Source: Nitrospirales bacterium (GTDB lineage: Bacteria; Nitrospirota; Nitrospiria; Nitrospirales; UBA8639). From it: a stretch of DNA of 37,728 nucleotides. The notes below the pieces were generated by a model. That model saw nothing but the letters and a program-made list of their open reading frames with translations. It did no database searches and was not told where the DNA came from. Positions within the stretch are counted from its first letter, which is position 1. Every line of letters begins with the position of its first letter. The stretch is taken from assembly GCA_021604005.1 (NCBI GenBank), contig BQIV01000041.1, positions 1-37,728 on the forward strand, read 5' to 3'. A program made the translations under genes and the position numbers. Positions 1 through 37,728 of this stretch are shown piece after piece.

Positions 1-350
1 CGCAGCGAGTTAGCCCGCCCCACCAACCGGGGTTCAGCTCATCCGATGAGCCTGGCCTGGGCGTTCATGGTTTTGGGTCCTTTTGCCGAAACAAAAGGGC
101 CTCGGCCGCCGGGACGAACCCCGGCAGGGAGTCAAAACTGAGACGACAAAGAGCATAGGCAATGAACGGTGGAGTGAGCCGTGGGCTTGAGCAACATGTC
201 CTCTGACGCAATCGCCTCCCCAAAGGCTCTCGCGGAATCACAGAGCTTCCAGCCAAACCACCCCCACTCACACAGCGCGAGGACACACTTCGTACAGACG
301 GAAGGGCATGGCACGGCTATACGTCTTCATGAAAAGTTAAAAAACTATAG
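1..350 (-). repeat. MITE-like dispersed repeat, copy 1 (cut by window edge)
   Basis: Bases 1-203 are, in reverse complement, nearly identical to 31686-31888 (both stretches are 203 bases long). Read on the minus strand, this copy begins at 350 with CTATAGTTTTTTAACTTTT (332-350 in reverse complement). The other copy ends with the reverse complement of the same 19 bases, so the two copies together look like one element with perfect 19-bp terminal inverted repeats. The stretch 204-331 is present only here and the inner end runs off the window. The short overlapping reading frames inside (ending in residues such as FRQKDPKP) look like translations of a repeat, not genes. The outer end lies 3 bases from the stop codon of the adjacent kinase gene. 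Confidence 0.7.
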
Positions 351-353
351 AAT

Positions 354-2828
354 TTATGTGGATTCGCGAGACAGAAGAATATGACTAAGGACTTTTGATA
401 AATCAATGAGGTTGTACGGCTTGGCAATGACGCCTTTAAACCCGAATTCTTCCGGATTGGCTAAGACGGGATCATTGCAATATCCACTCGATACGATCGC
501 TAAGACATTGGGATCGATTTCCTGCAGACGGCTGACCGTTTCTTTGCCTCCCATGCCACCAGGAATGGTTAAGTCAATGATGGCGAGGACAAATGGGTCG
601 TGTTGCTGGAGTGCTGTGTGATAATGCTGAATCGCATCCTGTCCATCATTGGCATACGTGACCTCGTAGCCCAAATGCTGGAGCATTTTCCCCAGAATAT
701 CGCGAATCTCGATTTCATCATCCATAATCAAGATGCGTCCGGATCCGTCAATTAATGCTTCTTCTTCTTCCTGTGATTCAATGAGCATGGTTTTGGCTGC
801 CGGAATATATAAAAAGAAGGTCGTCCCAACCCCAAGCTCGGAGTTGACCGTAATGTGTCCATCATGGCGTTTCATGATGGAATACGTTGTGGCAAGCCCG
901 AGCCCATTCCCTTTTTGTTTGGTGGTAAAGTACGGATCAAAGATCTTGCTCACATACTCTGAAGAAATTCCAATCCCTTGATCTTGTATCGAGACCACGA
1001 CATAGCCTCCTGGATTTACCGGAAGACTTGTTGTTGGCTCAATCTTAGCGTTCCGTGCTTCCACGGTAATCACTCCGCCGTTCGGCATGGCTTGGTCGGC
1101 ATTAATCACCAGGTTCTGGATCACTTGGCTCATCTGGCCTTCGTCGACTTCAACCGCCCACAAATCATGAGGTAAATGCAGTTCACATCTGACGTTGGAG
1201 CCACGTAAGGCAAATTCGACCGTGTCGGTAATGAACGTGGAGATTGATGCTACATTTTTAATGGGCGCGCCACCTTTTGCAAAGGTGAGTAGCTGTTTCG
1301 TCAAATCTCGAGCTCTCAGGCAGGCTTTTTCCGCTGCAGTCAATCGTTCTACAATACTGGCATCGACAGGAGCCTGTTGTTTTGATGCGAGCATTTTTGA
1401 GAGTCCCACGTTGGCAAAGACCGACGTCAAGATATTGTTAAAGTCATGGGCAATGCCACCGGCCAACACACCAACTGACTCGAGTTTTGTGGCCCGTAAC
1501 CGTTCTTCTTCCGCACGTTTTCGTTCGGTAATATCCCGGGCATCAATGACGACGAGAATATTTCCGGTCGTCGTGCGAAATGGCCTCGTATGGCTTTCAA
1601 ACCAACGCCATTCTTCAGTGTAGTGTCGGAGGCGACAGACCATTTCTCCGGATTCGAGGATTGTGACTTTTTGTTCGAATTCATCGGCAAGACGCTCGCG
1701 TTCATCAGGATGGACAAAGTCAAAAAAACTTTTTCCGATCAGTTCGTCCACTTGATAGCCCAAGACATGGCTGCAGTTGGGACTGAGGTACAGGCATGTT
1801 CCTGAGGGGGTGGTTTCGAAGATCAAATCATAGGAATTTTCCACAATGGCTCGATACCGTTCCTCGCTGTCACGTAACGCTTCTTCGGCACGCTTGCGTT
1901 CTAATTCACTTGCTGCACGAACGGCGAATAATGGAATAATCGACTGGGCAATTTGAATCTTACGGAGAGGACGCGTTCCAAGCGCAATGACAATGCCGAC
2001 AATCTGGCCTGCGGTTCCGATGAGCGGACTCCCAATATAGCTGGTAATGTTCCATTGTGAGAGCAGTGGGTCGTCCGGGAACTCCTGCTGTGCCGTGTTG
2101 GTCCAATTGGAGTATTTATTTTTGAGAATTCGGCTCCCGAACGTGTGCGAAATATTCAAAGAGAAATTTTCTAGAAATGTGCCATTAGCCCATGCGGCGA
2201 CGGTCTGTGCCTGCTGTTTTTCTGTGCCTGGAAATTCGGCGAGGATGGCATATTCAACATCCAAGGCATTCGAAAGGTCTTTGACAAGAGACCGGAAAAA
2301 CGCCACGCTGCCCGCAGCAGGTGCCCCTTGTGCAATATCGCGCAGGGCTTCTTCCACACGTTTTTGATCTGTAATGTCCTTCACGACCGATATCGCTCCC
2401 CACTGTTCGCCTGCCCGGTCATAGAGTGGATAGCAGGACACTAAAAACCAGCCTTTGAGGCACGAAAGCCATGTTTCTATGACGGCGGACAAGGCGCCCG
2501 CGAGCACGGTTTCCCAGGGTGGGAGTTCCTTGAGTTTGATCGTTCCGTAGTATGGAATGCGATAATCCAATCCAATAAGATTTGGATGAACCGGTTCAAA
2601 GTACTCGGTCACGGCTTTATTGGCCCACAAAATAATACCGGTGCGATCTAAAATGATGATGTGATCGGAGAGCGCATTAAAGGCCTGTTCCCATTCTTCT
2701 CCAGCGGTATGCTGTTGAAGGAAGTCGGGCCGCAGAGGACTCTGTGAGCCAGTGGGCGGTGTCGAGGGCGTCTTCATGCCTTGTGATTCGTGGAGCGGAG
2801 TGGCGTGTGGCGAATCGACCTCTTTCAT
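354..2828 (-). CDS. PAS-GAF-PAS hybrid sensor histidine kinase with C-terminal receiver
   Basis: An 824-aa soluble hybrid kinase without obvious membrane segments, so probably a cytoplasmic sensor. Domain order seen: PAS (about 45-160), GAF (about 165-315), a second PAS (about 322-445, closing with DITERKRAEE), a HisKA dimerisation helix with GGIAHDFNN and the phospho-accepting His461, a HATPase_c domain (N box NLVINADQA, G boxes DQGIGIS and GNGLGLATTYSIMKRHDG) and a receiver (about 702-820) with acidic pocket MDDE, phospho-acceptor Asp752 and the conserved K in AKPY. All catalytic residues are present. It lies 119 bp downstream of the HD-GYP regulator on the same strand, which suggests co-transcription; phosphotransfer to that regulator is inferred only. 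The Shine-Dalgarno in front of this ATG is weak (AAAGG very close to the start). The signal sensed cannot be read from the sequence. Confidence 0.93.
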   Translation of the reverse strand: MKEVDSPHATPLHESQGMKTPSTPPTGSQSPLRPDFLQQHTAGEEWEQAFNALSDHIIILDRTGIILWANKAVTEYFEPVHPNLIGLDYRIPYYGTIKLKELPPWETVLAGALSAVIETWLSCLKGWFLVSCYPLYDRAGEQWGAISVVKDITDQKRVEEALRDIAQGAPAAGSVAFFRSLVKDLSNALDVEYAILAEFPGTEKQQAQTVAAWANGTFLENFSLNISHTFGSRILKNKYSNWTNTAQQEFPDDPLLSQWNITSYIGSPLIGTAGQIVGIVIALGTRPLRKIQIAQSIIPLFAVRAASELERKRAEEALRDSEERYRAIVENSYDLIFETTPSGTCLYLSPNCSHVLGYQVDELIGKSFFDFVHPDERERLADEFEQKVTILESGEMVCRLRHYTEEWRWFESHTRPFRTTTGNILVVIDARDITERKRAEEERLRATKLESVGVLAGGIAHDFNNILTSVFANVGLSKMLASKQQAPVDASIVERLTAAEKACLRARDLTKQLLTFAKGGAPIKNVASISTFITDTVEFALRGSNVRCELHLPHDLWAVEVDEGQMSQVIQNLVINADQAMPNGGVITVEARNAKIEPTTSLPVNPGGYVVVSIQDQGIGISSEYVSKIFDPYFTTKQKGNGLGLATTYSIMKRHDGHITVNSELGVGTTFFLYIPAAKTMLIESQEEEEALIDGSGRILIMDDEIEIRDILGKMLQHLGYEVTYANDGQDAIQHYHTALQQHDPFVLAIIDLTIPGGMGGKETVSRLQEIDPNVLAIVSSGYCNDPVLANPEEFGFKGVIAKPYNLIDLSKVLSHILLSREST

Positions 2829-2947
2829 GACCTTTACCGTTTCAGACTTCGTGATATGGGTATCAGGTTAGAATCTTGCCTCGCTTAGAAAATTTTTCCG
2901 GCAATCGTGCAATCGAGTGAGGAATAACATGAGTCGTGTCTCCGTAC

Positions 2948-3949
2948 TTACCAGACGACTTGTGCAAACAGGTCGGCCAAGGCCGGATCAATCCCTTTTC
3001 CAGCTTCGCGACGGATGTGTTCCCGGGCTTCCGGAATGGCCAATGGTCCTTGATTGTCATGGCCAACCACTAAATGGTCGAACAGATTTGCTAAGCCAAC
3101 GATTCGAGCAAGATAGGGGATTTCTTCTCCCGTGAGCCCGTCCGGGTAGCCGGTCCCATCATACCGTTCATGATGAGAATGAATAATGTGAGAGACCGGC
3201 TCAGGGAACGGGAGTGCTTGAATCATCTTTACCCCAATGATGGGATGGCATTTCACAACTTCTTGGTCTTGTTCTGATTGCGGCAAGTCTCCTGAAATCA
3301 AATGATTGTGAATGCCAAATTTTCCAATATCATGAATATAGGCGCCCAATTGAATATATTCTTTTTCCTCAGGAGATAGTTGGAGATGTTCGGCCAACAA
3401 AGATGAGTAAAAGTTTACTCGGTGTGAATGTTGCGCGAGTTCCGGGCTTTTGGCCTCTAACAAGGTTTCAAAGTTTTTGATCGCCGTCTGAGGGTTGTCT
3501 TCTCCACTCCATAAATTTCCAAATGCTTGTAAGGCGCCTTGCAGCGAGGTCATTCGACGACGACGTTCGAATGTTTGATCCACGACGGCGAGTAGTTCAG
3601 TTACATTAAATGGCTTGAGTATATACGCAGCCACGCCTTGGCGAATGGCATCCATGGCTGACTGTAAGGTTCCATAGCCAGTGATAATAATGACTTCCAC
3701 GTCTTGTCCCTGCTGACGGATACTTTGAAGAAGGTCGATGCCCTGTTGCCCGGGGAGTTTGAGATCTAACGTGATCAAGTCAATCGGTTGGCGTTTGAGG
3801 ACTTCGAATGCCACTTCCGCACTGTCGACCGTAATGAGATTGAAATATGGTGCTAGCACCATTTTAATGGATTCACGAGGCCCTTCTTCGTCTTCAACAA
3901 TTAAGATCGAAGGTTGTTGGGAGGGGAGGGAGCTAGCAGTAGGATCCAT
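2948..3949 (-). CDS. Response regulator with HD-GYP c-di-GMP phosphodiesterase domain
   Basis: A 333-aa two-domain regulator. The N-terminal receiver (about 14-130) has acidic residues VEDEE, phospho-acceptor Asp62 in TLDLKLPG, the conserved Thr (IITGYG) and Lys112 in KPF. The C-terminal part is an HD-GYP domain (about 165-330) with H206-D207 in YIHDIGKFGI and the family signature HHERYDGTGYPDG, so hydrolysis of cyclic di-GMP is expected. I chose the ATG at 3949 because GGAGAAG lies five bases upstream; an in-frame TTG at 3982 would add 11 residues but has no ribosome site. It precedes the hybrid kinase gene on the same strand, making the kinase a likely partner (inference). Confidence 0.92.
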   Translation of the reverse strand: MDPTASSLPSQQPSILIVEDEEGPRESIKMVLAPYFNLITVDSAEVAFEVLKRQPIDLITLDLKLPGQQGIDLLQSIRQQGQDVEVIIITGYGTLQSAMDAIRQGVAAYILKPFNVTELLAVVDQTFERRRRMTSLQGALQAFGNLWSGEDNPQTAIKNFETLLEAKSPELAQHSHRVNFYSSLLAEHLQLSPEEKEYIQLGAYIHDIGKFGIHNHLISGDLPQSEQDQEVVKCHPIIGVKMIQALPFPEPVSHIIHSHHERYDGTGYPDGLTGEEIPYLARIVGLANLFDHLVVGHDNQGPLAIPEAREHIRREAGKGIDPALADLFAQVVW

Positions 3950-4275
3950 CGAACTTCTCCAATTTGGTGTTTCATCTGACAAATGATTGTGTGCAAATAG
4001 GATGAAGACGAGGAAGTATGAATAATAAAAGCTGTGTGATGGGGCATCGGGTCTCTGGAGTTGCCAGGGGCTGTATGATGAATAATTCTAGGGTAATGAA
4101 TGGTGAGAGAGGGCCATGATTCTCCCCTGGCAGGAATCGTCAGGACCTCTCTCATGTCACGAATTACGTTACGACGAATCTCACAGCATAGAAGAATACC
4201 TAAGATTGCGTGAGCATAGCTACGATATCGATAATGGTGTCCCCATGTCGTCCGGATCCGGGATCTCGACCATGG
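3950..4275. other. Intergenic stretch with nested inverted repeat
   Basis: No gene is seen in these 326 bases. TGAGAGAGG at 4104-4112 is matched by CCTCTCTCA at 4146-4154, with a smaller GATTC/GAATC repeat in the loop. It lies downstream of the lipoprotein gene and upstream of the regulator gene, so it could be a terminator or leader structure, but there is no T-run on either strand to confirm a terminator. Confidence 0.35.
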
Positions 4276-4905
4276 TTACAAATTTGAACGCAAATGAAAG
4301 GCCCGATCCTTGACCGTGAGATCACGAAATAATTGGTCGAATAATTCTTTTGCGACATCGCTGGTTAATGTTTCGACGTCTTCTGGGCTAAAGAAAATAA
4401 CCGTATCGGACCCATTGGCGCCTAAACTTGTGCGTACGGTACTGCCGTCACTCATATTTTTGGCCTCAAACCGAACGTCCATCGAGACGTGAATGTCGGT
4501 AAATCCAAATCCACTTTTGGCTTGCGTTTCTAACCTTAAGACTTCTCCGGAAAGAATCACATCCGCTAGGTTCTCTTCAGTGGCTTGCGTCGTATGCCAC
4601 TTTCGTTGTTGAAGATAGGCGATCGCCAGATCAGCCATACCTTGACCAATGTGTCCATCCCACGCATTAAATTGTGTCGTGCCACCCCAAAAGTGCGTGC
4701 GTTTCCCAATTCGTGATTGTTCTTGCCGCATGTCGCGAAACGGTGAAACGGCGATACGAAGCGTATCATCATGTAAGGCTTCTCCCGCAGGAGAACCGGA
4801 TGATATGGGATGGAGATTAAAGTTGACCATCTCTCCGGTGCCTTGACATCCGGTAACTGTGCATAATGCAACAATAATAACAATACAGACCTTATGAAGT
4901 GTCAC
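4276..4905 (-). CDS. Putative outer-membrane lipoprotein of unknown function
   Basis: A 209-aa protein starting with a GTG that has AGGAGG eight bases upstream. The N-terminus is a classic lipoprotein signal: a short basic start, a hydrophobic stretch and the lipobox VTGC, so the mature protein begins with a lipidated Cys. The body contains a predicted mixed alpha/beta fold with the segment RIAVSPFRDMRQEQSRIG. That style is seen in YajG-like and transport-auxiliary lipoproteins that assist outer-membrane assembly or export; I cannot prove the family from the sequence alone. No membrane helix follows the signal. It stands alone on the minus strand, about 325 bp upstream of the two-component genes. 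Confidence 0.8.
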   Translation of the reverse strand: MTLHKVCIVIIVALCTVTGCQGTGEMVNFNLHPISSGSPAGEALHDDTLRIAVSPFRDMRQEQSRIGKRTHFWGGTTQFNAWDGHIGQGMADLAIAYLQQRKWHTTQATEENLADVILSGEVLRLETQAKSGFGFTDIHVSMDVRFEAKNMSDGSTVRTSLGANGSDTVIFFSPEDVETLTSDVAKELFDQLFRDLTVKDRAFHLRSNL

Positions 4906-5189
4906 GAGACCTTCCTCCTCTTCGCGAGACTGAGTGAAAAAAAAGGACAGAGATATCCTGAATCATACAAGCATGAAACGGCGTTGTTTGTCCTAGGGTA
5001 ATGCAATTGAATGCTTATTTCTAGACTTTATTTCAAGAAAGGTGAGATTGAGCATGTCCATAATCCGCGACAGTGGGGCGGTATGGGGTTGTGCGGAGGG
5101 GCCTATGGCGCGCTCCTCATCTTGACTTTTTCGGGAAGTGCCTGAGAGTATGGCGCCGGTTAGATCATTTGCATGAGGTCTCGGACGTA

Positions 5190-5567
5190 ATGTGGAATCA
5201 TAATATCTTATTTCGCGCAGAAGAGGCGACGCCTCTGGTTGAGACGGAAAATGAACTATTTCATGAAACGAATCCTGCATTAGATAGTTCGGGGTTGCAG
5301 CTGGAGAAGTATATTTCCGTATGGCTGCAGGGGGATGGCGACGAGCGTATGCCGACGGTGTTCACCAATGTCTACGTACGCACTGCGACACTCGATCCTG
5401 TCAGGCAGGTTGGATTTCTTCAGCCGCTTCAGGGTCGATCTCATCAGATTAAGAAAATGCTCACTGCCGGTCAAAAATCGTACGTACGGGCATGGCTTAT
5501 GAAGACCTACCCGAAGGCGTGGGAAGAAGCGGATGAGCATTTTCATGATGTGTTCCAAACCACATAA
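5190..5567 (+). CDS. Hypothetical protein, start uncertain
   Basis: I do not recognise this protein. The open frame runs back to 5073, but the first part reads poorly as protein, and ATG 5190 (125 aa) is the best internal start although it has no clear ribosome site. From there the product is acidic and rich in Glu, Trp and Tyr, has no signal peptide or membrane helix, and ends with EEADEHFHDVFQTT. Base composition matches that of the neighbouring genes. It precedes the FAD monooxygenase on the same strand with a gap of about 110 bp, so the two could share a transcript. Confidence 0.45.
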   Translation: MWNHNILFRAEEATPLVETENELFHETNPALDSSGLQLEKYISVWLQGDGDERMPTVFTNVYVRTATLDPVRQVGFLQPLQGRSHQIKKMLTAGQKSYVRAWLMKTYPKAWEEADEHFHDVFQTT

Positions 5568-5677
5568 GCTTCCTTCCGCTACGCAGGCATTATGACCATG
5601 CTGTCTCTGTTGTCGAAATCCTACGTCTATTTCCTCTGGAGTTGTGCGTTTTCTTGCTGCGGGTCAAGAGGTCTACC

Positions 5678-6943
5678 ATGGACCTAAGGCAGGACGTCGT
5701 CATCGTTGGGGCTGGCGGCGGCGGCGCTATCCTGGGAATTCAGTTAACGAGAAAACGCATCGGCACCATGGTGCTGGAGCAGGCGTTGGGGCACCCACAA
5801 GGCGTGCGAGGAGAAATCTTACAACCAAATGGCCAGCAAATACTGGATAGACTTGGATTGTTGGAACACGTACCGGTTCATGCGATCAAGCCTGTGCGGT
5901 ATTTTCACTTCCGTCGTGTTGGAGGTAAGCGATTATGCACGGTTGATTACGACATGTTGCCCAAGCCATATAATCGAGCGTTGGTGATGTGGCCCAATAT
6001 TGTTCAGCAAACCGTGTTGAACTCATTAGAAGCTGAAAGTCCTGATGCCGTGCACTATGGAGCGACCTTTACGCGGTTGTTACGAGATGAGAAAGGCGTA
6101 TGCGGCGTCGAAGCCGAGATTGACGGAAAGCCTGTGCGGATTGGGGCCAAACTCGTTGTGGGGGCGGATGGGCCGTTTTCCAGCGTTCGGCAAGCCTTAC
6201 ACATTCCCGCAGAATTACACCAATATCAAGAAAGTTATCTCGTGGCGATGCTTGATGGACATGAGGAATTTACCGAGTCTCAATATTTTGTCGGGAAACG
6301 AACAATCTTAGGTATTTTCCCGGGGGCCGGACGAAAGGTTTATGTATTTTATATGATCCCTTCCGGCGCGCTGGCTTCGATGAAGCAGGAAGGGACGAAG
6401 GCGTTAGCCAGTCGATGGGCCTCCATTTATCCCGACTTACGTCAGACGTTTGATACGTTACGTGATTGGAGTCAAACTGCGTATATGGGTACAGGGCGAG
6501 TCCGCGCCAAGTCTTGGGTGACGGATGGCGCCGTGTTGATTGGCGATGCCGCGCATGGGATGAATCCGCATGCATCACAAGGGAGAATGCAGGCGATGGT
6601 GGATGCGGAAATGCTAAGCGAGGTGATCGACACGTGTGTCGAAACGGATGATTGGTCCGCCTCAGCCTTGAAGGTCTTTGAAACTCGCCGTCGTCAACAG
6701 GTCACGATGTTGCAGCAATTAGCCGACGAAGAAGTCTTTTTTTGGAACACGGGCAATCCCGTGTTATCGTATCTGCGCGACCGGGTGTTCACGACGATTG
6801 ACGGAAATCTACGGCTTCAATATCAAGTGTTGACCGCAACGGCGGGGTTACGAGAGAGCCCTCCATTTACTTGGGTTGACCGGGTCAAAGCCGCAGGCTT
6901 ATGGCCGGACTCGAAGTCCCAGCATATTCCCACTCATGTGTAA
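5678..6943 (+). CDS. FAD-dependent monooxygenase, UbiH/PHBH-like
   Basis: A 421-aa flavoprotein of the aromatic-hydroxylase (UbiH/p-hydroxybenzoate hydroxylase) type. Seen directly: the N-terminal dinucleotide-binding strand-turn-helix VVIVGAGGGGA, the middle motif VVGADGPFSSVRQ (family DG motif) and the C-terminal GD motif VLIGDAAHGMNPHASQG that binds the FAD ribityl chain. The family hydroxylates aromatic or polyketide-like substrates with NAD(P)H and oxygen; some members act as reductases. The substrate here is unknown. The ATG at 5678 was chosen because AGAGG sits seven bases upstream; an upstream in-frame start at 5642 adds residues that do not resemble the family. The next gene follows after about 55 bp on the same strand. 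Confidence 0.88.
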   Translation: MDLRQDVVIVGAGGGGAILGIQLTRKRIGTMVLEQALGHPQGVRGEILQPNGQQILDRLGLLEHVPVHAIKPVRYFHFRRVGGKRLCTVDYDMLPKPYNRALVMWPNIVQQTVLNSLEAESPDAVHYGATFTRLLRDEKGVCGVEAEIDGKPVRIGAKLVVGADGPFSSVRQALHIPAELHQYQESYLVAMLDGHEEFTESQYFVGKRTILGIFPGAGRKVYVFYMIPSGALASMKQEGTKALASRWASIYPDLRQTFDTLRDWSQTAYMGTGRVRAKSWVTDGAVLIGDAAHGMNPHASQGRMQAMVDAEMLSEVIDTCVETDDWSASALKVFETRRRQQVTMLQQLADEEVFFWNTGNPVLSYLRDRVFTTIDGNLRLQYQVLTATAGLRESPPFTWVDRVKAAGLWPDSKSQHIPTHV

Positions 6944-6999
6944 CGCACGGGCTTACCCGTGTGACGTTTGTCCTAAAGCCATTGCGAGGAATAGAGCGT

Positions 7000-7758
7000 A
7001 TGTCGAGTGTACAGCATGATTGGCCTTCCATGCCTGATGTAGTTCAGCGCGTCATTCTGAACTACCTGAAGCAGTTACGTAAATCGTTCGAGCCACAGCT
7101 CGAAGGGGTGCTTCTCTATGGGAGCCTCGTGCGCGGAGAATATGTTGACGGGCATTCCAATATCAACCTACTTCTGATCTTACATGAATGCTCCTTACCC
7201 AATTTACAGCATGTCGCACAATTGACAGAGAAATGGCGAAAGCATGGAATTGTCCCACCCTTATTGTTGACAGAGGAAGAACTTCGGCAATCCGTAGAAT
7301 ATTTTCCGTTAGAATATTTTGAAATAAAAGATAATCATGTGTTGTTGGAGGGCAGAGACCCGTTTGTAACCATCCATATCAATGATCAAAATCTCGAATT
7401 ACAATGTCAGCAGGAATTGAATGGGAATCTCCTGAGAGTCCGGCAACGCTTTGTTGAAGGCGGTGGACGCCCTGAGGCCATTGCCGCCTTATTGCCGCTT
7501 TCGCTCATGGCGTTGCTTCCGTGTCTTCGGGGTGTCTGCCGGGTGTTGGGGCACCCATCCGGAGGAACGTCTGAGGCTTTTTTATCAAATCTTCCCAATA
7601 CATTACACGTTGAGGCGTCCGTGTTTCTAGAAGTCCTTGAGGTTAAGCAAGGGTTTCGGAGCCCCGGCAAGCACGCGTGGTCGCAACTCGTTATGCGGTA
7701 TATACAGAATCTGGAACAGGTTATTCACAAGGTGCGGGAATTGCGACAACATGCGTAG
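7000..7758 (+). CDS. Nucleotidyltransferase-fold protein with altered active site
   Basis: A 252-aa protein. Residues around 35-65 read GVLLYGSLVRGEYVDGHSNI followed by NLLLIL, which matches the MNT-type nucleotidyltransferase pattern GS-x-xRGE-x(n)-S-D-x-D. The two metal-binding aspartates appear as asparagines (SNIN), so catalysis in the usual way is doubtful. The rest is helical with no signal peptide. ATG 7000 has GAGGA upstream; the open frame runs further 5' but into the end of the monooxygenase gene. It lies directly before the TPM-domain gene, with a start-stop gap of about 20 bp, indicating one transcript. A binding or regulatory function is possible; this is inference. Confidence 0.75.
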   Translation: MSSVQHDWPSMPDVVQRVILNYLKQLRKSFEPQLEGVLLYGSLVRGEYVDGHSNINLLLILHECSLPNLQHVAQLTEKWRKHGIVPPLLLTEEELRQSVEYFPLEYFEIKDNHVLLEGRDPFVTIHINDQNLELQCQQELNGNLLRVRQRFVEGGGRPEAIAALLPLSLMALLPCLRGVCRVLGHPSGGTSEAFLSNLPNTLHVEASVFLEVLEVKQGFRSPGKHAWSQLVMRYIQNLEQVIHKVRELRQHA

Positions 7759-7777
7759 CCTGGTGAAGAGAAATTTT

Positions 7778-8506
7778 ATGTGGCGAACCCTCTGGATCAT
7801 TGCTCTGATTGGTACGTGGTGTGTCGGACTCATGGTTCCACTGGCTGTTGCTCAATATCCACGGCCAAAAGTTGCTCTCGACCTTCCTACGCCGTTGGGG
7901 TATGTCAGTGACTATGCCAAGGTGTTATCTGACCATTGGTCTGAACGTATTCGAGGTGTGTGTAAGGAGCTTGAGCAACGGACAGGTGTGGAAATGATTA
8001 TCGTGACATTGCCGACAGTCGGGCCGGATGTGAGTGTTGAAAAATATGCATCGGAATTATATGAAACGTGGCGTATCGGAACGGCACAGCAACAGCACGG
8101 ACTCGTCCTCCTGGCCTCAATGGAGGAGCGGCAAGCGGTGGTCGTATTAGGGCGAAGTTTGTTATCCGTCATTACCCGGCAGCAACTCAATGAACTCTCG
8201 GCTGAATTTTTCGTGCCGATGTTCAAAACACGCGAATTTGACAAGCCGCTGTATCAAGCAACCGTTCGGTTGGCTGCAGCCACGGGCAACGTACACTATC
8301 GTGAAAAACCGGAGAAGAAGAATTCCAACGTCGGGTTTTGGATGAATCTGACGGCGGCGCTTATGATGCTCTATGCCCTCTGGCGATTTACCCGTCCGGA
8401 GAAAAAGCATCCCTTTCAACGTTGGCGGCGTGGTGAGTATTGGAGTACGGGCCAGGGAGGATTTGGCGGCAACTTCGGTAGTTTCGGTGGGCGGTTAGAA
8501 GAATAA
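7778..8506 (+). CDS. TPM-domain (YgcG-type) exported membrane protein
   Basis: About 242 aa. The N-terminus is a signal peptide or anchor (hydrophobic run ending in AVA before QYPRP). A TPM domain follows (about 30-165): GYVSDYAKVLSD, then KELEQRTGVEMIIVTLPT, LYETWRIGTAQQQHGLVLLAS and a VVVLGRS strand. One transmembrane segment lies near 185-205 (NLTAALMMLYALW), and the protein ends in a glycine/phenylalanine-rich tail (GGFGGNFGSFGG), as in other YgcG-like proteins. The family has been linked to phosphatase-like or membrane-protein assembly roles without a settled function. Start 7778 has a purine-rich GAAGAG upstream; ATG 7751, overlapping the end of the previous gene, is the alternative and adds a basic n-region. 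Confidence 0.85.
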   Translation: MWRTLWIIALIGTWCVGLMVPLAVAQYPRPKVALDLPTPLGYVSDYAKVLSDHWSERIRGVCKELEQRTGVEMIIVTLPTVGPDVSVEKYASELYETWRIGTAQQQHGLVLLASMEERQAVVVLGRSLLSVITRQQLNELSAEFFVPMFKTREFDKPLYQATVRLAAATGNVHYREKPEKKNSNVGFWMNLTAALMMLYALWRFTRPEKKHPFQRWRRGEYWSTGQGGFGGNFGSFGGRLEE

Positions 8507-8600
8507 CTGAGTTTTGAAATTATAGAGGTCAGGCATGCTTATTGATTAAATGGACGTGCCATGCTGTGTGATCGATGCGTATGGAAATGAGGCGATGGGG

Positions 8601-9365
8601 TTATGCGTGTATGGTGCTCTGTGTAGATAATGCCAGGAATGTCTCCAAGTTTCTGGCGCTACTGAATCGATGGTCGCCTGTCTTCAAGATTAATTCAATA
8701 GGGTAGTGTAAGTCCTGTGTCAGCAGGTGTTCCGTCATGTCCCAACTGCCAGTTGGTGAAATGACGGTATCTTGCAGGCCATGTAGGATGGTGGTTGGAA
8801 CACGCCGAGGTGGCGTCATGCGTTCCGCCCACAGCGCTTCACTTTCTTTAACCCATTTCCACGACAACGGAAAGTCTCGGTGAAGGGCATCGTCATCCCA
8901 TGGCATCCAGCCCGTCTGTTCCCATGCGTCCCTTCGAGTGGGGGAGATATCCTGTGCTCGTTTCCCCATCATATTAAAGGCTGGAGCGAGGAGTAACAGC
9001 TGCCGGACATAGGGCAGTTGTTGTCCCAATACCCATGCGAGCCAACCGCCTAGCGATGAGCCAATAATTGTGAGTGGAGGACCGTCGGCGATCATGGTGA
9101 CGACCCGTCTTGCATCATCAAGCCAATCATGCAACGTATAGTCGCCAAACGCGCCTTCCGAGTCACCATTTCCTCGAAAATCAAAACAGCAAAACCCCCA
9201 GTGGTGTTCTTGGCAGGTATGAGCCAGGGCTCGGCTTTTGTTGCCCCATCGTTTTGATAAGAATCCGGTGATAAATAATATTTGCCGGTCTTTCCCCGTG
9301 ATCCGGTCTCCGATGATCAATTTGGAGTCGGCGCCTTGTATTTCAAATTGTGATGCCTGGGTCAT
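8601..9365 (-). CDS. Alpha/beta hydrolase
   Basis: A 254-aa cytoplasmic serine hydrolase. The nucleophile elbow is GSSLGG, the likely acid is the Asp in HGLQDTVI, and the catalytic His lies in KTGDHRF near the C-terminus; an oxyanion-hole region is seen at FITGFLSKRWGNK. The order and spacing fit short-chain thioesterase/depalmitoylase-like alpha/beta hydrolases, but the substrate cannot be assigned. AGGA stands eight bases before the ATG. It follows the amidohydrolase gene on the minus strand after 49 bp, so the two hydrolases probably form an operon. Its 3' end converges on the TPM-domain gene. Confidence 0.88.
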   Translation of the reverse strand: MTQASQFEIQGADSKLIIGDRITGKDRQILFITGFLSKRWGNKSRALAHTCQEHHWGFCCFDFRGNGDSEGAFGDYTLHDWLDDARRVVTMIADGPPLTIIGSSLGGWLAWVLGQQLPYVRQLLLLAPAFNMMGKRAQDISPTRRDAWEQTGWMPWDDDALHRDFPLSWKWVKESEALWAERMTPPRRVPTTILHGLQDTVISPTGSWDMTEHLLTQDLHYPIELILKTGDHRFSSARNLETFLALSTQSTIHA

Positions 9366-9414
9366 AAGATATGTCCTGCTCTCTGTTTTTCTGGTGAATG
9401 CGTGTGTGTGGGCT

Positions 9415-10857
9415 CTACCCTGTCACCCACCCATAGGCGTGGTGACTTGGCAAGGGCGATTCTTCATGGTAAGCCATTTTTATGCGGCTGAGATAATCCT
9501 TTGGGAGGTCATGCCGTGTGGCCTGCACATCGACGTGAAAGATGCGGGCAGCGGTTAACCCGAAGATTTTTGCTTTCACGTCTGGAGTCAATGGTGGATA
9601 GCTATGCCGCTCTTGTAATTCATCGGGAATGTGGAACCGTCGAAAGGCTTCGATCTGCCATTGCGGAGTTCCGTACCAAATCGAGTCGGTTCCCCACAAG
9701 ATATGATCTTCTCCAAATGCAACGAGCAGTTGTCCAAAGAGATGTGCGCACGCTTTTGGTTCGGTTATGACAAGCTGTGCAAAGGTTGAACCGATTTCCA
9801 TGTAAATATTCTTCAAGCCGGGCTGTTTACGTTTCATGCGGCAAAACTCACTGGTCCATGGCACGTCCCCGTTTCGCGCTTTCTCAAGATTGATTCGGTC
9901 GACCCCTAAAAATCCGGCGTGATACAGCAAGAAATTGAGTTGAGGAAAATCCTTAGCTGCCTGAAGGGTATCCTTCGGATGGTTATAATCGGCCACTGAG
10001 CCAAGCGGCAACCCTTTGTGGATACATATGGTTGGTACCCCGAGTTTTTGTGCTTTCTCCAGCATAGGATAGGCAATCTGTTCATCGTGTAACCACCACC
10101 CATGGGTGAAGCCTTTGGGGGCCGCACCGGTATAACATTTCCATGCGTCGACTTGAAAAACCTCGTGCTGTTGATCCATGAAATCCAAATCGACTTTTCC
10201 GAGTTGTGGCATGACCAATCCATGCGCCAGCATGCGCTGTGAATCGGTGACGCGATTAATCTCGTCTCGGATATGGGTCATTTCCTTGGGCGGAACAACG
10301 GCAGTCCAGGGATATGGCCCTGGCGGGGTACTGATAAGCGCTAACGATGTTTCGCTATCGAGAAAGACTTCTTTGACGAAATTTTCCCAACTCAAGTCGG
10401 CCATCGTCTTGCTGTCATGCGCGAGGGCAGCATTCAGCCCCATGTCGTTTGCCCGTTTGCGTAATGCCAGTAAGCTCTCCCTCCAGCCAGGGGTTGCAAA
10501 GGTCGAACTGACATAGTGTGTCTGGACATCGAAAATAAAGAAATTTTCACCACGATGGGCAAGGAATGCATCAGGTTCAGCGGCTTCTACGGTCAGGACA
10601 TCGAAGAATTTTCCAAACACACGATTCATCGCAAGAAGCGCAACAGCCATGCCGCCGGTGGTTTTCAAAAATGTCCGTCGATCCATTCCCAGGCGATTGG
10701 CCAGCTTCGTGCTTTGTGTTTCAATCTCACTGTCGACACGATCTTGATGGCCGGTTTGCGGGATCGGTGAAAATTCTTCGTTGGAAATGATTTGCGTGGG
10801 AATTGGTGTGGTCGATGTTAGGCCTTGTTGGATCGTGAGATGTTTGTCAGTCTTCAT
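9415..10857 (-). CDS. Tat-exported amidohydrolase-family protein
   Basis: A 480-aa protein from the ATG at 10857. A twin-arginine signal is placed unusually deep: MDRRTFLK at residues 58-65 followed by the hydrophobic GGMAVALLAM, preceded by about 57 polar residues. The catalytic part is of the Amidohydrolase_2 type: FDVQTHYV near the start of the barrel, ICIHKG, LLYHAGFLG and a late Asp in LWGTDSIWYG. The usual first metal motif HxH appears as QxH (VQTH), so metal binding may differ from that of characterised decarboxylase/hydrolase members. Upstream starts up to 10959 are possible but add unconvincing residues. It is divergent from the AlgE/mod operon and is followed by an alpha/beta hydrolase. 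Confidence 0.85.
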   Translation of the reverse strand: MKTDKHLTIQQGLTSTTPIPTQIISNEEFSPIPQTGHQDRVDSEIETQSTKLANRLGMDRRTFLKTTGGMAVALLAMNRVFGKFFDVLTVEAAEPDAFLAHRGENFFIFDVQTHYVSSTFATPGWRESLLALRKRANDMGLNAALAHDSKTMADLSWENFVKEVFLDSETSLALISTPPGPYPWTAVVPPKEMTHIRDEINRVTDSQRMLAHGLVMPQLGKVDLDFMDQQHEVFQVDAWKCYTGAAPKGFTHGWWLHDEQIAYPMLEKAQKLGVPTICIHKGLPLGSVADYNHPKDTLQAAKDFPQLNFLLYHAGFLGVDRINLEKARNGDVPWTSEFCRMKRKQPGLKNIYMEIGSTFAQLVITEPKACAHLFGQLLVAFGEDHILWGTDSIWYGTPQWQIEAFRRFHIPDELQERHSYPPLTPDVKAKIFGLTAARIFHVDVQATRHDLPKDYLSRIKMAYHEESPLPSHHAYGWVTG

Positions 10858-11060
10858 TGACGTGTGTATTCTCCATCTCGTGAAGTGAAATCGATTGTTG
10901 AATTCTAACGTGCCATCAAATAAAAGGCGAATGGCTATTGATGTGTCAACGAAATCCATGGTCGAGAGAAGATTGCCTCGCTACGTCTCTTCTTCTGTCG
11001 ACCGTGTGACGTCGGGGTCCGTGTGTATACGGAAAAGCATAAAGGTTAATGATAATTGAC

Positions 11061-11081
11061 GTAATGATATTTAAACATTAC
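11061..11081. promoter_or_regulatory. Palindrome in the divergent promoter region of the AlgE/mod operon
   Basis: GTAATG and CATTAC flank a 9-base AT-only spacer in the AT-rich region between the amidohydrolase and AlgE-like genes. Its position 60-80 bases before the porin start is fitting for an operator. It does not clearly match the known ModE consensus, so the binding protein is unknown. The rest of 10858-11140 holds no gene. Confidence 0.4.
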
Positions 11082-11140
11082 TATATGCTATTCGTAAAAT
11101 GATGACGGGCAAGAGATCCAGTGAGGGGAAGATTGGAATC

Positions 11141-12619
11141 GTGAAAAGAATCTTGATGGGAATTGCCGTGTTCATGTGGAGCGTGACGGCAATAGCTCAG
11201 GCTTCTTCAGAACGTCCCAAATATTCCGTACGGATCGCGGGAGCGGATACTTCTCTTCATCAGGGGGCATATATACGGGGTACGCCGTCATCGCAATCGG
11301 CTGTACAGGAATCTGCCGATGCCGTGTTAATTCGAACAAAGGAATGGCAGTGGAACCGGTATTTCAAAAATGCGTTACATGTTCCAGAGTGGCTCGATCT
11401 AGGCCTTGAGCATCGCACTCGATTCGAGACCTATGATCATCCATGGCGATCCAGTCAGCCACTAGGACGAACAGACTCACAGGTTCAGCAACGTTCACGT
11501 TTGCGGTTCGGGGTAAATGGTGGAGCATTCAGATTCTTGTTTGAAGGGCAGGATTCTCGTGTGCATTTCGATGATCCAGGTGATTTTGTGAATGCGGGTA
11601 TTAGAAATGAATGGGATATTCTTCAGGTGTTTGTCACAGCGACCGGAAACAATGTTTTTGGCGCTGGTCTTCGAACCGACCTGCATATTGGGCGCATCAC
11701 AATGGATTTCGGGCATCGCCGCTTGATTGCCCGGAATGATTTCCGGAATACCACCAATGCATTCGATGGCATGCATTGGCAATTGGCTAAAGACAAGGTT
11801 TGGCGGATTCGTATGTTTCTTGTGGAGCCCGTTTTGCGGGATCAAACCGGACTCGATGAGCAATCGAACCGTAATCTGTTCTGGGGGATCTATGGTGAAT
11901 CGAATCAGGTTCCATGGCTTCGCATGAATGTGTATTATTTTGGGTTGAATGATCAACGTAACGCTACAGTGAGTGCTCAGCGTTCGTTTTCCACGTTTGG
12001 GTTGCGTTTTTATGAAATTCCATACTCTCGACAACTTGATTATGAAGTCGAGAGTGTGTGGCAGACAGGAAAAAGAGGCACTGTCGACCACTTTGCACAT
12101 TTTCAACATCTTGCCCTCGGCTATTCCTTCGACCTTCCCTGGTCACCGCGATTTGTCATGTACTACGATTATGCGAGCGGGGATCGGAGTCCGAACGATA
12201 GTCAAGACTCCTCATTCGATACGCTCTTTGGAGCCAGGCGTTTCGAGTATGCCCCTACTGGCAACTTTGGTCCGTTTTTCCGAACCAACCTGAGTTCCCC
12301 TGGTTGGCGGTTGCTTGTGGTGCCGGCTCAAGGCTGGAAATTGCAACTCAAACATCGCGTGTGGTATCTCGCAACTTCACGTGGCGCGTTTGCGAGTAAC
12401 GGTCTGCGTGACGCCAGCGGGAGGTCGGGGAATTTCCTCGGACATGATGTTGAATTGCGAGTGCAATGGAAAATCAATGACAACTTGGAATTTGATGCCG
12501 GTTACCTCCATTGGTTTAAAGGCAGTTATTTCGATCGCCTTCCTGCAAGTGCAGGGTTGCCACCTGAGGGCAACACGGATACCGATTATTTGTATATCCT
12601 GACGAAAATCAGGCTGTAA
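11141..12619 (+). CDS. AlgE-like (alginate export family) outer-membrane beta-barrel
   Basis: About 492 aa starting at a GTG with GGGGAAG upstream; this start gives a clean 21-residue signal peptide ending at AQA. ATG codons at 11099 and 11102 are possible but lack a ribosome site. The mature protein shows the Alginate_exp pattern: LEHRTRFETYDHPWR near the N-terminus, then RSRLRFGVNGGAFRFLFEGQD, FGHRRLIARNDFRNTTNAFDG, and many amphipathic strands rich in aromatic residues, ending DYLYILTKIRL. The family comprises outer-membrane porins, many unrelated to alginate. Here the gene leads directly into modA (54 bp gap) on the same strand, and no alginate gene is present. A role in passing molybdate or another oxyanion across the outer membrane is an inference from this context. 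Confidence 0.85.
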   Translation: MKRILMGIAVFMWSVTAIAQASSERPKYSVRIAGADTSLHQGAYIRGTPSSQSAVQESADAVLIRTKEWQWNRYFKNALHVPEWLDLGLEHRTRFETYDHPWRSSQPLGRTDSQVQQRSRLRFGVNGGAFRFLFEGQDSRVHFDDPGDFVNAGIRNEWDILQVFVTATGNNVFGAGLRTDLHIGRITMDFGHRRLIARNDFRNTTNAFDGMHWQLAKDKVWRIRMFLVEPVLRDQTGLDEQSNRNLFWGIYGESNQVPWLRMNVYYFGLNDQRNATVSAQRSFSTFGLRFYEIPYSRQLDYEVESVWQTGKRGTVDHFAHFQHLALGYSFDLPWSPRFVMYYDYASGDRSPNDSQDSSFDTLFGARRFEYAPTGNFGPFFRTNLSSPGWRLLVVPAQGWKLQLKHRVWYLATSRGAFASNGLRDASGRSGNFLGHDVELRVQWKINDNLEFDAGYLHWFKGSYFDRLPASAGLPPEGNTDTDYLYILTKIRL

Positions 12620-12673
12620 TCGCCAAATATCAAACATGATGGATACGTCGTACAAAAGGAACCGGTCAAGGTA

Positions 12674-13450
12674 ATGACCGTGAGCTGCGTATTATTTCTT
12701 CTTATTTTTTATGTGCACGCCAGCGCGGCAAGTGCTGAAGAGGTTCGGGCGGCGGTGGCGTCCAATTTTCTTGCAACGTTTCATGAAATCGCGAAAATCT
12801 TTGAGCATGATACGGGGCATGTTCTTGCGATCAGTTCTGGATCGAGCGGGAAACTGTATGCGCAAGTGCAACATGGGGCTCCATTCGATGTGTTTTTCTC
12901 TGCCGACAGCAAGCGGCCACGCTTGATGGAACAGGAAGCGCTCGCTGTGCCGGAAAGTCGATTTACCTACGCCGTAGGGCGTCTGACGTTGTGGAGTGCC
13001 AACCCTGCGTTGATCAATGGTGACGGCCAAACCGTATTATCGCAAGGACGTTTTGAGCATGTGGCCATAGCCAATCCTAAGACGGCACCGTATGGTGTTG
13101 CGGCAAAGCATACGCTTGAGCGATTGGGGGTATGGCCTGAAGTCGAGCGTCGGATTGTGCAGGGAGAAAACATCGGTCAAACGTTTCAATTCGTCTACTC
13201 ACAGAATGCCCAACTTGGGTTTGTTGCCCTTTCTCAAGTCTTAAGTCCTAAAATTAATGGGGCTGGGAGCCGCTGGGATGTGCCTGTGCATCTTCATAGA
13301 CCGCTTACACAACAAGCTGTACTGTTGGTGAATGGGCAACGCAATCAAGCCGCGGTAGCCTTTCTCGAGTATGTCAAAGCCGCGAAGGCGCAACAGATCA
13401 TCGAACGATTTGGGTATGGAGTAGAAGAAAAGCCACATGCAAATGAATAA
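12674..13450 (+). CDS. modA: Molybdate ABC transporter, periplasmic binding protein
   Basis: A 258-aa secreted binding protein. The signal peptide runs to about residue 21 (ASAASA before EEVRAAVASNF). Family landmarks: VRAAVASNF at the mature N-terminus, FEHDTGHVLAISSGSSGKLYAQVQHGAPFDVFFSAD (oxyanion-binding loop SSGSSGK and the FDVFFSAD strand), YAVGRLTLWS, IANPKTAPYG and QNAQLGFVALSQV. It captures molybdate (or tungstate) in the periplasm for ModB/ModC. It sits second in a porin-modA-modB-modC order. The gap to modB is 146 bp and contains a perfect inverted repeat, longer than is usual within a mod operon. Confidence 0.95.
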   Translation: MTVSCVLFLLIFYVHASAASAEEVRAAVASNFLATFHEIAKIFEHDTGHVLAISSGSSGKLYAQVQHGAPFDVFFSADSKRPRLMEQEALAVPESRFTYAVGRLTLWSANPALINGDGQTVLSQGRFEHVAIANPKTAPYGVAAKHTLERLGVWPEVERRIVQGENIGQTFQFVYSQNAQLGFVALSQVLSPKINGAGSRWDVPVHLHRPLTQQAVLLVNGQRNQAAVAFLEYVKAAKAQQIIERFGYGVEEKPHANE

Positions 13451-13488
13451 TTCAGAAACGCATGGCGCAGAAGACTCGTGTCGAACAT

Positions 13489-13510
13489 CGTTTGTCTTTT
13501 TTGACAAACG
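13489..13510 (+). other. Perfect inverted repeat between modA and modB
   Basis: CGTTTGTC and GACAAACG are separated by six T's. It is a short hairpin or dyad in the 146-bp modA-modB gap. It is not followed by a T-run, so it is not a standard terminator; it could set the relative level of ModA to ModBC by stabilising the upstream message end, or be an operator. Confidence 0.45.
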
Positions 13511-13596
13511 GGATACGATTCACAAACAACGCGCCACGGTTCTGTTTCAATAGCCTTCTTGAACAATCATAGGCGCAAAAGGAGAAGGTAAGCACG

Positions 13597-14271
13597 ATGG
13601 ATGTGGACTGGGGGCCGCTGTGGTTGACCATGCAATTGGCGGGTGTGACGGTCATTGTGTTGCTGCTTGTTGGCACTCCCGTGGCGTGGTGGTTGGCATT
13701 TACGAAATCACGAATACGCACGATGGTCGAAGCGATTGTGGCGCTGCCCATCGTTCTTCCGCCGACGGTTCTCGGGTTTTACCTGTTGGTTGCACTCGGC
13801 CCACATGGTGCAATTGGCGGATTTTGGAAAGAACTGACTGGATCGTCTCTGTCGTTTACCTTCACCGGCTTAGTCATCGCATCCTCTTTCTACTCACTCC
13901 CCTTCGTCGTGCAACCCCTACATGGCGCATTTGAATCTGTCGGCAAAATGCCGTTGGAAGCGGCCTGGTCCTTACGTGCTTCTAAATTTGATGCGTTTCT
14001 GACGGTTGCCTCTCCGATGGCGATACGTGGCTTTCTCAGCGCAATTGTCTTGGGATTCGCTCATACGCTCGGGGAGTTCGGCGTTGTCCTTATGGTAGGA
14101 GGGAACATTCCAGGTGTCACAAAAGTCCTGTCTATCGCGATTTATGATCATGTCGAAGTTCTGGAATATACACAGGCACACATCCTGTCTGCCGTTCTTC
14201 TCCTGTTGTGTTTTGCCATACTGACGATTGTGTATACGGTCAATCGACGTCTTCCCATTCATGTCTCATGA
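13597..14271 (+). CDS. modB: Molybdate ABC transporter permease
   Basis: A 224-aa inner-membrane permease with about five transmembrane segments. The ModB/BPD_transp_1 features are clear: LPIVLPPTVLGFYLL in the N-terminal half, and the cytoplasmic coupling segment with EAAWSLRASKFDAF, followed by the EAA-type loop motif GFAHTLGEFGVVLMVGGNIPG. The latter is highly characteristic of molybdate permeases. AGGAG precedes the ATG. Its stop overlaps the modC start in an ATGA arrangement (14268-14271), so translation of the two is coupled. Confidence 0.95.
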   Translation: MDVDWGPLWLTMQLAGVTVIVLLLVGTPVAWWLAFTKSRIRTMVEAIVALPIVLPPTVLGFYLLVALGPHGAIGGFWKELTGSSLSFTFTGLVIASSFYSLPFVVQPLHGAFESVGKMPLEAAWSLRASKFDAFLTVASPMAIRGFLSAIVLGFAHTLGEFGVVLMVGGNIPGVTKVLSIAIYDHVEVLEYTQAHILSAVLLLLCFAILTIVYTVNRRLPIHVS

Positions 14272-15365
14272 GCATCTTGACGGCTCAACTCGATCTGCGC
14301 TATCCGGCCTTTTCACTCCAAGTCGATCTTGAGATTCCGCTACGGGGTGTCACGGCGGTTTTCGGACCGTCAGGGTGCGGCAAGACGACCTTGCTTCGTT
14401 GTGTGAGTGGACTTGAACGTGCGCCAAACGGAGTGGTTCGTCTTGATCAGACGGTGTGGCAGGATGACAAGATGGGAACATTCGTCCCTCTTTCTTCGCG
14501 TCCGGTTGGCTATGTGTTTCAAGAGCCCCGCTTGTTCCCACACTTATCCGTTCAGTCGAATCTAGAATACGGACGAAAGCGGGTTCCGGCTGTGCGACAC
14601 CGGATAACCATAGACGCCATTGTCGAGCTTTTAGGGCTGAAGCGTTTGTTAGACAGACGGCCTCATAAGCTCTCTGGTGGAGAGCAGCAACGGGTCGCCA
14701 TTGGACGGGCTTTACTAACAAGCCCCGAACTCTTGTTAATGGATGAACCGCTCAGCTCGCTTGATGTTCAACGTAAACGGGAAATTGTGCCGTTTATTCA
14801 ACGGTTGAATACGGAATTGTCTATTCCCATCATCTACGTCAGCCATTCGCTTCAAGAAATCCTTCAATTAGCCACGACTTTGATCATTATGAAGGAAGGC
14901 CGGGTGATGCGCCTCGGGCCGTTAAGCGAAGTCTGTACCCAGTTGGATGCACGGTATTTCATGGAAGGCCGTCACATGGGGGCGGTCATCGATACCGTTG
15001 TCGAATCCCATGATACGGAGTTTGGCTTGACGACCCTGGGATTTAGCGGGCGTCATCTTTTTGTGCCTCATCAGGAGCAGTCGATAGGTGAGGGGCTGCG
15101 CGTGCAGATTCTTTCACGAGACGTGAGTATCATCACAAGTCCTCCTGACTTTCACAGTAGTGTGCTCAATGTCTTGGAAGCTACGGTCACCGGTATTGGA
15201 ACGATTCATGCCGACCATCCGTTTGTTGATATTCAATTAGATGTTGGAGTGCCCCTTCTTGCGACGATCACCCGAAAGTCGCTTGTCGCTTTAGATCTTC
15301 ATCCTGGGCAGCGAGTCTATGCCCAAATTAAAGCGGTATCGTTTCGGCAAGAATATGAGATGTAG
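14268..15365 (+). CDS. modC: Molybdate ABC transporter ATP-binding protein
   Basis: A 365-aa ATPase. Walker A is GPSGCGKT (33-40), the signature is LSGGEQQRVAIGRAL, Walker B is LLLMDEPLSSLD and the switch His is in YVSHSLQEI. The region beyond about residue 235 is a regulatory extension ending in a MOP/TOBE domain (about 295-362) of the kind that binds molybdate in ModC proteins. The start overlaps the modB stop by four bases. A longer frame from 14208 lies inside modB and was rejected. Its 3' end converges on the regulator gene, with only 13 bases between the stop codons. Confidence 0.95.
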   Translation: MSILTAQLDLRYPAFSLQVDLEIPLRGVTAVFGPSGCGKTTLLRCVSGLERAPNGVVRLDQTVWQDDKMGTFVPLSSRPVGYVFQEPRLFPHLSVQSNLEYGRKRVPAVRHRITIDAIVELLGLKRLLDRRPHKLSGGEQQRVAIGRALLTSPELLLMDEPLSSLDVQRKREIVPFIQRLNTELSIPIIYVSHSLQEILQLATTLIIMKEGRVMRLGPLSEVCTQLDARYFMEGRHMGAVIDTVVESHDTEFGLTTLGFSGRHLFVPHQEQSIGEGLRVQILSRDVSIITSPPDFHSSVLNVLEATVTGIGTIHADHPFVDIQLDVGVPLLATITRKSLVALDLHPGQRVYAQIKAVSFRQEYEM

Positions 15366-15378
15366 CGTCGGCCGTCAG

Positions 15379-16575
15379 TCACCAGTTCAGGGATTTTCCA
15401 ATTTCTGAAAGATCATATCCGCCAAGCGCGAGCAATTCTTGTCGAAAGGGACGGCTAACGATGGCATCAAAGAGACGGTTGATGGTTGGGTGAGATGCGA
15501 GAGAGTCTTTGCGCAAGATCAGATCATACTGCTCTTCTCGTAACGGGATGAATGTTAAGCCGTATTGCCGCGCTGCGGATTCCACCCCGACTCCAACGTC
15601 GGCGAGCCCATCCCGGATATACCGAGCGACTTCCAAATGTGAAGACACTTCACGTTCATACCCGGTGAGCTGCTTTCCGGAGATGCCGGATTGTTTGAGG
15701 AGGCTATCCAAGAGTATTCTGGCTCCCGATCCGGCTTCCCGATTGACCAATTGAATACCACGTTTGGCTAAATCGTCAACATGTCGAATGTGTTTTGGAT
15801 TTTCCGGGCGGACCACAAAGCCTTGAATCCATGAAGCGAATCGTACGCCCAGAAAGTCTTTACCGCGGACATGTTGCTTCAGATATGGCAGGTTGCTTTC
15901 TCCGGATCGTGCATCGACTAAATGAACGCCTGCCATATGGACTTCACCGTCGAGGAGTGCGTTAACGGCATTGACGCTGCCCATCGTCCAATTGGTCACG
16001 CCCGCAAACGCAGTCTGCCGGACATGTTCTCCTGCCAAAAAGAGTGATGGGTCGCACCCGGCTATCACAATATTATGCGTGAGATGTTTTTGATCATGGA
16101 GAAGGCGGACTCGGACTCGTGGAGTATTTCGATTGCGTGGCTGTGGAACGATCTCAGTGACGATTCCGTCGGCAGGTACGACATAATTGAGCGCATCACC
16201 TAATTGCGAGAGGGGACGCGCGAGGAGACGGTTACCGACTTGAGACATGTTCACCCGTAAGGGCTGGCCTTCGACTGGTAATGTCCCCAAGAATTCGGCT
16301 TCAATCTCTTGTTCGTCCTGATGAAGAGAAAAGAGGTCTTCAACCTGACAATCTAAAACGCGTGCTAATTGCAAGGCCATGAATGTGTTAGGAAGATAGT
16401 GGTTGTGTTCAATGGCATGCATGGCTTGACGGGTGAGTCCAACACGGTTTGCCAGCTCGATTTGAGTCAAGCCCTTGGCCTGACGTATGGCCAAGATGCC
16501 ATTTACGATCGATCCCTCCGATCTGGACGTGTCTTGTGTGTTGACGCGTTTTGTGTTGTGTTGTGGCTTCTTCAT
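15379..16575 (-). CDS. One-component regulator: XRE HTH fused to molybdate-type substrate-binding domain
   Basis: A 398-aa protein. An XRE/Cro-type helix-turn-helix lies at about 24-82 (LTQIELANRVGLTRQAMHAIE). After a linker it carries a PBP-like domain of the kind seen in MopB/LysR-substrate-like regulators (about 180-395): VIAGCDPSLFL, NREAGSGARILLDSLL, DGLADVGVGVESAARQYGLTFIPL. Proteins with this architecture usually sense molybdate or tungstate and control mod or Mo-enzyme genes; no ModE homolog is present nearby. It is convergent with modC, so physical linkage rather than co-transcription supports the link. AGAAG stands upstream of the ATG. Confidence 0.88.
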   Translation of the reverse strand: MKKPQHNTKRVNTQDTSRSEGSIVNGILAIRQAKGLTQIELANRVGLTRQAMHAIEHNHYLPNTFMALQLARVLDCQVEDLFSLHQDEQEIEAEFLGTLPVEGQPLRVNMSQVGNRLLARPLSQLGDALNYVVPADGIVTEIVPQPRNRNTPRVRVRLLHDQKHLTHNIVIAGCDPSLFLAGEHVRQTAFAGVTNWTMGSVNAVNALLDGEVHMAGVHLVDARSGESNLPYLKQHVRGKDFLGVRFASWIQGFVVRPENPKHIRHVDDLAKRGIQLVNREAGSGARILLDSLLKQSGISGKQLTGYEREVSSHLEVARYIRDGLADVGVGVESAARQYGLTFIPLREEQYDLILRKDSLASHPTINRLFDAIVSRPFRQELLALGGYDLSEIGKSLNW

Positions 16576-16783
16576 GTGACTTCTTCGATCGTCATGCTAC
16601 CCAACCATTAGGCAAAAGTATAGGTCTTGAGGTGTTTGAACTTGAGCGAATTTGCATGTGAGGTCGTGATTCCTTGAGTATGTGCGGGAGGACACTTCAC
16701 AGAGGGAAGTATGGTACGATCAACGGTTTGGTTATCCGTGAGGGAGTGATGATGTATGTAACGTATTCAGGCAAGGGGCAACG

Positions 16784-18049
16784 ATGAAGGTGGCCATATT
16801 GGGAGGCGGGATTTCCGGGCTGAGTGTCGGCTGGTTGCTGAGGCAATCCGGTTGGTCGCCGACTGTTTTTGAACGTCAATCGTGTACTGGCGGATTGGCA
16901 CGTTCGTTTCAATGGCATGGATTTCATTGTGACATTGCCGCACACCGGTTTTATACCACGAATCAGGAGACCTTGGACCGGTTTTCCTCTCTTGTGCCGC
17001 TGGTTCGAAACGTTCGGCAAAGCAAGATTTTCATCGAGGGGAAATGGATTACCGATCCGGTCAATCCGTTAGAGCTAGCGGTTAAATTTTTTCCCAAACC
17101 AGGACTATCCTTTATATGGGATTATCTCACTCGCGCTTCACAATCTGATGTGGCCGCAGCGTCATTTGATTCCTTTGCCTTGTCGAAGTATGGCCAATCG
17201 TTAACGGAGTTCTTCTTTCGGCCCTACACGGAAAAATTATTTGGCATATCGACACACGACATTTCCACGTCGTGGGCCACTCAGAAAATTCGTGTGTCTG
17301 GTATTCTCGATATGATCAAACGGAATAGCAAAACATACTTTCGCTATTTTTACTATCCCAAAGAGGGAGGCTATGGAGCGTTCTGCCAACGGCTCTATCA
17401 TGATATGCATGCCGATGTACGCCTGTCGACGTCGGTCAAGGCGCTGCATACTGAGAAAGACAAGGTTGTCGCGATTACGTCGGAAACGGACACGATCGAA
17501 AAAACCGAAGCCTTCGATGTTGTCGTGTCAACGTTGCCGTTGACGATATTGATGCGACTCCTCAATATTCCCATTCAATTGCAATTTCAATCTGTCTCGC
17601 TGGTCTATCTGTTGCTCGATCTACCGCAGGTGTCTCCGAACCATTGGGTCTATTTTGCGCATAAAAATTATGTAATGAATCGGGTTTCAGAGTTTAAAAA
17701 TTTTTCAACTCACGGCGTCCCGGCAGATAAAACGGTGTTGTGTGCGGAAGTGACAATGGCGTGTCCACGTGATCACATTGTAGAACGAGTGATTCATGAT
17801 CTTGATCGTAGCGGTTTTATACGAAGGGAGAACGTGATAGACACCTTACTATTGAATGAACCGTATGGGTATCCCATTTATACTCAGCAGTATGAAGAGC
17901 AGTTAGCTGGTGCCCAGGCGGCCCTTAAAGAGTACTCCAATCTTTTTCTCACGGGAAGAAATGCGGTGTTTACGCATATGGATGTCGATGAGAATTTTGA
18001 ATCGGCTCAGTTGCTTCATGAGACGCTGATGCGTACATTTCAGGCGTAG
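16784..18049 (+). CDS. FAD-dependent amine-oxidase-like / protoporphyrinogen-oxidase-like enzyme
   Basis: A 421-aa soluble flavoprotein. The N-terminal FAD motif VAILGGGISGLSVGWLL is followed by FERQSCTGGLARSF, the NAD_binding_8 signature of the amine-oxidase/PPOX/UDP-galactopyranose-mutase superfamily; the protein ends near LFLTGRNAVFTHMDVDENFESA, the C-terminal FAD-contacting region. An AAGGGG sits just before the ATG. In many genomes this subfamily sits in glycan or lipid-sugar gene clusters, and here a GT39 membrane glycosyltransferase follows on the same strand after about 86 bp. A role in modifying a sugar or polyprenyl-linked intermediate is inferred; haem synthesis is the less likely alternative because no hem gene is near. 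Confidence 0.82.
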   Translation: MKVAILGGGISGLSVGWLLRQSGWSPTVFERQSCTGGLARSFQWHGFHCDIAAHRFYTTNQETLDRFSSLVPLVRNVRQSKIFIEGKWITDPVNPLELAVKFFPKPGLSFIWDYLTRASQSDVAAASFDSFALSKYGQSLTEFFFRPYTEKLFGISTHDISTSWATQKIRVSGILDMIKRNSKTYFRYFYYPKEGGYGAFCQRLYHDMHADVRLSTSVKALHTEKDKVVAITSETDTIEKTEAFDVVVSTLPLTILMRLLNIPIQLQFQSVSLVYLLLDLPQVSPNHWVYFAHKNYVMNRVSEFKNFSTHGVPADKTVLCAEVTMACPRDHIVERVIHDLDRSGFIRRENVIDTLLLNEPYGYPIYTQQYEEQLAGAQAALKEYSNLFLTGRNAVFTHMDVDENFESAQLLHETLMRTFQA

Positions 18050-18135
18050 TAAACCGGTGAAACACCCTCTTCACGACTTTCGCTCCTCACATCCTTCTCC
18101 TTCCGGTGTCAATCTGTGTTCATAGTGCATGCCTG

Positions 18136-19635
18136 ATGATTCGTCTCCCTTCCCAACATAGACAGGCCTGTCTGTTGGTGGCTTTGATTACGGTTATCGG
18201 GTCAGGATTGCGAGCCTATCGGTTAGGCTACCAGAGTCTGTGGCATGACGAAATCCTGACCTATTTAAGCTCCAATGGCAGTCTGTCGCATGTTCTGTTT
18301 CAAACAGAGGTTCAAACCAATGTCCTGCCGTTATACTATCTGGTTACGCATGCGTTGTTATATTGGAGCGACCTCGAAACATCATTACGGTTGCCATCAT
18401 TCATTTTCGGCTCTCTCACGCTTCCACTGTTTTACGCTACCGTTCGCCACATATTCGGAGCCCAGACAGGTGTATGGGCAACCGGTCTATTGGCCATCTC
18501 GCCATTTCATATTTTTTATAGTCAAGAAGCCAGGCCCTATGCCATGTATGTGTTTTTGTGTCTCCTCGTCTTGTTGCTACTTCAACGGTGCATTGACCAT
18601 CAACAGAGTCGCCTGCTCAAAGTCTGTTACGTCATTGTCGCGGTCTTGGCCTTCCTCTGTCATGCCGCTGCGATTCCGTTTTTGGCGTTCCTCGTTCTCT
18701 CTATTCTTATTCTTCGTCCCTTGAATGAATGGCGGGATTGGGTTCCGACATTTCTTGCTGTGGGCTTGCTGCTGCTTCCTGCTGTGTATTGGACGTATAC
18801 CATTCAAGTCAGCGGAAAAATTGATCAACGGTTCGACCCTTCGTCTTTTCTGAATCTTCTCTGGTTGTTTTCTACAGGGTATTCGCTGGGACCAGATTTG
18901 CGTTCTTTATTTAACCTGGAAAAGTTACGATACCTGGCTCCTCATTTCACGTATATAATCCCTATTCTCACGTTGACTGTGGGACTCGCGTGGTTTGGCG
19001 TGAAAGAAATTTGGACGTACGATAAACGGCAATGTCTTGTGTGGGTGCTGTTCTTTTTTTTACCCATCATTGGGATGAGCGTTGCCGCGCTTGTGACCTA
19101 CCGCCCGTTTTACGAACGATACGTCATCACTTCGATGCTACCATTCTTGGTGTTTCTGGCAGTGGGTATTCAACATGTGCAAAACCGATTCGTTCGATTG
19201 TGTTGCGTGGGAGTGCTTCTCGTGGTGAGTAGCTTTTCAATACAGCAATATTATTTTGATCCGCATTATCATCGGGAAGATAATCGAGGAGCCGCACGCT
19301 TTTTGAAAGACCATGTCATTCAAGGTGATGTCGTGATCTGTATGACTCCGCATACGACCGCGAATCTGTTCCACTATCTTCCAGCTCCACGGCGTATGGC
19401 GATCAGACCGTTTCGAACAAAAGAGACTGTATTGACCTCGAAGAAGTTACCCGTGGAATTACGGGAAATCATCGCCGGGCGCAAGCGTTTTTGGGTGTTC
19501 TATAGTCAGTCGATGAACGGTCGGTCCAAAGGTCCGTTGGAACAGCATTTTGATGAACATTACGTGACCCGTCTAGAGTTTTATTCAAGCAAAATTAAGT
19601 TAGTTCTGTATGAGGTCGGTAAGGAGAGTTCGTGA
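18136..19635 (+). CDS. GT39-family (ArnT/PMT-like) membrane glycosyltransferase
   Basis: A roughly 499-aa inner-membrane protein with about 10-12 hydrophobic segments. The first periplasmic loop has the family Asp-Glu pair in QSLWHDEILTY, and the segment ISPFHIFYSQEARPYAMYVF is typical of GT39-type lipid-linked sugar transferases that use polyprenyl-phosphate sugars. A soluble C-terminal part follows the last helix (about 400-499). The ATG at 18136 was preferred over an in-frame GTG at 18106; neither has a strong ribosome site. It forms a pair with the preceding FAD enzyme. Acceptor and sugar are unknown. Confidence 0.88.
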   Translation: MIRLPSQHRQACLLVALITVIGSGLRAYRLGYQSLWHDEILTYLSSNGSLSHVLFQTEVQTNVLPLYYLVTHALLYWSDLETSLRLPSFIFGSLTLPLFYATVRHIFGAQTGVWATGLLAISPFHIFYSQEARPYAMYVFLCLLVLLLLQRCIDHQQSRLLKVCYVIVAVLAFLCHAAAIPFLAFLVLSILILRPLNEWRDWVPTFLAVGLLLLPAVYWTYTIQVSGKIDQRFDPSSFLNLLWLFSTGYSLGPDLRSLFNLEKLRYLAPHFTYIIPILTLTVGLAWFGVKEIWTYDKRQCLVWVLFFFLPIIGMSVAALVTYRPFYERYVITSMLPFLVFLAVGIQHVQNRFVRLCCVGVLLVVSSFSIQQYYFDPHYHREDNRGAARFLKDHVIQGDVVICMTPHTTANLFHYLPAPRRMAIRPFRTKETVLTSKKLPVELREIIAGRKRFWVFYSQSMNGRSKGPLEQHFDEHYVTRLEFYSSKIKLVLYEVGKESS

Positions 19636-19843
19636 ATATTATCCCACGCAGTGTACTCAGCGAAATTTTTCTCTGTTGCTACTCGTGACTCGAGACTTCG
19701 TGTGTCTGTCTTGTCCTAGCTCTTATCTCCCAACGATTGAGACACTGTGGGTTGTAATGGATGAAACTCTAGGCCATGCGTGATGCCTTGATATCGTGGG
19801 AGAGCGAAGGTTGGGGAACCATGAGTCCACGTCGGCAATCATG

Positions 19844-20428
19844 CTAGGCTACGGCGTGAGAGAGCAGCAATTCAACCGTTTTGCGAGCCTGCTGAGCGAC
19901 AACGCCAGGACCACTAACATGTGCTGTGGCAATGGCGCCTTCCATAAGCACCAAAATTTGGGCGGTGAGTTCTTCTGGGTTGGCTACGCCGGCATCGCTG
20001 GTAAGCCCGAGAATGTATTGGCCAAAGACACGTTTATGTTCCGCCGAGGCTTGATGGACTGGATAATCGTGTTGGGCATATTCCGCGGTCGCGTTGATAA
20101 ACATGCATCCTTGAAAGTCTGGTGATTGAAACCAGTCTGCCAAGACATCGAATAATGCCAGTATGCGTTCCGCTGGTGTGGCTGCACGTTGTTCCATTTC
20201 AGCAATGAGCCATTGTCTGACGGATTCATCACGCCGATGAAGTGCGGCCAAAATGAGTGCGTCCTTTGAATCGAAGTATTTGTACAGCGTTGGTTTCGAG
20301 ACGTTCGCCTTGGTCAGAATCATGTCGATGCCGGTGGCATGAAATCCCCGCTCATAGAACAGTTGAAGCGCTGATTCGACCAAACGTTCTTTCGGGGTTG
20401 GCGGTGGGGTTGGTTGAGTGGTCTGCAT
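19844..20428 (-). CDS. TetR/AcrR-family regulator (second of tandem pair)
   Basis: A 194-aa repressor. The N-terminal TetR HTH is at about 12-60 (ERLVESALQLFYERGFHATGI, then NVSKPTLYKYFDSKDALI), and a ligand domain follows with GCMFINATAEY and ILVLMEGAIATAHVSG. It is clearly paralogous to the neighbouring TetR: both share the LALFD, GCMFINAT, HKR.FG and LMEGA..TAHVS blocks, so they probably arose by tandem duplication. It starts 17 bases after the stop of the other TetR, on the same transcript, with no clear ribosome site of its own. The GT39 gene converges on it. Confidence 0.92.
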   Translation of the reverse strand: MQTTQPTPPPTPKERLVESALQLFYERGFHATGIDMILTKANVSKPTLYKYFDSKDALILAALHRRDESVRQWLIAEMEQRAATPAERILALFDVLADWFQSPDFQGCMFINATAEYAQHDYPVHQASAEHKRVFGQYILGLTSDAGVANPEELTAQILVLMEGAIATAHVSGPGVVAQQARKTVELLLSHAVA

Positions 20429-20445
20429 GGTGTTCGGCTCGGTGA

Positions 20446-21051
20446 TTACGATGATGCGTGTTGTTGTGTAGTACGTTGGGCTTGGGCTTCCTGAAGTGCA
20501 TGGTCAATCATGATCTCTGCCGACCGCCTAGCCTGCTGAGCGGTCGACTTGGGTTGACTCACATGAGCGGTGATCACAGCCCCTTCCATCAGGATGAGCA
20601 GTTGCTCGGTGAGTTCATTTGGCGTCAACACCTCCAGTTTATCAACCAGGTCTCCAACGTGTCGACCAAAGATCCGTTTGTGCTCCGTTGCCGCTTGATG
20701 GATGGGATCGTCTAGTTGCGGAAACTCTACAGTGGCGTTGATAAACATGCAGCCGCGAAAATCTTCCGTGAGAAAAAACTCGCCGAGAGTATCGAACAAG
20801 GCAAGGAGTTGGTCTCGCGGTGTAGAGCCTCGGCGTTCCATTTCGCGCATGAGCCAATTGCGAGACTGCTCATCTCGTCGACGTAGGGCAGCCAAGATCA
20901 ATTCGTTTTTGGATCGAAAATATTTATAGAGTGTGGGTTTGGATATTCCAGCTTCTGCCAAAATTGTATCGACACTGACTACATGAAAGCCCTGGTCATA
21001 AAAGAGCTTTAAGGCCGTGTCGACGAGCTTATCCCTCAACTTTGAAGCCAT
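20446..21051 (-). CDS. TetR/AcrR-family regulator (first of tandem pair)
   Basis: A 201-aa paralog of the preceding entry. The HTH is at about 5-55 (DKLVDTALKLFYDQGFHVVSVD, ISKPTLYKYFRSKNELI), and the ligand domain has the shared GCMFINATVEF and LMEGAVITAHVSQ blocks. It is the promoter-proximal gene of the pair, about 165 bp from the nearest TTACT-N4-AGTAA dyad (21215-21228) and divergent from the PEP-CTERM gene. Autoregulation and control of the divergent genes through those three dyads is the simplest reading. The effector is unknown; related proteins respond to lipophilic or reactive compounds. Confidence 0.92.
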   Translation of the reverse strand: MASKLRDKLVDTALKLFYDQGFHVVSVDTILAEAGISKPTLYKYFRSKNELILAALRRRDEQSRNWLMREMERRGSTPRDQLLALFDTLGEFFLTEDFRGCMFINATVEFPQLDDPIHQAATEHKRIFGRHVGDLVDKLEVLTPNELTEQLLILMEGAVITAHVSQPKSTAQQARRSAEIMIDHALQEAQAQRTTQQHASS

Positions 21052-21214
21052 GTCACCCCAATCCTTCCCAAGCTGTTCCCGGTTTGCTCTTTGACTCGAC
21101 AGCCAGTTTTTCGAACCTGAGTGTTGTTCCTGTCAGTACCTGCCATCTAATCCTTTGTTGACTAGGGTCGCGATCAAAACCGAGCGAGGCCGATATTTTT
21201 ATCTAAATAATTAA

Positions 21215-21228
21215 TTACTAACCAGTAA
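21215..21228. promoter_or_regulatory. TetR-type operator 1 (TTACT-N4-AGTAA)
   Basis: TTACTaaccAGTAA is the core of a longer perfect dyad (11-bp arms, 21209-21234). It lies upstream of the tandem TetR genes and shares exact half-sites and spacing with the two dyads nearer to the PEP-CTERM gene, which suggests one regulator family binds all three. Confidence 0.65.
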
Positions 21229-21378
21229 TTAATTTATAGCATACATGCTTACTGTCGTCTTGGCAAATATATGGATATATAGAGGACAGTTCATCTACAT
21301 ATTGTGTATTGGTATAGATAATACATGAAATGTACATAGTCTATGTGTTTTTTGTGAAAAATAAATCTATATAACATC

Positions 21379-21408
21379 TTGACATTTACTTACTAGTAAG
21401 TTAATTAT
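21379..21408 (+). promoter_or_regulatory. Promoter of PEP-CTERM gene with embedded operator 2
   Basis: A perfect -35 (TTGACA, 21379-21384) and a -10-like AATTAT (21403-21408) are 18 bp apart. The spacer holds TTACTtactAGTAA (21386-21399), whose centre is the perfect palindrome ACTTACTAGTAAGT (21388-21401). A regulator bound here would block RNA polymerase directly. Confidence 0.65.
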
Positions 21409-21423
21409 TTGCCAATGATTTAC

Positions 21424-21437
21424 TTACTAGTCAGTAA
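21424..21437. promoter_or_regulatory. TetR-type operator 3 (TTACT-N4-AGTAA)
   Basis: TTACTagtcAGTAA, within the near-palindrome TTTACTTACTAGTCAGTAAA (21419-21438). It lies just downstream of the predicted -10, where bound repressor would block initiation or clearance; its centre is 38 bp from that of operator 2. The rest of the 21052-21578 intergenic region holds no gene. Confidence 0.6.
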
Positions 21438-21578
21438 ACAAATCAGCTTTCCACTGCCTTCATTCCAATCGTGAGGAATGAGGAGCTGGAATCTACTGAC
21501 CTGACCAGTCGTTTCCAAGGAGATCATCTCATCTCCTTTTTTGTTCACTGTTTTTACTCATTACCAAAGGAGGGCGTC

Positions 21579-22442
21579 ATGAAGCGTTGTCTGGGTTCAT
21601 GGGCTGAGAGGCCAACCATGCGGGAAGCCGTTGGAGATACTCAACGGCCAGAGAACATGTTGAGCATCATGAACCAACGGGTAAGTGCAAAGCCGACTCT
21701 CGGCATGATTGTCGGGCTGATGTTGCTATTTGCCAGTGCTGGTGTTCACGCTGCGACGTTTGGGTTTACCGATCGTTCAGCATTTCAAACTGCGTTGCCG
21801 GGGCAGACCTCAGTCATCAATTTCGATGATGTAGATGCCGGTACGTCAATTCAAGATGGAGTGCCGTTTCAAGGCACTCGTTTCACGAGTAATGTTGACA
21901 ATATTCCCGGAAGGGAGGGCTTGCTGGTTTCTGCAGAATTTCTCACCACCTCACCACTGAACTATCTAGGAGTCAACGATGGGTTTTCCAATGAATTCTT
22001 GTTCGGTGATGAATTGACCTTGAATTTTACCCAACCGGTTCGTGCGGTCGGGCTGTTGGTTATCGCTGGTCCTGATGCGGCGCTGGCAAACGATTTTTTG
22101 CTCACAGCTGGTGGAGGCAGCGTGTTCAATTCCGGAATACCTGAACAGCGATTATTCGACGGAGGCGAAGTGTTCTTTTTAGGGTTGATCAATGATCAGG
22201 GGTTCAGCACTGCACAATTGATCAGCTTTGGGGATCAAATCGACACATCTTTGGGGTTTAACGTCGATGACATTTCGACTGCCGCACCTTCCAATGCGGC
22301 TCCCGTCCCTGAGCCGTCGGCCGTGCTTCTTTTCGGTACAGGTCTGTTGTTACTTGGCGGGGTCGCGAGGCGGAATAGGCTAAAGGCTGCCGCGATACAA
22401 GACAAGAGACTGGAATGTTTAGAAAGTGTATCAAGCAAGTGA
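21579..22442 (+). CDS. PEP-CTERM exported protein
   Basis: A 287-aa protein from ATG 21579, which has AAAGGAGG six bases upstream; the frame is open to 21471 but those codons lack a ribosome site. A signal segment ends near VHAATFGF (the stretch beginning MNQRVSAKP could be an internal start). The mature part is predicted beta-rich with FDDVDAGTS and several Asn/Gly-rich loops. Near the C-terminus is the sorting signal VPEPSAVLLFGTG plus a hydrophobic run and an RRNR cluster, recognised by exosortase/PEP-CTERM systems. Unusually, about 19 residues follow the arginine cluster (ending LECLESVSSK), where such proteins normally stop. No exosortase gene is in the window. Confidence 0.9.
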   Translation: MKRCLGSWAERPTMREAVGDTQRPENMLSIMNQRVSAKPTLGMIVGLMLLFASAGVHAATFGFTDRSAFQTALPGQTSVINFDDVDAGTSIQDGVPFQGTRFTSNVDNIPGREGLLVSAEFLTTSPLNYLGVNDGFSNEFLFGDELTLNFTQPVRAVGLLVIAGPDAALANDFLLTAGGGSVFNSGIPEQRLFDGGEVFFLGLINDQGFSTAQLISFGDQIDTSLGFNVDDISTAAPSNAAPVPEPSAVLLFGTGLLLLGGVARRNRLKAAAIQDKRLECLESVSSK

Positions 22443-22570
22443 AGCCGACATTCTATTCCGTTTCGACGAATACAAAGAATGAGAATCTTTTTTGTCTGAG
22501 CCTTTCACGTACATGTTTGCCGAGCAGTGTTTGGGTTATTCACTCATCATCATCAACCAGGAGGGTAGTC

Positions 22571-23704
22571 ATGAACAACAGGTTCCTCAACGTAAAAAAA
22601 CTTATGAGTGCAACCGTGCTCATTGCCACGTTCGGGTTCAGCGGATTGGCGCAAGCCATCGTGTATACAGCCAGTAACGAGGTGAATGGCAATGATGTCA
22701 TTGCTTTTGACATTAATAGTCGGGGCAATCTTTCGGAAATAGGTCGTTTTCCCACTGGGGGGACTGGAACCGGGACCCCGCTTGGCAATCAGGCGGCGTT
22801 AACAACCGACGCGAGTGACCGTTGGATGTTTGTGGTGAGTCCAGGGAGCGGCGAATTGACGAGCTTTCGCTTGCAGCCGGCAGGGCTGGAGTTCGTCAAT
22901 AAAGTGAAGTCTGGCGGGTTTCGGCCGCTCAGTGTGACGGTGTTTGGCACGCTGGTTTACGTGTTGAATGAAGGGAGCGGAGATGAACAGGATTCTCGCC
23001 GTATGCGGTATGACAATATCAGTGGATTCCGCTTTACGGCAGGGGGGATCTTGGTGCCCATTCCCAATTCCACACGTATCATTGATCGAACTCAACTGAC
23101 CGCGCCTGCTCAGGTTGGATTTAATAAATCCGGCACCGTGTTGCTCATCACCGAAAAGGCCACGAACACCTTGACCACGTTTGTCATGAGGCGGAACGGG
23201 ACTCCACAGCGACGACCGGAAAAGCGCCCATCGTTTATTCCCACTCCATTCGGATTCTCATTTGGTGATCGAGATTTCGTGAATATTACTGAAGCCAATA
23301 ATGGTGGGCCTGGAATGACGGTGTCCTACCGCGTGGATCGAGAGACCGGTGAAGTGTCGGGCAGGGTCGGTTCTATTGAGCAAGGTACGGCCACGTGTTG
23401 GACGGTCTTGTCCAGCGATGAGACGATTGGGTATGCCACCAATACGGGAGATGGCACGGTGTCGTTGTATCGGATTAATTTCGACGGCACGTTAGAGTAC
23501 TTTTTCCCGGCTAACCAGGATACTCCGATCACGACTGGGGCAGGCGTGCGTGATGCCGTGCTGACACAAAATAATCAATTTCTGGTGACGCTCAATAACG
23601 GAGACGGTCAAATTCGTGGATTTTTCGTAAACCGCACCGGCGCGATTTCACCACGAGGCACGTCACCTGTTCCCACAAGTGTCACGGGGTTGGTCGCGAG
23701 ATAA
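22571..23704 (+). CDS. Secreted lactonase-like beta-propeller protein
   Basis: A 377-aa protein starting at an ATG with AGGAGG seven bases upstream. The N-terminus is a typical signal peptide ending at LAQA before IVYTASNEV. The rest shows repeated propeller blades with motifs such as VYTASNEVNGNDVIAFDIN, LTTDASDRWMFVVSPGSGELTSF and GYATNTGDGTVSLYRINFDG, as in the YVTN/6-phosphogluconolactonase (lactonase) superfamily. Its role is probably extracellular or periplasmic binding; enzymatic lactonase activity cannot be claimed. It follows the PEP-CTERM gene by 128 bp and likely shares its promoter and the TetR control. It lacks a PEP-CTERM itself. Confidence 0.87.
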   Translation: MNNRFLNVKKLMSATVLIATFGFSGLAQAIVYTASNEVNGNDVIAFDINSRGNLSEIGRFPTGGTGTGTPLGNQAALTTDASDRWMFVVSPGSGELTSFRLQPAGLEFVNKVKSGGFRPLSVTVFGTLVYVLNEGSGDEQDSRRMRYDNISGFRFTAGGILVPIPNSTRIIDRTQLTAPAQVGFNKSGTVLLITEKATNTLTTFVMRRNGTPQRRPEKRPSFIPTPFGFSFGDRDFVNITEANNGGPGMTVSYRVDRETGEVSGRVGSIEQGTATCWTVLSSDETIGYATNTGDGTVSLYRINFDGTLEYFFPANQDTPITTGAGVRDAVLTQNNQFLVTLNNGDGQIRGFFVNRTGAISPRGTSPVPTSVTGLVAR

Positions 23705-23728
23705 AAACCCGTGGTAGTTCTCACGATG

Positions 23729-23775
23729 CACCAGGCGGATGGAATGTGTCATTCGCCTGGTGTTCTTTATTTGAG
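23729..23775 (+). terminator. Rho-independent terminator of the propeller gene
   Basis: A stem CACCAGGC/GCCTGGTG (23729-23736 with 23755-23762) is topped by a second stem GAATG/CATTC, followed by TTCTTTATTT. It begins 25 bases after the stop codon. Confidence 0.85.
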
Positions 23776-24198
23776 TTAGGCATCTTTGACTTTGAGCTGT
23801 TGGTCTCAGTACATCCTCATGCGAGAACACCGTTTTTGTCAGGTCTATCATGTAAAGCAATCCTGTCCCCATTTGAGTTCACAGCATGACGACTTGAATC
23901 GTTGAATCGAATTTCCGTTTCAAAATATTATGCCGTTGGCAATCTGCAATAGGCTCGTGCTCGATGTCCTGAAATAACAATAATGGTGTTGTTATAGATC
24001 CACGAAGCCTAGACAGTTTTCGAAATAAGCTCTACGATCGAATCAAGAGTGAAACATTAATGCTGTCTCTTCTTTTTAAAATATTCTAATAATAAATACT
24101 CATGCCTGACCCCTATTTAATTGGCCGTCACGACCGTTCTTGTCCTGATGTCGTGTGCGAATGAGAGGAAATAAATCTGTTCAAATGTCCAGAGGGGA
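23776..24198. other. Intergenic stretch, no gene seen
   Basis: AT-rich sequence between two terminators facing each other (one for the plus-strand propeller gene, one for the minus-strand 137-aa gene). I see no reading frame with a ribosome site in this part and no repeat. Confidence 0.5.
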
Positions 24199-24378
24199 AT
24201 GATAAAAAACCTAGAAGAGGTGAAGGATAGGTTGTTGCGACTTTGGAGGGATGAAGGAAGCGAGGGAGAAGAATTGCACAAAACGATACGTTGGTTATCG
24301 AAATGGATACAGGGGATGGATTGTGAAGGTTCTCAATGTGCACATAAAAAAATGCCGCCGATCGGAAACTTCCTGTGA
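24199..24378 (+). CDS. Possible small protein (59 aa)
   Basis: An ATG directly preceded by GAGGGGA opens a 59-codon frame reading as a charged, helical peptide: MIKNLEEVKDRLLRLWRDEG, then a segment with two Trp, then two Cys (MDCEGSQCAHKK). The composition is protein-like, but the ribosome site touches the start codon and the 3' end overlaps the terminator of the opposite-strand gene. No homolog is recognised. It could equally be chance. Confidence 0.25.
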   Translation: MIKNLEEVKDRLLRLWRDEGSEGEELHKTIRWLSKWIQGMDCEGSQCAHKKMPPIGNFL

Positions 24379-24386
24379 TCGGCGGC
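24346..24386 (-). terminator. Rho-independent terminator of the minus-strand cyclase/FecR/small-protein genes
   Basis: A 10-bp perfect stem, GCCGCCGATC (24354-24363) and GATCGGCGGC (24377-24386), with a GGAA/TTCC pair in the loop. Read on the minus strand it is followed by a run of seven T's. Confidence 0.9.
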
Positions 24387-24438
24387 GGCGATTCGGTAAA
24401 TATTTTTAACATGGAAGTATGTACTTAGAACAGCCTTC

Positions 24439-24852
24439 TCACGGAGTCCACACACAGCGTCCTCCATGATAGACGAATCCACAGTTATGACCAGGAATGG
24501 CTGGCTCCAGAAGTGCATAAGTCATGGGTACAACCGTTTTGATGACCCGCCCTTCCGTCAATTTTTTAATCCTTGCTTGCTTGTCTGGTTCAGGCATTGG
24601 AGATTCGCCAGCTTTTTGGTAATCTCCCATGAACTCTGAGTAGAGGTTTTTGGTTCCTGCCATATCAGTCATAGCCATTTCCGATACAATATTTTTGGTC
24701 TCATTACCGTCGTTTCTTCCGTATACGTCGACAGTTCCGTCTTTCCTGAGCGCGAGTACAAAATCAATTTTTTCCTTTCCATTAAGTTCATCATCAAATT
24801 CCTGTGTGGCTTGCGGACTGAGGTAGTGAATGTCTCCTTTAAAAATGTCCAT
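24439..24852 (-). CDS. Small protein of unknown function
   Basis: A 137-aa protein that I do not recognise. AGGAGG stands eight bases before the ATG, among the best ribosome sites in the window, and a strong terminator follows about 50 bases after the stop. There is no signal peptide. The N-terminal half contains alternating charged strands with FVLALRKDGTVDVYGRNDG; the C-terminal end has two cysteines in CGFVYHGGRC, suggesting a disulfide or metal site. It starts 58 bp after the FecR-TPR-barrel gene on the same strand, so it is probably the last gene of that operon and might be a substrate or accessory protein of the barrel; this is conjecture. Confidence 0.75.
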   Translation of the reverse strand: MDIFKGDIHYLSPQATQEFDDELNGKEKIDFVLALRKDGTVDVYGRNDGNETKNIVSEMAMTDMAGTKNLYSEFMGDYQKAGESPMPEPDKQARIKKLTEGRVIKTVVPMTYALLEPAIPGHNCGFVYHGGRCVWTP

Positions 24853-24910
24853 GGTAGGACCTCCTTGTAGTTAAATAATGAATGAAAAATAAATTCGGCT
24901 GCACCTCATA

Positions 24911-27900
24911 TTAGTTCAATGCAAAAGTTATTCTCAGAATTACGATCCGGTCAGGGAAAAATCGCGGAGTCAGATCCAATCGTGTAGTTTGAATATTTGC
25001 GTCCTGATAGAAAAATTCTTTGTCGAATAGATTTTTCCCCTCTAGACTGATTATTCCTGTTCGCTGCGGAAGACGATAACCCAGAGCGGCATCGATCAAG
25101 AAAAAACTGTCATTGTCGGATCTAAAGGTGGTGGAGCTGGGAGGAGGATCGATCTCCTGATGAACAACTGTTCCGCCAAATAAAGCGAAGACCCCGCTGG
25201 GATGAAAATATCGAATGGACATGGGTACCGTAACAGTCTCCACAGTTCTCGGAACTGCCCCGACGGGTATTGTTACCGTCGGATCTTGCGACGAACGCTT
25301 AAATCTTTCAAACTCGATTTCTGCGCCGAATGCCCACTCAGGGTGAGGCGTCACGTAAATATATCCTCGTAAGAGCTGTTCACGACGCTCGAATTCACGA
25401 AATGCTGAGAAAAATTGTAAAGGTGCTTTTATTTCTCTTCTTGAATATTCTATGCCTGTATAAGTATTAGGAAGAGGAATGACATCAAAGCCAATACCAT
25501 AGCGTTCTGATTCAGTTCCGTTAATATCGTCAAAGAATTGATTGAACCCTGCAATCTGAGTTGGTTCAAGCGTCTGATCAACGGCAATGACTCGTTTAAA
25601 TGTCCGCAAGTATGCGAGTCGCAATCTTCCCCACTGTGAGATGTTCCATTGGAAACCTGCTTTTGGACTAAGCTTCGTGACATTACGTTCTGGTATGTCA
25701 AGAGAATCTAAAGTTAGCCCAAAGGTCCAGGTGATAGGAGTTGGTAAGTTGATGTTGGTATATACGTACCCATTGTCATGTCTGCTTTTAAACTTATTCG
25801 TAATAGAAAACCCAAACGCTTTTGTTTCTGCATTATCATCGATTTTGGAAATACCACCTCCAACAATCGTGTTGATAATGTCGTGCCGAAACAGATACTG
25901 CCCCTCAAACTGTTGGCCGTCTGACTCGGTTCGACCTTCAAGAAACGGGGGGGTATTGGTGCGATCGTCTCGGTGTGTGTAGAACCAAGAAAACAGAAAC
26001 GTCGAATGGGGTTGTGGGGTAAGGCGCGCGCCAACCCGCATGATGTCTTGCTCGAGATCTCGTCTTTCGTTTGAGAAATTGTCTGGATCAAATCGCAGTT
26101 GCAGATCTCCTTGCTTTCTATCCCTTTTTCGATATTCGGTTTGCACATTGAGCCAGGACGTCACATCCGCTTGCGCGAAGACGTTGTAGATGTCGTCGTT
26201 GATGTCATTGTTTCGTCTGAACCCATCGGTTTCGTAGTGAAACTGCCCGAGGCTTAATGAAACCGGGCCGTAGAGACCGGAGAACACCACATCATTACCC
26301 AGCGTGTCGTTATTACCGATGACTAGGTTCGGTTGTAGGGACAGACGGTCGCGAATAAACAGCGGATTGAATTCATTGAATGAAAGACTGGACGGGCCTG
26401 CGCCTTCCAATATTTGAAGGCTGCGTTCTGCGAGTTGTGGCTGTAGGTTGTTGATATTTAGCGGACCCAACAGTTGCGCTTGAAGGAGCTCGCTGACCCG
26501 GGCGATTTCATGGCGGGGCCGCGAAATGTACGAATCCGCTAAAAGCCGGTGTGCCGAGTGGTTGGTTGGATCCCTTGTCACGGATTTCCATCCTTGCACT
26601 AAGGCCCGCTGCTGAAACCCCAGGTCTCGATAAATTCGTCCAACCGTCGCACTCCGGGCGGCCTGGTCTTCGTCGAGCAAGAGGCGAGAGCGGTAAACCG
26701 CGCGATTGTCGTTGAGTTCGATGGATTTCTGGAGATCGTGCAGGGCTTCGACTGGCCGGTTTGCCAGTTGTTTTCGGATGGCGTCATAGAAGTACGGTGT
26801 TGGATCTTGCGGGTCCAATGCTTTGGCCATGTCCAATTGCGTGGCGTCCAACTCATCACGGCGTTCCTCAAAATAGGCTTTCCCGAGATAACTGCGGATG
26901 AGCGGGTTATTCGGGTCCAGGCTTGCGGCGATTTCAATCTCACGGCGGCCTTCAGCGACGTGTCCTTCTCGAATCTTGGCTAAGCCCAAGCCGAGACGGG
27001 GTAACGGATCGGCCTGATCTAAATCGATGGCCGTTTGAAAGCTGTCTTTGACTTCTTGCCTATTCCATTGAATGAGACTGGACTGCATGACTTGAGCAAA
27101 TCCAAGTATGGTGTGCGTGCGGGCCAGGTGGGGATTGAGCGACACCGCCTTTTCCGCTGCTTCGAGTGCGTCGCCGGTGTACCCTTTCGACAGCCAGAGT
27201 TCTGCGACTCTTGCCCAGGCCAAGCTATCGTCCGGAGCCAGTTCGGTAGCTTTTTGAGCACTGTCTAAGGCCTGGTCGATGTTGAAGGTGGCCTGGTAGG
27301 CGTAGGAGAGGGCGATCTGTGGAACTGGCGAATCGGGGGCGTGTTTCGCCGCCTGCTTGGCCAACCGAAGGGCACGGTCTTTCTCGTTTTGAACCACGGC
27401 AATGACGGACTGAAGGGCGATGGCATCCCCGTTATTGGGATCCGCCCGCAGCGCTTCTGCGATGTCTGCCCGCGCTGTCTCGACACGTCCAACGGATAGC
27501 AGCAATCCCGCTCGCGTTGTGAAATACTGGGCATTTCGGTCTGAAGGTGGGACAGCATCAAGTTGTTGTAACGCTCCATGCAGATTCCCTGCTCGATACC
27601 GCGCGAGCGCACGTTGAATCATGTTCGCGTTGGGGCTATTTAGCTTCACCGCTCGATCATCGATGAGCGGAGGGTAATAGAGCGCCCATTGCACGGCATT
27701 GCGGGGTTTGACGATCACGCGCCGCACCGGCGCTTCACCGGCTTTAGCGACGGCGGTCTGGCCATTGACGAGCGTAAGTTTTCCTTGCTCATTCCTGGCG
27801 AGCACCTGTCCCTCAAATACCCAAATCGTGGCCTCGTTCTGGGTCACACGAATGACAAATTCCGTGCCTTCGACAAAGGCGTTCACGAACGGCGTCGTCA

Positions 27901-28267
27901 CCGTTAAACTTCTGGGCACCCGGCTGATGAAATGGACCAGGCCCTTGAGAAGATTAAGAAAGGATGGCGTATCTTCTTCCAACTTGGAGAACGTGAGGTA
28001 GGTGCCCTCGTCGAGCCGGATAATCGTCTCATTACTGAGCACGATCGCGGCTCGCCACTGTTCGAGGCGAATCGTGTCGCCCGGGCAGAACGTGTCGCCA
28101 ACCCTGGCGGGTTGCCAGGTGGTGTGGTTGGCAAGTTTGGCTTCTATGGTTCCTTCAAGCGAAACCAGCTTCGCCACCCACGTATCGCAATTTCCGGCTT
28201 GGACAACATCAGCGAGAAGAAGACATGATAACGCCATGATCCATAAGCATGCCGCACGTCTGTCCAT
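24911..28267 (-). CDS. FecR-TPR-outer-membrane beta-barrel fusion protein
   Basis: An 1118-aa secreted protein. The signal peptide ends near VVQA. A FecR domain follows (about 28-165): SLEGTIEAKL, PARVGDTFCPGDTIRL, IRLDEGTYLTF, TPFVNAFVEGTEFVIRV. Then comes a TPR array (about 215-600) with repeated A-LNP/DPNN-type ends, and a C-terminal beta-barrel (about 640-1118) resembling a TonB-dependent receptor C-terminus: GYRLPQRTGIISLEGKNLF, DKEFFY and the terminal strand VILRITFALN. No plug domain or TonB box is visible. The start has AAAGGAG upstream. It follows the CHASE2 cyclase gene on the minus strand. FecR domains normally transmit signals across the periplasm, so this could couple an outer-membrane pore to signalling; function is inferred. 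Confidence 0.88.
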   Translation of the reverse strand: MDRRAACLWIMALSCLLLADVVQAGNCDTWVAKLVSLEGTIEAKLANHTTWQPARVGDTFCPGDTIRLEQWRAAIVLSNETIIRLDEGTYLTFSKLEEDTPSFLNLLKGLVHFISRVPRSLTVTTPFVNAFVEGTEFVIRVTQNEATIWVFEGQVLARNEQGKLTLVNGQTAVAKAGEAPVRRVIVKPRNAVQWALYYPPLIDDRAVKLNSPNANMIQRALARYRAGNLHGALQQLDAVPPSDRNAQYFTTRAGLLLSVGRVETARADIAEALRADPNNGDAIALQSVIAVVQNEKDRALRLAKQAAKHAPDSPVPQIALSYAYQATFNIDQALDSAQKATELAPDDSLAWARVAELWLSKGYTGDALEAAEKAVSLNPHLARTHTILGFAQVMQSSLIQWNRQEVKDSFQTAIDLDQADPLPRLGLGLAKIREGHVAEGRREIEIAASLDPNNPLIRSYLGKAYFEERRDELDATQLDMAKALDPQDPTPYFYDAIRKQLANRPVEALHDLQKSIELNDNRAVYRSRLLLDEDQAARSATVGRIYRDLGFQQRALVQGWKSVTRDPTNHSAHRLLADSYISRPRHEIARVSELLQAQLLGPLNINNLQPQLAERSLQILEGAGPSSLSFNEFNPLFIRDRLSLQPNLVIGNNDTLGNDVVFSGLYGPVSLSLGQFHYETDGFRRNNDINDDIYNVFAQADVTSWLNVQTEYRKRDRKQGDLQLRFDPDNFSNERRDLEQDIMRVGARLTPQPHSTFLFSWFYTHRDDRTNTPPFLEGRTESDGQQFEGQYLFRHDIINTIVGGGISKIDDNAETKAFGFSITNKFKSRHDNGYVYTNINLPTPITWTFGLTLDSLDIPERNVTKLSPKAGFQWNISQWGRLRLAYLRTFKRVIAVDQTLEPTQIAGFNQFFDDINGTESERYGIGFDVIPLPNTYTGIEYSRREIKAPLQFFSAFREFERREQLLRGYIYVTPHPEWAFGAEIEFERFKRSSQDPTVTIPVGAVPRTVETVTVPMSIRYFHPSGVFALFGGTVVHQEIDPPPSSTTFRSDNDSFFLIDAALGYRLPQRTGIISLEGKNLFDKEFFYQDANIQTTRLDLTPRFFPDRIVILRITFALN

Positions 28268-28438
28268 GGATCTCCACTCCTTTGTGATCCCTGACCCATG
28301 CAGGTTCTTGGGGAACTCGGTTGTATTGCATAATCGGTGACCATATGAATAGGAGGGGGGTTGCGTGTTGAACGAATGCTATCAACTTGTCACTCATCTG
28401 TAAAACTAACAAAACACTCGTTACGATGGAGGATACTA

Positions 28439-28604
28439 TCATTTTTTATCGAGGATCACTACTCCGGTCCAATCGGGTGGCAGCGGAGACGTACGGTAGT
28501 GATCACATAGTTTCAGGTAAAAACGGCTGGGTCCGTCTTCACCGAAGGTTTCGATACGGTCGTGAAACGCTCGTTCGGCTTCTTCCCATCGCTGTTCGCG
28601 AAAT
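28439..28604 (-). pseudogene. Out-of-frame C-terminal tail of the CHASE2 cyclase
   Basis: This shifted minus-strand frame encodes FREQRWEEAERAFHDRIETF, then GEDGPSRFYLKLC and DWTGVVILDKK. That is the conserved C-terminal tail of CHASE2 adenylate cyclases (pattern W-x-E-A-x-x-x-F ... DGPS-x-x-Y ... P-x-x-W-x-G). It joins the upstream frame perfectly if one base near 28604 is removed (ALQA then FREQRW). It therefore belongs to the cyclase gene and marks a +1 shift, a mutation or a sequencing error. Confidence 0.8.
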
Positions 28605-30719
28605 GGCTTGTAAGGCCGTCGCAAACGTTTCGATCGCTCGTACGTGTGCGCGATTGCAATCGTGCATACGGCCCATGAGCTCATGAATGACAATCGGCTG
28701 ACGCTTTCCGACGAAAAGAAAATGGCCAAGCTCGCGAGTGACGACCGTGGTGAGATCTTTGATGATCAGCTCGGAGGCGAGAATGCGGGTCCCGAGCTGT
28801 TTGTTCAAGCCTTCGATCCTCGTGGCCGTGTTCACGATATCGCCGATTGCCCGGTATTCATAATGGTCATGTGCTCCGACGTGCCCCAGCCACATCCGTC
28901 CTCCATGGAGTCCGATACGCGTTGGGAGGGGCATGTCTTTGTATTGGTTGTTGAACTGTTCTACCGCATTGGCGATCTCGAGGGCGCTCATACAAACTTG
29001 TGTTCGTATGGCATTATCCAGCGTCGATGCGGTCCAAATGGCGAGCACCGCATCGCCGATGACATCGGAGACAATGCCGTCTCGACGTCGTACGGGTTCG
29101 AAGACTACTTCATAATACCGGTTCATGAACGCGCGTAATTCCTGGAGATCGAGAGTTTCAGCCAGGGTGGTATAGTGTTCGGCGTCGGTGGCAAGGCACA
29201 GGCCATCAAGCAATTGTCCCGAGTACTTGATCTCTTCAATATTCTTGGCCAGTTGATTGGCGACGGGGCCGGGCACGTAATGCTCCAGGGCTTTTTGCAT
29301 GTTGTGTCGTTCACGATAGGTTTCTCGGTATCTCAAGAATATGGTGCCGAACATCGCCAGAGGCAGTTGGCCAAGAAGTGGAATGACGAGTGGAAGCCAC
29401 AGGGCTTCGTGTGTAAAGAGGAGGTATGCGGTGGTGACATAGGCGAAGCCTGCTCCGATGCCGGTTGCTGTGAATACGATGGCGTATCGGGTGCCAGTGC
29501 GATAGAGCGTTGATGGTATGAATTGCAATATCCCGCTCACAATTGCACCCCAGAGTGCGACAAGTAATAGATGTATCCAAAGGGGCAGTGGTGTTATGTG
29601 ACGGTTTTCAAAGAGATTGGCAAAGGCGGTTGCCGAAATTTCAACACCACTGAGGTAGAGCCCGCTTGGCGATGTGAAAACTGTATGAAAGCGGTCGCGT
29701 TGTTCAGACTCGACCTGTTCGGAAAATCCAACGAATACCGCTTTATCACGAAAGTCGATTGGTGGCTCGCTTGTCGTCGCTTGCGATTTATGAAGTCCGC
29801 ACATGTCCAGAGCGCAGGAGTAGGGGATGGTGGTGATCGTTCGTGGTGGTCCGTAAAAGTCCAGATACTGGCTGGTGGAGCGGTGATAGGATGAAATCAG
29901 GGATGTCAAGATTGTTTTCTGTGGTATCGTGTATTCCGATTGTTGTTGAGCCAGCGTGGCAAGGAGGTGATCCGCGAAGGGTGGGTTCTCGTGAAACAGC
30001 TTGTGCAGGTGCTGGATGGTCTGTCGAGTGGTGTGGAATGACGGGTTTTCCGATTGCCAATGGCGAATGTGTTGTGCGGCTAATGGGTTGGTCTGGTCAA
30101 GAAGATTGCCAAATTCATCATCTATGGTGAGCCCATAGAGATTGAACGCCATGAACGGGAGTGTCGGGACATGCTCCTGACTGGGTTCAAAGAGCCAGAA
30201 TTGATTGACTCGAAATGGAACGGCTGGAAGCGGATTAGGCGCCAATGCCGCAGCCGAGGAGGCCAGTTGGGATGTTGGTTGAATGCGGATATGAATGTTC
30301 ATATCTTCGGGAGTCTCTGACGAATCGACTGTTGTTAGCTTTTCAATTAACACGACGTTTCCAGCTTCTTGCATCGCCTGAGCCAGTGCTTGATCTTCGT
30401 TCGGATCAGTGGGGTCTTGAAAAAAAATATCGAAGACGATGACTCTGGCACCCTTTTCCGAAAGTCGTTGAATCAACTTCCCGTGTACGGAGCGCGGCCA
30501 CTTCCAGGGTTCTTGAGGAAGGTTGAGGTCTAAGGCGGATTTTCGATCGGTGGTCACGACAACCACTTCAGGTGGAGGCGGTCGTGTTCCGCGTAATTGA
30601 AACAACCAGGCTAAGCCGATATCTGTTTCAATTTTCCATCCGAATGGTGTGATACTGATAAGAACGCCAACTAGCGCCGTCACGATTCCTATAGAGAGAG
30701 GTTTGGCAGTCACAGTCAT
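28539..30719 (-). CDS. CHASE2-domain adenylate/guanylate cyclase (frameshifted near 3' end)
   Basis: About 726 aa from ATG 30719. An N-terminal membrane helix (LSIGIVTALVGVLISITPFGW) leads to a periplasmic CHASE2 sensor domain (VVVVTTDRKSALDLNL, GARVIVFDIFFQDPTDPNED, FRDKAVFVGFSE), then three transmembrane helices and a class III cyclase domain: DAEHYTTLAE with a metal Asp, VSDVIGDAVLAIW with the second Asp, GLHGGRMWLGHVGA, and YRAIGDIVNTATRIEGLNKQ. It makes cAMP (or cGMP) on a periplasmic signal. The reading frame is lost near 28604 and the last ~20 residues are foreign; the true tail is in another frame, but the catalytic domain is complete. An alternative GTG start is 30776. A TATAAT read on the minus strand (30735-30740) favours the later start. 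It heads the FecR-barrel operon. Confidence 0.87.
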   Translation of the reverse strand: MTVTAKPLSIGIVTALVGVLISITPFGWKIETDIGLAWLFQLRGTRPPPPEVVVVTTDRKSALDLNLPQEPWKWPRSVHGKLIQRLSEKGARVIVFDIFFQDPTDPNEDQALAQAMQEAGNVVLIEKLTTVDSSETPEDMNIHIRIQPTSQLASSAAALAPNPLPAVPFRVNQFWLFEPSQEHVPTLPFMAFNLYGLTIDDEFGNLLDQTNPLAAQHIRHWQSENPSFHTTRQTIQHLHKLFHENPPFADHLLATLAQQQSEYTIPQKTILTSLISSYHRSTSQYLDFYGPPRTITTIPYSCALDMCGLHKSQATTSEPPIDFRDKAVFVGFSEQVESEQRDRFHTVFTSPSGLYLSGVEISATAFANLFENRHITPLPLWIHLLLVALWGAIVSGILQFIPSTLYRTGTRYAIVFTATGIGAGFAYVTTAYLLFTHEALWLPLVIPLLGQLPLAMFGTIFLRYRETYRERHNMQKALEHYVPGPVANQLAKNIEEIKYSGQLLDGLCLATDAEHYTTLAETLDLQELRAFMNRYYEVVFEPVRRRDGIVSDVIGDAVLAIWTASTLDNAIRTQVCMSALEIANAVEQFNNQYKDMPLPTRIGLHGGRMWLGHVGAHDHYEYRAIGDIVNTATRIEGLNKQLGTRILASELIIKDLTTVVTRELGHFLFVGKRQPIVIHELMGRMHDCNRAHVRAIETFATALQAISRTAMGRSRTSVSRPYRNLR

Positions 30720-30776
30720 GAAGGAATTCGGTGTATTATAGCGAATCCAAATAAGTTCCAAGCAGGAAAATAGCAC

Positions 30777-31308
30777 GAACTCCGCGCGGTACCGCGTTCC
30801 AACGAGCGAAAGTTATTTGAAACGGCTATAAATGAGCCTATACCCTAATGTGCAACGTATCGGTATTTGCACCAAATTGCTACCCCCAAAACACATGCAT
30901 GGCTTTCTTTCGTAATATTGAGACGCGTGCTTGTGCGTTGGCAATCAGTCGTTGTGAATAGGGATTTGTGACTTTTTCTTTTCGTTGGCCACTTTTTACG
31001 GATTGCCGCTGTACGTGATTGCTTCATGAGATTGCAGGCTGCTGTGTGAAAAAATCTCATCTTCAGAATACAGATTGGATAACGCTTTGTATCCATTCCG
31101 ATACGATGTGAAGTTCCTGTCTTTTTCCTCTTCGTGAATTTCGTTGCGCTCTTGTCACGAGCAAGATATTCGAAGTTGCTGAAATACCTCGAGGTCTCCA
31201 GCGCATTCTTGCGTGCGTCTCTTCTATCTTTCCATTGGCCTCCCTTTTGCTTACGTTTGACAAGAGAATGTACGACCCAACAACATTTTTACAGTAAGGA
31301 TGCAAGTC
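30777..31308. other. Intergenic stretch between divergent genes, no gene seen
   Basis: About 530 bases between the cyclase gene (minus) and the small gene at 31309 (plus). Reading frames on both strands lack ribosome sites and look like chance. A TTGACA at 31257-31262 could be the -35 of the plus-strand gene, but no good -10 follows. Confidence 0.4.
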
Positions 31309-31668
31309 ATGCCATCATTATTTAATCGTGAGGTGAGTTCGTATAAAGTTGATGTCTTTAAGTCTAGTACGTTGAATTATATTCGTGCCATTCGACTGAA
31401 TTTAAAACCGACGGACTCAGCGGCAGCGCATACGGTATCGATTCGATTTTATTCAGCACCTGGAAACGATTGGGTGAGTATTGGAGCGAACTTTTCGACG
31501 ATTCAAATGAATCTGGATCGCTATGATGACATGTATCATATCCTGCAAGCCGAAAAGCCCGTGTACTTCACGGCGTATGAACTGGGGAATCCCTCGATTC
31601 GTTTCGCCGGACTTACCACCGATTCTAAAGCTATAGGAGAAGGTTTTCGCGATGCAGATGCAGCGTGA
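31309..31668 (+). CDS. Hypothetical small protein
   Basis: A 119-aa protein that I do not recognise. ATG 31309 is preceded by GTAAGG about nine bases upstream; an ATG at 31300 overlaps that site. There is no signal peptide or membrane helix. It looks like a beta-rich protein with repeated hydrophobic/polar alternation (TLNYIRAIRLNLKP, TVSIRFYSAPGNDWVSIGAN, KPVYFTAYELGNPSIRFAGL). It stands alone, directly upstream of the left-truncated end of the second MITE-like repeat, whose first bases begin 17 bases after the stop codon. Confidence 0.6.
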   Translation: MPSLFNREVSSYKVDVFKSSTLNYIRAIRLNLKPTDSAAAHTVSIRFYSAPGNDWVSIGANFSTIQMNLDRYDDMYHILQAEKPVYFTAYELGNPSIRFAGLTTDSKAIGEGFRDADAA

Positions 31669-31685
31669 TTTTAAATGAATATCGC

Positions 31686-31984
31686 GAGGACATGTTACTC
31701 GAGCCCACTGCTCACTCCACTGTTTATTGCCTATTTTCTTTGTCGTCTCAGTTTTGACTCCCTGCCGGGGTTCGTCCCGGCGGCCGAGGCCCTTTTGTTT
31801 CGGCAAAAGGACCCAAAACCATTGACGTCCAGGCCAGGTTCATCGGATGAGCTGAACCCCGGTTGGTGGGGCGGGCTAACTCGCTGCGCTCAAACAAACC
31901 CGCCCGGTATGAGAGGTATTCACTCAACGGACTGGCCTGCAGGCGTCAGAGCATAGGTACTAAGAAAAAGTTAAAAAACTATAG
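31686..31984 (+). repeat. MITE-like dispersed repeat, copy 2 (left-truncated)
   Basis: 31686-31888 matches the reverse complement of 1-203 at nearly every base. The element continues to 31984, ending with AAAAGTTAAAAAACTATAG (31966-31984), the reverse complement of the outer end of copy 1. The left part found in copy 1 (its bases 204-350) is missing here; the sequence before 31686 is unrelated. Frames inside the repeat are translations of non-coding DNA. Confidence 0.7.
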
Positions 31985-32068
31985 TACGCGGGAGGGATTA
32001 GTGTGTCACAGAGAGAATGGGGGTACGGAGTGTGTCATAAAGACTCCCCGCACGACCCCTTACATTGG

Positions 32069-32109
32069 GCACAAGAGCCTAACCGTAAGACGGTAACAGG
32101 CTCTTGTGC
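32069..32109. other. Strong hairpin downstream of PEP-CTERM gene
   Basis: A 12-bp perfect stem (GCACAAGAGCCT and AGGCTCTTGTGC) contains a second stem, ACCGT/ACGGT, with an AAG loop. It lies 31 bases beyond the stop of the minus-strand PEP-CTERM gene, where a terminator would be, but neither strand has a T-run after it. It could be a factor-assisted terminator, a message-stabilising structure or a small palindromic repeat. Confidence 0.6.
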
Positions 32110-32139
32110 GATCTCTCAACACGCGTGAGTGGGTGTGGA

Positions 32140-32859
32140 TTAGCGATGTTCTCGTAACCGCCAGAGTGCCAGTCCTATGAGTCCGGAGCCAAGGAGTAGG
32201 ACTGTTGACGGTTCAGGAACGGCTTCGGCTGTCAATTCGCCAAGTAAAATTGCAGAATTCGAAGGACCATTATTCGTGAGAATTAGTTGTTGAAATGAGT
32301 TGCCATTGATCATACCTCCTAGCTGCAAGGTCAAAGGCGCATAATCGGCGTTGGCAATGGGAATAATTGCCTGTGATCCTAAGTTGGTAATAACTTCTAG
32401 AGTACCAATAGCGTTCGCGAGCGGTGTATTGTTTGGGAAGGTTGTACCAGGCGCTGTAGGGCCAACTGAGAGGCCATCTTCCGTGCCACGCACCTGCAGC
32501 GTTAATTCTTGAACTAGTCCAGGCGTAAAATCAATATTCGCCGAGCCTGACCCCGCAACACCAAACGCCCGGTTGTTGACTTGTGGGGCGCCGCCAAAAT
32601 TCGCCAAACCCTGAGCCGATAGCGGGTTGTCTGTTGCAGGGCCTGCGCCACCTACATAAAAATTTCCATTCTGAAAGAAAAGCGTTTCTCCCCCGGTAAA
32701 TGATGTGAAGCCATCGATGCCGTTCAGCACGCTTGGGTCTGGGGGAGCCCCGGGTGTGGTATTCGGTCCGAAGATGGTGGTGAATGAGGTTGCCAGTGCA
32801 GGCTGGCTGCCAATGAACGTTAGCAGGAAAAGTAGGATGAACGAGAAAGAACGTATCAT
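32140..32859 (-). CDS. PEP-CTERM exported protein
   Basis: A 239-aa protein. ATG 32859 has GGAGGAGG five bases upstream; an extension to 32889 has none. A signal peptide ends at ALA before TSFTTIFGP. The mature part is rich in Gly, Asn, Pro and Thr with predicted beta structure and no cysteine, typical of exopolysaccharide-associated PEP-CTERM proteins. The C-terminus is a textbook sorting signal: VPEPSTVLLLGSG, hydrophobic helix, then RLREHR as the last residues. It stands alone, followed by a hairpin. Export and sorting would need an exosortase encoded elsewhere. Confidence 0.92.
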   Translation of the reverse strand: MIRSFSFILLFLLTFIGSQPALATSFTTIFGPNTTPGAPPDPSVLNGIDGFTSFTGGETLFFQNGNFYVGGAGPATDNPLSAQGLANFGGAPQVNNRAFGVAGSGSANIDFTPGLVQELTLQVRGTEDGLSVGPTAPGTTFPNNTPLANAIGTLEVITNLGSQAIIPIANADYAPLTLQLGGMINGNSFQQLILTNNGPSNSAILLGELTAEAVPEPSTVLLLGSGLIGLALWRLREHR

Positions 32860-33758
32860 GGTACCTCCTCCTCTGTGGCGAACAGCCACCTGTATGAGTG
32901 ATGAAAAATGTATTGATATAGGAACATTTGACGCAATTGTTGTACTCGTCAGCGATCGCGCATCTCTGCAAATCTCAACGTGTTGATCGACAAAGAGTTT
33001 TGTGGGTGAGTGTGTTCACGTCGATGAGGGTAACGGCTATTGAAGGCCAAATACTCTGAAGGCAAAAGCCTGCAGTTGAAAGCGGAAAAGTAAAAAAAAG
33101 TGACATTAGATTTCCAAAGACATTACAGGCAGAGGTGGTAATTATATGTAAAGTATGAAATACATGATGTGCGTGCTGGTTCACTCCAAGTCAGGTAACC
33201 CAATCGGTAGAGTCTACGGTCTGGCAATGACTCTCGTGGTGAAGCTGAAGTCGATGTGATGGTTGAGATGTAAAATAATTTAGACAGAAACTGTCTCAAT
33301 TCTCCAATTAGGGCATCGTACGCGGCCAGTAGAGCTTGGATTTTTAGAATGAGTCTAGGTGATGGGTGTAATGGTAGTGAACATGGGAGATCTGCCTTTC
33401 ATGTCCATCATGAACGCTCAATACCTGAGCATCTCTAGCCTATGTCTGTCTGGTGACTTGGCCAACTTCTGTGTCAGCTCATCTTTTCGCCTACTGTCAG
33501 ATAGATTGTTTGACTCACACTGAAGAATGTATGGAGAGCAAGTGTTCCATTTATTAAATTGCTCTCATGCATGCATCCGTTCTGTTCTTCCTCTCGTATA
33601 TTCTGATGACGGGTAATCAGCTGATTCCTTCACAATGAAGAAAATGTGGGCACGCATTCGAAGCAAGCGGTCATCTACTGTCATGAACCATTTTGTTTCG
33701 TACTGCGGAGAGGAACCCATGTTTGCAATCTACATGCTTATGAGAGGAGAAATGGATC
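32860..33758. other. Long non-coding stretch
   Basis: Nearly 900 bases without a convincing gene between the divergently transcribed PEP-CTERM gene and the six-cysteine gene. It must hold both promoters. I see no repeat, no tRNA and no recognisable riboswitch; a few short frames lack ribosome sites. Confidence 0.5.
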
Positions 33759-34160
33759 ATGGATATCGAAAGCGAACTCAATCCTGAAAACGTACAGAAA
33801 ATTTCTACGATTCTTGAGCAGTTTGACCAAAGCGAGGTCAAGGCCGCTGTGGAGGGTTTAACCCTCGAAGCCTCAACTGCTGAGAGTGTGTTCGGTGATG
33901 TCTTGTTGGAGAGAGCCGACCTGGAACCTTTTGGCACAGAATACATCACTACGATAGCCGCACTTGCACTTGGAACAGAAAAAGATAAAAGTTGTCATGC
34001 AAAATTCATCGCGTGTCTCATTAAAGCCGGCAAGAAACTTGACGATTGCCGAAAAAAAGCAAAAGGTGACAAGGAGAAACTCAAGAAGTGTATCGATGAG
34101 CATGCTGAGGATCTGAAGAAGTGCATCAAGGCTTTTGAGGACTGTAAGAAAAAGAAATAG
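33759..34160 (+). CDS. Small protein with six cysteines in mirror-symmetric spacing
   Basis: A 133-aa protein that I do not recognise. AGGAG lies upstream of the ATG. Residues 1-75 are an acidic, cysteine-free part (MDIESELNPENVQKISTILE onward, then AALALGTEKDKSC). The last 55 residues are very Lys-rich and carry Cys79, 86, 97, 111, 122 and 129. The spacings 7-11-14-11-7 are a palindrome, and the first three lie on one face of a helix, as do the last three. This predicts an antiparallel helical hairpin closed by three nested disulfides (79-129, 86-122, 97-111), or a metal-binding bundle. There is no Sec signal, so oxidation would need another export route or a cytoplasmic metal instead. A hairpin follows the gene. 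Confidence 0.7.
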   Translation: MDIESELNPENVQKISTILEQFDQSEVKAAVEGLTLEASTAESVFGDVLLERADLEPFGTEYITTIAALALGTEKDKSCHAKFIACLIKAGKKLDDCRKKAKGDKEKLKKCIDEHAEDLKKCIKAFEDCKKKK

Positions 34161-34179
34161 GCCAAATTCTTGAGGCTGA

Positions 34180-34252
34180 AGACGGGTGGGTGGATGTTGT
34201 CGAGTGTCCAATGCAACGATATCCGTACGCTCGGCAACATCCGCTTCCGTCT
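34180..34252 (+). terminator. Extended hairpin after the six-cysteine gene
   Basis: A 13-bp stem (GGATGTTGtCGAG 34192-34204 with CTCGgCAACATCC 34230-34242, one wobble pair) is enclosed by a second stem AGACGG/CCGTCT. It begins 20 bases after the stop codon; the sequence after it is A/T-rich but without a clean T-run. A terminator or message-stabilising element is likely. Confidence 0.45.
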
Positions 34253-34331
34253 GTCTTGGAAAAATATTTCTTAAAAAGGTCGGGAGTCTTTATCTGAAAT
34301 TCTTTCTATTGAAACCAGTCGAGGTAGACTT

Positions 34332-35216
34332 CTAACCTTCCTCCAATGACGAGGGTATCTGATCGGTTTGGTTCAGCTCGACGACAATTTCAGTCTTGGC
34401 AACAGGTTGATTGATTCGACGTTTGGATCTTCCGAAGTTGTGGCCATTCAACGCCATGGCAATACCAATGCCTGTTTAATCCTTCTCCCGTGTTGGGATG
34501 AGCCCCGTATAGACAAGTCCTTCTCCGGCATAGAGTTCGATTTGATTCACACGTGGCTCTGCCAAGCCGATTCGAGTGAAAACCGTCAATCCTTGGTGGT
34601 AATCGTCGGGCTCATGATCGACCGAATATTCAGCCAATCCATACATTCCATATATTGTATTGCGTGTGACAGAGGTTCCTGCCGAGTCGACTCTTTGAAT
34701 ATTGTTGAACTCTCGTGTAAACACCCATGCTCTGCTGGCAAACTTCCCATCGTACTCTAAGGCTGCCGTCTGCATGAGGCGATGGCGCAACAGTCGATCC
34801 GGTCGTTGGGCTCGTTCTTGGAGTTCGAGTTCGCCAAAATGGTAAGAGGCCAATTCTGTCGCCAAGAACAGGCCATCATCTTTCTCCAAGATGATTCTTG
34901 TGTCTTCAAGATTATTCGGATCGCTAACAATGCTATCCATTACCGCTCCTCGGAACGCGAGTGCATTCTAAATATTCACTTGTCTCCTTAGCCCTATTGA
35001 CGAGGGAGGCAATGTCGAAAGCCCACTATGGCCCCCAAGTGCTAGTTCAGCTCCAGTGCTTAAGGAACTCTGGATGAATAGCTCCGAGGAGGATCGTATG
35101 ACGTCGAATTCGGAGGAGATATCGTAGAGTCCGATCAGAAGAGAGGCATGGTTGCCGAAGTCATCAAGATAAACAACATCATGATGGAGAGATGCATGTA
35201 TGAACTGTTTCGCTGA
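34332..35216 (-). pseudogene. Decayed OprB-type carbohydrate porin, C-terminal part
   Basis: One minus-strand frame stays in phase over 885 bases but has TAG at 34968-34970 and TAA at 34476-34478. Translation through both stops reads as an OprB-like porin: GLYDISSEFDVIRSSSELFI and STGAELALGG, then LPPSSIGLR near the first stop; NALAFRGAVMDSI, RAWVFTREFNN and YGLAEYSV between the stops; and AGEGLVYTGLIPTREKD, stop, TGIGIAMALNGHN at the second. The second stop falls where Gln would be expected (CAA to TAA). The first half of a full-length OprB is missing. Protein similarity on both sides of each stop argues for recent loss by point mutation. A start within 34940 has GAGGAG upstream, so a fragment could still be made. 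Confidence 0.82.
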
Positions 35217-35270
35217 CTAGACAAATCCTTGCCAAATTTATGATGCCTTACAAGTTTTAAGGGTAATCCA

Positions 35271-35822
35271 TCATGGTGCGAAATGTTCAGTGAAGTTCTG
35301 CCACGTGGATGACAGTTTTACGTGAGATGCCAGCGTGGCCATAGCGTTCAAGTCTTCCGGACTTGGTTGGCGAGCACGAAAGATTTGTTGGGCGTCAAGA
35401 AGGTCTCGTGGTTCACCATCGTGAAGCTTTAAGAGTATCAAGACCTGCCAAGAAATAACTGGAATGGTGCATTCAAGAATGGACAATTCGACTGCGTCAT
35501 CCACAATGATACGGGTCCACTGAGACGGTAACAGGCTTAACTGAATGGGGATGTTGAGTTCATTCGTCGAGTATTCAAGTTGATAGATGCCTCTTGTTGG
35601 GTCGTCCTGGTTCTCAACATGAAATTCCGCGCTGAGATATTGCGAAAATGCTGTGGGGCTTGCTGCCCCTAATGCCAGGGCAAATTCAACAGCATGGGAG
35701 GCACGCGGAATTCCCCAGGCAGAGACGGCAAACCCTCCAATCAGGGCATACTCTGTTAAAAGTCCTTGGTATTTGGCCTCGTCGAGGCGATGGGCAATAT
35801 GTGCTAGGGCTTTTTCAAACAC
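35271..35822 (-). CDS. AbiEii-like nucleotidyltransferase-fold protein without catalytic aspartates
   Basis: A 183-aa protein. The N-terminal core YALIGGFAVSAWGIPRASHAVEF matches the AbiEii/DUF-type nucleotidyltransferase pattern GG-x-A-x-x-x-x-G-x-x-R-x-T-x-D-x-D, but the two metal-binding aspartates are Ala and Glu (HAVEF). A second block, ISWQVLILLKLHDGEPRDLLDAQQIF, matches the family's K-x-x-A/G-x-x-RD-x-x-D region. It may be inactive or bind nucleotide without transfer. The GTG start overlaps the end of the 61-aa gene by 19 bases, with no own ribosome site, so translation is coupled. Such pairs are often toxin-antitoxin or defence modules; that role here is inferred. Confidence 0.78.
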   Translation of the reverse strand: MFEKALAHIAHRLDEAKYQGLLTEYALIGGFAVSAWGIPRASHAVEFALALGAASPTAFSQYLSAEFHVENQDDPTRGIYQLEYSTNELNIPIQLSLLPSQWTRIIVDDAVELSILECTIPVISWQVLILLKLHDGEPRDLLDAQQIFRARQPSPEDLNAMATLASHVKLSSTWQNFTEHFAP

Positions 35823-35989
35823 GTGCGTTGTAACTCAAGGGAGGTATTAGAGAGTTCAAGAGCGCGAAGCAATCGGGCTTCAGCAGCGAGACGTTGGGCG
35901 TTTGACAGTTTTTCCTGCGTGGAGCGGTCGCCGGATTGGCAGGGATGGCGGCCAGAGTCAGGAGGTGAGGATGGATACTCTGTGGGCAT
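35804..35989 (-). CDS. Small partner protein upstream of the nucleotidyltransferase-like gene
   Basis: A 61-aa protein, overlapping the next gene by 19 bases in a different frame. It begins with a Pro/Ser-rich segment (MPTEYPSSPPDSGRHP) and continues as a helical, charged stretch ending SLELQRTCLKKP. No domain is recognised and no clear ribosome site precedes the ATG. The overlap with the nucleotidyltransferase-fold gene and the same strand point to a two-gene unit, as in many toxin-antitoxin pairs, but the sequence alone does not prove this. Confidence 0.55.
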   Translation of the reverse strand: MPTEYPSSPPDSGRHPCQSGDRSTQEKLSNAQRLAAEARLLRALELSNTSLELQRTCLKKP

Positions 35990-36051
35990 AGTTATATTCT
36001 ATACCTTCGTGGTTTGAGAGAAAAGGTCATGCCGTACGCACACACTTGAAG

Positions 36052-36228
36052 TTATACGTTTTTGGGTAATTTCTGGCCTTTCGCCATTTCAACCATGGTT
36101 TCAAGACGGACCAATCGTTTGTCGACATCAATGACATGCCCATTCAGTCGTTCAATATCACGGGTGAGTCGTTTCACTTCCTCCGTGAGCTTTAATGTGT
36201 CGAGTAATAAATCTTTCCAGCCTGCCAT
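36052..36228 (-). CDS. Small coiled-coil protein coupled to the RHH gene
   Basis: A 58-aa protein too short for common gene-length cut-offs. It reads MAGWKDLLLDTLKLTEEVKR, then a heptad-patterned helix (LTRDIERLNGHVIDVDKRLVRLETMVEMA) and a basic end. Leucine/valine at regular heptad positions predicts a coiled coil. Its ATG overlaps the stop of the upstream ribbon-helix-helix gene in a TAATG junction, so the two are translationally coupled. It resembles short partners found beside RHH proteins in some genomes, but I cannot name the family. It may be an antitoxin partner, a toxin or an oligomerisation factor. Confidence 0.7.
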   Translation of the reverse strand: MAGWKDLLLDTLKLTEEVKRLTRDIERLNGHVIDVDKRLVRLETMVEMAKGQKLPKNV

Positions 36229-36500
36229 TATTCAATTCCTAAAGACTTGAAGGTCTTGCTCAATTTTTTTCTCATCGTCTGTGTGTCGTGAATGGCCTCT
36301 TTGAGCTTCGTGGACACCAATCCCATCAATTCAGTATCACCAACTGCGTCAAGTCCTTCAGGATCGTAGGCGTCAATCGCTTCTCTGACAATGGCCGTGG
36401 CCGATGTCCCTTTTTTTTTGGCAATCCGATCCAGCTTTATCACGTTTTTGGGGGAAACAAGGTATTGTTTTCGAACCAGCTTTAGTGTTTCGGTAGGCAT
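36228..36500 (-). CDS. Ribbon-helix-helix DNA-binding protein, possible antitoxin
   Basis: A 90-aa protein. AGGAGG stands seven bases before the ATG. Residues 10-50 fit a ribbon-helix-helix: a beta strand (KQYLVSPKNVIKLDRIAKKK) followed by GTSATAIVREAIDAY, the typical RHH helix-turn-helix. The C-terminal 40 residues are helical and charged, possibly a partner-binding tail. It shares a TAATG junction with the 58-aa coiled-coil gene. The dyad ATGTGT-N8-ACACAT upstream could be its operator. The arrangement is that of an autoregulated RHH two-gene unit, though no known toxin domain is seen in the partner. Confidence 0.85.
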   Translation of the reverse strand: MPTETLKLVRKQYLVSPKNVIKLDRIAKKKGTSATAIVREAIDAYDPEGLDAVGDTELMGLVSTKLKEAIHDTQTMRKKLSKTFKSLGIE

Positions 36501-36520
36501 GGTGTAACCTCCTATATATG

Positions 36521-36540
36521 ATGTGTGTCACTATACACAT
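36521..36540. promoter_or_regulatory. Dyad upstream of the RHH gene, likely operator
   Basis: ATGTGT and ACACAT flank eight bases, about 20 bp upstream of the RHH start codon. Autorepression by the RHH product is the usual arrangement; this assignment is inferred from position and symmetry. The remaining bases up to 36723 hold no supported gene. Confidence 0.45.
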
Positions 36541-36723
36541 ACATACCATTCCTGAGCAAGTGCAACATTGGGCGATGGCCGATATTGCAGTCGTCCAAAA
36601 AATTCAGTTTGTCAATTATCATCGATTGCGGAGTAGACGTCGTCGAGGCGGCAAGGCAAGTTGTTTGTCAGGTCCGCCAAGGTGGGCAAGTAGCAATGTC
36701 CCCTTTTCTGCATTGATTTTCTT

Positions 36724-37494
36724 TTACATATTATTCCTATTCTGTCTAAACTCTTTCTCCAACTTTAACCATTCTTCATCAGTGTCAGATAGATAGCCTA
36801 TTAGTTTAAGTTTAGTGGTCAAATTATATAAAATTGGCTCATAAAAGAGTTGGATTGTATTATTTTGGTCGTACTTAACCAATTCACTGATTTGAGTAGA
36901 TAACTTTACTAGTACCAAGTTTAGCTGAGTAAGTACTGTTTTTGTTTTGATCAATTCTTTTTTGAAATAGTCCTGAGGCTCAACTTCAGGTCGAATGATT
37001 TGTTCTAGAGCAGTATCTGAGGCATGTAAGAATAGAAAATACAACTCATGATCAATTAAGTCGCCATTACTCAGAAAATAAATAGGTTCTCTATATAATT
37101 TTTCAAGCCTGTTTTCTAAGACTTGAATTGTTTTATAGATATCATTCTTTTTTGCTTCATTTATTAAGTGAGCTACTTGTTTCTGCGCAGTTTGTCTTGA
37201 CTCTGAAAGCTCTTGTCTAGTAGCTTCAAGCTCTCTATTTTGCAGCACGATTGTTAGTAGTAACGCAATTAGGGCTAAGAAACTAAGTATCGGGTTAAGT
37301 GTTCCACCTATAAAATCTCCAAAGGTTCCCCAACGCTCATGCTCCGAGCTCAATTGTCCTTGAAAGTTCAAAAAATATAAAACCCCCACCACACATAACC
37401 CAATTGTTGCAACACCAAAAATCAAAATTAAAATCTTAAATAATTGCTCTGAGCTCATTCCTTTAAGACGTTCTTTAATTTTTGTCCTGTTCAT
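36724..37494 (-). CDS. AbiC-like membrane protein (putative phage abortive infection)
   Basis: A 256-aa protein. Two N-terminal transmembrane helices (LILIFGVATIGLCVVGVLYFL and PILSFLALIALLLTIVL) flank the segment WGTFGDFIGGTLNP, the signature of the putative phage abortive infection (putAbiC) family. A cytoplasmic region follows with a long helix (NRELEATRQELSESRQTAQ) and a helical domain to the C-terminus. Proteins of this family are thought to kill or arrest infected cells; the trigger is unknown. The gene is far more A+T-rich than the window average, which with the adjacent IS end and RHH unit suggests horizontal acquisition. The start codon precedes the first transmembrane helix at a sensible distance. 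Confidence 0.82.
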   Translation of the reverse strand: MNRTKIKERLKGMSSEQLFKILILIFGVATIGLCVVGVLYFLNFQGQLSSEHERWGTFGDFIGGTLNPILSFLALIALLLTIVLQNRELEATRQELSESRQTAQKQVAHLINEAKKNDIYKTIQVLENRLEKLYREPIYFLSNGDLIDHELYFLFLHASDTALEQIIRPEVEPQDYFKKELIKTKTVLTQLNLVLVKLSTQISELVKYDQNNTIQLFYEPILYNLTTKLKLIGYLSDTDEEWLKLEKEFRQNRNNM

Positions 37495-37589
37495 AAGGGT
37501 TTCTCTATGATGACGTGATGAATCATGACAACATGCCGAATTTTTATTGTACGACTTGTTAAGTCGGTTGCATTATTCTGTGCCTAGGT

Positions 37590-37728
37590 TAGAAGTGGCC
37601 CCGGTTTTTTGAACAACTCATTGGGCAACGATAAGTGGAACACTCCTCGTTGAATTACGCCGCGTGTAACTGCGGCAGTTGTTGAAAGTAGACCTGATCT
37701 GGCGTCTGCCCTCCCAGGCTCGAATGGG
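37590..37728 (-). mobile_element. End of an IS3-family insertion sequence (cut by window edge)
   Basis: On the minus strand, 37728-37655 encodes HSSLGGQTPDQVYFQQLPQ followed by LHAA and a TAA stop. That is the C-terminal signature of IS3-family transposases (RPHSSLG-x-x-TP). After the stop the sequence runs to TTCAAAAAACCGGGGCCACT (37614 down to about 37590, in reverse complement of the printed strand), which fits an IS3-type terminal repeat. The rest of the element lies beyond the window. Confidence 0.8.
37655..37728 (-). CDS. IS3-family transposase, C-terminal fragment
   Basis: Only the last ~24 codons are in the window. The frame reads HSSLGGQTPDQVYF then QQLPQLHAA and stops at TAA (37655-37657). 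The Ser-Ser-Leu-Gly followed by TP is the conserved region after the catalytic DDE core of IS3-type OrfB transposases. Completeness cannot be judged from this window. Confidence 0.8.
   Translation of the reverse strand, partial: HSSLGGQTPDQVYFQQLPQLHAA

Follow-up and report, generated by a model that had tools for sequence, protein, structure and literature searches.

A bacterial six-cysteine protein with mirror-symmetric cysteine spacing and a predicted helical hairpin

Mirror-spaced cysteines on antiparallel helices are found in the mitochondrial twin-CxnC (CHCH) proteins, which form a helical hairpin and have no cleaved signal peptide, and six cysteines are likewise packed into about 50 C-terminal residues, after a leader, in the ranthipeptide/SCIFF precursors. 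In the SG7 family of mosquito salivary proteins, nested disulfides connect helix alpha3 to helix alpha4, namely Cys58-Cys113 and Cys81-Cys91 in albicin (PMC7948415). The nemertean neurotoxin B-IV is a disulfide-cross-linked helical hairpin (PMC6410017), and the plant alpha-hairpinins are helix-loop-helix peptides with disulfides and mirror spacing (PMC11591084). Here we describe a bacterial protein with a comparable cysteine arrangement.

A six-cysteine gene and its mirror-symmetric pattern

The window, i.e. the whole 37,728-nucleotide stretch of a Nitrospirales contig analyzed here, carries an ORF without internal stop at 33759-34160 of the forward strand. An in-frame stop 15 nt upstream makes the ATG the first possible common start of this ORF. 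The features of the gene and its surroundings are as follows:

33127-34300, no strand: 1.17 kb segment (1,174 bp) that includes the gene; sister genome G003, contig C62, has 243 unrelated bp in its place (syntenic comparison)
33745-33749, forward: Shine-Dalgarno-like AGGAG, 9 nt 5' of the ATG (sequence)
33759-34160, forward: gene of the 133-aa six-cysteine, predicted hairpin protein (translation, cross-phylum homolog, paralog dN/dS 0.15)
33759-33992, forward: acidic N-part, residues 1-78, net charge -12, no cysteine, low-confidence helices (sequence, charge count, AlphaFold)
33993-34157, forward: Lys-rich C-part, residues 79-133, net charge +9, all six cysteines (sequence, charge count)

Lysine makes up 18 of the 55 residues of the C-part. 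This ORF is a real gene, as shown by the Shine-Dalgarno-like sequence, by a paralog elsewhere in the genome and by a homolog of full length from a gammaproteobacterial MAG; what its product does we infer. No signal peptide is visible on inspection in any of the three family members, and the surroundings of the gene revealed neither a sigma-70-like promoter nor a terminator or Rfam RNA.

The cysteines at 79, 86, 97, 111, 122 and 129 read C-x6-C-x10-C-x13-C-x10-C-x6-C, and the palindromic spacing of 7-11-14-11-7 that an earlier note had picked out is exact in the translation: the positions in every nested pair add up to 208, placing the mirror axis at residue 104. Among arrangements of six cysteines with the same first-to-last span, 276 of 211,876 are exact palindromes, a fraction of 0.0013 that overstates the surprise since the pattern was chosen post hoc; hence conservation is the stronger argument. 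The pattern is unchanged in all three sequences (window protein, paralog and gammaproteobacterial homolog): overall identity to the window protein is 33-58%, yet all six cysteines and their spacing are invariant. Because it persists across the phylum boundary in a remote relative, we take the pattern to be real, and the loss of cysteines or symmetry in homologs, which the note had named as evidence to the contrary, is seen in neither of them. The cysteine-free N-terminal part that it described holds for the window protein but not for the family, as the N-part of the gammaproteobacterial homolog carries an extra CxxC. The bare pattern by itself also yields more than 120 matches in viral contigs, the open ones among them being Cys-repeat or unrelated frames, and a handful of matches across the order (own genome excluded), none of which is an open six-cysteine frame.

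Relatives and genomic context

The second copy in the same genome (G000:C3:176604-176972) shows about 60% identity to the window protein. Over 117 aligned codons the two copies give dN 0.25 and dS 1.63, i.e. a dN/dS of about 0.15, and third codon positions change most; thus the sequence appears to be held by purifying selection. The N-part diverges faster than the C-part. The 5' end of the paralog reads in frame ATG-CAC-TTC-TAA before the frame opens, suggesting that this copy is probably broken there and has no working start of its own, unless translation begins at an unusual or internal site (GTG, 103 aa). At its locus (L008), two 131-nt direct repeats, 94% identical (7695-7825 and 8296-8426), flank a small gene adjoining the six-cysteine copy; these repeats are MITE-like, with the inverted ends GGGCACCTCTAAAAA.

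When 84,980 species genomes were scanned, one further relative turned up, from an uncultured gammaproteobacterial MAG (CALZMY010000142.1); because the scan used two short peptide patterns only, more distant members may have been missed, and the family is known from just three sequences. This homolog (locus L009, 2342-2743; 133 aa; E 1e-19) aligns with the window protein over its full length, at 33% identity overall and 51% in the C-part. Besides the cysteines, invariant positions include F83, A90, K92, K93, D95, K110, D113, H115, A116, D118, L119, K120, F126, E127, D128 and K130-132. The gene is AT-rich (36% GC) within a contig stretch of 50% GC. It lies between genes for a secreted reprolysin-like metalloprotease (1053-2009, reverse) and a trypsin-like peptidase (2989-3924, forward), with a NAL1-like protease further along (7864-8871, forward).

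Beyond these, searches of the 4 further genomes of the Nitrospirales genus, of the remainder of the order (235 genomes in all) and of 395 sampled genomes of the phylum brought up no convincing match. The same holds for the 19 further genomes in the order of the gammaproteobacterial relative and for sampled genomes of its class (369) and phylum (398). No relative was present in viral, plasmid or phage collections. Weak profile matches in G015, G025, G051 and G066 were rejected as PII-like proteins.

At the corresponding site of the sister genome G003, the flanking genes for a PEP-CTERM protein and an OprB-like porin are both present. The sporadic occurrence, this syntenic site lacking the gene and the odd GC content together indicate an accessory gene that is easily moved or lost. 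The neighbors differ at all three loci, with no conserved neighbor. In the window, the adjoining porin gene (34301-35160) is a frameshifted and truncated remnant of one that is intact in G003 (468 aa), and two PEP-CTERM exosortase-substrate proteins are encoded at 32140-32889 (reverse) and 21471-22442 (forward). A MITE-like repeat of about 300 bp at 31686-31984 has roughly 40 near copies in the same genome (82-98% identity), many of them at contig ends, and fewer copies in the sister genomes. Small proteins without a family match are encoded near both own-genome copies, at 31300-31668 of the window (122 aa) and 7961-8284 of L008 (107 aa), and share a weakly similar stretch, RYxDM...EKP...GEG (33% over 45 aa); the 122-aa protein is not counted as a conserved partner since the whole-genome search did not recover it.

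Predicted fold and explanations of the family

AlphaFold predicts the C-terminal 62 residues, from an alignment of three rows only, to be an antiparallel helical hairpin (pLDDT 88.4), with the caveat that it readily yields hairpins from Lys-rich heptad-like sequence. Its elements are:

33981-34061, forward: predicted helix 1, residues 75-101, Cys 79, 86 and 97 on one face (AlphaFold, face calculation)
34062-34070, forward: predicted turn, residues 102-104, beside the mirror axis (AlphaFold)
34071-34154, forward: predicted helix 2, residues 105-132, Cys 111, 122 and 129 on one face (AlphaFold, face calculation)

The cysteines of each arm fall on one helical face (R 0.99), and in both arms on the same edge of the hydrophobic stripe, which in antiparallel arms brings them to the same side of the hairpin. 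The nested pairs 79-129, 86-122 and 97-111 fit this arrangement because the predicted turn lies beside the axis at 104. When the arms are modeled simply as two antiparallel helices, all three pairs come out at equal distance and closer than 98% of random triples. With good confidence, the C-part is predicted to be a hairpin with its cysteine pairs in register, the pairing coming from sequence register and simple geometry. The Lys-rich hairpin with nested pairs anticipated by the earlier note, and its single cysteine face per arm, agree with these predictions, although for the proximity of the pairs the agreement comes from the simple geometry only. The model of the whole protein (pLDDT 55) is too weak for the N-part.

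Structural searches rank the AAPP C-terminal domain first for the hairpin (Foldseek TM 0.79, probability 0.98, E 0.57, not significant) and, weakly, albicin for the whole model (E 0.98); a profile search matches SG7/AAPP with E 0.54. The VIA-align matches are not significant, their Z of about 8 being typical for helical hairpins, and the similar folds seen in tRNA synthetase arms, in talin and in designed bundles were dismissed as generic hairpins.

The explanation we consider best, with confidence about evenly poised, is that of an accessory stapled hairpin whose gene spread horizontally as a single gene: a helical N-part of acidic character is followed by the C-terminal alpha-hairpin, which is cationic and holds three nested cysteine pairs. 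The six cysteines would form the three pairs along the seam of the antiparallel helices. Once oxidized, be it beyond the reducing cytoplasm or during oxidative stress, these pairs would become disulfides, locking a rigid amphipathic Lys-rich hairpin that would act by binding something; until then, the acidic N-part might keep it masked or soluble. We infer disulfide formation, the masking of the C-part by the N-part and the role of the hairpin as a binding module. The charge split between the N-part (-12) and the C-part (+9) supports this explanation, as do the invariant cysteines, the purifying selection, the predicted hairpin with its cysteine register and the top-ranked, if weak, AAPP match; three disulfides are favored because nested cross-helix bridges need exact mirror spacing and because each level has just two cysteines. 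Against it stand the lack of a conserved partner gene, the small family of three sequences and the non-significant fold matches. Moreover, as no member has a signal peptide, the default location is the cytoplasm, which disfavors disulfides.

This last point leads to the main rival, metal binding by reduced cytoplasmic thiols, which we judge unlikely. Here, the cysteines would bind soft metal ions (Cu(I), Hg, Cd or Zn) by a logic like that of the Csp copper storage proteins, each level offering two thiols in a single hairpin and four in a four-helix bundle made by two dimerized hairpins. Consistent with it are the missing signal peptide and C39 protease, the thiol layers lining a helical bundle with invariant Asp, His and Lys around the cysteines, and the extra CxxC in the N-part of the gammaproteobacterial homolog. 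However, the C-part has neither CxxC nor the CxxxC that lines the Csp four-helix bundle (and the window protein has no Csp Pfam match), its levels are 7 and 11 residues (10-16 A) apart with just two thiols each in a monomer, and no metal transport or resistance genes were seen adjoining the copies. In a monomer, a level of two thiols suits a disulfide or a linear soft-metal ion better than it suits a tetrahedral site, and an exact mirror is demanded by cross-helix pairing but not by metal sites in general.

The split between an acidic, faster-evolving N-part and a cationic, cysteine-rich C-part might also be that of an exported cystine-stapled peptide precursor, bacteriocin- or alpha-hairpinin-like, from which a leader (residues 1 to about 75) would be removed to release a 55-residue hairpin; this we regard as distinctly improbable. 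An accessory, horizontally moving gene would suit such a peptide, as would the secreted metalloprotease and the trypsin-like peptidase flanking the gammaproteobacterial homolog, but these peptidases are not conserved in context. There is no leader family match and no GG site, and a double-glycine leader is further disfavored because Peptidase_C39, present in 8 of 14 control genomes, is absent from the 100%-complete own genome. No RiPP modification enzyme, peptide exporter or immunity-like gene lies near the window gene, and inspection of the ORFs of L008 and L009 revealed none of these there either. In light of these observations and the acidic character of the N-part, its earlier reading as a leader or chaperone-like part is not established.

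Less probable again, and altogether very unlikely, is a redox-switched nucleic-acid- or protein-binding factor of a mobile segment, open when reduced and locked when oxidized, with the Lys-rich face binding nucleic acid: the lysine content, the missing signal peptide and the variable locus would allow it, but there is neither a DNA-binding family match nor a partner gene. A chance ORF with coincidental cysteine symmetry, for which the ORFan-like distribution and the second copy without a normal start could be cited, is refuted by the cross-phylum full-length homolog (E 1e-19), purifying selection and the Shine-Dalgarno-like sequence with ATG, and retains practically no probability.

If disulfides form, as the stapled-hairpin explanation proposes, the family would offer a compact bacterial cystine-stapled hairpin for which no export route is known, and which could serve both as a scaffold and as a test case for the oxidation of signal-less bacterial proteins; if metal is bound, it would be a new thiol ladder. 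Either way, it is an unannotated accessory gene family common to two phyla.

Comparison with known systems

No family in Pfam, NCBIfam, PHROGs or PADLOC scored above threshold, in line with the initial impression of no such named bacterial family. The predicted kind of structure, a cystine-stapled helical hairpin, is a known one, but the spacing and the bacterial family are unnamed in the searched libraries. The ranthipeptide/SCIFF precursors differ in that mirror spacing is not a feature of SCIFF; no radical-SAM gene lies near the window gene, and NCBIfam models of SCIFF, NHLP and Nif11 leaders or precursors gave no match. The alpha-hairpinins (C-x3-C-xn-C-x3-C, some with six cysteines) are smaller plant peptides with short spacings; their C-x3-C...C-x3-C motif is absent from the window protein, with its 6-10-13-10-6 spacing, and no sequence similarity to them was found. 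The neurotoxin B-IV family (PF07822, Toxin_13) comprises animal peptides with four disulfides and other spacing; the gammaproteobacterial homolog scores 17.4 bits against it, below the Pfam cut-off of 21, and the window protein does not match.

The SG7/30-kDa antigen proteins (AAPP C-terminal domain, 4okv; albicin, 6xke) likewise have antiparallel helices with further helices N-terminal to them, but they are secreted, eukaryotic and have two disulfides; with E-values of 0.57 and 0.98 and identity under 20%, the likeness is to be read as analogy, homology not being shown. The twin-CxnC proteins have two pairs of Cx9C or Cx3C spacing and are oxidized by MIA40, which is not known from bacteria; the spacing of the window protein is different, and it has no CHCH Pfam match. 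It is possible, if on balance doubtful, that the three proteins represent a bacterial family without a name so far, whose helical hairpins carry three staples and whose single gene has moved between phyla. In it, the acidic N-part of a signal-less protein would either bring the hairpin to a place where it is oxidized or retain it for binding triggered by a redox change. Such a family would be a bacterial counterpart of the twin-CxnC and salivary hairpin proteins.
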